61,548 bases of DNA from an uncultured Flavobacteriales bacterium (GTDB lineage Bacteria > Bacteroidota > Bacteroidia > Flavobacteriales_D > Sanyastnellaceae), in assembly GCA_937881575.1 (NCBI GenBank), contig CALGEI010000079.1, positions 1 through 61,548 on the forward strand, written 5' to 3'. The position numbers were made by a program, and so were the translations under genes. The notes under the pieces are model-generated. The model worked only from the letters and a program-made list of their open reading frames with translations, had not been told where the DNA came from and made no database searches. This document shows, piece after piece, positions 1-61,548 of this stretch (positions within the stretch are counted from its first letter, which is position 1; each line of letters starts with the position of its first letter).

Positions 1-703
1 TGATGGCCATAATGTGGTTTCGCTTTGCATCATTGGCTGCATGAAGCGACAAAGCCAAATTGAAACGCACTTCATCATCTCCTAAGCGCTTGATTGCCTT
101 GGCAATACCTGCCGTACTGACGGTCACCCGCTTCGGAGACATCGCCAATCCGGGATCTCCACAGATGCGATCGATGGACGTCAGCACTGAACTGTAGTTC
201 AGCAAAGGCTCTCCCATTCCCATATAGACGATATTGGAAAGGGGTTTCTTGTAGTGCTCATCAGCCAAGTTTCGAATCATCTCTACCTGATCGTAAATCT
301 CTCCAGCCGTCAAGTTTTTCAGCAACTTGAGCTTACCTGTGGCGCAAAACTTACAGGCCAAACTGCAGCCCACTTGGGAGGAAATGCATGCGGTCATCCG
401 CTTCGTCGTCGGAATCAGAACACCTTCCACAACCTTGTTGATTCCTACATCAAAGGCACACTTGATGGTGCCATCCCGACTGACCTGCTGTTCCGCCAAT
501 CGGATCCGTGAAAGTTCAAAACGTTCGGACAACAAGCCTCGAAATGACTTGGATAGGTTGGTCATTTCATCAAATGAACCTGCACCGTGCGTCCAAATCC
601 AATCTTCAAGCTGCCGGGACCGAAAAGGCTTCTCGCCCAATTCAGAAACCGCATTTGAGAGTTCTTCTGAAGTCAATAACCGTATGTCAGTTCGCTCTGT
701 CAT
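1..703 (-). CDS. rlmN: 23S rRNA (adenine2503-C2)-methyltransferase, 3' part cut by window edge
   Basis: Radical-SAM enzyme that methylates A2503 of 23S rRNA and, in the family, A37 of some tRNAs. About 234 N-terminal codons are present; the C-terminus lies outside the window. The start is ATG at 703-701, reading MTERTDIRLL. The radical-SAM cluster motif is GCSLACKFC with cysteines near residues 113, 117 and 120, followed by ATGKLKLLKNLTAGEI and by the family motif VYMGMGEPLLNY. The C-terminal active-site cysteine cannot be checked. It lies 33 nt downstream of the LytTR regulator on the same strand, so it may be the last gene of that run. A TATCTTCG element (717-710) six nt before the ATG could give it its own promoter. 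Identification is secure from the motifs. Confidence 0.95.
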   Translation of the reverse strand, partial: MTERTDIRLLTSEELSNAVSELGEKPFRSRQLEDWIWTHGAGSFDEMTNLSKSFRGLLSERFELSRIRLAEQQVSRDGTIKCAFDVGINKVVEGVLIPTTKRMTACISSQVGCSLACKFCATGKLKLLKNLTAGEIYDQVEMIRNLADEHYKKPLSNIVYMGMGEPLLNYSSVLTSIDRICGDPGLAMSPKRVTVSTAGIAKAIKRLGDDEVRFNLALSLHAANDAKRNHIMAI

Positions 704-736
704 GAACGGCGAAGATACGGGGAGAACTGAGGTGAG

Positions 737-1549
737 TTATTCCGACGTCAACAATTGCTGTTGTTGTTCCGCCGCAAGGGGCAAAGATTTCTCATCTTGG
801 ACGCCCGTCATAAGCCCAACTAAGCGCTTTCGGACTTGCTCTCTTTTCCGAACGGCCATCGGAATCTCCTTTCCATTGGGAAGAAGCAATGTCCCGTTGC
901 GATGACTGAAGGACTGAACCGCATCGAGGCGAACGAGATAGGAATTGTGAACGCGACAAAACAAACCATCTTGCAGCATTTCTTCAATGCGCTTGAGGTT
1001 TTTCGATACCGTAATCCGCTTTCCTGTTGTGAGATACAGCGTCGAATAGCTTCCGGAAGCCTCTACATAAACAATGTCCGCATGCCGAACAAAATGCCGC
1101 TGACCCGAGGTAATCAATTCAACACGACGTCCCCCTGGAGGAGCAGTCGATTGCGGTGATTCCGGCTGAACACGCAAAGCATATGTAATGCGTTTCGCAC
1201 AAACAACGAGATCCATCGCATCAACAGGCTTGAGTAAATAATCAAAAGCCTTCTTTCTCAATGCCTCAACGGCATATTCATGGTAAGTGGTGCAAAAAAC
1301 AACATGAAACGTACGTTCTTCAAAACGGTCCAACAGTTGAAGTCCAGTTTCATGCGGCATTCGCACATCCAAGAACACCACTTCAGGAGCCAGTTCTTTG
1401 ATCAAGAGAAACGCCTCAGCGGCAGAACTGGCTGTTTGAACGACTTGAAAATGCGGACAATGCCTTTCGATTTGGCGACAAAGGGCCTGACGTGCAGGCA
1501 TCTCATCATCGACAACAAGACAGCGTATGGGTTGATCGGGTGGGTTCAT
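737..1549 (-). CDS. LytTR-family response regulator
   Basis: Two-domain transcriptional regulator of about 270 aa. The receiver domain (residues 8-130) has the acidic pair in CLVVDDEMPAR and the phospho-acceptor aspartate in VVFLDVRMP (about D61), with a switch lysine in YLLKPVDAMDL. The C-terminal LytTR DNA-binding domain (about 150-250) includes FVRHADIVYVEASGSYSTL and FCRVHNSYLVRLDAV, which match the family. I start at ATG 1549 (MNPPDQPIRC); the longer frame would need a TTG. No LytS-type histidine kinase is next to it, so its partner is elsewhere. It sits between the serine hydrolase gene and rlmN. A glutamine run near the C-terminus (AEQQQQLL) is unremarkable. The regulated genes cannot be told from the sequence. 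Confidence 0.9.
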   Translation of the reverse strand: MNPPDQPIRCLVVDDEMPARQALCRQIERHCPHFQVVQTASSAAEAFLLIKELAPEVVFLDVRMPHETGLQLLDRFEERTFHVVFCTTYHEYAVEALRKKAFDYLLKPVDAMDLVVCAKRITYALRVQPESPQSTAPPGGRRVELITSGQRHFVRHADIVYVEASGSYSTLYLTTGKRITVSKNLKRIEEMLQDGLFCRVHNSYLVRLDAVQSFSHRNGTLLLPNGKEIPMAVRKREQVRKRLVGLMTGVQDEKSLPLAAEQQQQLLTSE

Positions 1550-1647
1550 TGAATTAACTGTTTCTGTCAAAACAAGGCCTCAAATAATCTGGTTGAATCC
1601 ATGAATTTATAATTGGCGTCGATGGGTTCACGCTTGTCAAAAGAATT

Positions 1648-2835
1648 TTAACGCTCAAATCCCGCGTTGCGAAGGCCCATTTCCAACACCCGATAGATGT
1701 CAGAGGGCAAAGCTCCTTTCTTCAATGCTTCCTTGTTGTACCCCGTTCGTACCACAATCAAATTCAATTCAGGCACCGAAATGATCATCTGACCCCGCAA
1801 GCCTTCCATGCAGCTAAAAGCACGACCCGCTTCCGTCTTGCCCAACCAGATTTGGTACCCGTAATGTTCCACATCACATGCCTCCGTCATTTCGGCAATA
1901 GGCGTTACAACGGCCTTGGTGAAGTTCTCACTCAAAAGTTGACGACCGCCCCATTGCCCCCCTTGATTCAATAGCTTTCCGAATCGAGCATAGTCACGAG
2001 TTGTGGCATAGAATTGAGCAAAACATCGCTCTACGCCACCCTCCTCGTCCGGAGCGTCCAATCCCCAAAACGCGTTGTCTTCAGCACCCATAGGCTGCCA
2101 AAACCCCTGCTCGACCCAATCGCTCAATGCGCCTTTTCCGAGAGAAGCAAGGATCTCTTCTAGGAGCATGGTGTTCCCTCCTTGATATCTCCATCGGATT
2201 CCCGGTTGATCCGTCACGGCATACGGCTCGACCAATGAACGGATGTCTTCCCGATAATACGCCTTCGCCATGAAACCAAAAGGACTGGAATAACCCTCGC
2301 CGAATGGGATGTGTGATCGCATTTGAAGCAGTTCCTGAATCGTCAGCCCACGTCCAACATCACCTGCAAACCGAGGCAAGTACTGCTCAACTGGATCTTG
2401 CACGTCTAAGAGCCCTTGATCGGCCGCCAATCCAATCGCAAGAGCAACAATGGATTTACATGCTGAGAACGAATTCGTCACCGTGTGTTCATCGTGGCCT
2501 TTCCAGTACTGCTCATATCGGATGGTATCACCTTGGATGATCAGCAAGCTGGACGTCTGATTCGCTTCATTCCAACGCTCATCGTCTGAGGTGAAGGGAT
2601 TGACATCATTTACGGCTTTAGCCCAAGGCTGCGGAGATTCAGACGCAGCGATTGTCCGCAATTCGCGAAACTCGATGTCATCAATATTGGAGTTCTTCCA
2701 CCCTCGGAAGTATGTTTCCTGAATACCGCTCCAGATGTAGCCATGATTCGTAATGAATGAAAGAACAACGAAGCTCAAAACAATGGCAACAATGATCCTG
2801 AGACGGCGCATGGTCAGTTTTTTTGCGAATTTCAT
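1648..2835 (-). CDS. Serine hydrolase, beta-lactamase/CubicO family, membrane-anchored
   Basis: Penicillin-binding-protein-like serine hydrolase of 395 aa. The N-terminus (KFAKKLTMRRLRIIVAIV) is a basic stretch followed by one hydrophobic segment, a signal anchor or uncleaved signal peptide. The nucleophile motif SxxK is SACK (residues about 124-127, in NSFSACKSIVALAIG). The second motif is WRYQGGNTMLL, matching the YxN region of this subgroup, and a GLRGQMIISVPELNLIVV segment takes the place of the KTG strand. Substrate is unknown; relatives include esterases, peptidases and beta-lactamase-like enzymes, so resistance should not be assumed. ATG at 2835 is used instead of the TTG one codon upstream. 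It lies 15 nt downstream of lipB and is probably co-transcribed. Confidence 0.85.
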   Translation of the reverse strand: MKFAKKLTMRRLRIIVAIVLSFVVLSFITNHGYIWSGIQETYFRGWKNSNIDDIEFRELRTIAASESPQPWAKAVNDVNPFTSDDERWNEANQTSSLLIIQGDTIRYEQYWKGHDEHTVTNSFSACKSIVALAIGLAADQGLLDVQDPVEQYLPRFAGDVGRGLTIQELLQMRSHIPFGEGYSSPFGFMAKAYYREDIRSLVEPYAVTDQPGIRWRYQGGNTMLLEEILASLGKGALSDWVEQGFWQPMGAEDNAFWGLDAPDEEGGVERCFAQFYATTRDYARFGKLLNQGGQWGGRQLLSENFTKAVVTPIAEMTEACDVEHYGYQIWLGKTEAGRAFSCMEGLRGQMIISVPELNLIVVRTGYNKEALKKGALPSDIYRVLEMGLRNAGFER

Positions 2836-2850
2836 CAAAACCGGAGCAAT

Positions 2851-3588
2851 TCAGACCGCTTCAGATAGATTCCATTGAAACAAATCACCCAAGTGCTTCA
2901 AAACAGCTGATTTTACCACCTCATCATCCAGGGTTTTTCCGACTTCTTTGGACAACGACGTGACTCCACGGTCGCCAATTCCACAAGGAACGATAAGGTC
3001 GAAAAACTGCAAATCCGTGTTGATATTGAATGCGAAACCATGCATGGTCACCCAGCGGGAACACTTCACGCCGAGAGCGGCTATTTTTCGGGCGCCCAAA
3101 CCCGCTTCAGGGTTTACCCACACACCGGTAAGGCCTTCTATTCGGCCTGTTTCCAATCCATAATCAGCACAAGTCCGGATAATGGCCTCTTCCAACATCC
3201 GCATGTACTTGCCGATATCCGTATAGAATTGCTCCAAATCCAAAATGGGATAACCCACCAATTGTCCCGGTCCGTGGTAGGTAATGTCACCGCCTCGGTT
3301 GGTCGGGAAATACTCGACTCCTAAGTCCTTGAGGCGTTGTTCAGAAGCAACCACATGACCCACATCACCTGTCTTTCCCAGTGTCAAAACATGGTCGTGC
3401 TCAACGAAGATGAGATGGTTTTCAGGGAGGTACAGGGTCAGATCATCCGAACGGTCTTGCCCTTCTAAACCAGCATCGCGTCGCAATTTCTTCTGCTCCA
3501 ACGCTGCCTTCATAAGCTGCTCTTGCAGCGCCAGAGTCGGCGTGTACGCTGAACGACCCAACGAATGAAAACGAACCTTGGGTGTCAT
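2851..3588 (-). CDS. lipB: Lipoyl(octanoyl) transferase
   Basis: Transfers octanoyl groups from acyl carrier protein to lipoyl domains of 2-oxoacid dehydrogenases and the glycine cleavage H protein, the first step of endogenous lipoate synthesis in the cytoplasm. The 245-aa protein has the family motifs RGGDITYHGPGQLVGYP, the lysine-bearing segment GARKIAALGVKCSRW with MHGFAFNIN behind it, and the acyl-accepting cysteine in LIVPCGIGDRGVTS. Length is typical. It lies 10 nt downstream of the SIS isomerase gene and 15 nt upstream of the serine hydrolase gene on the same strand. lipA is not in the window. Confidence 0.96.
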   Translation of the reverse strand: MTPKVRFHSLGRSAYTPTLALQEQLMKAALEQKKLRRDAGLEGQDRSDDLTLYLPENHLIFVEHDHVLTLGKTGDVGHVVASEQRLKDLGVEYFPTNRGGDITYHGPGQLVGYPILDLEQFYTDIGKYMRMLEEAIIRTCADYGLETGRIEGLTGVWVNPEAGLGARKIAALGVKCSRWVTMHGFAFNINTDLQFFDLIVPCGIGDRGVTSLSKEVGKTLDDEVVKSAVLKHLGDLFQWNLSEAV

Positions 3589-3598
3589 CCGTTCCGCA

Positions 3599-4597
3599 TC
3601 AATAAGGAATTTTGGACAAGGCTTCTTTCAAATGATCGATGTTGCGGATATCCACCGGGTCAACCCCCTCATTTTCAGCCAGCAGCAAGCTCGTCCAATC
3701 TCCCACATGAACAAGATCGAAAAAGCGCAAAATCGCATCATCTCCATCCCCCTCAACGACCACCACGTCGGCTCCTTGTTCCTGAAAAATTTCCATGCAA
3801 ACATCCATTCGGGCTCGTGTTCTAGGATGGTCCTCGGGCGCTTGAAAAACCAACGCAATGATCTGTTCATCTCCGCTTTCCCATCCCACCAATTCATTGT
3901 GATTCATCTCCGGGAAAACGTGATGTGAGCACAGCATCTTGCTGTTTTCATTCAGTTGTTGTCTCCATCGAATGATGAGTCCTTCTTGCGAAGCATCGCC
4001 ATAAAGCAGGACTTTTCGGCCATCCAGTAATTCTGCCAAAGATTCGCCTCGACTGATGGCATTTTCTTGGCCTTCAGTCAAATGGTCTCCGACGCGACCA
4101 AAGGCAGCGCGTTGCTCATCAGAGGCCAAGCCAGCAGCATGCAGAACGTGGAAGACGCTTGTAAACGCATATCCAAATTGAGACCGTGGCGGCTGGCCGC
4201 CTGGAAAACGAACAGATGGCCATCCGTGTTGATTCGCCAATTCGCCTAATTGACCCCCTGAAGTAATCGCCACGATGCGGGCTCCCCGCTCTTGGGCTAA
4301 ATTCAAGGCGATTAAGGTCTCTTCTGTATTGCCCGAATAACTGCAGGCCACCACCAGTGTCTCAGGCCCTACCCAACCCGGAATCGAATAGTCCGAATTG
4401 GCTTGTATTGGAACAGGACTTGTAGCGGCGAGCATGCGTGACGCAATGACACCACTGATTCCGCTGCCGCCCATGCCCAAGATCAAAGCCCCCGTGGGGG
4501 TAAAGCCCGTTAAGTCAATGGGTGAGTTTTCAACCACACTCCACGCATCGCGCATTTGGTTGGGAAATTCCGTGATCAACCTTCTCATCAATTCCAT
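3599..4597 (-). CDS. Bifunctional phosphoglucose/phosphomannose isomerase-type SIS protein
   Basis: SIS-domain sugar-phosphate isomerase of 332 aa. The first SIS subdomain shows LGMGGSGISGVIASRML, and the sugar-phosphate-binding loop is ACSYSGNTEETL. The segment EMNHNELVGWE carries the glutamate/histidine pair expected at the active site of the archaeal-type PGI/PMI family (SIS_PGI_PMI). Family members interconvert glucose-6-P or mannose-6-P with fructose-6-P. The actual specificity cannot be read from sequence. The gene sits 12 nt downstream of the TonB-dependent receptor gene and 10 nt upstream of lipB, consistent with one operon. Confidence 0.85.
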   Translation of the reverse strand: MELMRRLITEFPNQMRDAWSVVENSPIDLTGFTPTGALILGMGGSGISGVIASRMLAATSPVPIQANSDYSIPGWVGPETLVVACSYSGNTEETLIALNLAQERGARIVAITSGGQLGELANQHGWPSVRFPGGQPPRSQFGYAFTSVFHVLHAAGLASDEQRAAFGRVGDHLTEGQENAISRGESLAELLDGRKVLLYGDASQEGLIIRWRQQLNENSKMLCSHHVFPEMNHNELVGWESGDEQIIALVFQAPEDHPRTRARMDVCMEIFQEQGADVVVVEGDGDDAILRFFDLVHVGDWTSLLLAENEGVDPVDIRNIDHLKEALSKIPY

Positions 4598-4609
4598 GAC
4601 CTCTGTCTT

Positions 4610-6661
4610 TTAAGATTTCAAATCAAAAATAAGGCTGAATCGGACATTTCTACCCGGTTGCACCACTTGGCCCACATCCAAGTACTGCGCATTCAAAACA
4701 TTGTTCAATCGAATCGCTGTTTTGATTTGATTTTGCTCGCCCCATTCGCGTTGCAAAGAGAAGCCCAATAAGTGCACCGCAACACGTTCGGTCTGGATGG
4801 CAAATGGTTGACTTCGTTCCTGTAAGCTATACCGGATGGCGCCTTCTACACCCGCAGGCAAATCCCAATCCGTGACGACATCGACCTTCGATTTGAGGTA
4901 ATCCAAGACATAGATGGAAGTGAAGTCTACAGGTGTCTGATCTGCTTCGATCCACGCATAAGTCGCACGCGCCATGCGCAAAAGGGTGCCTTCATGCTTA
5001 TATGTGAATGTCAAGTCTACACCCCTGAAGTCGATGGCCGACAAGTTGGCCGCCTGGTACACGTCCACTGCCGGAACGGATTGATCGTATTTGATCCAGT
5101 CGATTAGGTTCTTGCCTTTCCGAATGAATCCGGAAGTCTCCATCATCAGTCGATTGGGAAGAATGGACCACCGAGCGCCAATCTCTGCTTGCTCAGCAAA
5201 TTCTGGCAACAAATCCTCACTGCCTTGAGCGCCTCCAACATTGTAATACAAGTCCGTAAACGATGGATGGCGCACGGACCTTCCCGCGGAGGCAAAGAAG
5301 ACATATTCTTCCTCTGCTCCTGCGCGGTATCGAATGTCAGCTGAAGGTAGGAATTGTTGTCCAAATCGACTGTTCACGTTGGTCCCGGCTGTTACAGAGG
5401 CCAACAAACGCCCTGATTCTGAGCGCCCACTCCAAGAGACCAAAGCGTCCAAGTTGGTCCGTTGGTCTCCTCTTGGGTACATCTCTGGGGCTCCTTCTGA
5501 TTCAGCTCCTAGGCGGTTGCTTTGGATCATTTCCTCGCGAACATCTGCGGAAAACGTCACCATCGATTGGTCGCGGTACCATTGGATTTTTCCATTCAAT
5601 GCAGCCGTCAACGATCGGTGTTGATTGGCGCCCGTATACCACGACGCGCCGGGCGCATACAGTCCCGCTGTATCGGCATCAGCTTGAGCATCCAAAGGAT
5701 TCCTGACAAAAAAGCCATCTGCTGTTTCTTGATACCAACCCGATCCTTCACGGTACAATTCAAACCGGTCGCGATGGTAGCGGCCATGCGCAGCGGCAGA
5801 CGCGCGCCAATTGGAACCCGTGCGCTCCCAATTCAGCTGCGCAATCGCGGCTTGGGTCGTTTCAAACTGATCCGGATAAGTGGACGTGTAAAAATTCTGC
5901 GCGCCAAATGCTTTGTCTTCCAAAGCCACCATCATTTTCCATTTCTGTGTCCCTTGGTCCCAATCAGAAACCCACATGGCACGTGTTATCTGAGCATCTG
6001 CATTGTCCACATGACCATCGGTTTCCGCTCGTGAAAGACTAAAACGCTGCGTCGCCTGTGCGCCTTTGATGTCCGCATGCAAACGCAAACGCTTCCACCC
6101 AAAGCTGCCCACTTCAATCGCCGCTGAGCCCCCATCAGTCACTCCCCCTGTTGGCGTTCGTAAGTGGACTGAACCGGCAAACGCACCTGATCCCGCCATA
6201 GCGCCTGATCCGCTTCGGACCACCTCCACGTGGCCCAAATCCTCCGGATCAATAGGCACGTTCATCAAGTGGTGCCCTGTATGAGGAGCGCTCCAGCGCA
6301 CGCCATTGACAAGCAGAGCCGTTTGCTCAAATGAGCCCCCACGGATGCTGATGTCACTTTGAATGCCCCACGGTCCTCGACTTCGAATGTCCACACCGGT
6401 AGTAAACTCCAACGCCTCAGTGAGGGACACCGCGGTCTCCAATTCACTCGCTGCCAGCACTGTAGTAGCTTTCGGCGCTTCCAATTGCAGTATAGAGAGG
6501 AGTGACGTACCGACTGAAACAGGGGCTTCAGGAAGCAGAACTAGGGGAATGACACGCCCCTCAACAGCCAACGAATCTTGACCGAGTGCCGTAAATTCGG
6601 CTAAGCCGGGTATCCCAACAAACGCGATACACGCTAAGAAATGTAACCTGAAAATTCCCAT
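4610..6661 (-). CDS. TonB-dependent outer-membrane receptor
   Basis: Outer-membrane beta-barrel receptor with an N-terminal plug, 683 aa, of the smaller cobalamin/siderophore-receptor type rather than the SusC type. A signal peptide ends near LAEFTALGQDS. The plug contains EFTTGVDIRSRGPWGIQSD, SIRGGSFEQTALLVNG and EVVRSGSGAMAGSGAFAG, the classical TonB-receptor signature. The rest is barrel-like and ends in the aromatic-rich NVRFSLIFDLKS. The substrate is unknown: there is no riboswitch or co-localised ABC transporter to indicate B12 or iron. It is the first gene of the minus-strand run and lies divergent from lysS; a TACGTTTG element at 6696-6689 is the likely -7 box. Confidence 0.9.
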   Translation of the reverse strand: MGIFRLHFLACIAFVGIPGLAEFTALGQDSLAVEGRVIPLVLLPEAPVSVGTSLLSILQLEAPKATTVLAASELETAVSLTEALEFTTGVDIRSRGPWGIQSDISIRGGSFEQTALLVNGVRWSAPHTGHHLMNVPIDPEDLGHVEVVRSGSGAMAGSGAFAGSVHLRTPTGGVTDGGSAAIEVGSFGWKRLRLHADIKGAQATQRFSLSRAETDGHVDNADAQITRAMWVSDWDQGTQKWKMMVALEDKAFGAQNFYTSTYPDQFETTQAAIAQLNWERTGSNWRASAAAHGRYHRDRFELYREGSGWYQETADGFFVRNPLDAQADADTAGLYAPGASWYTGANQHRSLTAALNGKIQWYRDQSMVTFSADVREEMIQSNRLGAESEGAPEMYPRGDQRTNLDALVSWSGRSESGRLLASVTAGTNVNSRFGQQFLPSADIRYRAGAEEEYVFFASAGRSVRHPSFTDLYYNVGGAQGSEDLLPEFAEQAEIGARWSILPNRLMMETSGFIRKGKNLIDWIKYDQSVPAVDVYQAANLSAIDFRGVDLTFTYKHEGTLLRMARATYAWIEADQTPVDFTSIYVLDYLKSKVDVVTDWDLPAGVEGAIRYSLQERSQPFAIQTERVAVHLLGFSLQREWGEQNQIKTAIRLNNVLNAQYLDVGQVVQPGRNVRFSLIFDLKS

Positions 6662-6688
6662 TGATTTCGGACGTTATGATTGCAAATG

Positions 6689-6696
6689 CAAACGTA
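6689..6696 (-). promoter_or_regulatory. Putative -7 element of the TonB-receptor promoter
   Basis: TACGTTTG read on the minus strand fits the Bacteroidota TAnnTTTG consensus, 27 nt before the receptor ATG. A TTG lies 16 nt farther upstream as a possible -33 element. Predicted transcript leader is about 20 nt. Confidence 0.5.
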
Positions 6697-6740
6697 CAAA
6701 GGTCGACGAGACCAACCACCACTCAGTCCGTCCATCGATG

Positions 6741-6748
6741 TACCTTTG
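6741..6748 (+). promoter_or_regulatory. Putative -7 element directly before the lysS start codon
   Basis: TACCTTTG matches TAnnTTTG exactly and ends four nt before ATG 6753. If it is the -7 box, transcription begins at or within the start codon, so the mRNA would be leaderless. It also argues against the in-frame ATG at 6738, which lies upstream of the element. No clear -33 TTG was seen. Confidence 0.5.
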
Positions 6749-6752
6749 CGCC

Positions 6753-8465
6753 ATGCAATTGTCGGAACAAGAACGCATTCGAAGGGACTCTCTCGTCGAA
6801 TTACGGAAACTAGGAATTGAACCTTATCCCGCGGCCGCATTCAATGCGACCCACCGCTCAACAGAACTCGCTGCTTCCTTCAAGGACGGCATGGAAGTCA
6901 CTTTGGCTGGACGCTTGATGAGCCGGAGGATCATGGGCAAGGCTTCTTTTGCTGAAATGCAAGACAGCGAAGGCACCTTCCAGCTTTATCTCAACCGAGA
7001 TGAGTTGTGCCCAGGAGAGGATAAAACAACGTACAATGTTGTCTTTAAGAAACTGCTCGATCGAGGAGATTTCATTGGTGTATCCGGTGAAACCTTCACC
7101 ACCCAAACGGGCGAACAGAGTCTCCTTGTTAGAGAGCTTACGGTTCTTTCAAAGTCATTGAAGCCCCTCCCTGCCGTGAAGGTGGATGATGCTGGCAACA
7201 CACATGACGCCTTCTCTGATCCCGAATTGCGGTATCGCATGCGCTATGTAGACCTCGTCGTCAACCCGCATGTTCGAGAAACATTTGAAGCACGATCCCG
7301 CATCATTCGCACGATCCGGGAATCGTTTGACCAACAAGGTTGGCTTGAAGTGGACACACCTGTTTTGCAAGCCATTCCAGGCGGTGCTGCCGCACGACCA
7401 TTCAAAACGCATCACAATGCATTGGACATTCCGCTGTATTTGCGAATTGCCAATGAATTGTACTTGAAACGATTGATTGTTGGCGGTTTTGAGGGTGTGT
7501 ATGAGTTCTCGAGGAACTTCCGAAACGAAGGCATGGATCGGACCCACAATCCTGAATTCACGGTTTTGGAATTGTACGTGGCGTACAAGGACTACCACTG
7601 GATGATGGAGACCATGGAAAACCTCATTGGAGACGTCTGCCAATCCGTCCATGGAAAAACGCAGGCAACCCTGGGGGGACAAGAAATCAACTTCAAGCCA
7701 CCTTACAAACGCGTCACCATGCGCGATGCCATATTGGAACACACTGGAATTGACATCGACGGGAAAAACGAAGCCGAGCTTCGCAGCGCTTGTCAATCAG
7801 TGGGCGTGGATACGGATGACAGCATGGGGAAAGGCAAGTTGATTGACGAGTTGTTCGGCGAGAAATGCGAGCACCACTTCATCCAACCGACGTTTATCAT
7901 CGATTATCCTGTGGAAATGTCACCCCTTACGAAGGTGCACCGCGACAAACCCGACTACACGGAACGGTTTGAGTTGATGATCAACGGGACTGAAGTCGCC
8001 AACGCATACAGCGAACTCAACGACCCCATCGTACAACGAGAACGGTTCGAGGAACAGCTCAAGCTGGGTGAACGAGGGGACGATGAAGCCATGTTCATTG
8101 ATCAGGATTTCTTGCGCGCATTGGAATACGGCATGCCGCCAACCAGTGGTGTGGGAATCGGTATTGACCGCTTGGTCATGATGCTGACCAACCAAACATC
8201 CATTCAAGAGGTGTTGTTGTTCCCACAGATGCGTCCGGAAGTATTCAGTACCGGACCGAATTTGAAGGCGCTCGAGGAATTGGGCATCCCCAGCGATTGG
8301 ACTGAACATGTGGCCGCCGCGGGATTTGATTCCGCCACCGCTCTTTCCGAAACATCCCCTGCGGGACTGCGCGAAAAGATGAACGGCTACCGCAAAAAGA
8401 ACAAACTGTCTCTCCCTGCCCTTTCATTGGAAGAGGTGGAAGCCTGGTTTTCTACCATTCATTAA
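6753..8465 (+). CDS. lysS: Lysyl-tRNA synthetase, class II
   Basis: Charges tRNA-Lys. The 570-aa protein begins MQLSEQERIRRDSL, the usual opening of class II LysRS, so ATG 6753 is preferred over ATG 6738. An OB-fold anticodon-binding domain (about residues 50-150) precedes the catalytic domain. Class II motif 2 is seen in EFSRNFRNEGMDRTHNPEF and motif 3 in GVGIGIDRLVMMLTN. After motif 3 there is an extension of roughly 70 residues (SDWTEHVAAAGFDSATAL and onward), longer than E. coli LysS and of a kind common in Bacteroidota. It is transcribed divergently from the TonB receptor, with DUF59 and dxr genes 13 nt and further downstream. Confidence 0.98.
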   Translation: MQLSEQERIRRDSLVELRKLGIEPYPAAAFNATHRSTELAASFKDGMEVTLAGRLMSRRIMGKASFAEMQDSEGTFQLYLNRDELCPGEDKTTYNVVFKKLLDRGDFIGVSGETFTTQTGEQSLLVRELTVLSKSLKPLPAVKVDDAGNTHDAFSDPELRYRMRYVDLVVNPHVRETFEARSRIIRTIRESFDQQGWLEVDTPVLQAIPGGAAARPFKTHHNALDIPLYLRIANELYLKRLIVGGFEGVYEFSRNFRNEGMDRTHNPEFTVLELYVAYKDYHWMMETMENLIGDVCQSVHGKTQATLGGQEINFKPPYKRVTMRDAILEHTGIDIDGKNEAELRSACQSVGVDTDDSMGKGKLIDELFGEKCEHHFIQPTFIIDYPVEMSPLTKVHRDKPDYTERFELMINGTEVANAYSELNDPIVQRERFEEQLKLGERGDDEAMFIDQDFLRALEYGMPPTSGVGIGIDRLVMMLTNQTSIQEVLLFPQMRPEVFSTGPNLKALEELGIPSDWTEHVAAAGFDSATALSETSPAGLREKMNGYRKKNKLSLPALSLEEVEAWFSTIH

Positions 8466-8478
8466 GCTCACTTTTTCG

Positions 8479-8790
8479 ATGTCCGCACCTTTCAAGCAAT
8501 CCACTGTTATTGCCGTTTTAAAAACCATTCATGACCCGGAAATTCCCGTGGACATTTATGAGTTGGGATTGATTTATGAAGTGAAAATAACCGGTGATGG
8601 ATTCGTTCACATCGAGATGACACTCACTTCGCCCAATTGTCCTGTCGCCGAAAGTCTACCCGCAGAAGTGGAAGAGAAGGTCTCCGGAATTGAAGGGGCT
8701 ACAGGCGCCAAAGTCAATATTGTTTTCGATCCACCATGGACTCAAGATCTCATGAGTGAAGAAGCCAAACTAGAACTCGGATTCCTTTGA
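8479..8790 (+). CDS. DUF59/MIP18-family protein (SufT/PaaD-like)
   Basis: Small 103-aa protein of the MIP18/DUF59 family, whose members act in iron-sulfur cluster assembly or delivery. The N-terminal half has the signature TIHDPEIPVDIYELGLIYEV and a conserved cysteine occurs in SPNCPVAESLP. The C-terminal half VNIVFDPPWTQDLMSEEAK is also typical. It lies 13 nt after lysS, and its stop codon overlaps the dxr start. No suf genes are adjacent, although dxr feeds the isoprenoid pathway, whose two last steps use Fe-S enzymes. A functional link is inference only. Confidence 0.88.
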   Translation: MSAPFKQSTVIAVLKTIHDPEIPVDIYELGLIYEVKITGDGFVHIEMTLTSPNCPVAESLPAEVEEKVSGIEGATGAKVNIVFDPPWTQDLMSEEAKLELGFL

Positions 8791-9968
8791 ACCAAGAGCA
8801 ACCTACCACCCGTGGCATTGCCATTCTCGGAAGTACCGGGTCCATCGGGACTCAGGCGTTGGAGGTCATCCAGCAACAGCCCGAACGGCTACACGTCGAA
8901 GTGCTCAGCGCATACCGCAACGCAGATCTGTTGATCCAACAGGCCTTGGCCTTCAAACCGAATACGGTTGTGATCGGAGACATGGCGTTGCTTGAAAAAG
9001 TGAAAGACGCATTGTTCGATGAAGGAATCAAGGTCTACGCCGGAGCCGATGCTTTGGAACAAGTCGTTGAAATGGAGGGCATCGATATGGTGCTCACTGC
9101 TTTGGTTGGAGCTGCCGGTTTGCGGCCCACTTTGAAGGCCATCCGAGCGGGCAAAGACATCGCGCTCGCCAACAAAGAAACGCTCGTCGTTGCAGGCGAG
9201 TTGATCATGGCGGAAGCGCGCGCTGTGGGTGTAGCCATCCATCCCGTTGATTCGGAGCACAGCGCCATCTATCAATGCCTTGCCGGAGAATTGCTCAACC
9301 CCATCGAGAAAGTCATTCTCACGGCCTCTGGAGGTCCTTTTCGCGGACGCTCACGCGCAGACTTGGAAGGCGTGACCAGGGCGCAAGCCTTGAAGCACCC
9401 CAATTGGAGCATGGGGGCCAAAATCACCATCGACAGTGCTTCGATGATGAACAAAGGATTGGAGGTCATTGAAGCCAAATGGTTGTTCGATCTTACCATG
9501 GATCAAGTGGACGTCGTCATCCATCCTCAAAGCATTGTCCATAGCTGTGTTCAATTTGAAGACGGTTCGATCAAAGCGCAATTGGGACTTCCGGATATGA
9601 AACTTCCTATCCAGTATGCATTGGGCTATCCCAGACGTCTTGCCAATGAATTCGAACGGTTCAATTTCCTGAATTATCCTCAGCTTACGTTCGAAAAGCC
9701 CGACCTCGAGGCCTTCCGGAATCTCGCACTCGCTTATGAAGCGGGAAAAAAAGGGGGCAATGCCCCGTGCGTTTTGAATGCAGCGAACGAAGTCGCCGTA
9801 GCGCGTTTCTTAGCTGATGAGATTTCCTTTTTGGAATTGACGTCTGTCGTAGAGCATGCCCTCAGTCACGTCTCATGGCAAGATCGACCGAGCATTGAGT
9901 CGCTCCTCGGAAGTGACGCTGAAGCACGCGCTAAAGCTGCAGAATACCAATCGGTGGTCCTTCGGTAA
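8787..9968 (+). CDS. dxr: 1-deoxy-D-xylulose 5-phosphate reductoisomerase
   Basis: Second enzyme of the MEP isoprenoid pathway: NADPH-dependent conversion of DXP to MEP in the cytoplasm. The 393-aa protein has the NADPH-binding GSTGSIGTQALEVI, then ALANKETLVVAGELI, the metal/substrate site PVDSEHSAIYQCL, the loop SGGPFRGRS, HPNWSMGAKITIDSASMMN and the MNKGLEVIEAKWLF segment. No ATG or GTG exists before the NADPH motif, so translation must start at TTG 8787, which overlaps the stop of the DUF59 gene (TTTGA). This points to translational coupling. The gene ends 18 nt from the convergent frr stop, with no obvious terminator between. Confidence 0.97.
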   Translation: MNQEQPTTRGIAILGSTGSIGTQALEVIQQQPERLHVEVLSAYRNADLLIQQALAFKPNTVVIGDMALLEKVKDALFDEGIKVYAGADALEQVVEMEGIDMVLTALVGAAGLRPTLKAIRAGKDIALANKETLVVAGELIMAEARAVGVAIHPVDSEHSAIYQCLAGELLNPIEKVILTASGGPFRGRSRADLEGVTRAQALKHPNWSMGAKITIDSASMMNKGLEVIEAKWLFDLTMDQVDVVIHPQSIVHSCVQFEDGSIKAQLGLPDMKLPIQYALGYPRRLANEFERFNFLNYPQLTFEKPDLEAFRNLALAYEAGKKGGNAPCVLNAANEVAVARFLADEISFLELTSVVEHALSHVSWQDRPSIESLLGSDAEARAKAAEYQSVVLR

Positions 9969-9986
9969 AACGACCAGGATGCTTTG

Positions 9987-10550
9987 TTAAACGGTCATAA
10001 TGTCCGCTTCTTTCGCGGCCAAAATCTCATCAATTCTCTTGATGTACTGATCGGTCAAGGTTTGGACCTGTCCTTCTCCGTCCTTCGCTAAATCCTCGCT
10101 GAGTCCATCATTCTTGGCAGACTTGATGAAATCATTGGCTTCCTTTCTCGCATTGCGAATACCGACTCGAGCCCCTTCGCCTTCACCACGGGCACGCTTG
10201 GTTAAGTCACGACGACGCTCTTCTGTAAGCGCAGGAATGTTGATTAAGATTGATTCCCCATTGTTCATAGGATTCAATCCAAGGTTGGCATTGATGATGG
10301 CCGTGGCGATGACATCCAGCATGGATTTTTCCCAAGCCTGAACCGTCAATGTGCGGGCGTCCGTCGAGTTCACATTCGCTACCTGACTCAAGGGCGTAAT
10401 CGCACCGTAGTAATCTACTTTGACGCTGTCCAACATGGCTGGATGTGCCTTTCCAGCGCGCACTTTGGTCAATTCCGACTCCATGTGCTTGATCGCCTTA
10501 TCCATGGCCTCCCGAGCCACATCCAATGCCATTTCAATTTCCTCACTCAT
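9987..10550 (-). CDS. frr: Ribosome recycling factor
   Basis: With EF-G it splits post-termination ribosomes. The 187-aa protein has the typical length and the family signatures KVRAGKAHPAMLDSVKVDYYG near the N-terminus and PALTEERRRDLTKRARGEGE in the C-terminal half, where the three-helix bundle ends. It lies 12 nt downstream of pyrH, the usual neighbour in many bacteria, so the two are one transcription unit. The terminator after tsf separates this pair from the ribosomal protein genes. Confidence 0.98.
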   Translation of the reverse strand: MSEEIEMALDVAREAMDKAIKHMESELTKVRAGKAHPAMLDSVKVDYYGAITPLSQVANVNSTDARTLTVQAWEKSMLDVIATAIINANLGLNPMNNGESILINIPALTEERRRDLTKRARGEGEGARVGIRNARKEANDFIKSAKNDGLSEDLAKDGEGQVQTLTDQYIKRIDEILAAKEADIMTV

Positions 10551-10562
10551 CGTTTCCGTGAT

Positions 10563-11300
<738 letters not shown>

Positions 11301-11322
11301 TCATATCGCATTTGAAAACGAC

Positions 11323-11349
11323 AAGGGCCACCTAAAAAAGGCAGCCCTT
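11323..11349 (-). terminator. Rho-independent terminator after tsf
   Basis: On the minus strand a 10-bp stem (AAGGGCTGCC with GGTGGCCCTT, two G-U pairs) closes a seven-nt T-rich loop and is followed by a short T-rich tract. It sits 27 nt past the tsf stop and before pyrH. It probably ends the rplM-rpsI-rpsB-tsf transcript. Confidence 0.7.
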
Positions 11350-11376
11350 GAAACAAAACATCTAAAACGGTTGAAA

Positions 11377-12204
11377 TCAGTCCAATGATTCTCTGCAAAA
11401 CGCAGTCAAAACAGCTTCGCTGTTCGCTGACTTCACATAATTCGCTACGCTCACCTTGTTGTCCTTGATGAACATCTGATTGACCAAAGTGGCCTCCTTG
11501 AACCACTTCTTCAAGCGGCCTTCGGCGATCTTGGTCGCCATCTCTTCGGGCTTGCCCTCTTGAATGGCCAACTCCTTACCAATAGCTCGCTCCTTCTCAA
11601 TCAATTCATCTGGGATGGATGTTTCATCCAATGCAACAGGCGCCATCGCCGCAGCTTGCATCGCAACATCACGGCCTACTTCGCCTTCAACAGCAGCTGA
11701 AAAACCAACGAGCGTCGCCAGGCGATTGCCCGGGTGGATGTAAGCCGACACTTGAGCAGCGCTCAATGTGTGAAAAACAGCAACTTCAATTTTCTCTCCA
11801 ATTTTACCGATTTGCTCAGTAATCTTCTCCGCAACCGTGATTCCTGCTCCTGGGAACTCCTGCTCCATCAATGCCTCCTTTGACTGAAGACCGTGACTCA
11901 AAGCAAGTTCTACCAATGTTTGAGCGACACCAATGAATTCATCATTCTTCGCAACAAAATCAGTCTCACAATTGAGCGACAAAAGAATTCCGAAATCCTT
12001 TGAATCATTCACTGATGAAAGAATTACACCTTCGCCTGTTTCTCGGTCTCCACGCTTCGCCGCAACTTTTTGTCCTTTCAGACGCAAAATTTCAATGGCC
12101 TTTTCAAAATTTCCTTCGGCTTCCTGGAGTGCCTTTTTGCAATCCATCATTCCGGCTCCAGTTTGTTTCCGGAGGTTATTCACTTCAGCAGCTGTGATGC
12201 TCAT
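11377..12204 (-). CDS. tsf: Elongation factor Ts
   Basis: Nucleotide exchange factor for EF-Tu. The 275-aa protein starts MSITAAEVNNLRKQTGAGMM and continues MDCKKALQEAEGN, the UBA-like N-terminal domain. The core shows NCETDFVAKNDEFIGVAQ, the segment contacting EF-Tu, and YIHPGNRLATLVGF marks the dimer/core domain. It follows rpsB by 67 nt on the same strand, the almost universal gene pair, and is followed by a terminator. Both length and motifs are ordinary. Confidence 0.98.
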   Translation of the reverse strand: MSITAAEVNNLRKQTGAGMMDCKKALQEAEGNFEKAIEILRLKGQKVAAKRGDRETGEGVILSSVNDSKDFGILLSLNCETDFVAKNDEFIGVAQTLVELALSHGLQSKEALMEQEFPGAGITVAEKITEQIGKIGEKIEVAVFHTLSAAQVSAYIHPGNRLATLVGFSAAVEGEVGRDVAMQAAAMAPVALDETSIPDELIEKERAIGKELAIQEGKPEEMATKIAEGRLKKWFKEATLVNQMFIKDNKVSVANYVKSANSEAVLTAFCRESLD

Positions 12205-12271
12205 GATATGGTTGTTTTGAGGGGCGAGGGGTCAACCCGCCACACGTTCAATGCCTAAATAAATTGAGGAA

Positions 12272-13108
12272 TTAGTCTTCCTTCTTTTCTTCTGCAGGTG
12301 CTTCAGCAGCAGGCGCTTCAGCAGCAGGCGCTTCAGCAGCAGCAGGTGCTGGAGCCGCCTCAGCAGCTTCCTTCTTCGCCTTCGCTTTTGATGCCGCTGC
12401 GTCCACTGCATCTTTATCAGACTTACGCTCCTGAAGACCTTCTGCCACTGCTTGGCACAAAGCGTCTAAGACCAATGCGATCGAACGACCTGCATCGTCA
12501 TTGGATGGAATTGGGAAATCTACAGGTCGAGGATCAGAATTTGTATCCACCATCCCAAAAACAGGAATGCCCAACTTCTTCGCTTCCGCTAGAGCAATGT
12601 GCTCTTTGCTCACGTCTACGATAAAAATCGCTGCTGGAATGCGTGTCAAGTCCGTAATAGAACCCAAGTTCTTCTCCAACTTGGCACGTTGACGACTTAC
12701 CTGCAAGCGCTCGCGCTTGGACATCGTCTTCAACGTTCCATCTTCACCCATTTTGTCAATCTGGGACATCTTTCGCACCGCCTTTCGGATGGTAGCAAAG
12801 TTCGTCAACATCCCTCCAGACCATCGCTCCGTGACATATGGCATGCCAATGGCTTTTACACGCTCGGATACCACGTCTTTGGCTTGCTTCTTCGTTGCGA
12901 CGAATAAAATCTTCTTACCGCTCTTAGCGATTTGCTTCATTGCTGCTGCAGCTTCGTCTAATTTGACGCCTGTCTTATGCAAATCAAGAATGTGGATTCC
13001 TTTCTTCTCCGTGAAGATGTAAGGAGCCATGTGCGGGTTCCACTTGCGCTTGAGGTGACCGAAGTGAACTCCGGCTTGGAGCATTTGCTCGAATGATGTT
13101 CTTTCCAT
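12272..13108 (-). CDS. rpsB: 30S ribosomal protein S2
   Basis: Structural protein of the small subunit. The start is ATG 13108 (MERTSFEQMLQAGVHFGHL); the longer frame opens with a TTG inside the leader structure. Core motifs are RKWNPHMAPYIFTEKKGIHI, VATKKQAKDVV, RWSGGMLTNFATIRKA and FGMVDTNSDPRPVDFPIPSN. The 278-aa protein is longer than E. coli S2 because of a low-complexity tail rich in Ala, Pro, Glu and Lys (about the last 45 residues, containing AEAPAAEAPAAEAP), encoded by a short tandem repeat. A structured leader lies between rpsI and rpsB, suggesting S2-dependent or other cis-regulation. Confidence 0.98.
   Translation of the reverse strand: MERTSFEQMLQAGVHFGHLKRKWNPHMAPYIFTEKKGIHILDLHKTGVKLDEAAAAMKQIAKSGKKILFVATKKQAKDVVSERVKAIGMPYVTERWSGGMLTNFATIRKAVRKMSQIDKMGEDGTLKTMSKRERLQVSRQRAKLEKNLGSITDLTRIPAAIFIVDVSKEHIALAEAKKLGIPVFGMVDTNSDPRPVDFPIPSNDDAGRSIALVLDALCQAVAEGLQERKSDKDAVDAAASKAKAKKEAAEAAPAPAAAEAPAAEAPAAEAPAEEKKED
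12301..12345 (-). repeat. 15-bp tandem repeat inside the 3' end of rpsB
   Basis: On the plus strand the unit CTTCAGCAGCAGGCG occurs at 12301-12315 and 12316-12330, followed by a diverged third copy. It encodes the repeated Ala-Pro-Ala-Ala-Glu tail of S2. Such in-frame units can expand or shrink by slippage without breaking the protein. Confidence 0.75.
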
Positions 13109-13129
13109 GTTTACGTTCCTGGATTGATC

Positions 13130-13177
13130 AACTTCTCGGTAGCCATCGGGCACGTTGCCCAATGAGTCTGAGAAGTT
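13130..13177 (-). promoter_or_regulatory. Candidate structured RNA leader of rpsB
   Basis: In the 146-nt gap between rpsI and rpsB the minus strand can fold into two nested stems. The outer stem pairs AACTTCTC with GAGAAGTT (8 bp, perfect). The inner stem pairs CATTGGGCA with TGCCCGATG around an ACG loop (9 bp with one G-U). Internal loops of 5 nt and 6 nt separate them. It ends 21 nt before the rpsB ATG. No T-run follows, so it is not a classical terminator. A ribosomal-protein leader that regulates translation is the natural reading, but this is inference. Confidence 0.55.
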
Positions 13178-13254
13178 TGGATGCTAAACAGCTATTTTAT
13201 TAAGTAAATTCAAAGAGGAGTTGAAGGCGAGCTTCCATCCTGTTCCAAAAGCGA

Positions 13255-13641
13255 TTATCGCTTGGAGAACTGAGATTTCTTACGCGCTTTCTTCTGACCA
13301 AACTTCTTGCGCTCCACCATACGAGGATCACGAGTGGTCAAACCATGTTGCTTCAAAATCGACTTCCATTCAGGATTGATTTCAATCAATGCCTTCGAAA
13401 TGGCCAAACGGACGGCTTCTGCCTGACCCGTAATACCACCACCGTCGACGTTGACGTTCATGTCATATTGACCTGCGGTCTCCGTCAACATGAACGGCTG
13501 GTTGATTTTATATTGAAGAACGGCCGTGCTGAAATACGTGTTGACGTCCAACTTGTTCACAGTCAAAGCTCCCTTCCCTGGCTTCAGGTAAAGACGAGCG
13601 ACTGCTGTTTTTCGGCGGCCAGATGTGTTGATGACTTCCAT
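13255..13641 (-). CDS. rpsI: 30S ribosomal protein S9
   Basis: Small-subunit protein whose C-terminal tail reaches the P-site tRNA. The 128-aa sequence starts MEVINTSGRRKTAVARLYLK, contains VNVDGGGITGQAEAVRLAIS, and ends LTTRDPRMVERKKFGQKKAR followed by the basic tail KKSQFSKR, all canonical. It follows rplM by 23 nt in the conserved L13-S9 operon. The 146-nt gap to rpsB holds the leader structure. Confidence 0.98.
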   Translation of the reverse strand: MEVINTSGRRKTAVARLYLKPGKGALTVNKLDVNTYFSTAVLQYKINQPFMLTETAGQYDMNVNVDGGGITGQAEAVRLAISKALIEINPEWKSILKQHGLTTRDPRMVERKKFGQKKARKKSQFSKR

Positions 13642-13664
13642 GCGGATGATTGATCAGACTAAGG

Positions 13665-14114
13665 TCAGGCGTTGAGAGTGAAAAGCTCAGGTTGCTGAGC
13701 TTCGTGCTTGTGGTCGGGACCGACAACAACATGCAAGTTACGGAACAGGGCACGGCCCAAAGTGTTCTTTGGCAGCATGCCACGAACCGCATCTTCTACC
13801 ATCGCAAAAGGCTTTCGCGCCATTTGCTCACGAGCAGTTCGTTTGCGTTGGCCTCCAGGATACCCCGTGTATCGGATGTATTCCTTTTGGTCCCACTTGT
13901 TTCCAGTCAAAACAACTTTCTCCGCATTGATTACGATGACGTAATCCCCGCAATCTGCGTGAGGCGTGAAATTGGTCTTGTGCTTGCCACGAAGGCGTTT
14001 AGCGACTTCTGAAGCTAGTCGGCCTAAAGTCTGGCCTTCAGCATCAACAAGCAACCACTTTTTGTCAGCATTCTCCTTGTTAGCGGAGAGCGTCTTGTAG
14101 CTCAAAGTATCCAC
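13665..14114 (-). CDS. rplM: 50S ribosomal protein L13
   Basis: Early-assembly large-subunit protein. I start at GTG 14114 (read as MDTLSYKTLSANKENADKKW), because Bacteroidota L13 proteins begin this way; an upstream GTG at 14141 would add nine residues. Signatures are WLLVDAEGQTLGRLASEVAK, RLRGKHKTNFTPHADCGDYV and GGQRKRTAREQMARKPFAMV, then AVRGMLPKNTLGR. About 149 aa, normal length. It is the first gene of the rplM-rpsI-rpsB-tsf run, preceded by a promoter-like TATCTTCG and a perfect 14-bp palindrome near the predicted transcript start. Confidence 0.96.
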   Translation of the reverse strand: MDTLSYKTLSANKENADKKWLLVDAEGQTLGRLASEVAKRLRGKHKTNFTPHADCGDYVIVINAEKVVLTGNKWDQKEYIRYTGYPGGQRKRTAREQMARKPFAMVEDAVRGMLPKNTLGRALFRNLHVVVGPDHKHEAQQPELFTLNA

Positions 14115-14140
14115 GGTGAGTGTTTTGAATGTACGGTTCA

Positions 14141-14165
14141 CCCCAAAATTGGGGCTGCGAAGATA
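14141..14165 (-). promoter_or_regulatory. Putative rplM promoter and palindrome at the transcript start
   Basis: TATCTTCG at 14165-14158 resembles the Bacteroidota -7 box, and a TTG lies 20 nt upstream as a possible -33 element. The predicted +1 falls at the edge of the perfect palindrome CCCCAAAATTGGGG (14141-14154). The palindrome could be an operator or a 5'-end RNA element. Confidence 0.4.
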
Positions 14166-14202
14166 GCAAACGGATGTTTACAACCCAAGCTCAGGTGTGG
14201 AC

Positions 14203-14220
14203 AAAAATCACATCGTGTGA
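14203..14220 (-). terminator. Possible short terminator after the DUF2490/LTD gene
   Basis: On the minus strand TCACA and TGTGA form a 5-bp stem around a three-nt loop, followed directly by TTTTTG. It lies 15 nt past the stop at 14235. The stem is short, so this is tentative. Confidence 0.35.
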
Positions 14221-14234
14221 AATTCCTTGCCCAG

Positions 14235-15359
14235 TCAATCATTTTCGAGCCGTTCAGAAGGGATGCCTTTGCCCAATAAATCAAAGGATTGAGGATACTC
14301 ACTGGCCTGTGGTCCAACTTGAATTTCTTGCATTTGACCCTCAGGATGAATCCAAAACAAACGCTCCCCGTCTGCAGACACTCCGAAACTAAAGCTCCCT
14401 TCACCTTTTTCATAGCCCTTCCACCTCGCTTGAGGAGGGAGCACAACCGCGTCGAATTCCAAGCCCGTTTTCTCCAAAGAATCCGTTAAACGCCACCCCT
14501 TCAAGGTGCACCAGTTGTTACTTCGATTGGTGATGACAATCCAATCCGCGGGTTGGCCTTTTGCATGCACTCCCGAAACATAGGCTGCATCTGAAGAGCA
14601 TACGATAGGCTGAACAGGAGCGACTTGCTTCACTCGATCCGCCACCATTATCCTTGCCTCAGGAATCTTGACCTTTGATTTCTTGCGCTTCTTAGGGCTG
14701 TTCAGCTTCCAGATCAGGTTGGCCTTAACGATGTGCTGCGCTTGCGGATCAACGGCATTCCACTCCTGCGACCAAATGTAACCGAAACAGGTAGACAGGG
14801 CATCGTTGATCTCCCGCGTCATCAACCAGCGGAATCGCGTTTTCTGTTCCGGAAACTCTTCAAAATCCGGAAATAGCTCGAGATCCGTTTTCCAGCGCCA
14901 CGGCCCTTGACGCGCATGCTGATAACCAAATCGAATCCTCCACGATTGACCCTCTTCTAGCCAGGGCATATCCGTTGAATGGGATTTGGGGCCGACGCCC
15001 TGTGCCGTCATAAAACGAGCGTTCCATTCTCCTTTCCCCATGTCTCCTTCGCTGCTCAATCGGAGCGCCACACGTTGCTGAGGAGTATAGCCCCCCATTC
15101 CGTTGCGCTCCTCGGAATAGCGGTATTGCAAGTTGACCTTGATTGCAGAAAAAAGATCGTTCTCAATGGATGCATCCAAAATGCCGCGTTGGTGCCGCGT
15201 CAAGTCGGCGTCCCATCGATTTTCGTATTGAACTGACCAAGCCCAGTCATTGCGCAATGACTGGTTCACCTCGAATCCAAGCCAACCGCCTGATTCAGAC
15301 CATTGGCTCCACATGGAATGCGTGATCAATCCAAATGCAAGCAGCAAGACGATGCGCAT
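14235..15359 (-). CDS. DUF2490-like outer-membrane barrel protein with C-terminal lamin-tail domain
   Basis: Envelope protein of 374 aa. The start is ATG 15359 (MRIVLLLAFGLITHSMWSQ), which gives a clear signal peptide one nt after the upstream lipoprotein gene. Residues about 20-210 look like a DUF2490 barrel: alternating amphipathic strands such as WAWSVQYENRWDADLTRHQ and VNLQYRYSEERNG. A linker of basic residues (SPKKRKKSKVKIPEAR) follows. The C-terminal part (about 270-360) resembles a lamin-tail domain: DWIVITNRSNNWCTLKGWRL, then an acidic/aromatic loop, FGVSADGERLFWIHPEG. The combination is unusual to me. Function is unknown. A short terminator may follow. Confidence 0.65.
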   Translation of the reverse strand: MRIVLLLAFGLITHSMWSQWSESGGWLGFEVNQSLRNDWAWSVQYENRWDADLTRHQRGILDASIENDLFSAIKVNLQYRYSEERNGMGGYTPQQRVALRLSSEGDMGKGEWNARFMTAQGVGPKSHSTDMPWLEEGQSWRIRFGYQHARQGPWRWKTDLELFPDFEEFPEQKTRFRWLMTREINDALSTCFGYIWSQEWNAVDPQAQHIVKANLIWKLNSPKKRKKSKVKIPEARIMVADRVKQVAPVQPIVCSSDAAYVSGVHAKGQPADWIVITNRSNNWCTLKGWRLTDSLEKTGLEFDAVVLPPQARWKGYEKGEGSFSFGVSADGERLFWIHPEGQMQEIQVGPQASEYPQSFDLLGKGIPSERLEND

Positions 15360-15360
15360 A

Positions 15361-15798
15361 TCAGATGTCTTCGAAAATACGGAGAGTCCCAAGATCATGC
15401 TGTTCATCGCGTGAGGAGATGGTCAGCTCATGAATGATGGCCACTTTCGGTGCATTGTTGAACGCCGGCAACGTGTCCTCACTGTATACGTAGAGGGTGT
15501 AATCTCCTGTGCGCAAACCATAAAACACAAACTCCCCATCGAAATTGGTTTGAACTCGATCGTCCGGTCCAACACGATCGCCGTAAATGATGAAGACATC
15601 CTCATCCGCAGCTGGCGCTATCACCGCTCCGTTTGGATTGGTGATTACCGGGCGTTGTTCTACTTCAATTTTCCCGTGAATCATCGCTTGTCCGCCTTCA
15701 CCGGCCGTTCTCGTGCAGCCAAAAGCGAAGATTGACGAAGCCAGGCCAACGGCCCAGAAAAAATTTAGGCGCCTTTTCAAAATTTGATTCCTTTTCAT
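15361..15798 (-). CDS. Small lipoprotein with carboxypeptidase-regulatory-like Ig fold
   Basis: About 145 aa from ATG 15798 (MKRNQILKRRLNFFWAVGLA). The basic N-region, hydrophobic stretch and Cys at about residue 28 (IFAFGCTRTAGEGG) suggest a lipoprotein, although the lipobox is relaxed. The mature part IHGKIEVEQRPVITNPNG followed by DGEFVFYGLRTGDYTLYVYS fits the carboxypeptidase-regulatory-like/peptidase-associated beta-sandwich often found in Bacteroidota surface lipoproteins. The longer frame from 15843 is rejected because it would bury the signal peptide. It is one nt upstream of the DUF2490/LTD gene and divergent from tdk. A TACTTTG element (15812-15806) sits seven nt before the ATG. Confidence 0.7.
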   Translation of the reverse strand: MKRNQILKRRLNFFWAVGLASSIFAFGCTRTAGEGGQAMIHGKIEVEQRPVITNPNGAVIAPAADEDVFIIYGDRVGPDDRVQTNFDGEFVFYGLRTGDYTLYVYSEDTLPAFNNAPKVAIIHELTISSRDEQHDLGTLRIFEDI

Positions 15799-15822
15799 GA
15801 GAGTGCAAAGTAGCAACTGAAG

Positions 15823-15830
15823 TAATTTCG
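15823..15830 (+). promoter_or_regulatory. Putative -7-like element of tdk
   Basis: TAATTTCG resembles TAnnTTTG with one change and ends 11 nt before the tdk ATG. The same TAnnTTCG variant occurs before rplM, rlmN and the nuclease gene at 42518. The predicted leader would be only a few nt. Confidence 0.3.
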
Positions 15831-15841
15831 AACACAACATC

Positions 15842-16474
15842 ATGGTACCACACGACGAACATTCTCCACTTCAGCACACCGGCATCGGTGAAGGACGCAT
15901 TGAAATTGTTTGTGGACCCATGTTTTCTGGGAAAACAGAAGAGCTCCTGCGCCGCGTTCGACGTGCTCAAATCGCTCGCCAACCTACGCTTATTTTCAAG
16001 CCCGCAACGGATACGCGTTATGAAAAAGACGCCGTCACTTCGCACGACTCGAATGCATTGCCTTCCGTTACGGTCAAAGACAGCGCCGCACTTCTGTCTC
16101 ATTTACAATCACTTAGCAAACCCGTCATGGTCGTGGCCATTGATGAAGTTCAATTCTTCGATGAAGACTTGCCCTCGTTGTGCACGTTTTTGGCCAACAA
16201 AGGCATTCGCGTGATCGCTGCTGGTTTGGATTTAGATTTTACGGGGGAACCTTTTGGGTGCATGCCAGAATTGCTTGCGCGCGCTGAAGAAGTGACCAAG
16301 CTGCATGCTGTCTGCATGGAAACAGGGAGGCCAGCGCATTTCTCTCACCGCATTGCAGGAGGCGACAGCACCGTTGAAATCGGAGAAAAAGACTTGTATA
16401 TCCCCTTGACGCGACAAGCCTTTGTAGAGGCTCGAAAGTCCAATGCACCTGATTCAGAGGAGGCGAGCGTATGA
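15842..16474 (+). CDS. tdk: Thymidine kinase (type II)
   Basis: Salvage kinase making dTMP from thymidine. The 210-aa protein has a short N-terminal extension, the P-loop GPMFSGKTEELLRRVRRAQ, the DTRYEKDAVTSHDSN segment and the Walker-B-like VVAIDEVQFFDEDLP. The lasso/zinc region is altered. Typical family members have two CxxC pairs, but here only the first cysteine remains (LHAVCMETGRPAHFSHR) and the C-terminal pair is replaced by YIPLTRQAFVEARKSN. Structural zinc is therefore probably absent while the catalytic parts are intact. The stop overlaps the murF-alr start by four nt (ATGA), so the two are coupled. Confidence 0.95.
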   Translation: MVPHDEHSPLQHTGIGEGRIEIVCGPMFSGKTEELLRRVRRAQIARQPTLIFKPATDTRYEKDAVTSHDSNALPSVTVKDSAALLSHLQSLSKPVMVVAIDEVQFFDEDLPSLCTFLANKGIRVIAAGLDLDFTGEPFGCMPELLARAEEVTKLHAVCMETGRPAHFSHRIAGGDSTVEIGEKDLYIPLTRQAFVEARKSNAPDSEEASV

Positions 16475-18960
16475 GGGTTGAAGCATGGCGCCAATGGACG
16501 CGCGGAAAAACGGTGCTTGCCGCCGATGCGCAATCTGATTTGAACGACGTCCTGCTCGTCGCCTTTGATAGTCGTCTGTTGAACCCTCCCCTTGCCGCAT
16601 CGACCCTGTTCATCGCAATTCAAGGTGCCTGGCACGACGGTCACAACTTCCTCGAAGAAGCTCACCGTCTCGGCGTGCGTTATTTTTTGGTCGCAGAAGG
16701 GGCGAAACTTCCTGCGCTTCCCGATTCCGATGTAGTCACCGCACCGGATGTCATTCAAGCATGGCAGTCGCTCGCGACCGATTGGCGACTTTCTTGGGGG
16801 AAAACAGTCATTGCCATCACAGGGAGCAACGGCAAAACAACCGTCAAAGAGTGGTTGTCCTCCTTGCTAGCACCCGCTGTTCATGTTCACAGCAGTCCAA
16901 GAAGTTACAACAGCCAAATTGGCGTCCCCATGTCCTTGTGGGATTTGCATGACGATCACCAGGTCGCATTGATTGAAGCCGGAGTTTCCCAGCCGGATGA
17001 AATGGAACGGCATGCCCGCACCATTCAGCCAGAATTTGGTGTCCTCACGCACCTCGGGTCCTCTCATATTGACGCTTTTGAAGATGAAGAGCACCTTTTA
17101 GACGAGAAACTCAAACTGTTCGGAACCTGTGATTGGGTCGCCATGCCTGGCTCATTGATTGAAGCAAAACAAAAGCTCCAGGACCGTGGCTGCAAAGTCA
17201 TTACATGGGGTAAGGACGAACACCACGAGTTGATTGTTCAAAGCCATGCGACCTCATCCGGTAGGGTCATTCAGGCCACCTGGAAAGAAACCATCTACAA
17301 CTGGACCTTGCCCTTTTCCAGTGAAATTGGTTTTCGAAACGCCATGACTGCTGTTTTGGTTGCACTCCAATGGGGTGTCAACGGACAACAGGTGAGGCCC
17401 GTTCTAAGACGCCTACAAGACCTCGATATGCGCATGCAACGTCTGCGATCACGCAGCGGTGCTTGGGTGCTATCCGATGCTTATACCAATGATTGGGACG
17501 CCTTAACATTGGCCTTGACAGACCTAGACCAACTGGCAGGGAGTTTTCCAAAAGCTGCGATCATCGGTCCCATACCGGCGTTGGCACCATCGGATTCATC
17601 ACGGCTCGTTCAGCTTCTTGAAAGCACTTCAGTCCATCACGTCTGGCTCATCGGACCCACCTGGAATTCACTCCTGCATGCCCTCTTTCCTTCGGGAATG
17701 CGCATTGAACATTTCGAGTCCACGGATCTAGCCTTGGCCCACCTTCAAAAACACCCCAATGCATTTTTAGGACAACACGTCCTCCTCAAAGGGCCACGCG
17801 TCGAACAATTCGAACGTTTTCATCCGCTGCTATTGCAACGGGGACATATGACACAGCTCAATTTGGACTTGGACGCCGTAGAGCACAATTTAAGGACCTT
17901 CAGGGCACACGTTCGACAGCACTCCGGCACTGACACGAACATATTGGCCGTCATCAAGGCATCGGCATACGGCACCAACGGGCCTGCTTTGGCACGTCTT
18001 CTTCAATTCCATGGAGTTGACCTCATGGCTGTAGCCTGCACAGAAGAAGGAGTGGAACTTCGTAAAAATGGATTGTCCATGCGGGTTTTGGTGCTGAATC
18101 CAGAGCCTGACACCTTCAGCACTCTTCTCCAGTATCGCCTCGAACCGACCTTGCACAACTTCGAACAGCTGGAGTTGTTCTCGCAGGCTGTCGCAACCTT
18201 TTCTCCATCAGATTCTTGGCCCATTCACATCAAGCTGGATACCGGAATGCACCGTCTTGGTTTTAGCCGCGATCAGTGGCCTCAATTGCACACCACCTTA
18301 CAGCAAATTCAGCAGCTGGAGGTGAACTCTGTTTTTAGTCATTTGGCAAGTGCCGATGATGATTCACAAGACCACAGAACACAACAACAATTTCAAGCCT
18401 TTCATCAAGCATTGCGTGTTCTCGGGCACGCCAAAGGCGCATTCAAAACGCACATTTTGAACACTGCAGGGTTCATTCGATTTCCAGAACAGGCAGGTGA
18501 TTATGTGCGCATTGGCATTGGTCTATTTGGCGTACGCGTGGCTGAATTCCCATCCGACTTGGAGCTGCAACCGGCCGTCCAATTCACCACTGTGATCTCA
18601 GCGATCCATACGATTGCTCCGGGCCATGGTATTGGCTACGGTTTGACCGATGCGACCGATGCAACTCGGCAGGTGGCCACTCTTCCGGTTGGTTACGCCG
18701 ACGGGTTTCCACGGCACCTGAGCCATGGAAAAGGCCGCGTTGCCATTCACGGAAAGCTCGCTCCGGTGGTCGGAAAAGTCTGCATGGACATGGTGATGGT
18801 GGATGTCACTGACATCCCACTCGCTCAACCCGGTGATGCCGTTGAACTGTTTGGAAAAACGGTGACTATCGAGTCTTTCGCCCAATCAGCCGGAACAATT
18901 CCCTATGAAATATTGACCCGAATTCCCGCGCGAGTCCATCGAACTCAGCGCGGAAAATGA
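16471..18960 (+). CDS. murF-alr: Fused UDP-MurNAc-tripeptide D-Ala-D-Ala ligase / alanine racemase
   Basis: Two peptidoglycan enzymes in one 829-aa chain, an arrangement common in Bacteroidota. Residues 1-455 are MurF: an N-terminal Mur ligase region, the ATP-binding VIAITGSNGKTTVKEWLSSL, ALIEAGVSQPDEMERHA and SDAYTNDWDALTLAL. Residues about 460-829 are alanine racemase: the PLP lysine lies in ILAVIKASAYGTNG, with KLDTGMHRLGF, NTAGFIRFP, VRIGIGLFG, the tyrosine loop PGHGIGYGLTD, LPVGYADGFPRHL and GKVCMDMVMVDV. Alr makes D-Ala, and MurF adds the D-Ala-D-Ala made from it. It starts inside the tdk stop (ATGA overlap) and ends four nt from the convergent RND stop. Confidence 0.97.
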   Translation: MRVEAWRQWTRGKTVLAADAQSDLNDVLLVAFDSRLLNPPLAASTLFIAIQGAWHDGHNFLEEAHRLGVRYFLVAEGAKLPALPDSDVVTAPDVIQAWQSLATDWRLSWGKTVIAITGSNGKTTVKEWLSSLLAPAVHVHSSPRSYNSQIGVPMSLWDLHDDHQVALIEAGVSQPDEMERHARTIQPEFGVLTHLGSSHIDAFEDEEHLLDEKLKLFGTCDWVAMPGSLIEAKQKLQDRGCKVITWGKDEHHELIVQSHATSSGRVIQATWKETIYNWTLPFSSEIGFRNAMTAVLVALQWGVNGQQVRPVLRRLQDLDMRMQRLRSRSGAWVLSDAYTNDWDALTLALTDLDQLAGSFPKAAIIGPIPALAPSDSSRLVQLLESTSVHHVWLIGPTWNSLLHALFPSGMRIEHFESTDLALAHLQKHPNAFLGQHVLLKGPRVEQFERFHPLLLQRGHMTQLNLDLDAVEHNLRTFRAHVRQHSGTDTNILAVIKASAYGTNGPALARLLQFHGVDLMAVACTEEGVELRKNGLSMRVLVLNPEPDTFSTLLQYRLEPTLHNFEQLELFSQAVATFSPSDSWPIHIKLDTGMHRLGFSRDQWPQLHTTLQQIQQLEVNSVFSHLASADDDSQDHRTQQQFQAFHQALRVLGHAKGAFKTHILNTAGFIRFPEQAGDYVRIGIGLFGVRVAEFPSDLELQPAVQFTTVISAIHTIAPGHGIGYGLTDATDATRQVATLPVGYADGFPRHLSHGKGRVAIHGKLAPVVGKVCMDMVMVDVTDIPLAQPGDAVELFGKTVTIESFAQSAGTIPYEILTRIPARVHRTQRGK

Positions 18961-18964
18961 CCGG

Positions 18965-21900
18965 TCAAACCACTTCTTTCTTCCCGTATTTGTAGATCAT
19001 CCGATTGATCCACCAATACATGACAGGAACAATAATGAGTGTCAAGAACGTCGCAAACGTGAGGCCATAAATGATGGCCCAACTCATGGGTTTCCAGAAT
19101 ACGTTGTTGTCCCCACCGATGTATATCCGCGGATCATATTCCGTAATCAACGTGACAAAATCAATGTTCAAACCGATGGCCAAAGGCAACAACCCTAAGA
19201 TGGTGGTAATCGCGGTCAATAACACTGGACGCAGTCTTGTTCGACCGCCCGTAACAATGGATTCCTCCACTTCACTGAAGGGCAAATACTCCCCCACACC
19301 CAATTCACTCCGTTTTCGTTCTCGCAACAAATCGGTGTAGTCAATTAGAACGATTGCATTGTTGACCACCACTCCGGCTAAGGAGATGATCCCAATCATC
19401 GTCATGATAATGACAAAGTCCATTTGGAAAATCACCAATCCAAGCAACACGCCAATCAAACTGAAGAAAACACTGAATCCAATGATGAACGGTGTCGTGA
19501 TGGAATTGAACTGGGCCACAATGATCAAGATGATCAGGAAAAGCGCCAGCAACAACGCCCTTGACAAAAAGGCCATTTCCTTCGCCTGCTCTTCCTGTTG
19601 TCCCGTAAAGGCCCATTGAACACCCTCCGGTGTATCAAATTCCGCCAACTCCGTCTTCATTCCTTCCACGATTTCATTGGCATTGGCTCCTTCCAACACA
19701 TTGGAGCTCAATGTGATGATGCGATCCATGTCCTTTCGTTTGACGCTGCTGAACGTGGTGCTTCGCTTGGCAGTTGCTACGGCGCTGATCGGAACCTCCT
19801 TGATCTGACCGTCCGAAGCGCTCCGAAAAATCACCTTTTGGTTCATCAACGCGTCCACGTTGTTCCGCGCTGATTCTTCAAATCGCACATTGATGGGGTA
19901 ATCATCTTCACCGTCTTTGTACGTACTCACCTCTCGGCCAAACAAGGCGGTTCGAATGGTCATGCCAATGTTTTGCGTCGACAAACCATAATTGCGCGCC
20001 TTGGTCCGGTCAATGGTGATGGGCAATTCAGGCTTGCGTTTGTCCACGTCCACCTTGAGTTCTTCCACCCCATCGTATTCCAATCCCCGCAAATATTGGC
20101 GCATCGAAGTCGCGGTCGCTAACACCTCATCGTAGTCCTCGCCACGAATTTCAATGTTGATTGGCGGGCCTTGTGGCGGACCATCCGAATTCTTGGTCAC
20201 AATGACTTCTGCGTCGGGATAACCCCGCAATTTCTCACGGACAGCCGATAACATGTCCCGGGAAGATTGCCCTTTCCGGTCTTGAAACTTCACAAAGTTT
20301 ACCACGATACGCGCTTTGTGAGGCGTATTCCCTAAAGATGGCCCTTCTTGGGGGTCACTGGTGCCATTGCCCACTTGACCAATAACCGAATTGGCCATAT
20401 ACGCGGTGAGTTCACCTGTCTCTGGATCAATCTGTTTGAAGCGGTCTTCTGACAACACATCCATGATCAAATTCTCAATCTCCTTGGTCACCCGATTGGT
20501 TTCCTCAATGTCCGTCCCAATGGGCTTCGTGATGAAAATATTGAGGTATTGCGGCTCATTGGATGGGAAAAACTCCACTTTCGGTGGAAAGACTCCAAGC
20601 AATGCAAACGCCAACACCATCAAGCCCGCCGTTCCGAAGAAGAACACCCAAGGCCTCTTACCGGCCAATGCGTAACGCAAAAAGGCTTCGTACCCTCGCT
20701 CCAAACGGGGCAAGAAACGGTTTTGGAAAAGTTTGGTGGCTGGAAAGAGTAAGTAAGCGTTCAGGATGGTCAACAAGCCGGCGATGATCAAAATATTGCC
20801 AAAGGCTGTAGCACCCAGCAACAAGAAAACGGCACCGAACGTCACCAGTGAAGCAGTCAACCAATGCACCCGCTTCTTGTTGATTTCCTGATCTCCCACA
20901 CGCATCAAAACCGCTGTCAGGACGGGATTGATAACCAATGCTACAAAGAGTGAAGAACTCAATACAATCATCAGTGTGATCGGCAGGTACTTCATGAATT
21001 GTCCGATCAATCCAGGCCAAATGGCCAAGGGTAAAAATGCTGCCAATGTCGTGGCAGTCGAAGCGATGATGGGCCAAGCCACCTCACCCACACCAAACTT
21101 TGCAGCACGCAGCGGACTCTCTCCTTCCTCCATGAGTCGATAGATGTTCTCCACGACCACAATGCCATTGTCCACGAGCATGCCCAGTGCTAGAACCAAT
21201 GAGAACAATACCATCACGTTGAACGTAATGCCTAAAGCACTGAGGATCATAAACGACATGAACATGGACAGGGGAATGGCCACGCCTACGAACATCGCGT
21301 TGCGCAGTCCCAAGAAAAACAGCAGCACCCCGACCACCAACAACACCCCAAAAATGATGGAATTCTGCAACTCCTCCACCTGCGTTCGCGTCTGGTCTGA
21401 TTGGTCGTTGGTAATGGAGACACTCAAGTCCGCCGGCAGGTAGTCCACCTTCGCTTGGTCAATGATTCCGTTGATTCCGTTGGACGCCGCGATGAGGTTT
21501 TCCCCGGCACGTTTGATGATGTCCAAAGAGACCACCGGTTGTCCATATTCCCGAGCATAACTCGTCTTCTCCTGCTCCACAAAATGCACGGAAGCAACAT
21601 CCTTGAGGTACACTGGCGCATTGTTCTCGCTCTTGACAATGACATTTTCAATGTCTGCCATGGAATGGAAATCCCCTTCCACTTGCACGGTTCGCCGAAA
21701 GTGATCTACGAGCAGATCCCCACCAGAAATGGTTACATTTTCTTGCGCAATCGCTCCGGAAATATCATTAAAGCTGACCTTCATGGCCTCCGCTCTCAAA
21801 TGATCAACAACGACTTCAACCTCCTTGTCCATCACACCGCGGATGTCCACTTTGCTGATTTCGGGCAGCTCCTCAATGGCTTCTTCCAACGCTTCCGCGT

Positions 21901-22411
21901 ATCGTTTCAATTCATCCAGCGAATAGTCTCCGGATAAATTCACGTTCATCACCGGCAACAACTCGGAAAAGTTCAACTCAAAGACATTGGGGTCCGCCGG
22001 TAAATCATCTGGGAAATTGGGGTCCGCTTTTGCCTTATCAACCGCGTCCTTGACTTTGCGCAGGGCTTCGTCTGGAGTCACATCGAAATCAAATTTGATG
22101 TCAATCGCACTGTAACCCTGGATCGAAGTCGATGAGATTTCATCCACACCGGTAATGGAATTGATTTCCTTTTCGAGTGGTCGCGTGATGAGTTTCTCAA
22201 TGTTGACCGGGCTGTTTCCCGGGTATGGCGTTCCAATGAAAACCTCTGGAATGACCACCTCCGGAAAGCTTTCCTTAGGAACAGTGATGTAGCTGTAAAT
22301 CCCGCTGACCGTGATGATGGCCATCAAGACGAACACCGTCGTTCTGTTGGACACACTCCAACTACTGAGGCCGAATTCCCTTCGTTTGGGGGTAGGTGTC
22401 AAGTTTTCCAT
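18965..22411 (-). CDS. RND-family efflux pump permease (HAE1/AcrB-like)
   Basis: Inner-membrane proton-driven export pump, 1148 aa, longer than AcrB. The cytosolic N-terminus LSSWSVSNRTTVFVLMAI leads into TM1, followed by VPKESFPEVVIPEVFIGTPY and two porter regions. TM4 carries LALGMLVDNGIVVVENIYRL with a single Asp where AcrB has two. Between TM6 and TM7 an extra hydrophobic hairpin (about residues 515-560, TASLVTFGAVFLLLGATAFG and on) accounts for much of the additional length. TM10-12 include LAGVVVNNAIVLIDYTDLL. It is the last gene of the tetR-tolC-MFP-RND run, five nt after the MFP. The substrate is unknown. Confidence 0.93.
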   Translation of the reverse strand: MENLTPTPKRREFGLSSWSVSNRTTVFVLMAIITVSGIYSYITVPKESFPEVVIPEVFIGTPYPGNSPVNIEKLITRPLEKEINSITGVDEISSTSIQGYSAIDIKFDFDVTPDEALRKVKDAVDKAKADPNFPDDLPADPNVFELNFSELLPVMNVNLSGDYSLDELKRYAEALEEAIEELPEISKVDIRGVMDKEVEVVVDHLRAEAMKVSFNDISGAIAQENVTISGGDLLVDHFRRTVQVEGDFHSMADIENVIVKSENNAPVYLKDVASVHFVEQEKTSYAREYGQPVVSLDIIKRAGENLIAASNGINGIIDQAKVDYLPADLSVSITNDQSDQTRTQVEELQNSIIFGVLLVVGVLLFFLGLRNAMFVGVAIPLSMFMSFMILSALGITFNVMVLFSLVLALGMLVDNGIVVVENIYRLMEEGESPLRAAKFGVGEVAWPIIASTATTLAAFLPLAIWPGLIGQFMKYLPITLMIVLSSSLFVALVINPVLTAVLMRVGDQEINKKRVHWLTASLVTFGAVFLLLGATAFGNILIIAGLLTILNAYLLFPATKLFQNRFLPRLERGYEAFLRYALAGKRPWVFFFGTAGLMVLAFALLGVFPPKVEFFPSNEPQYLNIFITKPIGTDIEETNRVTKEIENLIMDVLSEDRFKQIDPETGELTAYMANSVIGQVGNGTSDPQEGPSLGNTPHKARIVVNFVKFQDRKGQSSRDMLSAVREKLRGYPDAEVIVTKNSDGPPQGPPINIEIRGEDYDEVLATATSMRQYLRGLEYDGVEELKVDVDKRKPELPITIDRTKARNYGLSTQNIGMTIRTALFGREVSTYKDGEDDYPINVRFEESARNNVDALMNQKVIFRSASDGQIKEVPISAVATAKRSTTFSSVKRKDMDRIITLSSNVLEGANANEIVEGMKTELAEFDTPEGVQWAFTGQQEEQAKEMAFLSRALLLALFLIILIIVAQFNSITTPFIIGFSVFFSLIGVLLGLVIFQMDFVIIMTMIGIISLAGVVVNNAIVLIDYTDLLRERKRSELGVGEYLPFSEVEESIVTGGRTRLRPVLLTAITTILGLLPLAIGLNIDFVTLITEYDPRIYIGGDNNVFWKPMSWAIIYGLTFATFLTLIIVPVMYWWINRMIYKYGKKEVV

Positions 22412-22416
22412 GCTCC

Positions 22417-23526
22417 TTATTCTTCCCCGATAATGCGAATGTTCTGACCGCTTACAATGCGAGTCGCCCCCTTGGAAACCACCTGCTCTCCAAAGGCCAA
22501 ACCGCCTTGGATGAGCATGTAATCTCCGGAGCCCATGCCCACATTGAGGTTGCGCTTCTCTGCCACTACGGTTCCGTCCTGTTGCGGTGCCGCTACAAAC
22601 ACATAGTCGTGGCCTTTGATGTCCTGTTGAATCAGCGCGCTGGGTAACACCACTGCGCTATCCAAAGCCAAATCCTGCAACCATACACTTGCGTACATGT
22701 TCGGAAGAAGCGCCGAACCATTCGGGAGCGGTAAGGTGAGTTCCAATGTTCGATTGGCCGGATTGATGAACTGACCGACTCGACCAATTTGCGTCATCAA
22801 GGTGTCCACGCCGCTCACAATCACTTCTGCTGGCATTCCTTTCGAAACCCTTCCAGCGTAATGGTCGCTTACACTCGCTCGAACGTACATGTCGCGTAGA
22901 TCAATCACCCGCGCCAAAGGGGATCCCGGTAGCGCCATTTCTCCCGTTTTAGCGAGGCACCGATCCAAAATCCCATCGAATGGAGCGCGGATTATCGCCA
23001 TGTCCATTTGTTCCAGCAACGTCTTCATGCTATTCTCCAAAGCCGTCTTTTGATTCTGAGCTTGCATGAAATCCAGTTCAGATCCAATGCTTTGTTTCCA
23101 CAACCGCTCCTGTCGATTGAAGAGGTCCGTGGCGAGGTCCAGCTGCGTTTGCAATTCGGCCCTGGAACGATTCAGAACATCCGTGTTGATGCGAATGAGC
23201 GCATCGCCTTCACGCACTGGCGCTCCCTCTGAAACCATTACTTCTTCAATGATTCCAGCGAATTCTGCCGTCAAAATGGAATTCATGTCCGTTTCCACAT
23301 TGCCTTGAATGCTGAAGCGATGAGAAAACGGCTCGGGCTGGACATCAAATACACCAACGGCCATGCCCTTGAGTTTCATGGGGGTCGAAGACTCTTCAGC
23401 TATAGGGTCAGCCGTTTCCGAAGAGCCACAGCTCATGAAAACAGTGCTGCTCAGGATCAGCATAATTCCGGTCAACCGGATGGGGAAAAGAAAGGGCATC
23501 GAAAAGGGGTTGCGTGATGAGTTCAT
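22417..23526 (-). CDS. RND efflux periplasmic adaptor (membrane fusion protein), lipoprotein
   Basis: Links the RND permease to the outer-membrane channel. From ATG 23526 (MNSSRNPFSMPFLFPIRL), which lies four nt after the tolC stop, the protein is 369 aa. A signal segment ends in a lipobox-like STVFMSCGSS (Cys about 33). The lipoyl-like half-motifs are GIIEEVMVSEGAPVREGDAL and IIRAPFDGILDRCLAKTGE, flanking a coiled-coil hairpin (SRAELQTQLDLATDLFNRQE and on). A beta-barrel and membrane-proximal domain follow. A longer frame from 23553 overlaps tolC and is less likely. Confidence 0.92.
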   Translation of the reverse strand: MNSSRNPFSMPFLFPIRLTGIMLILSSTVFMSCGSSETADPIAEESSTPMKLKGMAVGVFDVQPEPFSHRFSIQGNVETDMNSILTAEFAGIIEEVMVSEGAPVREGDALIRINTDVLNRSRAELQTQLDLATDLFNRQERLWKQSIGSELDFMQAQNQKTALENSMKTLLEQMDMAIIRAPFDGILDRCLAKTGEMALPGSPLARVIDLRDMYVRASVSDHYAGRVSKGMPAEVIVSGVDTLMTQIGRVGQFINPANRTLELTLPLPNGSALLPNMYASVWLQDLALDSAVVLPSALIQQDIKGHDYVFVAAPQQDGTVVAEKRNLNVGMGSGDYMLIQGGLAFGEQVVSKGATRIVSGQNIRIIGEE

Positions 23527-23530
23527 GAGA

Positions 23531-24952
23531 TCATTCAAATTCTGAAAGCGCACGTTTCAGTTCAGTTTGAGCATTGAGCCAGTCCAAAACAGCCGAGAGG
23601 CTATTGCCTTGAGCTTCGAGTAATTGATTTCGAGCTTGTGTCCATTCGAATGAAGAGACCAAGCCTTCTTGGTAGGCAACGTACGATTGATCAAAAATCC
23701 GTTGGGCAATCGCTTCGGAACGGGTGCGGTTTTGGTACGCCGCCATCGTCAATTCCAGTGTCAAACGGGCGTTGTCAAATTGCATTTGTGCAGCCTGTCG
23801 CATTTGTTCCAAGCCAAGGTTGGCCCGGTCTTCCTGGATGCGCTTCTTTTCGATCTGCTGCTTCCCGCCAAAACTGGTCCACAGAGGCATGCTGAAGTTC
23901 ACTCCCCACAACTGCACGGGATACCAGTTTCCATCTGCGTCAAAGAAGTTGAACGCGTCCCTTTGGGCGTTGCCTTGGTTGGTGTAAAAGGCGGCAACTT
24001 GTGGAAGGCCTTTGGCTTGTTGATTGCGCACATCCAATCGGGCCAGTTCGACAACGGACTCCTGCAGCTGGATGCCGGGCAACGCATTCGCGTTAAACGC
24101 TTGAGACAACAACGCCAGTCCATTTTTTTGACTCAAAAGGCCCTCCAACGAGTCCTTTAATTTCAATTCCATTTTCGGATCCACTCCCATTTGAAAACGC
24201 AACAGCGCTTGCGTGAGAGGGACTTGAAGTTTGGCAGAAGACCATTCCAACTCCAATTCCTGCATGGCCAGCTCCAATTGATCCACCGCAATTTGGTTGA
24301 CAAAACCTTCGGCATGCAATTGCTGCGTCTCCTCCAAACTGGTTTGCACCAACTCAAGTGCCTTTTCCAGCAAGTTGACCCCTTCAGCTGCGCCCAGCGC
24401 CACATGGTAGGCTTGAGCCACCTGCTGTCGAACCTCATCCGCTGTTCTTTGAATCGATTGTTCTTTTGAATCGGCATACAGTTGAGCCGCACGAAGCCCC
24501 ACAAAGTATGAGCCACTAAATAACAATTGGGTCGCTTGAACACCCACATTGACCGTGTGATTCTGTCCAAATTGCAACTCAGAAAGAGCATTCGGATCCG
24601 CGGGCGGTGCATTCAACACCACGCCTGTTTCCTCTGCAACCCCCGATAAGAAATCATTGAAATACGAAGGCAGACCGAATGCGTCAGCCGGAACCACCTG
24701 TGTGGGAATATCAATGTATTGGCTATAATCGGCCACTAGGTTAATTTGTGGGAGACCCGATGCAAGCAACTGCTTGACATCCCGTTCGGCTTGGGCTTGA
24801 TCCAACCGCGCGAATTGCATGGAAAATGCTTGCTTCAGCGCGATGTCTTGGGCTTCGGCCAAAGTCACTTGAAGGGATTGTGGAGATTGGGCCGATGTCG
24901 GGCGCATACCGAACCCTGCGAGCAGGATTAAAAGGAATGAAAATCTCATCAT
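23531..24952 (-). CDS. TolC-family outer-membrane efflux protein
   Basis: Outer-membrane channel of the tripartite pump, 473 aa. The signal peptide is RFSFLLILLAGFGMRPTSAQ. Two OEP repeats with long amphipathic helices are visible, beginning LAEAQDIALKQAFSMQFARL and, in the second half, LQESVVELARLDVRNQQAKG. The start overlaps the tetR stop by four nt (ATGA), so regulator and pump are translated from one message. It is followed by the adaptor gene after four nt. Confidence 0.92.
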   Translation of the reverse strand: MMRFSFLLILLAGFGMRPTSAQSPQSLQVTLAEAQDIALKQAFSMQFARLDQAQAERDVKQLLASGLPQINLVADYSQYIDIPTQVVPADAFGLPSYFNDFLSGVAEETGVVLNAPPADPNALSELQFGQNHTVNVGVQATQLLFSGSYFVGLRAAQLYADSKEQSIQRTADEVRQQVAQAYHVALGAAEGVNLLEKALELVQTSLEETQQLHAEGFVNQIAVDQLELAMQELELEWSSAKLQVPLTQALLRFQMGVDPKMELKLKDSLEGLLSQKNGLALLSQAFNANALPGIQLQESVVELARLDVRNQQAKGLPQVAAFYTNQGNAQRDAFNFFDADGNWYPVQLWGVNFSMPLWTSFGGKQQIEKKRIQEDRANLGLEQMRQAAQMQFDNARLTLELTMAAYQNRTRSEAIAQRIFDQSYVAYQEGLVSSFEWTQARNQLLEAQGNSLSAVLDWLNAQTELKRALSEFE

Positions 24953-25596
24953 ATAGGTTGAAATTCAGATGCCAACTTCTTTTTCAAGTAGTCCAAACCT
25001 CGGGGGTTTGAGATAGCATGGATGTGATACATAGCTGATTGCCAATACAATTGAGCAATGGGCTTGTGATTGGATGTGTCTTGAGCCATCTCACGGACAG
25101 CCGAGCTCACGGAAACCAGGAAATGAGCAGCGACGGCAGGGTCAACTTCTGGGCGGTACACACCCTCGACTTGGCCTCTTTGGATGTTGCTCTCCACAGC
25201 TCCAAGGAGAATGTCATCTCTGGTTTTTACACAATATAAAAACGCCTTCGGATGGTACTTCTGAAGATCATATAAAATGCTCGGGTGCATCTGTGACACC
25301 ACTTGATGCACATGCTTCATGATGCGAAGTTCACTGTCAATGGCATTGCCTCCCGCATTGGACGCTTCCAGAATGACGGCCTCCAACTCCAAGCAATGCT
25401 GCTCCATTGCCAGCTGGATTAGCTCCTTCTTGTCCTGAAAATGTTTGTAAAGTGTCTTCTTCGAGACCCCCAACTCTTTGGCTAAATCGTCCATGTTCAC
25501 GGACTTGATGCCGAACTGCAAAAAGACCGTCATGGCCTGTTTGACCAAGTCTTTTGCAGTTTGGTGGAGTAGATCAAATGTGGGGCACTGGGACAT
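24949..25596 (-). CDS. TetR/AcrR-family transcriptional regulator of the efflux operon
   Basis: 215-aa regulator. The N-terminal helix-turn-helix spans about residues 15-60: VKQAMTVFLQFGIKSVNMDD, then LAKELGVSKKTLYKHFQDKK, the recognition helix. The C-terminal part is the ligand/dimerisation domain, with no recognisable specificity. It is the first gene of the pump operon and overlaps tolC by four nt, so it probably autoregulates and represses the pump. A TACTTTTG -7 element (25612-25605) and a 7-bp inverted repeat (25631-25659) immediately upstream would suit this. The ligand is unknown. Confidence 0.92.
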   Translation of the reverse strand: MSQCPTFDLLHQTAKDLVKQAMTVFLQFGIKSVNMDDLAKELGVSKKTLYKHFQDKKELIQLAMEQHCLELEAVILEASNAGGNAIDSELRIMKHVHQVVSQMHPSILYDLQKYHPKAFLYCVKTRDDILLGAVESNIQRGQVEGVYRPEVDPAVAAHFLVSVSSAVREMAQDTSNHKPIAQLYWQSAMYHIHAISNPRGLDYLKKKLASEFQPI

Positions 25597-25604
25597 TGAG
25601 GCGG

Positions 25605-25612
25605 CAAAAGTA
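25605..25612 (-). promoter_or_regulatory. Putative -7 element of the tetR-efflux operon
   Basis: TACTTTTG fits TAnnTTTG exactly on the minus strand and ends eight nt before the tetR ATG, so the transcript leader would be about 3-4 nt. Confidence 0.5.
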
Positions 25613-25630
25613 CTGCCCTCTATCCGCAGC

Positions 25631-25659
25631 GGAAACGAAAAGTGTGTTAAAACGTTTCC
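25631..25659. promoter_or_regulatory. Inverted repeat, candidate TetR operator
   Basis: GGAAACG and CGTTTCC form a perfect 7-bp inverted repeat separated by 15 nt. It lies 19-47 nt upstream of the -7 element, over the region where RNA polymerase would contact the -33 box. It is also seven nt past the hutU stop, but lacks a T-run, so a terminator is less likely. Confidence 0.4.
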
Positions 25660-25665
25660 TCTGTG

Positions 25666-27866
<2,201 letters not shown>

Positions 27867-27872
27867 CCATCT

Positions 27873-28853
27873 ATGAATTCGACTGACATCCTCCCTTGGC
27901 CAAACCCCAACACTGAGCGTATCTCGTGGTCTGTTGCTGAGCAAGCCGGGGTCGATTTGTGGGTCCGTCGTTTGGACCAGATCCCGGGACCTTCTCCAGG
28001 AAATAAGGCTTACAAACTGCATTGGCATCTCGAAAAAGCCGCGCGAACCTTTTCCAAATCATTGCTCACTTTTGGGGGTCCGTGGTCCAATCATCTCCAC
28101 GCTGTCGCCGCAGCAGGACATGCACGTGGAATCCGAACGATTGGTGTGGTGCGTGGAGAGCGGCCTCAAAACGAAGACCAACTCACAGATACTTTGCGCG
28201 ATTGTGAAGCGTGGGGTATGACCCTTTTATTCGTGAGTCGTGCGGAGTACAGCGAAAAGCACACTGATTTCTTCAAAGCTTGGCTTCGGGATGAATTCAA
28301 TAATCCGTGGATTGTCCCGGAAGGAGGAGCGGACGCTTTGGGAGTCATGGGATCTCAGAAAATCATCGAGCCGCGAGACATTGAAAGCCCTTGGGATGCC
28401 ATTCTCGTATCGGCTGGAACGGGTGCAACGGCCGCTGGACTGGCCATTGCAATGAAGGGAGCGTCTCCATTGGTTGTCTGCAGTGCGCTCAAAGGATGGA
28501 GGCCACTTGAGGCAATAGAGACCCTGATTGCATCCACTTTGAATGACGAAGTCTGGGCTCACGAACTTATGGACAACATCCATGCTTGGGAGGACGCGCA
28601 CGAAGGCGGATTCGCAAAACGAACACCTGAATTGATGGCCTGTTTAACATCTTGGGAAGATGAAACGGGCCTGCAATTGGATGCGTTGTACACGGGTAAA
28701 TTGGTGTTGGCTTTAAGTAGAATTTTGATTTCAAACAGTCCCAGCCGGCCGCGATTCCTCGCTTCAGGCTCTCGCATTTTACTCATGCATACAGGTGGTT
28801 TGCAAGGAAATCGGTCGTGGCGAACGAAATACAAGCGTTCAGGCGCACCGTGA
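27873..28853 (+). CDS. PLP-dependent 1-aminocyclopropane-1-carboxylate deaminase/D-cysteine desulfhydrase-like protein
   Basis: 326-aa fold-type II PLP enzyme. The start is ATG 27873 (MNSTDILPWPNPNTERISWS). The PLP lysine lies in IPGPSPGNKAYKLHWHLEK, and the substrate/PLP loop is LLTFGGPWSNHLHAVAAAGH. A glycine-rich phosphate loop occurs in AILVSAGTGATAAGLAIAM and the C-terminal part ends near ILLMHTGGLQGNRSW. The family includes ACC deaminase and D-cysteine desulfhydrase, but many members of this Bacteroidota subgroup have no assigned substrate. It is divergent from the DUF5522-hutU pair, with only 18 nt between start codons. Confidence 0.85.
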   Translation: MNSTDILPWPNPNTERISWSVAEQAGVDLWVRRLDQIPGPSPGNKAYKLHWHLEKAARTFSKSLLTFGGPWSNHLHAVAAAGHARGIRTIGVVRGERPQNEDQLTDTLRDCEAWGMTLLFVSRAEYSEKHTDFFKAWLRDEFNNPWIVPEGGADALGVMGSQKIIEPRDIESPWDAILVSAGTGATAAGLAIAMKGASPLVVCSALKGWRPLEAIETLIASTLNDEVWAHELMDNIHAWEDAHEGGFAKRTPELMACLTSWEDETGLQLDALYTGKLVLALSRILISNSPSRPRFLASGSRILLMHTGGLQGNRSWRTKYKRSGAP

Positions 28854-28865
28854 TGTTCCGCGCAC

Positions 28866-28873
28866 TAAATTTG
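28866..28873 (+). promoter_or_regulatory. Putative -7 element of the amidophosphoribosyltransferase gene
   Basis: TAAATTTG matches the Bacteroidota -7 consensus, 13 nt after the preceding stop and 38 nt before ATG 28912. It supports ATG 28912 as the start and rejects the longer frame that overlaps the PLP enzyme gene. Confidence 0.5.
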
Positions 28874-28911
28874 ACACTTCTCATCCATCAAGACCTCTTT
28901 TTTCGCATTCC

Positions 28912-30807
28912 ATGAGTGATTTCCTTCAGCACGAATGTGGCATCGCAATGATGCGGCTTAAGAAGCCTTTGCAGCATTACATTGACAAGTATGGCACCGC
29001 ATTTTACGGTCTCAATAAGATGTACCTGCTTATGGAAAAGCAGCACAACCGAGGTCAGGATGGTGCTGGCTTAGCAAACATCAAATTGGATGTTCCCGCG
29101 GGAAGCCGCTATATCTCGCGGGTCCGTTCCGTAGACTCCCGACCGATCCATGATGTGTTTTCGCGCATCATGCCTCGATTTGAGGGCTTGACCACCGAAC
29201 AACTCCAAGACGCTGACTTCCTACAACGTGAATTTGCCTTCACCGGGGAATTGTTTTTAGCGCATCTGCGTTACGGCACCTATGGAAAAAATGAAGTGGA
29301 GAACTGCCACCCTTTTCTCCGTCAAAACAACTGGAGAACGCGAAACTTGGTGGTCGCCGGCAACTTCAACATGACCAATACGGACGAGCTTTTCCAGAAG
29401 CTGGTCGCGTTGGGACAGCACCCGAAGGAGGAAGCCGATACCGTCACCATCTTGGAGCGAATTGGTCACTTCCTCGATGAAGAAAACCAACAGCTTTTTG
29501 ACAAGCTGAAGAAGGACGGTATTGACGATCACCGTGAAATCAGCGTACGCATTGGCGAGTCGCTTGATGTTCAGAAAATACTTACACATGCGGCCAATTC
29601 ATTGGATGGCGGGTATGTCATGTGCGGTCTCATTGGACATGGCGATGCCTTTGTCATGCGTGACCCCAATGGAATTCGACCTGCGTTCTGGTTTGAAGAT
29701 GATGAGATTGTCGTGGTGGCCAGTGAGCGACCGGTCATCCAAACAGCTTTCAACTTGACAGCAGATCAGATCAAAGAAGTGGCTCCTGGACATGCTTTGA
29801 TTATTAAGCGTGACGGTTCTGTTTCCATGCCTCAGGTAAAACAACCCGGCGAGCAGAAATCATGCAGTTTTGAGCGAATTTATTTCAGCCGAGGAAACGA
29901 CGCGTCCATCTACCAAGAGCGCAAAGCCCTTGGGAAATATTTGGTGCCTAAAATTCTCGAGGCTGTGGAGCACGACTTGGAACACACGGTCACCAGTTTT
30001 ATTCCAAACACCGCTGAAGTTTGCTTTTATGGTCTCATCCAGGGGATGGAGGATTATCTCAATCAAGCCAAAATTGCTCGAATTATTGGATTGGGGTCCA
30101 ATCCAAATCCGGGAGAAATCCAAGAGATTCTCAGCGAGCGCATGCGCGTTGAAAAAGTTGCCATCAAGGATGCGAAGTTGCGCACGTTCATCACAGAAGA
30201 AGCCAATCGGGACGACCTGGTAGCGCACGTTTATGACATCGCTTATGGCACGGTTGAAGCTGGCGTTGACAACCTCGTCGTCATCGATGACAGCATCGTA
30301 CGCGGTACGACCTTGAAAAAGTCCATCCTTCGCATCTTAGACCGATTGGGTCCAAAGCGCATCGTCGTCGCCTCCAGCGCTCCGCAAATTCGATACCCTG
30401 ATTGTTATGGCATTGACATGGCGCGAATGGGTGATTTCATTGCCTTCCAAGCCGCGGTCAGCCTGATTAAAAAACGCGGTTTAGAGCACATTCTTGACGA
30501 AACATACGCCGCGTGCAAAGCACAGATTGAATTGTCGAAAGAAGAAAACGTCAACCAGGTGAAGGCTGTTTATGAACCGTTCACAGCGGAAGAGATCAGT
30601 GATGAAATCTCATTGTTGCTGACTCCTGAGGGCATGAATGCTGAAGTCAAGATCGTCTACCAGAGCATTGAGGGGCTGCACGCCTCCTGCCCAGATCATA
30701 AAGGCGATTGGTACTTTACAGGCGATTTCCCGACACCGGGTGGGCACAAAGTCGTGAACCGTTCGTTTGTCTATTACATGGAAGGCCGAACGGAACGGGC
30801 CTACTAA
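28912..30807 (+). CDS. Amidophosphoribosyltransferase (PurF-like, long Bacteroidota form)
   Basis: Glutamine PRPP amidotransferase homolog, first step of purine synthesis, 631 aa against about 500 for classical PurF. It starts MSDFLQHECGIAMMRL. The Ntn-hydrolase nucleophile would be Cys8 (in HECGIA) after removal of a seven-residue propeptide. The glutaminase domain shows NRGQDGAGLANIK, LAHLRYGTYGKNEVENCHPF and NSLDGGYVMCGLIG. The phosphoribosyltransferase domain has the PRPP loop LVVIDDSIVRGTTLK and RYPDCYGIDMARMG. The C-terminal part (about 540-631) is extra. Bacteroidota often carry this form beside a standard PurF; whether this is the only copy cannot be judged here. Confidence 0.9.
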   Translation: MSDFLQHECGIAMMRLKKPLQHYIDKYGTAFYGLNKMYLLMEKQHNRGQDGAGLANIKLDVPAGSRYISRVRSVDSRPIHDVFSRIMPRFEGLTTEQLQDADFLQREFAFTGELFLAHLRYGTYGKNEVENCHPFLRQNNWRTRNLVVAGNFNMTNTDELFQKLVALGQHPKEEADTVTILERIGHFLDEENQQLFDKLKKDGIDDHREISVRIGESLDVQKILTHAANSLDGGYVMCGLIGHGDAFVMRDPNGIRPAFWFEDDEIVVVASERPVIQTAFNLTADQIKEVAPGHALIIKRDGSVSMPQVKQPGEQKSCSFERIYFSRGNDASIYQERKALGKYLVPKILEAVEHDLEHTVTSFIPNTAEVCFYGLIQGMEDYLNQAKIARIIGLGSNPNPGEIQEILSERMRVEKVAIKDAKLRTFITEEANRDDLVAHVYDIAYGTVEAGVDNLVVIDDSIVRGTTLKKSILRILDRLGPKRIVVASSAPQIRYPDCYGIDMARMGDFIAFQAAVSLIKKRGLEHILDETYAACKAQIELSKEENVNQVKAVYEPFTAEEISDEISLLLTPEGMNAEVKIVYQSIEGLHASCPDHKGDWYFTGDFPTPGGHKVVNRSFVYYMEGRTERAY

Positions 30808-30808
30808 C

Positions 30809-31795
30809 TCAATGTGTGATCACGAGGCGTTGCGCTTCTTTGGATTCGCTTGACCGAACGACATAGACGCCATCAGGCAATCCACTAACATCCAAGATCA
30901 AGGCTTGTTGGCCCATGGTAAATCGACTTCGTAAGGCAATTGTGCCCTCCATCGCCACGACTTCGATGATTTCTCGACTAACATCATAGGGCCGAACCAA
31001 CGTTACCTTGTCTGAAGCCGGATTCGGCATCATCGCCCAGCTCGCCAATGGTTCCGCATCCTCCACACCCAGGACATAACTGTCGATCCAAATCGTGTAT
31101 TCTGAAGAGTTGGATACAGGCGTTCCACCTACAGGAACATCATACGTGGAAACCTGTAGGGAACCCATCAGCGCAAAACTGTAGTCACTCGATAGATAAA
31201 AGTCCGAGACAGCAGTGATCTCGTAGGTTCCTAAGAACGTGGAATCCAAGAGAATCTCTGTGCTTTGAACATGATAAACATCCTCATGGACCTGCCCTCC
31301 AGGAAGGGTCAGCGTTCCCGAAGACACGCACTCCGTCTCAACCGACCCCGTTCGATAGACTGTGATGCCCCCTGCACCATACTCACAGGCATACGTGTCT
31401 TCCCACACTTCACCTGGTGCAAAAGGATAAGGAAAGGATACAGCAGGGTCGGAATAAATCACCACCAACGCTCCAGCCGTGCCGCCATGGTAAGTGAATC
31501 CCTCGTCGAAAGAATAATAGAGCTGCTGGGAACCATCATCAAATTCATGGGTCGCGTTGGGAAAAGATTTGCCCAAAGAAGAGCTCGGCCCATCCTCGAT
31601 AGCGTACGAAATCGTTTGCATCGGAACCAGTGCACTGAAATCCCAAACCTGGTCTGAACTCCCTGAATCCTCTATACTCATGTACATCCCAACCTTCTGA
31701 ACAAACGATTCTCCGGCTTCCACGGGGGGCGATATGAGTTGAGCATTTAGAACGACTGGGGCCAAGACTAACAGGGGAGCAATGAGGCGCAACAT
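30809..31795 (-). CDS. Secreted protein with type A T9SS sorting tail
   Basis: 328-aa exported protein. The signal peptide is LRLIAPLLVLAPVVLNAQ. The mature region (about 20-245) is beta-rich with no domain I recognise; it has patterns such as DQVWDFSALVPMQTISYAI often seen in Bacteroidota secreted proteins that use a T9SS tail. The last about 75 residues are a Por-secretion-type sorting domain: WAMMPNPASDKVTLVRPYD, then LILDVSGLPDGVYVVRSSES and EAQRLVITH. The protein is thus predicted to cross the outer membrane by T9SS. It stands alone, convergent with the preceding gene (one nt apart), with a TATATTTG -7 element about 25 nt upstream. Confidence 0.82.
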   Translation of the reverse strand: MLRLIAPLLVLAPVVLNAQLISPPVEAGESFVQKVGMYMSIEDSGSSDQVWDFSALVPMQTISYAIEDGPSSSLGKSFPNATHEFDDGSQQLYYSFDEGFTYHGGTAGALVVIYSDPAVSFPYPFAPGEVWEDTYACEYGAGGITVYRTGSVETECVSSGTLTLPGGQVHEDVYHVQSTEILLDSTFLGTYEITAVSDFYLSSDYSFALMGSLQVSTYDVPVGGTPVSNSSEYTIWIDSYVLGVEDAEPLASWAMMPNPASDKVTLVRPYDVSREIIEVVAMEGTIALRSRFTMGQQALILDVSGLPDGVYVVRSSESKEAQRLVITH

Positions 31796-31819
31796 GAATT
31801 CTAAGGGTTGGTTTCAAGC

Positions 31820-31827
31820 CAAATATA
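31820..31827 (-). promoter_or_regulatory. Putative -7 element of the T9SS cargo gene
   Basis: TATATTTG on the minus strand matches TAnnTTTG, 24 nt before ATG 31795. The predicted leader is about 20 nt. Confidence 0.45.
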
Positions 31828-31880
31828 CTTCTATCCAGCAGGTCTTTTAGAACCGGACAACTTTGAAAAAGTCTCGAAAC

Positions 31881-31905
31881 AAAAACGCCTCCACTAGGGA
31901 GGCGT
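31881..31905 (-). terminator. Rho-independent terminator after tRNA-Leu
   Basis: On the minus strand ACGCCTCC and GGAGGCGT form a perfect 8-bp stem around a five-nt loop, followed by TTTTGTTT. It starts 14 nt past the tRNA 3' end. Confidence 0.8.
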
Positions 31906-31918
31906 CTCTTTGTCTATG

Positions 31919-32000
31919 TACCCGGAGTGGGAATCGAACCCACACTCCTTTCGGAACACGAGTTTGAGTCGTGCGCGTCTACCAGTTCCGCCATCCGGGC
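31919..32000 (-). tRNA. tRNA-Leu (anticodon CAA)
   Basis: An 82-nt class II tRNA on the minus strand. The acceptor stem pairs GCCCGGA with TCCGGGT (first pair G-U, as in E. coli tRNA-Leu UAA), discriminator A. The anticodon arm is CACGA-CTCAAAC-TCGTG with anticodon CAA, reading UUG. The variable arm is long, and the T arm has GTGGGTTCGATTCCCAC. CCA is not encoded. A -7 element TATTTTTG lies 9 nt upstream and a terminator follows. Confidence 0.95.
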
Positions 32001-32009
32001 AAGGGTCGA

Positions 32010-32017
32010 CAAAAATA
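32010..32017 (-). promoter_or_regulatory. Putative promoter of tRNA-Leu
   Basis: TATTTTTG fits TAnnTTTG and ends nine nt before the mature tRNA 5' end; a TTG lies 22 nt upstream of it, within the usual -33 spacing. Confidence 0.5.
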
Positions 32018-32094
32018 GTAAAGGATTCGTAGCAATCTGCAATTATCTGCACGTTCTTCGCGCGGCGAAACGTTTACCCCTTCGCAAGACACCC

Positions 32095-33858
32095 ATGAAC
32101 GGCATCCGAAACATTGCGATCATCGCACACGTTGACCACGGAAAAACTACGCTTGTAGACAACATCATTCATCAGTGTCAAGCAGTTGATCCTCGGAAAG
32201 AAACCGGTCAACTCATACTCGATAACAACGATCTCGAACGTGAACGCGGCATAACGATTCTCTCAAAAAATGTTTCTGCAAATTGGAAAGGGGTCAAAAT
32301 TAACATCCTTGACACCCCTGGTCACGCTGATTTTGGAGGTGAAGTAGAGCGTGTTTTAAAAATGGCCGATGCCGTTTTGTTGGTTGTTGATGCTTTCGAA
32401 GGGCCCATGCCACAAACTAGATTCGTGCTCGGAAAAGCCATCGAGTTGGGGCTGAAGCCGATTGTAGTGGTAAACAAAGTCGACAAGGAGAATTGTACAC
32501 CCGACATTGCACAAGAGCAGGTTTTTGACTTGATGTTCACCTTGGACGCCACCGAAGAGCAGTTGGACTTCCCTACGGTCTATGGTTCGGCCAAAATGGG
32601 ATGGATGGGTCCCGATTGGCAAAAACCTACCACCGATATAACGCATTTGCTGGATGTCATCCTCGAGCACGTGCCTGAGGCGCCATACCGCGAAGGAACT
32701 CCGTTGCTTCAAATCACGTCCCTCGATTACTCCAAGTACACCGGTCGTATTGCAATTGGGCGTTTGTTCCGCGGCGACCTTCATGCGAACCAGGATTATG
32801 CGTTGTGCACTAAAAACGGAAATCGCAAGGCAAGGGCCAAGGAATTGTTTGTTTTTGAGGGTTTGGGCAAAGAAAAGGTGGACCACGTGCGAAGCGGAGA
32901 TCTCTGTGCAATCACAGGAATGGATGGCTTCGAAATCGGCGACACCATCAGCGACCTCGAAAATCCTGAGGTCATGGAGCGCATCGCAGTTGATGAGCCA
33001 ACCATGTCGTTGCTCTTCACGATCAATACATCCCCTTTCCTTGGACGTGACGGAAATTTGTTGACCAGCCGGCACATCCGCGAACGACTGGACGCAGAAT
33101 TGCAGAAGAACCTAGCGCTTCGCGTCGAGCCGACGGACAGCGAAGACAAGTGGACCGTTTACGGACGTGGTATTCTGCATTTGTCTGTGCTGATCGAGAC
33201 CATGCGTCGTGAAGGATACGAAATGCAAATTGGAAAGCCTCAAGTGCTGTTCAAAGAGATTGACGGCGTCAAACACGAGCCGTTTGAGCATCTTGTCATC
33301 GATGTACCCGGCGAAGTCGCCAGCAAGGCAACGGAGCTGGTAATGAAACGCAAGGGAATGCTCCAAGTCATGGAGGCCAAAGGCGAGTTGCAGCACATGG
33401 AATACCGAATTCCCTCCCGTGGGCTCATCGGTTTACGGAACCAAGTCTTGACCGCTACATCTGGAGAAGCTGTAATGACTCACCGCTTTGATGGCTATGA
33501 GCCGTTTGCTGGAGAATTGACTTCGCGCTCCCTCGGCTCCTTGGTCAGCAAAGAAGCGGGTCAATCCCGTGCCTTTGAAATTGACCGTCTGCAGGACCGC
33601 GGAACGTTCTTCATCGATTCAGGACAGGACATCTACGCAGGCCAAGTCATCGGCGAAAGTTCACGCGACAACGACATGGAATTGAACCTCGTTCGTGGAA
33701 AGCAGCTCAACAACATGCGATCGTCAGGTACCGACAAAAGCCTCAACATTGCTCCACCCCGAAAACTTTCTTTGGAAGAATACATGGAATGGATTGGCGA
33801 TGATGAGTACCTTGAGGTCACTCCGAAGGCGCTTAGGGTAAGGAAGGTGACAGGGTAA
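32095..33858 (+). CDS. typA: Ribosome-associated translational GTPase TypA/BipA
   Basis: GTPase of the EF-G family involved in ribosome assembly and stress or low-temperature growth. The start is ATG 32095 ([20 protein letters not shown]); the longer frame runs back through the tRNA. G1 is [10 protein letters not shown]2 region [13 protein letters not shown]3 [13 protein letters not shown]4 [10 protein letters not shown] and G5 GSAKMGW. Domain III and the BipA-specific C-terminus follow, with [20 protein letters not shown] and [20 protein letters not shown]. 587 aa, slightly short but complete. No recognised promoter; it is divergent from tRNA-Leu. Confidence 0.96.
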
Positions 33859-33930
33859 AAGGTGTTTTACAACTCGTAACGGGTCAATAACCACCAAAGG
33901 TTTGTTCTTTACAATGTATTGAAAACAACG

Positions 33931-34677
33931 ATGTTCAAACTTCTTAGGTCTCTGCTAATCAATTGGGAGTTACACCTCCAACTAATAAATGACACTGAAG
34001 ATTGTTCTAATCTGCGCCAAAAAGAAAAAAGAAAATCACATTCAAGGACTGAGATTATCAATTTTATAGCCTCGCAAAGAAAATCCTTAAACTATCTCGA
34101 AATTGGCGTAAGGAGCCCTGAGGACAATTTCAACCAAATACAGGTAGGCTCTAAAACATCCGTTGACCCCGGGCATGAGTATGTCCCAAACCCGGTAACA
34201 CATCAAATGACCAGCGATGAGTTTTTCAATTTCTGGAAAGAAACCAAAATGCATGTGTTTGATCTCATCTTTATTGATGGGCTCCATTTAGCGGAACAAG
34301 TGGCGAGGGATATTGAGTCCGCTCTTGCAATGTCCTCGTCAGATGGTGTTATATGCCTTCACGACTGTAATCCGCCAAATGAGTATTTCGCGAGAGAGAA
34401 ATACCGCGCCAATAATCCCGCAAAAGGGTCTTGGAATGGCACAACCTACAAGGCAGTGTGGAAATATGCGTTTGAGGGAGAGTTTCAATTGAAAATAGTT
34501 GACTGTGATTGGGGGGTTGGTGTAATCGATAAGTCAAAGCCAAAATCTCCCGAACAAAACCAAAACCCCTATTTCGAATGGGATAGGTTTCAGAAAATAC
34601 GAACTGACGCTGGGTTTTTGGTGAGTTTCTCTGAATTTCAAGAGTGGATTCAATTGAAACATAAAGTTGAGAGATGA
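33931..34677 (+). CDS. Class I SAM-dependent methyltransferase-like protein
   Basis: 248 aa from ATG 33931 (MFKLLRSLLINWELHL); a TTG at 33919 would add four residues. The motif I region is LNYLEIGVRSPEDNF, followed by an acidic strand end SVDPGHEY, and FDLIFIDGLHLAEQVARDIE followed by GVICLHDCNPPNEYF. These match the Methyltransf_24 group, often found among surface polysaccharide genes. The base composition is visibly richer in A and T than the neighbouring typA, and the codon choice is less biased, suggesting later acquisition. The glycosyltransferase gene follows by about 66 nt. The acceptor is unknown. Confidence 0.72.
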   Translation: MFKLLRSLLINWELHLQLINDTEDCSNLRQKEKRKSHSRTEIINFIASQRKSLNYLEIGVRSPEDNFNQIQVGSKTSVDPGHEYVPNPVTHQMTSDEFFNFWKETKMHVFDLIFIDGLHLAEQVARDIESALAMSSSDGVICLHDCNPPNEYFAREKYRANNPAKGSWNGTTYKAVWKYAFEGEFQLKIVDCDWGVGVIDKSKPKSPEQNQNPYFEWDRFQKIRTDAGFLVSFSEFQEWIQLKHKVER

Positions 34678-34743
34678 GTTCTGCCCAAATGGGGGAAAGT
34701 GTCAATACAAGCCAGAACACATCTCCCCAATGTCAAAGCTTCG

Positions 34744-35640
34744 ATGAAAAAAACACTTATCATTATAATCACTTACAATGGAATGCGGTGGCTTCCAGAT
34801 GTCCTCGCTGAGATTGGTAAGAGCCCTCACTATGATGTTTGGGTAAGAGATAATGGTTCTACGGATAAAACACGTGAGTTTCTAACACATCATGCTTCTG
34901 TTTCTTTTACAAAATTCGGAAGCAATATTGGGTTCGGTCGTGCCAATAACGAGGGTTTAAGTTTTGCGCTAGAACACGATTACGATTCCGTGTTTCTTCT
35001 CAATCAAGATTGTCGAATTCATTCAGATGTGTTTTCTTCTCTCAGGTATTTCGGATTGGCCAATCAGGAAAATGTTACTTGTCCAGTTCAATTGAATTGG
35101 GATGGCCTTGGCGTCAATTTCAATTTTGGTGCCCGATATGCCCCAGGTTGGGCTTCACACAAGGAATCCTTTGAAGTTTATTTTGTAAATGCTGCCGCTT
35201 GGTTCATTCCTATCGGCATAATTGAAAAAGTCGGTGGATTCAATCCGGTCTTCTTCATGTATGGAGAAGACCGTGATTGGGGTCGGCGACTATTAGCGAT
35301 TGGAGGACGATTCACTGTGCTTCCTAGCCTTTTCTGCTACCACAAAAGCTCCGTTCAAAACCAACGACAGAACAAAATTCAAACAAATCAGAAAATTATC
35401 TTCTCCCAAGAAGTGACAGAATTCTTCTTCTCCCACAAAAACTTCCATGAATGGAGGAACGGGTGGTTTAAGCGCGCTTTGAAAAGATCGTTTCGTCGGA
35501 AACAGTTGTTCAATACGTTCACACTCATAAACCCGATTGCAGAAGTCCTGGTCTACCGCCTTTTCCAGATAAGCCATCCAACTTGGAGGGAAGTGAGAAA
35601 ACAGTCCACATTCTCAAGGCCATTTCTTCTTGACAACTGA
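34744..35640 (+). CDS. Glycosyltransferase family 2 (rhamnosyltransferase-like)
   Basis: 298-aa GT-A-fold transferase. The start ATG 34744 gives MKKTLIIIITYNGMRWLPDV. The nucleotide-sugar motif is VWVRDNGSTDKTREFL, the region FGSNIGFGRANNEGLSFALE follows, and the metal-binding DxD-like segment is VFLLNQDCRIHSD. FFMYGEDRDWGRRLLAIGGR is the characteristic acceptor/catalytic motif of dTDP-rhamnose-type WbbL relatives. The donor is not proven. The gene belongs to the A+T-rich patch, and its stop is three nt from the stop of the convergent glycosyltransferase gene. Confidence 0.88.
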   Translation: MKKTLIIIITYNGMRWLPDVLAEIGKSPHYDVWVRDNGSTDKTREFLTHHASVSFTKFGSNIGFGRANNEGLSFALEHDYDSVFLLNQDCRIHSDVFSSLRYFGLANQENVTCPVQLNWDGLGVNFNFGARYAPGWASHKESFEVYFVNAAAWFIPIGIIEKVGGFNPVFFMYGEDRDWGRRLLAIGGRFTVLPSLFCYHKSSVQNQRQNKIQTNQKIIFSQEVTEFFFSHKNFHEWRNGWFKRALKRSFRRKQLFNTFTLINPIAEVLVYRLFQISHPTWREVRKQSTFSRPFLLDN

Positions 35641-35643
35641 AAT

Positions 35644-36441
35644 TTACCCCAGCAAGTCCAGTTCGCGATTGACTAGCCACTTCTTGCGCTTGACCAAGCT
35701 CGTCTGAGATGCGTTTCCACCGTGAATGCGACAGCATTGTGCAGGGTGTATACCTCTGAAAAAAGTAACCGCTGGTTCTGCATATTCGGCCCGCAACAAC
35801 ATCTCGGTATCACCCGCAACTCGAACATCCATAAATCCGCCCAATCGATCCCAAACGTCTTTTGACCACAGCGACTGTGCATGCGAAAGCACCCGGCGCT
35901 TCATTGACTTCAGCCGATCATCCCATCGCTCCAAAATAACACGAACGACCCCTTGATCACCACCAATACACTCAAGAGTATGCTGCAACCAGTCCTCATA
36001 AGCCACATCGTCCGGGTCAATGAAGGTTACATGGGTCCATGGAATTTCTCTCTCGTTCGCCTTTGATATTGCCTCATTTCTGCACGCATAAGCCCCTTGA
36101 TTTTCTGCTGCTTCAAAACTGATGATATTGTCCCCAAGATGAAGCGTCGACAACGACTTCTTCAACGGATGTTTTGGAGAACAGTCATCGCCTATAATGA
36201 GAGTCCAGTTTGAAAACGTCTGCGCTTGAATGGATTGAATCATTTCTATCACCCACTCAGGATGCTCGTAGTAAGCGCAAACAACAAGAACATGTGTGTC
36301 CTTAGGAACTGGTTTTGGAATAAATGACTTTTTACGTTTTTTCCTGTCTTGTTCCAATTTTGCCCATTGCAGCATGGGAATTACCCCCACTAAACGCAAA
36401 GCAATTACAATTCTGATTCGAATCTCTTGCATTATCCCCAT
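35644..36441 (-). CDS. Glycosyltransferase family 2
   Basis: 265 aa. It starts at ATG 36441, overlapping the histidine kinase stop (TGATG); a GTG at 36444 is an alternative. The GT2 fold shows VLVVCAYYEHPEWVIEMIQS, TLIIGDDCSPKHPLKKSL, FEAAENQGAYACRNEAIS and the DxD-type WTHVTFIDPDDVAYEDW. The acceptor region contains WDRLGGFMDVRVAGDTEMLL. A short hydrophobic N-terminal stretch (IRIVIALRLVGVIPML) may dock it on the membrane. The sugar and acceptor are unknown. Tight coupling to a histidine kinase gene is unusual. Confidence 0.82.
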   Translation of the reverse strand: MGIMQEIRIRIVIALRLVGVIPMLQWAKLEQDRKKRKKSFIPKPVPKDTHVLVVCAYYEHPEWVIEMIQSIQAQTFSNWTLIIGDDCSPKHPLKKSLSTLHLGDNIISFEAAENQGAYACRNEAISKANEREIPWTHVTFIDPDDVAYEDWLQHTLECIGGDQGVVRVILERWDDRLKSMKRRVLSHAQSLWSKDVWDRLGGFMDVRVAGDTEMLLRAEYAEPAVTFFRGIHPAQCCRIHGGNASQTSLVKRKKWLVNRELDLLG

Positions 36442-37916
36442 CACAGTTGAATTAGAAATCTGCTTCCCAACACTTCGCTAACTCCCACACTGATTCGCCC
36501 CCCATGGTACTCCTCAATGATGCGCTTGCATAAAGATAGTCCCAATCCCCAGCCCCTCGGTTTGGTCGTGTAGCCTGGCTGGAAAATTTCCCTTCGTTTG
36601 GCTTTCGGAATTCCGGGGCCTGTATCCGATACTGTAACCAGGACTCCGCCCTCCTCTCCTGCCTGAAGTGCGACTTGGATTTTTCCATCGCCATCCATGG
36701 CGTCCACCGCATTGCGGATGAGGTTTTCCAAGACCCAACTGAACAGTGGCGGGCTCAATGGTGCTTGCAGATCACGATCCGATGCCTCAAAAGTAAGTTC
36801 GACATTTTTTGACACCCTCGGGCGCATGTATTCGACCGTCGCTTCAATCACCGCAGCCACATTCAGTTCCTTTAAAATCGGCTTCGATCCAATCTTACTG
36901 AACCGATCAACCACCGTATTGAGTCGAACGATGTCGCGGTTCATTTCCGTCAGGTAATCCGATCGCACCCCTTGATCTTCAAGTAAGCTCACCCAGGCCA
37001 TCAAAGAGCTCAGCGGCGTACCCAATTGATGTGCGGTTTCCTTGGCCATTCCCACCCAGACCTGGTCCTGTTCTGCCCGGCGAAAACTGCTGAAAATGAG
37101 GTAAGCTACAAACGTGAAAACAGCGATGAGCACAAGCTGAGCAAGTGGATAATAACGCAGCTGGGTCAGAATAACAGAGTCCGCATAATAAATGTAATGG
37201 CGTCCCTCACCTGGTAAATTCACTTCAATAGGATCGTTTGAGCCTGCCATTCCTGTGAGCAAAGATTGAAGCTTTTGCGCATCTCCTATAGCAGTGGAGT
37301 CCACGCGCTGATAGCGAATCACCTCCGTGCGCGAGCTGTCCGTCATGATCACCGGAACCGAAGCGCTGTTGATCACTGTCTCACTAATGAACGAGTTGAT
37401 CAAGTCTTGCATAACGTCCTTCAACTCACTGAAACGGACACTTTCATCCCAATAAACCGTGTGGCCAACATCGTTGAATACAATCGGGTCATTGGCAGCA
37501 GACATGACTCCTTTTAAAGAGTCGAGGCTCACCCCTGCTGGGGTGTTAACTTGATACAACAGCTCGTCGTTACCATCATAAATCAAAACCGGAATCGTCT
37601 TGTTTGACCACAGGTAATCGGTAATGAACGTGAGGTCCATTCCACGAGGTGGGTCATTGATCAAACGGTATGCATCAGCCAATCGGTCGGCCTTTCCTCT
37701 TTCCTCTGTTCCAAGTTCCTCGAAGAGCTGTTGGGTGTAACCAACCAATTCAGCGCGTTGAACAATGGCTTCAGACCACAAGTGCACTTTATTTTGTTCC
37801 TCCTCACGGATGCGGCGCGCCATGTCATTGGAATACCAAAGAGTCACCAACACAATGACCGCCGCGGCAGCCAGTAAAAAACGCTTCCAGCGCTGTTTGT
37901 TGGAATAGACGTTCAT
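36441..37916 (-). CDS. Membrane sensor histidine kinase
   Basis: 491 aa. TM1 is about residues 12-28 (FLLAAAAVIVLVTLWYS) and TM2 about 262-280 (LAQLVLIAVFTFVAYLIF), with a sensing region of some 230 residues between. The dimerisation/phospho-acceptor box is MAKETAHQLGTPLSSLMAWV. The ATPase domain has an N box (LENLIRNAVDAMDGDG), G1 (SDTGPGIPKAKRREIFQPGY) and G2 (PRGWGLGLSLCKRIIEEYHG). No response regulator is adjacent, and there is no obvious HAMP domain. The gene lies nine nt after the PorP-like gene and overlaps the glycosyltransferase gene. Confidence 0.92.
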   Translation of the reverse strand: MNVYSNKQRWKRFLLAAAAVIVLVTLWYSNDMARRIREEEQNKVHLWSEAIVQRAELVGYTQQLFEELGTEERGKADRLADAYRLINDPPRGMDLTFITDYLWSNKTIPVLIYDGNDELLYQVNTPAGVSLDSLKGVMSAANDPIVFNDVGHTVYWDESVRFSELKDVMQDLINSFISETVINSASVPVIMTDSSRTEVIRYQRVDSTAIGDAQKLQSLLTGMAGSNDPIEVNLPGEGRHYIYYADSVILTQLRYYPLAQLVLIAVFTFVAYLIFSSFRRAEQDQVWVGMAKETAHQLGTPLSSLMAWVSLLEDQGVRSDYLTEMNRDIVRLNTVVDRFSKIGSKPILKELNVAAVIEATVEYMRPRVSKNVELTFEASDRDLQAPLSPPLFSWVLENLIRNAVDAMDGDGKIQVALQAGEEGGVLVTVSDTGPGIPKAKRREIFQPGYTTKPRGWGLGLSLCKRIIEEYHGGRISVGVSEVLGSRFLIQL

Positions 37917-37925
37917 ACAGTCAAA

Positions 37926-38873
37926 TCAATTGTATGCAGGACAAGGAATGGTTCTGCCGCTCGGCTTGCCCGAACAACCGTTGATGCCAATGACGATTTC
38001 ATGGGTCCGCGGGCCTGCACCACTCAAAGGAGAAACGTTCATCTCATACGCATATCCAATTGATAGGTATTCTAAGACTTTAATTTGAGCGGCCACCACA
38101 AAAGCACTTTGTGTGCGGTATCCAATACCAACACCCACCAAATCGTCATAACGCGCCATGGCCATCACCTCCGCAGATACCGGAACGCCTTTCGCCATGC
38201 GCACCTGGCCCGATGGTAGGAACATCCATTGGCCGTCGAGCTCTACTTCTGACCCGGCCATCATCACCACGTGTCGCCGCAACTTTCCGTATTGGCTGAT
38301 CTTCTCCATGGACGGTTGGGTCACATTTTGGATGGTCAGTCCCGCATACTTCGTGCGGTCGTAGAACCAAACACCGGCGTCCAGCAACGGGGCGAGAAAT
38401 TGACTCGATCCGATGATCGCTGGATCATTGGTTCCTTGCACTTCAGGCATGTCCAGTAGGCTGAAATCCAGTCGGTGCTGGAAAAAACCTGCACTCAAAC
38501 CCATGGCCAGCCGCGCGCCTGTGGACAATCTTAGGTTGTATGCATAGGCGAAGTTGATCGAGGTATACCCCCATGCACCCGCCTCGTCCGACTCAACCCG
38601 ACCACCAAACCCGTGAAAATTCTGTCCTTGAGCGGCCATTTGTCCATGCAGGTTGGCAAACGAAGTCTGCGGCGCGCCTTCAATTCCAGACCACTGATTC
38701 CGGTAGCCCATGTGCAAATCCATGCAACCCAAAACACCCGCCATAGCAGGGTGGTCTTGGAACGGATTCATCATCGCAGTCGTTCGAATCGGAAACTGTT
38801 GAGCTTGGCCTGAAGCGGTGAAGAATAAAAACACCAGCAAACCCGCTATACAAGGTGTGTGTAATCGTTTCAT
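37926..38873 (-). CDS. PorP/SprF family T9SS-associated outer-membrane protein
   Basis: 315 aa. The signal peptide is HTPCIAGLLVFLFFTASGQA. The mature start RTTAMMNPFQDHPAMAGVLG and the LHMGYRNQWSGIEGAPQTSF segment are the signature of the PorP/SprF family: a conserved asparagine/proline opening followed by YRxQW. The rest is a predicted barrel ending SIGYAYEMNVSPLSGAGPRT and HEIVIGINGC. Family members work with type B T9SS substrates. Its ATG overlaps the stop of such a substrate gene (ATGA), and the kinase gene follows by nine nt. Confidence 0.9.
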   Translation of the reverse strand: MKRLHTPCIAGLLVFLFFTASGQAQQFPIRTTAMMNPFQDHPAMAGVLGCMDLHMGYRNQWSGIEGAPQTSFANLHGQMAAQGQNFHGFGGRVESDEAGAWGYTSINFAYAYNLRLSTGARLAMGLSAGFFQHRLDFSLLDMPEVQGTNDPAIIGSSQFLAPLLDAGVWFYDRTKYAGLTIQNVTQPSMEKISQYGKLRRHVVMMAGSEVELDGQWMFLPSGQVRMAKGVPVSAEVMAMARYDDLVGVGIGYRTQSAFVVAAQIKVLEYLSIGYAYEMNVSPLSGAGPRTHEIVIGINGCSGKPSGRTIPCPAYN

Positions 38874-39865
38874 CGGATAACGCTGATAAAGCCGGTGATG
38901 GTTTGAAAATCAACAAGCAAAGGATCGTTCAGGTCGATCGCATAGTAGTAGGTCCCTTCGGGAACCTCTGTTCCGTTTCGCTTCCCATCCCAAGGTTGAG
39001 AAGAACCAATGCTTCGATGGACCAGTTGCCCCCATCGATCAAAGATGCGTATATCCGCCAAGTCATAAGACAGCAAGCCCTCGATGGACCAGAGGTCGTT
39101 GATGAAATCTCCGTTCGGTGTGAAACTCGTGGGGATGCCCAGTGGGTTGCCCACCGCGATGGTGACTGCGTCTGTATACTGACACCCTCCGAAAAATCCT
39201 GAAACCGAGTACGTCGTCGTAATGCTGGGTGAGGCAATGACCTCATCGCCGGTGACGGCCGAAATGCCGTAGTCAGGAAACCAGGTATAACCCAAGTCTT
39301 CATTGCCTCCGACAACGGTTAAGGTCACCGATTGTCCGGGCGCAATGTTGGACGTACAACACGCATTGATCGAGACCGCTTGGCCCGATAAAATCAGAGA
39401 GGCGTTGCACGGCGTTGTCGATGGATCATGTGTCGTCCCGATCAGAATCAAATAGGTCGTGTTGGGGAGCAGTCCGTCCGTTTGTAGGGAGAAATTGCCC
39501 GCCATCTCCGTGCACGGAGAAACCATTTCATAAGCAGCGACATCGCACAAGGCTTGTGGGTTGGGCTTGACGATCACGCACTCAATGACATCGTCAACCC
39601 CATCCGTTTGACATGCGACACCCGTGATGTCCAAGGTGGCCGAACCCGTATTGATGAAATCACCATTCGACATGAACTCCAGTACAGTGACATACGGTGA
39701 GTTCAAACAATCCATCTCCAAGTTCTGCAAGAAATTCAACGTCACCGGTTCAGGGATTTCGCCGCAAATAGGAACCGGATTGCTGCAGTCTTGAGCATGC
39801 AAGGCGCCCGTCAAGGTCAACAGGGTCAAACCGAAATATATCTTCATAGCATTTAAACGCTTCAT
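38870..39865 (-). CDS. Secreted protein with type B (CHU_C) T9SS sorting domain
   Basis: 331 aa, with an internal alternative ATG at 39847. The signal peptide is KIYFGLTLLTLTGALHAQ. The middle part has cysteine-rich Ig-like sheets, including ACCTSNIAPGQSVTLTVVGG and YSVSGFFGGCQYTDAVTIAV. The C-terminal ~90 residues form the gliding-motility-associated type B sorting domain: PTSFTPNGDFINDLWSIEGL, IFDRWGQLVHRSIGSSQPWD, EVPEGTYYYAIDLND and GFISVIR. It overlaps the BCCP-like gene upstream and the PorP gene downstream by four nt each, so substrate and likely partner are translated together. Confidence 0.9.
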   Translation of the reverse strand: MKRLNAMKIYFGLTLLTLTGALHAQDCSNPVPICGEIPEPVTLNFLQNLEMDCLNSPYVTVLEFMSNGDFINTGSATLDITGVACQTDGVDDVIECVIVKPNPQALCDVAAYEMVSPCTEMAGNFSLQTDGLLPNTTYLILIGTTHDPSTTPCNASLILSGQAVSINACCTSNIAPGQSVTLTVVGGNEDLGYTWFPDYGISAVTGDEVIASPSITTTYSVSGFFGGCQYTDAVTIAVGNPLGIPTSFTPNGDFINDLWSIEGLLSYDLADIRIFDRWGQLVHRSIGSSQPWDGKRNGTEVPEGTYYYAIDLNDPLLVDFQTITGFISVIR

Positions 39866-40350
39866 GGTTCCAATTCATACGTGACCAACGCCACTCCTTT
39901 CTCAACCGCCACTCCAGCTTCCACACCGACGCTTGCGATGATACCCGCCCGAGGGGCACGAATTACATTTTCCATTTTCATCGCTTCCAACACCAACAAA
40001 GCTTGACCTTCCTCGATTGTCTCATTGACCGAAACCTCCACAGAAAGCACCTTTCCTGGCATGGGAGCCAACACCTCCATTTCCAATCCGACCTCCGCGT
40101 TGCTCATCCCCATCGATTCCAATAGCAGCATCTGCCGATCGAGCACCTGCAACTGACGTTCTACGCCATTGACCCGGATCAATACATGTCCTTGGTTGTC
40201 CGGTCCTTCGACCAGTTCTACTCGGAGATTTCGCAGGCCCATTCGCACATCAAAAACCCCGTCTCCGACGGGTTTCCAATCCCATGAAGAGGATTCATCT
40301 CCCTGAACCTGTTCTGTTTGGCCATCGGGCCAGCGCACTTCCCATTCCAT
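39862..40350 (-). CDS. Biotin carboxyl carrier-like protein
   Basis: 162 aa. The C-terminal half is a biotinyl domain: VLAPMPGKVLSVEVSVNETI, the biotin lysine in VLEAMKMENVIRAPRAG, then GVEAGVAVEKGVALVTYELE. The N-terminal ~80 residues are a linker or all-beta region with no clear motif (EWEVRWPDGQTEQVQG). In Bacteroidota such stand-alone carriers belong to acetyl/propionyl-CoA carboxylase complexes, but no biotin carboxylase or carboxyltransferase gene is in the window. It is the first gene of the coupled minus-strand run; a TAACTTG element ends five nt before the ATG. Confidence 0.88.
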   Translation of the reverse strand: MEWEVRWPDGQTEQVQGDESSSWDWKPVGDGVFDVRMGLRNLRVELVEGPDNQGHVLIRVNGVERQLQVLDRQMLLLESMGMSNAEVGLEMEVLAPMPGKVLSVEVSVNETIEEGQALLVLEAMKMENVIRAPRAGIIASVGVEAGVAVEKGVALVTYELEP

Positions 40351-40389
40351 GTAGGCAAGTTAGGAGGATTTTGGAGCGAACTTGGGGGC

Positions 40390-41529
40390 GTGTTCGGGAT
40401 TTACATTCACATTCCATTCTGTAGAACTGCGTGTCATTATTGTGACTTCCATTTTTCTACCCAACTCGACCAGTTGGCTGAAATGGAAGGCGCTTTGATG
40501 CAAGAATTGCAGTGGCGCAGTCAAGAAGCCACTGGGGCCATTGGTACAGTCTACTTCGGTGGCGGCACCCCTTCGATCTTCCCTGTTGATGGATTGCAGC
40601 GGATGATGGACTCCATTCATGCTCTTTCCAACACCATCGAAGAAGTCACGCTCGAGGCCAACCCAGAGGACATCACACCTGAACGGCTTGACGCGTGGTT
40701 GGCGATGGGTATCAGCCGCCTTTCCATTGGCGTGCAATCTTTTGACGACAACATCCTGCAATGGATGAATCGGGCGCACACCGGAGACGAGGCAGCGAAG
40801 GCCATTCGAATGGCATCGGAAGCTGGGTTTGAGCACATCACGGGAGATTTGATTTATGGGCTGCCCGACCGGTCCACTCAGGATTGGGAGCTTGACCTCG
40901 ATCGCATGCTGGATCTCCCCATTGACCATTTATCCGCTTACATCCTGACCATTGAGCCCAAAACGGCCTTGGGCCATCGGGTCAAGCAAGGGACCCAAAA
41001 AACGGCTGAGGATGAGGCGGTTTCTGCGGCTTACCACACACTTTGCGAACGGACCGGCGCTGCTGGTTTTGAGCATTATGAAGTGTCCAATTTTGCGCGT
41101 TCCGGTGGGCACGCATTGCACAACCGGAATTATTGGAAAGGTGTTCCTTTTTGGGGCGTTGGGCCAGGGGCGCATGGATTTGACGGGGTCAATCGCTATG
41201 CTCATGTTTCCAACAACCGTCGGTATGTCCAGTCCATTCTACGCGCTCAATCCATGAGCGATGTCCCCTTGGAAGTGGATGTGCTCAAAGCCTCTGATCG
41301 ATTCAATGAACGCGTCATGACCGGATTGCGAACGATGGAAGGCATCGACCCCGAAGCACTGAAACGGGAGTTTGGACGCGACCCACGTGTCGCAGACCAA
41401 GACGTTTGGAAACAGTCCCTGCAGCAACGCGATTTAATCACCCTGCCCAACGGGTGCTTTCGCATTCCGGAAAACCGCTGGTTGTTCGCCGATGCCGTTG
41501 CTTCCGAATTCTTTTGGGTCAGCGAGTGA
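40390..41529 (+). CDS. hemW: HemW-like radical SAM protein (coproporphyrinogen III oxidase-like)
   Basis: 379 aa from GTG 40390 (MFGIYIHIPFCRTACHYCDF), the only start that places the conserved IYIHIPFC at the N-terminus; the in-frame ATG at 40318 overlaps the divergent BCCP gene. The radical-SAM cluster motif is CRTACHYC, and TVYFGGGTPSIF, GVQSFDDNILQWMNRAH and TGDLIYGLPDRSTQDW are typical. HemW proteins bind heme and act in heme transfer rather than as true oxidases; the extra HemN cysteine after the cluster is absent. The gene ends one nt from the convergent EamA stop. Confidence 0.92.
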   Translation: MFGIYIHIPFCRTACHYCDFHFSTQLDQLAEMEGALMQELQWRSQEATGAIGTVYFGGGTPSIFPVDGLQRMMDSIHALSNTIEEVTLEANPEDITPERLDAWLAMGISRLSIGVQSFDDNILQWMNRAHTGDEAAKAIRMASEAGFEHITGDLIYGLPDRSTQDWELDLDRMLDLPIDHLSAYILTIEPKTALGHRVKQGTQKTAEDEAVSAAYHTLCERTGAAGFEHYEVSNFARSGGHALHNRNYWKGVPFWGVGPGAHGFDGVNRYAHVSNNRRYVQSILRAQSMSDVPLEVDVLKASDRFNERVMTGLRTMEGIDPEALKREFGRDPRVADQDVWKQSLQQRDLITLPNGCFRIPENRWLFADAVASEFFWVSE

Positions 41530-41530
41530 A

Positions 41531-42463
41531 TCAATCCGTTTCCTGAAGGCCTGCTCCATTCAAGGCTCGTCGCTTGAGGGCTGCATCCACGAAAACAGCG
41601 CCCACAATGATCATCGCTCCGGCGTAGAACCAAGGGCCCATTTGTTCTTCAGCTCCAAAAATCCAGTAAGCGAATACAATCGCATACACCGGCTCCATGT
41701 TGATGGCCACCGCCGTGGTAAATGGAGTCAGTTTGCGCATGACTTCGATGCTCATGAGGAAAGCAAACGCCGTTGCTAGGCTTGCCAAAAGACCCAGCCA
41801 AAGCCAATCCGACGTTGGGACATTCCAGAATTCCGGCGTGCGTCCCGCCGGTTGCAAAAGGAAGATAAAACCCAACACTCCCGCCGCACTCAATAGTTCC
41901 AGCCGCGTCAAGTTTGCCGCATCGTACTGCCGAACCAACACGGAATTCAACGTGCTAAAAACAGCGGCTAAAAACGCAGAAATCAACGCCAAACCAATCC
42001 CAGCGTAATATGCTTGGGCTTCCAAAGTGAACTCACCACTGACCATTTTTGGTCCCATGAGCAGGACCAGTAAACCAAGCAAAATAGCCAATCCAAGTAC
42101 CATCTCGCGCCAATCCAGTTTTCTTCGATGCACAAGGGGTTCTATGAAGCTGACAAACAACGGCGTGATTGCAAGCGTTGCCAGCGCGATGGACACATTG
42201 CTCACCTTGATGGCAGCAAAAAACGCAATCCAATGAGCCGCCGCAACACACCCCACTAACCCCACTTGAACTGCTGTCTTCGGTTTGAACTTCACCGTTT
42301 TATTTCGCAGCATTAACCACAACATCACCAGAATTCCTCCGATGAAAACACGCCAAAAAACAAGACGCTCCGCCTCCAGAGAAATTAGTTTTCCCAGGAT
42401 CCCAGTGAACCCAAAAATTAGCACAATGAAGTGCAACATCCATGAACTCTGTCTGCGATTCAT
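41531..42463 (-). CDS. EamA-family (drug/metabolite superfamily) transporter
   Basis: 310 aa, predicted inner-membrane protein with about ten hydrophobic segments in two EamA repeats. The start ATG 42463 gives MNRRQSSWMLHFIVLIFG. The first repeat includes FTGILGKLISLEAERLVFWR, and the second repeat ends with FTTAVAINMEPVYAIVFAYW, the conserved NLEP-like segment, and IFGAEEQMGPWFYAGAMIIV. The substrate is unknown; the family exports amino acids, nucleosides and other metabolites. A TAGATTTG element five nt before the ATG suggests a leaderless transcript. It is divergent from the secreted nuclease-like gene. Confidence 0.9.
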   Translation of the reverse strand: MNRRQSSWMLHFIVLIFGFTGILGKLISLEAERLVFWRVFIGGILVMLWLMLRNKTVKFKPKTAVQVGLVGCVAAAHWIAFFAAIKVSNVSIALATLAITPLFVSFIEPLVHRRKLDWREMVLGLAILLGLLVLLMGPKMVSGEFTLEAQAYYAGIGLALISAFLAAVFSTLNSVLVRQYDAANLTRLELLSAAGVLGFIFLLQPAGRTPEFWNVPTSDWLWLGLLASLATAFAFLMSIEVMRKLTPFTTAVAINMEPVYAIVFAYWIFGAEEQMGPWFYAGAMIIVGAVFVDAALKRRALNGAGLQETD

Positions 42464-42468
42464 AACGG

Positions 42469-42488
42469 CAAATCTACCCGTAACTTCG
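42469..42488. promoter_or_regulatory. Back-to-back -7-like elements for the EamA and nuclease-like genes
   Basis: TAGATTTG (minus, 42476-42469) ends five nt before the EamA ATG. TAACTTCG (plus, 42481-42488) lies five nt before ATG 42494 and 29 nt before the preferred start 42518. The two elements are four nt apart, so the two promoters should interfere or be co-regulated. Confidence 0.4.
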
Positions 42489-42517
42489 TCCACATGATTC
42501 CATTCTCTTCACTTCAA

Positions 42518-44281
42518 ATGCGTAAAAATTTGCTCGCTACTTGCGGCATCGTTTTAGCATCTTTCGCATCCGCTCAAATTTTATTAGACAATCAATTCAA
42601 TGATTGGAGCAATGTGACTCATTTTGAAGCGGGCGATGGCGTTGGTTCGTTTGTTTCGGTGGGTGTTACCAGCAACGAATCATGGTTGTTTGTGCATGTT
42701 ATTCTGACCGATGAGGTCGGGCTGGACGAGGAGGTGTTGCCCAATGACCTCAAGATCTTGTTGGATTTGGATGATGACCTGGAGACGGGCGTTAATTATG
42801 CCGACCTGGGTTTGGGCGTGGACTTGCTTGTAGATTTACCCAATCGTCAGGCCATCCGATATACTGGCGGTACAGGAGCAGAATCACTCAATGACATTGG
42901 GCTGCACGTCTCGCCAACGTATAGCGCAAATGAATTCGAACTGGCTTTTCACCGTGAATCCACTGAAGTTGTCGATTCCGATATTCGTTTGATGTGGTAC
43001 AATGGGGCGACCGGTGAGGGTTTCCCTTCGGGAGGAGCGCCACATGCCGTCAGCGAAGCATTGAGTCCTTGGCAACCACAGAGCTTAGACCGAGCAGATG
43101 GCACGCTCAATCGTGTCGCGTTTTGGAATATGAACAACCGCATGGATCAGAGCGGTGCGCAAGCCTCAATGGAACGCATCTTGCAAGCGATCAACCCGGA
43201 CATCATTGGTTTTTCTGAAGTCAGTGACGAGTCGCCCAACTTTGTTGAAGGACTTCTGAATCAATGGTTGCCCCTAGAAGACGGCGCCACGTGGAACGTC
43301 ATTAAAGACGATTACGATTTGATGGTCGCAGCCAAAGGTTCGATTGTTGAAGGGTATGACGAAGTGTATCGACAGTTTCCTGTTCTTGTTGAAGGACATG
43401 CCGGTTGGGGCGTTCCGCTGCTCGTTACCAGCAGCCACCTCAAATGCTGTGGTGGCAATTCCAGTGAAGCGCAGCGTCAATCCGAAGCGGATGAATACAT
43501 GGCGTTTCTGCGCGACGCAATCACAGGAGAAGGCAATGGTCCGACGCTTCCTGCCAACACGCCTTTGATTTATGGAGGCGACTTGAATATGGTGGGGCTC
43601 GCTGGTCCTATTCACACTCTCAAAACAGGTGATATCAGCGATGAGGACTCCAATGGAGCCGACTTCACCCCCGATTGGGACGGTTCTTCACTGACAGAAT
43701 GGCCCCTGCTACAATCCGATTCACCCATGGATTATACTTGGACCAACACTTCCGGAGAATGGATGCCCGGCAAGCTCGACTACCTCATCACTTCCGACGC
43801 CTCAGCGACCGTATTGCATGGATTCACTTTGCGCACTGACATCATGAGTTCTGATCGATTGGCTCAATATGGTCTTCAGTCCGGTGACGCACTTTCCGCG
43901 TCTGACCATTATATCGTCGTTGCTGATCTCGGGCTGGGATCGCTTGTTGGGACCTTGCCTGACTCAGACGAAGATGGCACTACGGACAATTTGGACAATT
44001 GCATTGACATTGCCAACGCCACTCAAAACGACTTCAACAACGATGGAGTGGGCGATGCTTGCAGTGATTCCGATGGGGACGGCATCAGCGACGCCCTTGA
44101 AATCACCCTCTACAATACCGACCCCTTGAGTGTGGATTCCGATGGGGACGGTGTGGTAGATGGATTGGAGTTGTGCGTTTGCAGCACGGCCAATCTGTGC
44201 CCAGGAGACCTCACCAACGATTTGGTCGTGAGTGTTGGAGACCTGCTGCTGCTGCTCGGTTTGTTCGGATCAGCTTGCTGA
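42518..44281 (+). CDS. Secreted endonuclease/exonuclease/phosphatase-family protein with TSP3 repeats and dockerin-like tail
   Basis: 587 aa from ATG 42518, where RKNLLATCGIVLASFASAQ is a good signal peptide; ATG 42494 is an alternative. Residues about 22-180 resemble a carbohydrate-binding/DOMON-type sandwich. An EEP domain follows (about 190-460): VAFWNMNNRMDQSG, IIGFSEVSDESPN, VTSSHLKCCGGNSS, LIYGGDLNMVGLAG and SASDHYIVVADLG, with the metal- and base-forming residues in place. Calcium-binding TSP3-like repeats (SDEDGTTDNLDNCIDIAN, DSDGDGISDALEITLYNTD) and a dockerin-like tail (CPGDLTNDLVVSVGDLLLLL) end it. Probably extracellular DNA or phosphodiester hydrolysis. Confidence 0.8.
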   Translation: MRKNLLATCGIVLASFASAQILLDNQFNDWSNVTHFEAGDGVGSFVSVGVTSNESWLFVHVILTDEVGLDEEVLPNDLKILLDLDDDLETGVNYADLGLGVDLLVDLPNRQAIRYTGGTGAESLNDIGLHVSPTYSANEFELAFHRESTEVVDSDIRLMWYNGATGEGFPSGGAPHAVSEALSPWQPQSLDRADGTLNRVAFWNMNNRMDQSGAQASMERILQAINPDIIGFSEVSDESPNFVEGLLNQWLPLEDGATWNVIKDDYDLMVAAKGSIVEGYDEVYRQFPVLVEGHAGWGVPLLVTSSHLKCCGGNSSEAQRQSEADEYMAFLRDAITGEGNGPTLPANTPLIYGGDLNMVGLAGPIHTLKTGDISDEDSNGADFTPDWDGSSLTEWPLLQSDSPMDYTWTNTSGEWMPGKLDYLITSDASATVLHGFTLRTDIMSSDRLAQYGLQSGDALSASDHYIVVADLGLGSLVGTLPDSDEDGTTDNLDNCIDIANATQNDFNNDGVGDACSDSDGDGISDALEITLYNTDPLSVDSDGDGVVDGLELCVCSTANLCPGDLTNDLVVSVGDLLLLLGLFGSAC

Positions 44282-44301
44282 ACTGAGCTCTTTGGTAGGG
44301 C

Positions 44302-47300
44302 CTACGACTTGACCAATTTGTATTGCGCCCAACCCGATTTTGTTCCGACAGAAACCACATACAAGCCAGCGGGCCAACCTTTTGTCGAAAACGATGTCAC
44401 GCGTCCGTTGATGGTTTCATGATACACGCGTTTGCCTTGTAGCGTGTGCACTTGGATCGCTTGCACTTCAATCGATGACTCCATGAACAAGACGTCCTGA
44501 GTTGGGTTCGGCCAGAAGCGCGTATTGGATGTCATTTCGTCCAAGCCGACCACGATGATCTCAACCGTTGCAGTCGTCTGATGCAAGCAATTGCCATCGG
44601 TTCCGTATGCGACTAGCGATATCTCGTACGTGCCATCTTCCGTGTAACCGAACTCTGGTTCAAAGGCATCGCTGGACTCATTGTTTCCAAAGTCCCAGTA
44701 GTAGCTGCTCGCGCCTTCGCTGTTGTTGGTGATTTGAAGCGGTCCATCGTTTGGATTCCAAGGGGACACAATGTCAAAATCAGCATAAACCGGTTCCGTA
44801 ATGTCAGATTGATAACGCGGAGAGATGCGATATCCTTCAAAGTATGGCGCTTCAAAGTCGCGTTGATCAGCAATGCCAGACACCAAAAATGTGCCCACCG
44901 GAGCTTCCGTCAAAAACAGATCTGTATTGGCGTCAATGCGCATGGTGTAAACCGTATTGCCTGTCGTGATATCCACCTCAAAACTGGGAGCACTGTTGGT
45001 CCATTGAGCTGCGTCAACCAACTCCACACACTTCAATGTGACGACATGCGACTCGGTTATTTCATCCAATGTTTGAATCAATTCGGGTTCTTCGGTCAGG
45101 AATCCTGACCCTTCATAGATGACTGTATCGGCGATAATCTGGGTGAGTCCCGCAAATTGATGGATCGTTCCTCGGATTCGAAGGCTGTCGCCAGCAACCA
45201 CCTGATTGTAACCGAAATCTGAAATTGGACTGAATACATTGATGCCGTCCGTCGCATCGATTAAGGTGAATTGCAATCCCGCCGGATAGTCATTCCAGCC
45301 ATGTACAATTCCACGCAACTCACAAGAAACACCCAGGGAATCCGTGATTCCGAGAACGCCATCAACCGTTCGGACATCCGCGATGTTGTAAACCGGGTAT
45401 GTTAAATCGGAGGGCTGAATGTGGATGGTCACCGTGTCGATGAGCAGGGTGGCTTCACCACTGGTGATTGTGATGGACAACTCAACAGTCTCTTCGCCTT
45501 CTGGATCTTCATCGTTGATGGCCGCGAAAGTGAACGACTGGTCATTCAAAGAGCCGATTGGGAAGGTGTATGTGGGAAGTGGGAAAACGGAAGGGAAGTC
45601 AGAACCCGCTTCAGCTGAACCGCCCACAACATCAACCACTACGTTGACGTCTTGCAGCGGGTAGGCGACTTGCATGACCACTTCAGCTCCTCCCCCTTCA
45701 AACACATACAAATCCGTGGCAGCGAATCCGATTTCCATTTCGGGTGAACCCGTGCACGTTGCATTGTGAAATCCAATAAAGTCAAAGGTATCCGATGGAT
45801 AAACATCCCATTGGAACTGCCCCAAATCCCAATCTGTCGTTCCCTGGGAAACGTTGGCCTTCCGCACCAAAGTGTATTCTGCCATTTCCCCGTTGCCTCC
45901 ATCCACTTCAAACGCTGTTCCTGGATCAACACCAAACTCCCCCATCTGATCAATGATCACACCGTTGTGGTACAACAAGATGACGTCATTCCCATTGAAC
46001 CAAGTCACTTGGCTGACCAAGTCACCAGCACCAAAGAGTTCGGGTGCCGCCAACGTATTGACAATCACAAAGACGTCGTTGGGTTCAATCATTCCCTCCA
46101 ACACCTGGGTATTCGTTGCTGCGCTCGCTCCGTTGTTCCAGGTTTCCATGCTGTATTCTGATAGATCAATGGCTACTGGGGACGGGTTGTACAGTTCGAA
46201 TGCTTTGTTGTTGCTGTTGCCTTCAACGTATTCGGAAATGAAAATCTCCTCACAAAAACTCGCGCTTTCACAATCCAAGATCTGCACATCCAAATACGAC
46301 GAGCTCAAGCTGTCGCACTCCATGCCCATTACGCCAGACAAAGGTTGACCTGCTTCCAACGTCGTCGAATCAAACCCGCCTAAAGCGCTAGAGCCCCATA
46401 CTTGGTAATTGCCCACACCCAATTCGCTAAAATCATATTGCGGAAACGCGATGGTATCCAAAATGGTTTGTGAGTCGTCCGTGATGACAAAAATGTACTC
46501 AGCTTCAACCGCTTCTGAAGTATAACCAAACGTAATGATGGCGTTTTCCAATCCATCACAACCGAGGGCTGAAGGAGTTCCACCTGCATCCGTTACAATT
46601 CCACCGTCGCACGCGGGTGGGCTGCAGGTAATGCCCTGGATTGCGATTGTGTTGATGCTCATCGATGCACAGCCTGTTCCAGAAACCAATGCAGCTGGCT
46701 GACCCGGTTGAATCGAAGATTCAGCCAAAGGTGCGTCATGCGATACACCCCATACTTCAAGTTCTTGATCGCCAAACCCTGAGAGGTTCACCGCCGAACC
46801 TTCAAAAACAGCGAGGATGCTTTCGTCTAACGCATTCACAACCAACAATGTCAAGTCCACCGTCGGCACATCCGTTGAATGCACCAGTTGAACCAAAACC
46901 AATTCGTTGTCCGTGCAAACCGATTCATCTGAAGCGTTCAACAAGGCCAATTGACCCCCGTCGCATTGCAGGATATTCGAGTAACCCGGTGTTGGTGACT
47001 GCAACTCGAAGGCCGCTGGGTCCACTGGAGCACCCCCGTCAGGAAGTCTAGAGAAACTTTGGAAATCAGCCAATCCCTCTGCGCTTTCGTTGAGCTGAAC
47101 ACCACCCGGAGTCAAAACGTCCAAAAGAGAAAGCATAGGCGGTTGGTTGTTGCCGTATACTATAGCGTCCAGTAGGTCTGAGTTCGTTACGGCTGTACCA
47201 TCCGGAAACACCGATGCGCTCGCGTCATAAATCGCGACGGCTTCTTGTCCCACTTGAAGCCAGTTTGTTTCCTCAATGATCAAGTCTGCTTCCGTCATGG

Positions 47301-47568
47301 CGGGTCCGCCGATCAAGAAAAATCCAGCTGCATCCAGAGCATAGCCGCTCAAGTCAATCGTCAGGTTGGATTGTCCGTTTGAACCGTTGAATACCACAAC
47401 AATGTACCCATCGAGATTTTCGTTCGGATTGCCAATCAACTCGACAAATTCCTTGTCATCAACACCCTGCATTGAAGGGTCCAACTCATTGATAATTAAC
47501 TGAGAGCTCGCTTCCAATGTCAGGAAGATTACGAAAAAAATCAGGCTGAAATAGGGAGACATCTTCAT
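44302..47568 (-). CDS. Large secreted lamin-tail/Calx-beta/PKD protein with type A T9SS tail
   Basis: 1088 aa from ATG 47568, where KMSPYFSLIFFVIFLTLEAS is the signal peptide; the longer frame is rejected. Two lamin-tail domains are visible: LIINELDPSMQGVDDKEFVE near the N-terminus and IFISEYVEGNSNNKAFELYN in the middle. A Calx-beta-like sandwich follows (FTFAAINDEDPEGEETVELS), then an OB-like region (VSCELRGIVHGWNDYPAGLQ), a PKD domain (SSYYWDFGNNESSDAFEPEF) and a type A sorting tail (RFWPNPTQDVLFMESSIEVQ, ending WAQYKLVKS). No catalytic domain was recognised. It is convergent with the nuclease-like gene, 20 nt between stops; an adhesin or nuclease accessory role is possible. Confidence 0.82.
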   Translation of the reverse strand: MKMSPYFSLIFFVIFLTLEASSQLIINELDPSMQGVDDKEFVELIGNPNENLDGYIVVVFNGSNGQSNLTIDLSGYALDAAGFFLIGGPAMTEADLIIEETNWLQVGQEAVAIYDASASVFPDGTAVTNSDLLDAIVYGNNQPPMLSLLDVLTPGGVQLNESAEGLADFQSFSRLPDGGAPVDPAAFELQSPTPGYSNILQCDGGQLALLNASDESVCTDNELVLVQLVHSTDVPTVDLTLLVVNALDESILAVFEGSAVNLSGFGDQELEVWGVSHDAPLAESSIQPGQPAALVSGTGCASMSINTIAIQGITCSPPACDGGIVTDAGGTPSALGCDGLENAIITFGYTSEAVEAEYIFVITDDSQTILDTIAFPQYDFSELGVGNYQVWGSSALGGFDSTTLEAGQPLSGVMGMECDSLSSSYLDVQILDCESASFCEEIFISEYVEGNSNNKAFELYNPSPVAIDLSEYSMETWNNGASAATNTQVLEGMIEPNDVFVIVNTLAAPELFGAGDLVSQVTWFNGNDVILLYHNGVIIDQMGEFGVDPGTAFEVDGGNGEMAEYTLVRKANVSQGTTDWDLGQFQWDVYPSDTFDFIGFHNATCTGSPEMEIGFAATDLYVFEGGGAEVVMQVAYPLQDVNVVVDVVGGSAEAGSDFPSVFPLPTYTFPIGSLNDQSFTFAAINDEDPEGEETVELSITITSGEATLLIDTVTIHIQPSDLTYPVYNIADVRTVDGVLGITDSLGVSCELRGIVHGWNDYPAGLQFTLIDATDGINVFSPISDFGYNQVVAGDSLRIRGTIHQFAGLTQIIADTVIYEGSGFLTEEPELIQTLDEITESHVVTLKCVELVDAAQWTNSAPSFEVDITTGNTVYTMRIDANTDLFLTEAPVGTFLVSGIADQRDFEAPYFEGYRISPRYQSDITEPVYADFDIVSPWNPNDGPLQITNNSEGASSYYWDFGNNESSDAFEPEFGYTEDGTYEISLVAYGTDGNCLHQTTATVEIIVVGLDEMTSNTRFWPNPTQDVLFMESSIEVQAIQVHTLQGKRVYHETINGRVTSFSTKGWPAGLYVVSVGTKSGWAQYKLVKS

Positions 47569-47627
47569 GACGAGACTGCTGAATAATTGACCTTGCATTG
47601 CGTTCGTAGATTCATTGATGAGGCAGA

Positions 47628-47635
47628 CAAAAGTA
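47628..47635 (-). promoter_or_regulatory. Putative -7 element of the large T9SS protein gene
   Basis: TACTTTTG on the minus strand fits TAnnTTTG, 59 nt before ATG 47568; the predicted leader of about 55 nt is longer than others in this window. Confidence 0.4.
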
Positions 47636-47700
47636 CGTGCAGAATGGCTGTTGTTGAATGTGCCTGTTTTCGCTGTCCGCATGCCGTAACTTTAGCCTTC

Positions 47701-50700
47701 ATGAGAGGTTCCTCTTTGTTGATCCAAAAACTGGATGTTTTCATCCGAAAGTATTACCTCAATCGCTTGATGCGCGGGGTGCTTTTGGGTGGTGGATTGT
47801 TGCTTGCTTCGGGCTTGTTCTTGTTTTTGCTCGAGTACTTCGGGAATTTTGGAATCCTCGGAAGAACTGTGTTTTTTTGGGGGCTGGTCTCCGGAGCACT
47901 CTTTGTGCTCGCTCGGTTCATCTTCTGGCCTTTGCTTCAATGGGCGCGAATTAGCAAAGGGCTGACCTACGAACAAGCCAGTGCGCTTGTTGGAGATCAT
48001 TTCCCTGAAATCAGTGACCGTCTTTTAAACACCCTTCAACTGCAGCAACAGTTGCAGGGATTGGCTTCCGTTAATTCTGATGTTTCGCTGCTTCAAGCCT
48101 CCATCGAAGAACGCACTGAAGCGCTCCAACCCTTCTCGTTCCAACACGCCGTTCACTTGCGTGATAGCCTGCCGTATGTCTGGTATGTCCTACCTCCCAT
48201 CTTGGTCATTGCGACCATTCTGTCATTCCGACCCGAAATGGTTCAAGAGCCCGCACAACGAATTTTGGCGCATCGTCAAGATTTTATTCCAGCTCCTCCT
48301 TTTGCATTTCAACTGGCTACCCATCCGTTAACAGTCCCTGCCGCACAGTCCTTTACAGTCGCGTTTGACGTGATTGGTTCCACCGTCCCTGAGGTGGTTT
48401 TTTTAGAAAGCAACGGGAATCGTTTCCGCATGGAGCGAGCAGGTGATCGTCAATTCACACACACCTTCCCAGTGGTGCGCAACTCGGTTGATTTCAGTTG
48501 TTCGGCCGCAGGCGTACAGTCTGAATTGTATACCCTTGAGGCCTTGCCCGTTCCCACGCTATTGAGTTTGAGCGTGACGACCACCGCCCCCCAATACACC
48601 GGGCGCGGAAAAGAAACCTGGAGCGACATGGGCAACCTTCGAATACCGGAAGGCAGCATTGTAGAATGGCAAGTTCGGTGCAAGGACACGCAGTCTCTTC
48701 GCATGAGACTCGGATCGGAGAACATCGAAATGGGGCTGCAGGCCGCTTCAACTTTTACCTTCCAAAAACGGTTCACTGATTCTTCACCGTATTGGTTGAT
48801 TCCTTCCAATGACCAGGTGGGTTCCACAGATTCCCTGCGCTACCTCGTACAAATTATCCCCGATCTCCATCCGTCCATTCGAACAACAGAATCCATGGAT
48901 AGCCTCGCTCGCTCTGTGCGGCGTTTTTCGGGCGAATTGCGCGACGATTATGGCTTCAGCTTGTTGCGTCTCGCGTACCGTTGGTCCTCTGTTTCCGAGC
49001 GAATAGAGGACGAATTGGCCACGATGCCCAATACCATCAACACCAATGAACTCAACTACATTGTTCTAGATCAACCCTCCGGTGCGATGGATCGGTTTTA
49101 TTTCGAATGGAACTTATTGGATTTAGGGATCCAGAAAGGAGACGCCATCGAATATTGGTTTGAAATCTGGGACAATGACGGTGTCAATGGAGCCAAGGTG
49201 GCTCGTTCTTCGACGATGACCTTCAACCCTCCGACACAAGAAGAGTTGAAAGAGGAGCGCGACGCGGCCAGCTCAGACATCAAGAGTAAAATGGAAAGCG
49301 CTCGAGAAGAGGCCGTTTTATTGCGCGAAGAAATGGAGCAATTGAACCGTCAACTTCGAGAAGATGACGAGCTCGATTGGAAAGATGAGCGTGCTATAGA
49401 GGAGTTCATGAAGCGCCAGGAGTCCTTGCAAAACCAATTGGATGAGCTGCAACGCGCCAATGAACAAAAGGATGATCGGGCCAATGAGTTTTCCCCTGAA
49501 GAAGAGCGGTTGCTTGAAAAACAGGAGCAGCTTCAAGAGCTCATGGAACAAGTGATGAGCGACGAACTCAAGCAACTCTATGAGGACATGCAGCGCCTGA
49601 TGGAAGAGATGGACCCGGATGTTTTAGAAGAAATTCAAGAACAATTGGAGTCCATGGAGGTGGATCAAGAGTCACTGGAAAAAGAGCTGGATCGGGCGCT
49701 TGAACAATTCAAGCAACTTGAATATGAGGTCAAGATGGAGGAAGCTTTGGATGAACTCAAGGAGTTGGCTAAAAAACAAGCTGAACTCGCTGAAGAAACC
49801 CGCAACGAGACTGCTCCGAATGACTCACTGAAGGCCCAGCAAGACTCGTTGAATCAAGCATTTGAGGAGTTGAAAAAAGAGCTCGATGAATTGGAAAAAT
49901 CCAATGACGAGCTCGAGAATCCAAACCCGACCATGGACCGCGCAGAGGAAAACGAGTCCATCCAAGAAAAAATGGACTCTTCCTCCGAACAACTCGAGCA
50001 AGACAAGAACAAAAAAGCTGCTGAAAACCAGCAAGAGGCCGCTGAAGAAATGCAACAAATGGCAGAGCAAATGGAAGCCATGATGCAACAAGAGCAGGAG
50101 GAAACACTCGAAGAAGACATGGATGCTTTGCGCGCGCTGCTTGAAAACATTATTTCTCTCTCGTTTGATGAAGAAGGGGTGATGGAACTCGTTCGCAGGA
50201 CCAACGAGGACGACCCTCTGTACGTTTCACACGGTCAGACTCAAAGACGTTTAAAAGACGACGCACGCATGGTGGAAGACTCGCTGTTTGCCTTGAGTCT
50301 TCGCATCACCCAGTTGGCCCCATCGGTCAACCGCGAAATTGGATTGATCAATCATCACATGGACAAAGCATTGGCTGCATTTGGAGATCGCGTCACAGAC
50401 GAAATCAACACCAACCAGCAGTACGTGATGACCAGCTTCAATAATTTGGCATTGATGCTGGACGATGCGTTGCAGCAAATGCAACAATCGATGTCTGAAT
50501 CAAAACCCGGCAGCGGGAATTGTGAAAAGCCCGGCGGGAACGGAAAACCCAAGCCCTCTCCTAGCGCTGGTGACATGAAAAAGATGCAGAAAGCACTGGG
50601 TGATCGCCTCGAAAAAATGAAGGAGTCCATGGGCAAAGGCGCAAAAGCAGGGCAAAGCGGAAAGGAACAACGTGAGATGAGCAAGCAACTCGCTCAAATG

Positions 50701-51126
50701 GCAGCACAACAGGCTGCGCTCAGACAAATGGCCGAGCGAAAATCACAAGAACTCAATGAAGACGGTTCTGGAGATGGCAAACAATTGGGCGACATCGCAA
50801 AGGAAATGGAAGAGCTTGAACGAGACCTCGTCAACCGTGACGTCACCTTGGAAACGCTTGAGCGACAACAAGAATTGATGGTCCGTTTGTTAGAGGCAGA
50901 AACCGCAGAGCGCATGCGCGGTGAAGATGACAAGCGAAAATCCCGGACCGCGAATCAAAACCTCAGTGAGGAACCATCTCAACTCATTGATTATCTTGAG
51001 CTTAAAAACAACGAGCTTGAATTGTTACGAACAGTCCCCCTTGAATTGGATTCCTATTATCGTGACCGAGTCAACGAATATTTCAATAATTTGGACGTCA
51101 CGACCCCTGAATTGAATCCGCGGTAA
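47701..51126 (+). CDS. DUF4175-family membrane protein with long coiled coil
   Basis: 1141 aa from ATG 47701 (MRGSSLLIQKLDVFIRKYYL). Two N-terminal membrane segments (GVLLGGGLLLASGLFLFLLE and VFFWGLVSGALFVLARFIFW) precede a third near residue 165 (VWYVLPPILVIATILSF). A beta-rich periplasmic region extends to about 500, containing RRFSGELRDDYGFSLLRLAY, typical of DUF4175. A very acidic glutamate/glutamine coiled coil (about 500-820) follows, then a basic, glycine-rich stretch (PGSGNCEKPGGNGKPKPS) and a further coiled coil. Function is unknown; Bacteroidota usually keep one such gene. The ATPase gene follows by 14 nt. TAACTTTA lies six nt before the ATG. Confidence 0.85.
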   Translation: MRGSSLLIQKLDVFIRKYYLNRLMRGVLLGGGLLLASGLFLFLLEYFGNFGILGRTVFFWGLVSGALFVLARFIFWPLLQWARISKGLTYEQASALVGDHFPEISDRLLNTLQLQQQLQGLASVNSDVSLLQASIEERTEALQPFSFQHAVHLRDSLPYVWYVLPPILVIATILSFRPEMVQEPAQRILAHRQDFIPAPPFAFQLATHPLTVPAAQSFTVAFDVIGSTVPEVVFLESNGNRFRMERAGDRQFTHTFPVVRNSVDFSCSAAGVQSELYTLEALPVPTLLSLSVTTTAPQYTGRGKETWSDMGNLRIPEGSIVEWQVRCKDTQSLRMRLGSENIEMGLQAASTFTFQKRFTDSSPYWLIPSNDQVGSTDSLRYLVQIIPDLHPSIRTTESMDSLARSVRRFSGELRDDYGFSLLRLAYRWSSVSERIEDELATMPNTINTNELNYIVLDQPSGAMDRFYFEWNLLDLGIQKGDAIEYWFEIWDNDGVNGAKVARSSTMTFNPPTQEELKEERDAASSDIKSKMESAREEAVLLREEMEQLNRQLREDDELDWKDERAIEEFMKRQESLQNQLDELQRANEQKDDRANEFSPEEERLLEKQEQLQELMEQVMSDELKQLYEDMQRLMEEMDPDVLEEIQEQLESMEVDQESLEKELDRALEQFKQLEYEVKMEEALDELKELAKKQAELAEETRNETAPNDSLKAQQDSLNQAFEELKKELDELEKSNDELENPNPTMDRAEENESIQEKMDSSSEQLEQDKNKKAAENQQEAAEEMQQMAEQMEAMMQQEQEETLEEDMDALRALLENIISLSFDEEGVMELVRRTNEDDPLYVSHGQTQRRLKDDARMVEDSLFALSLRITQLAPSVNREIGLINHHMDKALAAFGDRVTDEINTNQQYVMTSFNNLALMLDDALQQMQQSMSESKPGSGNCEKPGGNGKPKPSPSAGDMKKMQKALGDRLEKMKESMGKGAKAGQSGKEQREMSKQLAQMAAQQAALRQMAERKSQELNEDGSGDGKQLGDIAKEMEELERDLVNRDVTLETLERQQELMVRLLEAETAERMRGEDDKRKSRTANQNLSEEPSQLIDYLELKNNELELLRTVPLELDSYYRDRVNEYFNNLDVTTPELNPR

Positions 51127-51140
51127 CAATCTTTGGAACC

Positions 51141-51560
51141 ATGACCGAAACCATGCAACAACTGCAATTCCACTCTCAGCCCGAAAACATTGCTGTAATC
51201 GAGCGATTGATTGATGAAATCCGAGACGGACATTCCTTTCAAGAGGAGTGTTATGGGGATGTGCTCATCGCTATGACCGAAGCCGTCAACAACGCGATCG
51301 TTCATGGCAATCGCCTCGATGAAAACAAGCTCGTTTTTGTGGAATATGAATTGCGCACTGCCGATCTCTATTTTAAAATAACAGACCAAGGGCCTGGTTT
51401 TGACTTCGAGCATGTTCCTGATCCCACTGCGCCCGAAAACTTGGAGAAACCCAACGGTCGCGGTGTGTTTTTGATGCGCCAGCTTTCGGATGAATGCACG
51501 TTTACGGACGAAGGACGCGTCGTTGAGATGCTCTTCAGTGGCGTTTTCGCCACGACCTGA
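51141..51560 (+). CDS. RsbW-like anti-sigma factor kinase/ATP-binding protein
   Basis: 139-aa HATPase_c_2 protein, the fold of RsbW/SpoIIAB serine kinases. The N box is MTEAVNNAIVHGNRLDENK, the G1 box ITDQGPGFDFEHVPDPT, and the G2 region NGRGVFLMRQLSDE. No STAS antagonist, PP2C phosphatase or sigma factor gene is adjacent, so its target is unknown. It lies 14 nt downstream of the DUF4175 gene and 13 nt upstream of ybeY, in a compact plus-strand run that continues through mnmG. Confidence 0.88.
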   Translation: MTETMQQLQFHSQPENIAVIERLIDEIRDGHSFQEECYGDVLIAMTEAVNNAIVHGNRLDENKLVFVEYELRTADLYFKITDQGPGFDFEHVPDPTAPENLEKPNGRGVFLMRQLSDECTFTDEGRVVEMLFSGVFATT

Positions 51561-51573
51561 TTGATCTTCCCTT

Positions 51574-52002
51574 TTGCCTTTCTCATTTCACAATGCGGAC
51601 CACCCTTATCGTTGTCCGCAGCGACGATTGATTAAAAATTGGCTGACTGCTGTGGTCTTCGACCATCAGAAAACAGTCGGGGACATCTCGATTGTATTCT
51701 GCACTGACGCCTATCTCTTGACCATCAATCAAGATCACCTCAACCACGACTACTACACGGACATCATCACGTTCGATTACTGCGAAAGCAGCGTTGTTCA
51801 TGGTGAACTCTACATCTCCATTGACCGTGTAAAGGACAACTCCAAAACCCACAAACAATTGATTTACAATGAGTTAATGAGGGTTGTAGTTCACGGTGTG
51901 TTGCACTTGCTCGGACATAAAGACAAGACAACAGCAGATGAGGCCAACATGCGCAAGCTGGAGGACCATTGGCTCCAAGCGCTCCATAATATCACACCGT
52001 AA
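51574..52002 (+). CDS. ybeY: Endoribonuclease YbeY (16S rRNA maturation)
   Basis: Zinc-dependent RNase needed for 16S rRNA 3'-end maturation and ribosome quality control, 142 aa. The core TDIITFDYCESSVVHGELYI and VVHGVLHLLGHKDKTTADEA match the family. The metal motif is H-x3-H-x5-D, with Asp in place of the third His of the E. coli protein; this variant is common in Bacteroidota. Its TAA overlaps the mnmG ATG by one nt (TAATG), so the two are coupled. Confidence 0.95.
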   Translation: MPFSFHNADHPYRCPQRRLIKNWLTAVVFDHQKTVGDISIVFCTDAYLLTINQDHLNHDYYTDIITFDYCESSVVHGELYISIDRVKDNSKTHKQLIYNELMRVVVHGVLHLLGHKDKTTADEANMRKLEDHWLQALHNITP

Positions 52003-53870
52003 TGCACGAAACATACGACGTCATCGTAGTTGGAGCTGGACATGCAGGCAACGAAGCAGCAGCAGCAGCAGCCAATCTTGGCGCACGGACCCTTCTCATC
52101 ACGATGAACATGGGGGTCATTGGTCAGATGTCCTGCAACCCTGCTATGGGCGGGATTGCCAAAGGTCAGATCATCCGGGAAATCGACGCGATGGGCGGCT
52201 ACTCTGGGATCGTCAGTGACCACAGCGCCATTCAATTCCGGATGCTCAACAGATCAAAAGGTCCGGCTATGTGGTCTCCGCGCACACAAAATGACCGCAT
52301 GCGATTCGCTGAAAAATGGAGATTGATGCTCGAGGGCACTGCACTCCTTGATTTTTGGCAAGATGCGGTCACTGGTTTAGTCATCGAGAACGGCATTTGC
52401 TGCGGCGTCCAAACGCAACTCGGATCAACCATTCGAGCCCAATCCGTCGTCGTCACTGCGGGGACCTTCCTCAATGGCTTAATGCACATCGGTGAAAAGC
52501 AATTCGGCGGTGGACGTGCTGGAGAGCGATCAGCTGTTGGCATCACGGAACAACTCGTCGAGCATGGCTTTACGGCAGACCGTATGAAAACGGGGACACC
52601 TCCTCGTGTCGATGGTCGAAGCATTGATTACAGTGTTCTCGAAGAACAGCTTGGCGACCCTGACCCTCGCCGCTTTTCCTATACAGAGACCCCTTTATTG
52701 GCTCGACAAATGAGCTGCCACATCGCACATACCAATACGGATGTGCATGACATCCTCAAAGAAGGATTCGATCGATCACCCATGTTCAATGGCCGCATTC
52801 AAGGTCTTGGACCACGCTATTGTCCCAGCATTGAAGACAAAATTGAACGGTTCCACACCAAAGACTCGCATCAGCTATTCGTTGAGCCCGAGGGATGGGA
52901 GACCGTTGAAGTGTATGTCAACGGCTTCAGCACCAGCCTCCCCGAAGACATCCAGGTGAAAGCCCTTCGCGCTGTTCCGGGGTTTGCAGGCGTTAAGTTC
53001 TTTCGGCCTGGATATGCGGTCGAGTATGACTTCTTCCACCCCACCCAACTTCATCACAGCCTCGAAACGAAAACAATCAAAAGCCTGTTTTTTGCTGGTC
53101 AAATCAATGGCACAACAGGCTATGAAGAGGCCGCTGCTCAAGGTTTGATGGCTGGAATCAACGCCGCACGTTCCACGTGGAACAAATCACCCGTTGTCCT
53201 CAAACGCAACGAAGCGTACATCGGAGTTCTCATCGATGATCTTGTGACTAAAGGAACGAAAGAGCCTTACCGCATGTTCACCTCTCGAGCCGAATACCGC
53301 ATTCTATTGCGACAAGACAATGCTGACCAGCGCCTCACTCCGCTCGCTCACGACATCGGTTTGGCGCATGCTGATCGCTTGAGGAAACTAGAAGCCAAGC
53401 AGGACTCTATGAGAAAATTCCGAACGCGTTTAGAAAAAACCAGCGTCAGTCCTGACCAGGCCGCTGGTCTTTTAGAAGCAATTGACAGTGCGCCATTGCA
53501 ACAGAAGCAGAAGGCCATTTCCATATTGAACCGCCCCGGAGTCAGTGTACAATTGCTCATTGATTCGCTCGACGAAATTTCAGTCGCCCAAAAGGAACTC
53601 AAGCTCGATGCCGAGTCCCTTGAAGCCATGGAGGTCCAAATCAAATACGCCGGGTACATCGAAAAAGAACAAGCCATCGCCGATAAACTGCAGCGGCTCG
53701 ATTATGTCCAGATCCCCGCAGATTTCAATTACCACGCGTTGGAATCGTTGAGCAGTGAGGCCAGAGAAAAACTCTCGGAAACCAAACCAGACAACTTAGC
53801 TGGGGCTTCCCGAATTTCCGGTGTGAGCGCTTCCGATTTAGCCGTTTTACTTGTGCACCTTGGTCGTTGA
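52002..53870 (+). CDS. mnmG: tRNA uridine 5-carboxymethylaminomethyl modification enzyme, FAD subunit
   Basis: Also called GidA. With MnmE it modifies the wobble uridine of several tRNAs. 622 aa of standard length. The FAD-binding N-terminus is YDVIVVGAGHAGNEAAAAAA, followed by MSCNPAMGGIAKGQIIREID and GPAMWSPRTQNDRMRF. Signature segments PRVDGRSIDYSVLEEQLGDP and GQINGTTGYEEAAAQGLMAG are intact, and the tail FNYHALESLSSEAREKLSET with GASRISGVSASDLAVLL is conserved. It ends four nt before a parS site; mnmG next to partition functions is familiar near many bacterial origins, though rsmG, parA and parB are not in this window. Confidence 0.98.
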   Translation: MHETYDVIVVGAGHAGNEAAAAAANLGARTLLITMNMGVIGQMSCNPAMGGIAKGQIIREIDAMGGYSGIVSDHSAIQFRMLNRSKGPAMWSPRTQNDRMRFAEKWRLMLEGTALLDFWQDAVTGLVIENGICCGVQTQLGSTIRAQSVVVTAGTFLNGLMHIGEKQFGGGRAGERSAVGITEQLVEHGFTADRMKTGTPPRVDGRSIDYSVLEEQLGDPDPRRFSYTETPLLARQMSCHIAHTNTDVHDILKEGFDRSPMFNGRIQGLGPRYCPSIEDKIERFHTKDSHQLFVEPEGWETVEVYVNGFSTSLPEDIQVKALRAVPGFAGVKFFRPGYAVEYDFFHPTQLHHSLETKTIKSLFFAGQINGTTGYEEAAAQGLMAGINAARSTWNKSPVVLKRNEAYIGVLIDDLVTKGTKEPYRMFTSRAEYRILLRQDNADQRLTPLAHDIGLAHADRLRKLEAKQDSMRKFRTRLEKTSVSPDQAAGLLEAIDSAPLQQKQKAISILNRPGVSVQLLIDSLDEISVAQKELKLDAESLEAMEVQIKYAGYIEKEQAIADKLQRLDYVQIPADFNYHALESLSSEAREKLSETKPDNLAGASRISGVSASDLAVLLVHLGR

Positions 53871-53874
53871 GTCA

Positions 53875-53890
53875 TGTTTCACGTGAAACA
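53875..53890. other. parS: parS centromere-like site (ParB binding)
   Basis: TGTTTCACGTGAAACA is a perfect 16-bp palindrome equal to the canonical chromosomal parS sequence bound by ParB. It starts four nt after the mnmG stop. parS sites cluster near oriC in most bacteria, so this window is probably origin-proximal. Confidence 0.9.
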
Positions 53891-54085
53891 TTCAAAACTT
53901 CCCGTTTTCAGCCTCACCATCGAGCTCTGCACTCCTTCGTAGACAACACCTCACCGCTCTCTCGAAACTTGTTTATCACAAAACATTGATTATCAGGTAG
54001 TTAAAATCAAAGCACTTGCGCTACGTCTGCTTATGCCTCTTGGCCCCAAGCGAACTACCTTTGCGCTTCCAAAAAGAACAGATTC
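53891..54085. other. Intergenic region between parS and the aldehyde dehydrogenase gene
   Basis: About 195 nt, moderately A+T-rich, without an ORF. It holds the -7 element TACCTTTG at 54056-54063, which would give the dehydrogenase gene a leader of about 18 nt. Short A+T-rich stretches such as TTTATCACAAAAC do not fit the DnaA box well. I do not see an origin. Confidence 0.5.
54056..54063 (+). promoter_or_regulatory. Putative -7 element of the aldehyde dehydrogenase gene
   Basis: TACCTTTG, an exact TAnnTTTG match, 22 nt before ATG 54086. The same octamer stands before lysS. Confidence 0.5.
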
Positions 54086-55618
54086 ATGGACATTCAAAAC
54101 ATTCTTTCCACACTCGGTATTCAAGATCACAATCACGGTGTCATGATTGGAACCCGTGCTTTCGGTGGTGGGGCTACCATCGATTCAATTTCACCCGTTG
54201 ATGGCAAGCGCATCGCATCCGTTTCCAGCGCAACAGCTGCTGATTATGCTGAAGTCATGAAGCACGCACAAGCCGCTTACCTTTCTTGGAAGCAAGTGCC
54301 CGCGCCGAAACGAGGAGAAGTTGTTCGTCAATTTGGAGATGCCTTACGCGCTAAGAAAGACGCCCTCGGTGCCTTGGTGAGTTACGAAATGGGTAAATCA
54401 CTCCAAGAAGGTTTGGGTGAGGTACAAGAAATGATTGATATCTGCGATTTCGCTGTTGGTCAAAGCCGTCAACTCTATGGAATGACGACACATTCTGAGC
54501 GCCCATTGCACCGAATGTATGAGCAATACCATCCCATTGGTGTAGTCGGTATTATATCCGCTTTCAACTTTCCAGTGGCCGTCTGGGCTTGGAATACCGC
54601 ACTTGCTTGGATCTGCGGTGATTCTTGTGTTTGGAAACCATCCGAAAAAAGCGCGCTCTGCTCCATCGCATGCCAGAACATCTGGAATGACGTCGCTACT
54701 GCGAACGATGTTCCTGCTGAGCTCTCTTGTGTCGTGAACGGCCTTGCAGACGTCGGTGAGATGATGAGCAATGACCCGATGGTTCCTCTCGTGAGCGCTA
54801 CAGGCAGCACCCGCATGGGCAAGGCAGTCTCCAAAGCAGTCGCTGGTCGGTTGGGACGATCGTTGCTGGAGTTGGGAGGAAACAACGCCATCATCATTGC
54901 TCCGGATGCAGACCTGAAGATGGTTGTGCCCGCAGCCGTATTTGGAGCTGTTGGAACATGTGGCCAACGCTGCACGTCTACACGCCGTATGATCATCCAT
55001 AGCTCCATTTATGAGCAGGTTAAAACCGTTCTCAAAAACGCATATGGCCAGTTGAAGATTGGAAATCCTTTGGATGAGTCCAATCATGTTGGTCCATTGA
55101 CAGATCAAGCCGCTGTTAAGATGTATCTCGACGCCGTTCAGGCCGTCAAAGACCAAGGGGGAAGCTTCGTAGTTGAAGGGGGTTTATTGGAAGGACCGGG
55201 ATATGAAAGCGGTTGTTATGTCAGCCCTAGTATCGCTGAAGCGTCCAACGACTTAGCCATTGTTCAACATGAGACATTTGCCCCACTTGTTTATTTGATG
55301 AAGTACGACACGCTTGCTGAGGCAATCGCTATCCAAAATGGCGTTGCCCAGGGCTTGTCTTCTGCGATCATGACCAACAACTTGCAAGAAGCCGAGTGGT
55401 TCTTGTCGGCCAACGGTTCTGACTGCGGTATTGCCAACGTCAACATCGGTACCTCCGGAGCAGAAATTGGAGGCGCATTCGGTGGCGAAAAAGAAACTGG
55501 AGGAGGCCGCGAATCTGGTTCTGACGCTTGGAAAGCATACATGCGTCGTCAAACCAACACCATCAATTATGGAACGACCTTGCCATTGGCGCAAGGCATT
55601 TCATTTGATTTGGGTTGA
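54086..55618 (+). CDS. ALDH7-like aldehyde dehydrogenase (aminoadipate-semialdehyde type)
   Basis: NAD-dependent aldehyde dehydrogenase, 510 aa. The NAD fold region has HPIGVVGIISAFNFPVAVWA and VWKPSEKSALCS. The catalytic glutamate lies in RSLLELGGNNAIIIAPDAD and the catalytic cysteine in GTCGQRCTSTRRMIIHSS. The glycine-rich GIANVNIGTSGAEIGGAFGG and KETGGGRESGSDAWKAYMRR close the protein. These match the antiquitin/AmaB group, which oxidises alpha-aminoadipic semialdehyde (piperideine-6-carboxylate) in lysine breakdown. No other lysine catabolic gene is near, so the substrate is inferred. The lipoprotein gene follows after one nt. Confidence 0.9.
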   Translation: MDIQNILSTLGIQDHNHGVMIGTRAFGGGATIDSISPVDGKRIASVSSATAADYAEVMKHAQAAYLSWKQVPAPKRGEVVRQFGDALRAKKDALGALVSYEMGKSLQEGLGEVQEMIDICDFAVGQSRQLYGMTTHSERPLHRMYEQYHPIGVVGIISAFNFPVAVWAWNTALAWICGDSCVWKPSEKSALCSIACQNIWNDVATANDVPAELSCVVNGLADVGEMMSNDPMVPLVSATGSTRMGKAVSKAVAGRLGRSLLELGGNNAIIIAPDADLKMVVPAAVFGAVGTCGQRCTSTRRMIIHSSIYEQVKTVLKNAYGQLKIGNPLDESNHVGPLTDQAAVKMYLDAVQAVKDQGGSFVVEGGLLEGPGYESGCYVSPSIAEASNDLAIVQHETFAPLVYLMKYDTLAEAIAIQNGVAQGLSSAIMTNNLQEAEWFLSANGSDCGIANVNIGTSGAEIGGAFGGEKETGGGRESGSDAWKAYMRRQTNTINYGTTLPLAQGISFDLG

Positions 55619-55619
55619 C

Positions 55620-56789
55620 ATGAGACTTGGTGTTATTGGGTGGTTTTGGGTGGCTTTCATGCTTGGGTGTGTTGATCAAGATGCCGCTCCTGTCAATCAG
55701 GAAATTGCGTTTCTGCTCAACGATAGCACCCAGGCTGTTTTTCCAATCATCCTGAAGAACTCCGTCTTTGAGTTGCAAAATGGAGGAGAGGTCATGTCGT
55801 TGAATCCCATCAATGACACCACCTATCTCGTTCCTGTATTCGGTGGTTCTTGGGTTGTTCATCCTGACAAATCCTTGGGTATTTGGACCGACTCCTTGCG
55901 GTCTTCTGATTACCATGTTGACTTTCAAATTCAACCCAAAACACCACGCAACAACCGTGGTGAGTTGCCCAATGGGACATGGGACATCTGGTTCGGTGAA
56001 AAAGGTGCCGATCAACAAGCAGAGGGACAGCTCGATCTCAAAATCGAGGAGGGAGTACTTCGCGGAACGATTCGCACACCCACAGGAGATTACCGGTTTT
56101 TCTCTGGGAGTTTTACTGATGGATCACTCCACATGCAAACCTATGACGGGGCGCACCTCTATTGCATTCAAGCGTTGTTACGAGACAACCAATGGGTTGA
56201 TGGGCATTTTTACAGCGGAAACCATTACCACACAACATGGAGTGCTGTTTCCGCCGCGCCGTGGATCACAGACGACGTTGTTCAAATCGTCGAAGTCACC
56301 CAAAATGACTTACGGTTCAACAGCTTCAACGTTCAAGGAGAACTGCAGCCCGTTTCTTTGGTTCCCGATTCCAACCAAGTGGTGGTGGTTGATCTACTCG
56401 GCACGTGGTGTCCCAACTGCATGGATGAAGTTCGGTTGCTTCGAGAAATCAAAGACAATCACCCACATGTTCGGATCGTTTCTGTCGCTTATGAACGCGA
56501 CACCCTTCCGTCCGATGTTTTTCGTCGATTGGCTTTCTATGCAGCACAGCTGGACATCGATTGGGAAGTTTATTGGGGGGGACGTGCTAGCAAATCTGTT
56601 GCTGCCGCAACATTCCCGTTTTTAGACGAGGTCATCAGTTTCCCAACCACCTTGTTCATTTATCCCAACGGAACCATCGCCATCCACTCTGGATTCAATG
56701 GCCCCGCTACAGGTTCTGCTTACGAGGCAGAGCACGAACGCTTCACTCACCTCGTTCACACGGGCTTATCGTTTCAAATCGACCCTTGA
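55620..56789 (+). CDS. TlpA-like thioredoxin-fold lipoprotein
   Basis: 389 aa from ATG 55620, one nt after the dehydrogenase stop. A signal peptide with lipobox is seen in RLGVIGWFWVAFMLGCVDQD (Cys17). The N-terminal ~220 residues resemble the DUF4369-type domain found before TlpA in Bacteroidota, though the match is loose. The thioredoxin-like C-terminal part has VVVDLLGTWCPNCMDEVRLL, the CPNC pair being the redox site, then VRIVSVAYERDTLPSD and FPTTLFIYPNGTIAIHSGF with the cis-proline. Probably a periplasmic thiol-disulfide reductase. Its stop abuts the convergent rpiB-peptidase stop (TGATCA). Confidence 0.88.
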   Translation: MRLGVIGWFWVAFMLGCVDQDAAPVNQEIAFLLNDSTQAVFPIILKNSVFELQNGGEVMSLNPINDTTYLVPVFGGSWVVHPDKSLGIWTDSLRSSDYHVDFQIQPKTPRNNRGELPNGTWDIWFGEKGADQQAEGQLDLKIEEGVLRGTIRTPTGDYRFFSGSFTDGSLHMQTYDGAHLYCIQALLRDNQWVDGHFYSGNHYHTTWSAVSAAPWITDDVVQIVEVTQNDLRFNSFNVQGELQPVSLVPDSNQVVVVDLLGTWCPNCMDEVRLLREIKDNHPHVRIVSVAYERDTLPSDVFRRLAFYAAQLDIDWEVYWGGRASKSVAAATFPFLDEVISFPTTLFIYPNGTIAIHSGFNGPATGSAYEAEHERFTHLVHTGLSFQIDP

Positions 56790-58739
56790 TCAGCGTTCTG
56801 GGAAGTCATTCTCGACATTCACCTCAATCCGCTTGTCTTGATTGGCCAATTGCCACGCCGTGTGAAACACGAGTTTCCCAATTTCAGCCGTCTTTTCGTA
56901 ATGAATTTTCTCTGGATCATCCCCTGGTTTGTGGTAATCCTCATGCACTCCACTGAAGTAAAAAATAACCGGGATGTTGTGCTTTGCGAAGTTGTAATGA
57001 TCAGATCGATAGTAAAACCGATTCGGATCATCCGGTGCGTTGAATGTATAGTCTAAAGTGAGTTTCGTGTGCGCGGTATTCGCGTTCTCGCTCATCTCAT
57101 GCAACTCCGTCGAGAGCTTATCCGAACCAATCAAGTAAACATAGCGATCGTCATCTGGGTGTGCTTCATCCGTTCGGCCGATCATATCTATGTTGAGGTT
57201 TGCAACTGTGTTTTCCAAAGGCCATACAGGGTGATCAGAGTACCACTCGCTTCCCAACAACCCTTTCTCTTCACCCACCACCGTCATCAGCAACACACTG
57301 CGTCTTGGGCCTTCTCCTGCGTCTACAGCCGCCATAAATGCTTGAGCCAACTCCAGGACTGTCACGGTGCCTGAACCATCATCGTCTGCTCCGTTGTGAA
57401 TTTCACCATCAATGATACCTACATGATCATAGTGGGCTGTAATCACCACCACCTCATCACGCAACACAGAGTCCCGACCCGGAATGTATCCCAACACATT
57501 TTGCGTGTTGAATTGTCCTGAGCGGTCATTTAAATTGAAAGACCAATTCCCTAGCGGCAACAACTCCGCTAGCAATTCAACCCCTTTCAATTTCTTCTTT
57601 TCAATCTTTTTCCAGCTCTTCAAGGATGATTGCTTCCACCAGCCTGCTGTAGCGCTCCCTTCCATAAAGAATGTCGGCAATCGTGTTCCCTCTGTTTCTT
57701 TTGGGTCAGGTTGATCCAAACGCATCGATTTGCGCATCAACCAGGGTTTTAAACGGCCTTTATAAGCATTCAATCCTTCACCAATAACCACCAGAGCCCT
57801 TGCTCCATTGGCTTCTGCATTCAATCGCTTCTTCTCTAAACCATCTCGCCAATTCTCTTCCGCAGCACCCTTTGTTCCAGAGAACACGATCGCCACAACC
57901 CCGTTAAAATCCTGACCTTCAAAATCCTTTTCTTCACCCCACGACGCAAACACCATGGGAAGATTTTCCATGGATTTATCACGCATTCCTGGGTAAAAAA
58001 CATAGTCCTCTAAAAAATCGAAAGACGTACCTGAGACAGTCAGGTCCCCTCCTAGGATCTGCGATCGCACCATGGGTACATCTTGATAATAACCTGCTTC
58101 CTGATACGGTTCAATGCCTACGGATTGAAAATAACTCGCTATATAAGCAGCTGCTTTTTCACACCCTGGTTCACCGGTTTCTCTGCCTTCAAACGCATCA
58201 CTCGCTAAAACCGTCAAATGATTTTCCAAATCATTCGGCTCAATGGTAGCCGCCCATTTCGTTGATTGAGCAGACAACGAACCGCACAACCCCATCAACA
58301 ACGCGAGTCCCGCACACGCTATTTTACTCACCCGTTCATTGTGTCGTCCCCCTTCGAATTCCTCCGATAAAAAAGCCCGGACAACTTCCAAAGCTTCTTC
58401 TTCTTCAATGAATCGCGCTGGGATACAAACCACGTTGGCGTCATTGTGCTTTCGAGTCAATAACGCGATTTCTCGATTCCATGCAATCCCAGCACGCACC
58501 GATTGGTGCTTATTCGCTGTCATCGCTACACCGTTTGCCGATCCACAAATCAATATTCCACGGTCCACCAATCCGTTCTCAACGTCAAGCGCTACTTGGT
58601 GTGCATGGTCCGGATAATCCACACGATCTTCTGTATCCGTGCCGCGATTGGTGACTTCATGCCCTTTGGATATTAACTCCTCTGTGATTACCTTTTTCAG
58701 TGCCGGCCCGGCGTGATCGCCACCTATCGAAATGCGCAT
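56790..58739 (-). CDS. Fused frame: ribose-5-phosphate isomerase B, signal peptide, M28 peptidase
   Basis: One open frame of 649 codons. Residues 1-140 are RpiB: ISIGGDHAGPALKKVI (base/acid pair), ILICGSANGVAMTANKHQSV with the catalytic Cys, NVVCIPARFI, and FEGGRHNERVSKI, where normal RpiB ends. Without a stop the frame runs into AGLALLMGLCGSLSAQS (about 143-159), a signal-peptide core, and then an exported M28 metallopeptidase with a PA-like insert. Metal and catalytic sites are VVITAHYDHVG, GADDDGSGTVTVLEL, VVGEEKGLLGSEWY, NLNIDMIGRT and YRSDHYNFAKHN. A GTG at 58331 could start the peptidase alone. Either a true fusion, an internal start, or loss of the rpiB stop. Confidence 0.85.
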   Translation of the reverse strand: MRISIGGDHAGPALKKVITEELISKGHEVTNRGTDTEDRVDYPDHAHQVALDVENGLVDRGILICGSANGVAMTANKHQSVRAGIAWNREIALLTRKHNDANVVCIPARFIEEEEALEVVRAFLSEEFEGGRHNERVSKIACAGLALLMGLCGSLSAQSTKWAATIEPNDLENHLTVLASDAFEGRETGEPGCEKAAAYIASYFQSVGIEPYQEAGYYQDVPMVRSQILGGDLTVSGTSFDFLEDYVFYPGMRDKSMENLPMVFASWGEEKDFEGQDFNGVVAIVFSGTKGAAEENWRDGLEKKRLNAEANGARALVVIGEGLNAYKGRLKPWLMRKSMRLDQPDPKETEGTRLPTFFMEGSATAGWWKQSSLKSWKKIEKKKLKGVELLAELLPLGNWSFNLNDRSGQFNTQNVLGYIPGRDSVLRDEVVVITAHYDHVGIIDGEIHNGADDDGSGTVTVLELAQAFMAAVDAGEGPRRSVLLMTVVGEEKGLLGSEWYSDHPVWPLENTVANLNIDMIGRTDEAHPDDDRYVYLIGSDKLSTELHEMSENANTAHTKLTLDYTFNAPDDPNRFYYRSDHYNFAKHNIPVIFYFSGVHEDYHKPGDDPEKIHYEKTAEIGKLVFHTAWQLANQDKRIEVNVENDFPER

Positions 58740-59121
58740 GGATTCAAATTTGTAGCAAGGTAATTCACAACAAGACCGTTGATATCGTTAATCTTCGGTT
58801 TACAACTCCTAATAACTCCAACTTGCTATTCCAATCCTCTTCACCTAAGCCACCAATCCTCTAAACTTTCCAAATAATTTCGTTGGAAGTTTTAGGCTCC
58901 TTTATCACCCAATTTCATCCATTTACAGACAACTTGCATCAGTGAAAAATTCACACAGTGTCCGTTTATACCGGAATGTTCATGAAGTCGTTAAACCATT
59001 GATTTACAACCTCAATTTTTCAATTACACTGTTAAGAATCCACCTCTAAATTGTTTAGAATTCAAAAAACACAGGCCCATTGAACTTCATTACCAACCGT
59101 TTCAACAGCCCTATAGTTACT
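58740..59121. other. A+T-rich intergenic region
   Basis: About 380 nt between divergent genes. I see no ORF, tRNA, strong hairpin or repeat. Near-matches to the -7 box occur before the RpiB start but none is exact. Composition is A+T-richer than most of the window, and this continues into the MORN gene. Confidence 0.5.
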
Positions 59122-60678
59122 ATGAATTATTCTTTAAGAATATACTTATATATACTATGTTGTTCATTCATAATCTCCGTTTCTGCTCAGCCTGAAATTG
59201 AAAATTGTGTCTGGACAACCTTTACTTTTGAGAATGGAAAAAAAGCAAGTGAAGGATGTTTGGTGGATGGGCAACCGGAGGGTGAATGGACAACATATTT
59301 TGAAAACGGAATTTTAAAAAGCAAGGGATCACGGAGTGAATTTGAATTGGATGGATTGTGGGAATTTTACCATGAAACTGGAGGCATACAAAGGCGAGTA
59401 GAATTTTTTAGAGGTGAGAAAAACGGGAAAGAGTGGAGTTATTCTGAAAACGAAACGCTCCTCGTAGAAAGCACATTTGAAAGAAACGTCCAGGTAGAAA
59501 ATCAACTCATTTACAACCCGAACGGGTGGTTGAAACAACGCATTCCTTTCGATGCAGGAAAACCTCATGGATGGGGCAGAGAGTGGGCAGAGGACGGTCG
59601 GGTTATTGCATTACTCGAATATGATCAAGGGCGGTTGAGATCCACCCAGCGCATCAATGCATTGGACGAGCAAAATCAAAAAAAAGGAACCTGGATAGAA
59701 TGGAATTCCATGGAACGTAAAACGGAAGAAGGTCCTTGGCGTGCAGGAAGGAGACATGGAATTTTTAAATTCTACGATGCTTTCGGTCAGCTGGATTATT
59801 TGGAAAAATTTGAATATGGTGAGGTGGTCAAAGACGCAGAAGCGACCACACCTGTTGATGTAAGAACAACAGTTCATAGCAACGGTGTTATTGCCACACG
59901 AGCAACCTATTCTGAAGGCGAAATGATTGGAGTATGGAGAGCTTACAATGATCAAGGAATTCTTGAGTCAGGTGCGTTGTATGAATCCAATAGAAAGGTA
60001 GCAGATGGAGTCACCGATGAGCAGGGGCGACGCATTGGTGCATGGATTTGGTACGATGAGATGGGCCAGAAAAAATCGACTGGAAATTATATTCTTGGTC
60101 AAGAGGATGGAGTGTGGCAATACTTCAGTCCTACAGGTCAAATGATACAGGACGGTTCCTTTCGAAATGGTTTATATCACGGTGAGTGGACGTGGTATTA
60201 TCTAGATGGTTCTGTTCATCGCAAAGAACGGTATCGCAAAGGCAAAGAAAATGGAGATTTCACAGAGTGGAGTGACACGAAATCACTACTGAATAAAGGC
60301 CGGTATGAGAATGGTTTGAAACAAGGAGTGTGGATTGAAGATGTCAATGATCACCGAGAGGAAGGAAATTATTTGGATGGTTTAAAAAACGGAGAATGGA
60401 AGCATTTTGATGCGGATGGAACGGTGCGATTCAACGGTAATTTTAGTTTTGGAATCCCGGATGGAAAACACATTTATTCTCGTGCGAATGGAAGTACCTG
60501 GCGGATCGAACGGTATGAAGGAGGTGTGAAAGAAGGAAAATGGAAACTTTACACGGAGGAAAACCTGATTGATCAAGTCATTGAATACCATCAAGGAGAG
60601 ATGATAAAAGTAGATGGCCAAACCATTCAAACAAGAAGAGAGCGTCGGATTACAAAGGAATTGAAGACAGAAGAATGA
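59122..60678 (+). CDS. Exported MORN/YwqK-type repeat protein
   Basis: 518 aa from ATG 59122, where NYSLRIYLYILCCSFIISVS is a signal peptide; the TTG at 59080 is rejected. The mature part consists of roughly 15-20 MORN-like (toxin-antitoxin YwqK-type) repeats with the pattern G-x-W-x3-Y-x3-G, for example GEWTTYFENGILKSKG, GVWQYFSPTGQMIQDG and GEWTWYYLDGSVHRKE. The function of such proteins in Bacteroidota is not established. It overlaps the downstream PAS sensor gene by four nt (ATGA), so a joint role is likely. Sequence is A+T-rich compared with the middle of the window. Confidence 0.85.
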   Translation: MNYSLRIYLYILCCSFIISVSAQPEIENCVWTTFTFENGKKASEGCLVDGQPEGEWTTYFENGILKSKGSRSEFELDGLWEFYHETGGIQRRVEFFRGEKNGKEWSYSENETLLVESTFERNVQVENQLIYNPNGWLKQRIPFDAGKPHGWGREWAEDGRVIALLEYDQGRLRSTQRINALDEQNQKKGTWIEWNSMERKTEEGPWRAGRRHGIFKFYDAFGQLDYLEKFEYGEVVKDAEATTPVDVRTTVHSNGVIATRATYSEGEMIGVWRAYNDQGILESGALYESNRKVADGVTDEQGRRIGAWIWYDEMGQKKSTGNYILGQEDGVWQYFSPTGQMIQDGSFRNGLYHGEWTWYYLDGSVHRKERYRKGKENGDFTEWSDTKSLLNKGRYENGLKQGVWIEDVNDHREEGNYLDGLKNGEWKHFDADGTVRFNGNFSFGIPDGKHIYSRANGSTWRIERYEGGVKEGKWKLYTEENLIDQVIEYHQGEMIKVDGQTIQTRRERRITKELKTEE

Positions 60679-61548
60679 CCATGAAAAAGGAAGGCACATT
60701 GTATTCGTGGTTATTTGCATTGAAGGATGCCTCGGCAGTGTATCAAAACGGTAACCTTTTGGAATCGAATGACCTTTTTGATCAATTCTTAAAACTCAAT
60801 AGCGCTGAAATTTTAGATTGGGTGGGTTCAGGTGAGCATAAAGAGTCACGGTTCAATTGGCTGGATATACACCATCAAAACCAGGTAATCGAGGCTTCAA
60901 AGCGTGCGATTTCAAATCAAGAAATCTTGGTCACTCTCCGGGATATCACATTGATTGAATCACTGAAAGAGGCACACGACACCAATGGAAGGTGGTTTAA
61001 AATGCTCAGCAATTCAACAATGGAGGGCATTGTTTTGTTAGATGACGATCGAGTGATCGACGCCAATGAACGGATGGTTGAAATTACAGGTTTCAACGAT
61101 GTCCAACAATTATTGGAAGCGGGCATTTTGGGTTTATTTCATCCAAGAGATTGGAAAAAACTATCGATTCGCCCAGGTGAGGTATTTGATTTTGAAATCG
61201 AAACCACAGGGGGATCGAAAATCAACATCGAGGCACAAATCACAAATTCGACTGACGCATCAGACACTTTACGCTCGCTTGTGATCCTGGATGTTACAGA
61301 AAAAAAACGAATCGAATACGACTTACTTCAAACAAAGGAACGGTTTCGGTTATTGGTTGAATCGAGTCCGATTGGATTGTTTCTGGTTGTTCAAAATCAA
61401 ATTCAATACACCAACCAAGCGGCGTGTGATTTGTTAGCAGTCAACGATGAAGAGTCTGTTTTTCAGGAAGACATTTCCTCCTTGTTTATTTCGACCGATC
61501 AACAGCGTATTCAAGAAGACATTGGAGCAATATACAGCGGTGAAAAAA
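60675..61548 (+). CDS. PAS-domain sensor protein (probable histidine kinase), cut by window edge
   Basis: About 291 N-terminal codons are present. The start is ATG 60675 (MTMKKEGTLYSWLFALKDAS), overlapping the MORN gene stop; ATG 60681 is an alternative. No membrane segment is seen. At least two PAS domains can be recognised: one around residue 110 (MLSNSTMEGIVLLDDDRVID, then ANERMVEITGF) and one around residue 220 (RFRLLVESSPIGLFLVVQNQ), joined by a PAC-like segment (LVILDVTEKKRIEYDLLQTK). The output domain lies outside the window; a histidine kinase is most likely from the linker type, but this is inference. Confidence 0.75.
   Translation, partial: MTMKKEGTLYSWLFALKDASAVYQNGNLLESNDLFDQFLKLNSAEILDWVGSGEHKESRFNWLDIHHQNQVIEASKRAISNQEILVTLRDITLIESLKEAHDTNGRWFKMLSNSTMEGIVLLDDDRVIDANERMVEITGFNDVQQLLEAGILGLFHPRDWKKLSIRPGEVFDFEIETTGGSKINIEAQITNSTDASDTLRSLVILDVTEKKRIEYDLLQTKERFRLLVESSPIGLFLVVQNQIQYTNQAACDLLAVNDEESVFQEDISSLFISTDQQRIQEDIGAIYSGEK

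Follow-up and report, generated by a model that had tools for sequence, protein, structure and literature searches.

An open frame from rpiB into an M28 peptidase gene

The window, i.e., the whole stretch of 61,548 nucleotides that was analysed, carries on its minus strand a single uninterrupted frame of 649 codons, which begins with an ATG at 58739 and reaches its stop at 56790, with no other stop in between. The nearest upstream in-frame stop lies 16 codons before this ATG. The original prediction had described an unbroken frame from 58739 that encodes a complete RpiB up to its C-terminal motif and then continues through a signal-peptide core into an M28 peptidase, and this description holds throughout. 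The features of the locus are the following.

56790..58739, minus strand: fused gene rpiB::M28, 649 aa plus stop in one frame, a frame that is open in 44 genes
58320..58739, minus strand: complete RpiB domain, residues 1-140, assigned by Pfam PF02502, conserved residues and the PDB relatives 3he8 and 2vvr
58320..58352, minus strand: GGRHNERVSKI (residues 130-140), the C-terminal tail of RpiB and proposed n-region as well, assigned by its charge and the missing start of M28's own
58269..58319, minus strand: predicted h-/c-region of a signal peptide, ACAGLALLMGLCGSLSA, with a predicted cut at A157/Q158, assigned by hydropathy and the [AGSTC]Q site
58329..58331, minus strand: in-frame GTG (Val137), a candidate internal start that is not conserved, from the codon comparison in the 44 fused genes
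56793..58268, minus strand: predicted mature M28 peptidase, residues 158-649, with the M28 core at 414-626, assigned by Pfam PF04389, conservation and Foldseek

The Pfam family LacAB_rpiB (PF02502) matches residues 3-140 over the whole profile (positions 1-138 of 138, E 3.9e-50, 169.8 bits, cut-off 24.7), and Peptidase_M28 (PF04389) matches residues 414-626 (E 2.7e-38, 132.1 bits, cut-off 21.3). The RpiB part exceeds the cut-off of the NCBIfam subfamily NF004051 (160.4 vs. 135) and narrowly misses the NCBIfam equivalog TIGR01120 (136.1 vs. 138.65). The RpiB tail GGRHNERVSKI is directly followed by ACAGLALLMGLCGSLSAQ; the signal-peptide core and the A/Q site comprise about residues 141-158, that is ACAGLALLMGLCGSLSA and then Q. 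The GC content is alike in the RpiB part (0.496), the M28 part (0.468) and the window (0.497).

Both enzymes appear to be intact in all fused genes that were compared. In RpiB the residues D8, H9, C65, H98 and N99, which we take to be the active-site Asp-His, Cys and His-Asn, are invariant in 44/44 fused genes, as are R132 and R136, presumably phosphate-binding arginines of the equally presumed phosphate-binding tail GGRHxxRVxKI. In the M28 part H436, D452, E490, E491 and D518 are kept in 44/44 genes and H603 in 43/44, the one remaining row having a gap there; presumably these residues (H436, D452, E490/E491, D518 and H603) are the metal ligands. One fused gene, L126, ends at a contig end. In 17 pairs of fused genes, several of them with saturated synonymous sites (dS), RpiB has a dN/dS of 0.026-0.114; for M28 the range is 0.034-0.132 over the 15 pairs that allowed dS to be estimated. 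Values this low show strong purifying selection on RpiB and M28 alike.

The fused RpiB is the single RpiB of this genome, and RpiA (PF06026) was detected in 0/100 genomes searched, the own genome included, with a control that was positive in 8/14. The fused RpiB is therefore the only ribose-5-phosphate isomerase found here.

PDB relatives of the RpiB part are 3he8 and 2vvr, and the best Foldseek match of the M28 part is the aminopeptidase 2ek8. An extension at the C-terminus of RpiB seems to be tolerated, because RpiB chains in the PDB run past the aligned end (3he8, aligned to 141 of 149; 2vvo, to 144 of 162). AlphaFold2, run with 47 aligned sequences, gave two folded domains with a mean pLDDT of 80.8 and a pTM of 0.63. 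Residues 1-130 reach a pLDDT of 88-97 per ten-residue block and the junction at 137-156 stays below 50, with a helix at 145-163 running through it at low confidence; parts of M28 are low too, including the active-site loop 440-451.

Distribution and origin of the fused gene

Within one Flavobacteriales family, 43 of the 114 genomes have the fused open frame, in a total of 44 genes that spread over six genera (g1 19, g3 10, g14 10, g9 2, g10 2 and g13 1, with the second fused gene of genome G152 counted under g14). This number was reached from 53 fused rows after nine copies of the same genes (L001, L038-L044 and L129) were dropped. Of the other family genomes, 49 have a separate junction that could be read and 22 have no junction read; nine of these 22 are drafts of 63-92% completeness with no RpiB match, among them G056 with M28 at a contig end, and were treated as missing data. 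The window's genus is represented by 21 relatives, 18 of them with the fused frame; the other three, draft assemblies of 73-91% completeness, show no RpiB match at all. The two fused genes of G152 (L032 and L127, genus g14) differ in that one of them groups with the window's genus; G152 is probably a mixed bin.

Outside the family, none of the matches listed covers both parts without a stop, neither in the order search (399 genomes) nor in the phylum search (395 genomes); as both listings are truncated, distant or weak fusions may have escaped. Among 80 loci listed, 51 had an RpiB match, and these comprise 44 separate genes and seven fused ones, all copies of family genes already counted. A named record exists for seven of the fused genes, L038-L044, and the genome behind each is a metagenome-assembled one that bears the label Flavobacteriales, Crocinitomicaceae or Bacteroidetes; no isolate is among them.

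This origin from metagenomes is what could speak for an artefact, be it a faulty assembly, a spurious frameshift or an rpiB stop lost recently and locally; the original prediction had considered an assembly error and the loss of the stop. However, the fused relatives are 50-89% identical to the window's gene and are open at both ends and across the junction, and strong purifying selection acts on the RpiB and M28 parts. Chance and assembly error are ruled out because the open frame is conserved in 44 genes of 43 genomes, and a local mutation falls with them, the same frame being present in six genera. The open frame is thus confirmed as genuine, and the probability left to an artefact is next to nothing. 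Annotators should thus not take a chain of some 650 aa that joins RpiB to M28 in these bacteria for a mis-assembly. The search for a stop codon in related genomes, which the original prediction had proposed as a check, does find one in sister genera, but it marks an older two-gene state and does not make the fusion an artefact.

This two-gene state, with rpiB and M28 separate and adjacent, was found in 49 further family loci with a junction that could be read and in one locus of another family. In the family the stop of the separate rpiB mostly comes directly behind KIAC(S), KINC, KICM or similar, and the separate M28 carries its own signal peptide at the N-terminus. When the ATG nearest to the end of rpiB is taken as the M28 start, its offset is -4 (ATGA overlap) in 24/50 loci and -1 in 8/50. 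Stop/start overlaps are associated with translational coupling in PMC6728339 and PMC10666635, and according to the former Bacteroidetes make little use of Shine-Dalgarno motifs; the ancestral pair was probably translationally coupled. In the ATGA pairs rpiB and M28 lie in different frames, so the loss of the stop alone would be insufficient and a frame-changing event was needed for the fusion.

The order rpiB closely before the same M28 gene also occurs far beyond the family, in Sphingobacteriaceae (L049, L051, L053 and L061) and in Saprospiraceae and Lewinellaceae (L069 and L094), and the linkage looks older than the fusion.

In a tree of 101 RpiB+M28 rows, 42 fused rows (g1, g3, g9, g13 and g14) form one clade with an SH-aLRT of 99, and the second fused group is the pair L029 and L128 inside g10, a genus whose remaining 13 rows are of the separate type. 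When 45 of these 101 rows were used for a more careful tree, the same two changes of the fused state appeared; over 200 bootstrap trees the 5-95% range of changes is 2-2 and 0% have one, and a single fused clade is rejected (p-AU 0.00039). These trees were calculated with LG+G4 without a mixture model, and one row, L026, stands out by its long branch and unusual composition. Both the 45- and the 101-row tree fit two fusions or one fusion followed by fission alike. Two independent fusions at the same residue are nevertheless likelier than one fusion with an exact fission, because the ATGA overlap is kept in 13/13 separate g10 genes and in four loci of g12 and g2.

The junction and its possible start codons

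The junction was judged by simple tests of hydropathy, charge and a short motif. The eleven residues GGRHxxRVxKI have a net charge of +2 to +4 across the 44 fused genes, and the core that follows is uncharged over 13-26 residues. Its best 12-residue mean hydropathy is 2.18-3.25 in the 44 fused genes (2.39 in the window's gene) versus 1.51-3.47 in the 50 separate M28 genes. The distance from KI to the -1 residue is 12-20 residues (median 17), and an [AGSTC]Q site is present in 44/44 fused genes, whereas control windows of 22 residues, taken from the body of M28, contain one in 15.5% of cases; the separate M28 relatives have this type of cleavage site too. The 18 residues after KI change fast, with a dN above that of both flanking domains in 16/17 fused pairs, yet they remain hydrophobic and free of charge, as would be expected if selection acts on their signal character.

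A basic n-region, a hydrophobic uncharged core and a small residue before the cut are thus all present, as in a Sec signal. The fused genes lack M28's own start codon and basic n-region, and the core directly follows the last residues of RpiB, so that the make-up of the junction would be that of a signal sequence whose basic n-region is supplied by the RpiB tail. A Sec signal is expected at the N-terminus, whereas this one starts at about residue 130 of the conserved frame; by its features it may work like a Sec signal, though not as an ordinary N-terminal one.

The signal peptidase I family is present in this genome. Its match (L183 and L184; G000 C116:21347-22501) is split over two stretches within a single open frame of 558 codons, where an insert separates the domain halves.

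A further observation concerns the separate M28 signal peptides, of which 13/50 carry a motif FH[V/G][N/D/E][H/Q/R] just before the cleavage site (L030, L153, L154, L156, L158, L160, L161, L163, L164, L165, L166, L171 and L172). The motif occurs in five genera (g7, g8, g11, g17 and g19) and in 0/44 fused genes; its polar and histidine residues are odd at this place, and the rest of the signal peptide is variable.

The original prediction had named an internal GTG start at 58331 as one explanation of the frame. This GTG is codon 137, a position that is Val in 42/44 fused genes and GTG in 19, where 17.2 are expected from the genes' own Val codon use (P 0.32), and in 9/44 fused genes the stretch from codon -14 to codon +5 around the end of KI is free of ATG, GTG and TTG. 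These counts lend no support to an internal start in general, and the GTG was rejected as a general mechanism for lack of conservation. In the window's species it may still act, and the signal peptide that it would begin there (MSKIACAG...) is well formed. In the fourth codon that follows KI, the close relatives L010, L012 and L017 have ATG, GTG and GTA, respectively, in one column, and the ten genes of genus g3 have ATG (8), GTG (1) or TTG (1); a start codon at the junction is thus kept in 10/10 genes within g3 alone and varies across the fused set, and by this codon pattern an internal start in g3 is possible.

A conserved frameshift that releases RpiB is likewise unsupported. From 6 codons before to 14 codons after the end of KI, out-of-frame stops occur in 39/44 genes in the +1 frame and in 21/44 in the +2 frame, with the commonest position shared by 14/44 and 19/44, respectively, and none by all 44.

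A predicted polyprotein and its relation to known systems

Judged by conservation, two parts of functional type would lie in one frame with a signal between them, as in a polyprotein. For its origin and processing we propose the following course. An older rpiB-M28 pair would have lost its overlapping stop and start (ATGA) together with the own start and n-region of the M28 signal, so that RpiB would run in frame into the hydrophobic core of the former M28 signal peptide. From this frame one precursor would be made, whose RpiB part would emerge first and fold in the cytosol. Its basic tail GGRHxxRVxKI would double as the n-region of an internal Sec signal and be held inside, and the internal signal would direct the chain to the translocon, with M28 crossing the inner membrane (N-in, C-out). 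Signal peptidase I would most likely cut at SLSA/Q and free the M28 peptidase to the periplasm, and RpiB would stay behind at the inner face, its short tail embedded in the membrane, unless this tail is trimmed by a protease acting within the membrane.

According to PMC9360617, positive charges before a hydrophobic stretch set its orientation (positive-inside rule), preproteins can stay anchored by an uncut signal, and RseP cuts signal peptides within the membrane. It is by analogy with these anchored preproteins and with RseP trimming that we place the hydrophobic tail of RpiB at the inner face. A single product in this species, its topology, its cleavage and the membrane location of RpiB are what we infer from the features of the frame.

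We regard it as likely that one precursor arose through the lost overlap of the gene pair, that the RpiB tail serves as n-region and that M28 is exported and most likely cut. The original prediction had suggested a cleavage after SLSAQ that yields two products, with RpiB released inside and the peptidase outside. Of its three explanations this is the best supported, given the basic stretch, the core and the [AGSTC]Q site in 44/44 fused genes, and a cut in the SLSAQ region is likely, but the likely point is A157/Q158, before the Q, and RpiB would not be freed but keep a hydrophobic C-terminal tail. On balance, and with less confidence than for the precursor itself, we favour a polyprotein in which the sole, presumably essential RpiB is tethered to the inner face as a by-product of peptidase export, with its tail doubling as n-region, and which arose twice.

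The same anatomy could be read as an uncut bifunctional membrane protein with RpiB in the cytosol, one transmembrane helix and M28 tethered in the periplasm, and the low-confidence AlphaFold2 helix through the junction would fit such an anchor. We consider this unlikely, as the cleavage site is found in every fused gene and in the separate relatives as well, and the stretches are short, like those of signal peptides and not like anchors. Still less room is left for a nested gene, in which the ATG product would be RpiB with a tail and a separate M28 precursor would be made from an internal start (here GTG 58331, in other species another codon). Some ATG, GTG or TTG is found between codons -14 and +5 in 35/44 fused genes, and the plausible signal peptide in the window and the ten g3 genes point the same way. 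However, only 19/44 genes have a start codon before the core that keeps basic residues, and starts after KI would be without a basic n-region; together with the codon counts at Val137, the changing codon in L010, L012 and L017 and the nine genes without a candidate, this makes the nested gene distinctly improbable.

Both parts could also end up in one compartment, either by export of the whole chain or with M28 kept in the cytosol. Nothing direct speaks for this, though internal signals can in principle carry both flanking parts across a membrane. Against it stand the kept active site of the sole ribose-5-phosphate isomerase found, the net positive charge before the core, which favours N-in, and a core that stays hydrophobic, so that we rate it as highly improbable.

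If the polyprotein reading is true, a signal can function in nature behind a housekeeping enzyme of 140 residues that has already folded, and this arrangement is stable over several genera. It would also describe a route from an overlapping gene pair to a membrane-spanning polyprotein, with the two-gene state kept in sister genera. With this fusion one can test whether a signal deep inside a chain is accepted by Sec/SRP and signal peptidase I, and RpiB may here be an example of a central-carbon enzyme retained at the membrane.

Compared to the separate overlapping rpiB-M28 pairs of other Flavobacteriales, the genes, their order, the type of signal core and the cleavage residue are the same. 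These pairs, many of them with ATGA or TAATG and comparable to pairs coupled by termination-reinitiation, differ in that they give two proteins, with a stop after or near KIAC and, at ATGA, an M28 start in the other frame. In comparison to RpiB of known structure (3he8, 2vvr), domain and active site are complete, whereas the C-terminus is not free but runs into the signal segment. Fold and metal ligands are those of secreted M28 aminopeptidases (2ek8, 6hc6 and 7oez), but here the signal has no start and n-region of its own and lies 140 residues inside the chain. Positive charges before the hydrophobic stretch are shared with single-span membrane proteins with an uncleaved signal (PMC9360617); here, in contrast, the stretch leads into a cleavage site and a complete enzyme makes up the cytosolic part.

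Searches of an open-access library, judged by the papers listed, turned up no RpiB-M28 fusion and no chain in which an internal signal links a soluble enzyme to an exported one. The nearest precedent is the cytochrome b/c1 precursor of Bradyrhizobium japonicum (fbcH), a polyprotein that is split at its internal signal into two proteins, both of them membrane respiratory subunits of one complex. A precursor with an internal signal between two products is common to both, with the cutting known for fbcH and predicted here. The RpiB-M28 fusion would thus belong to the processed-polyprotein type, but it joins a soluble metabolic enzyme to an exported peptidase with which it has no known joint function.
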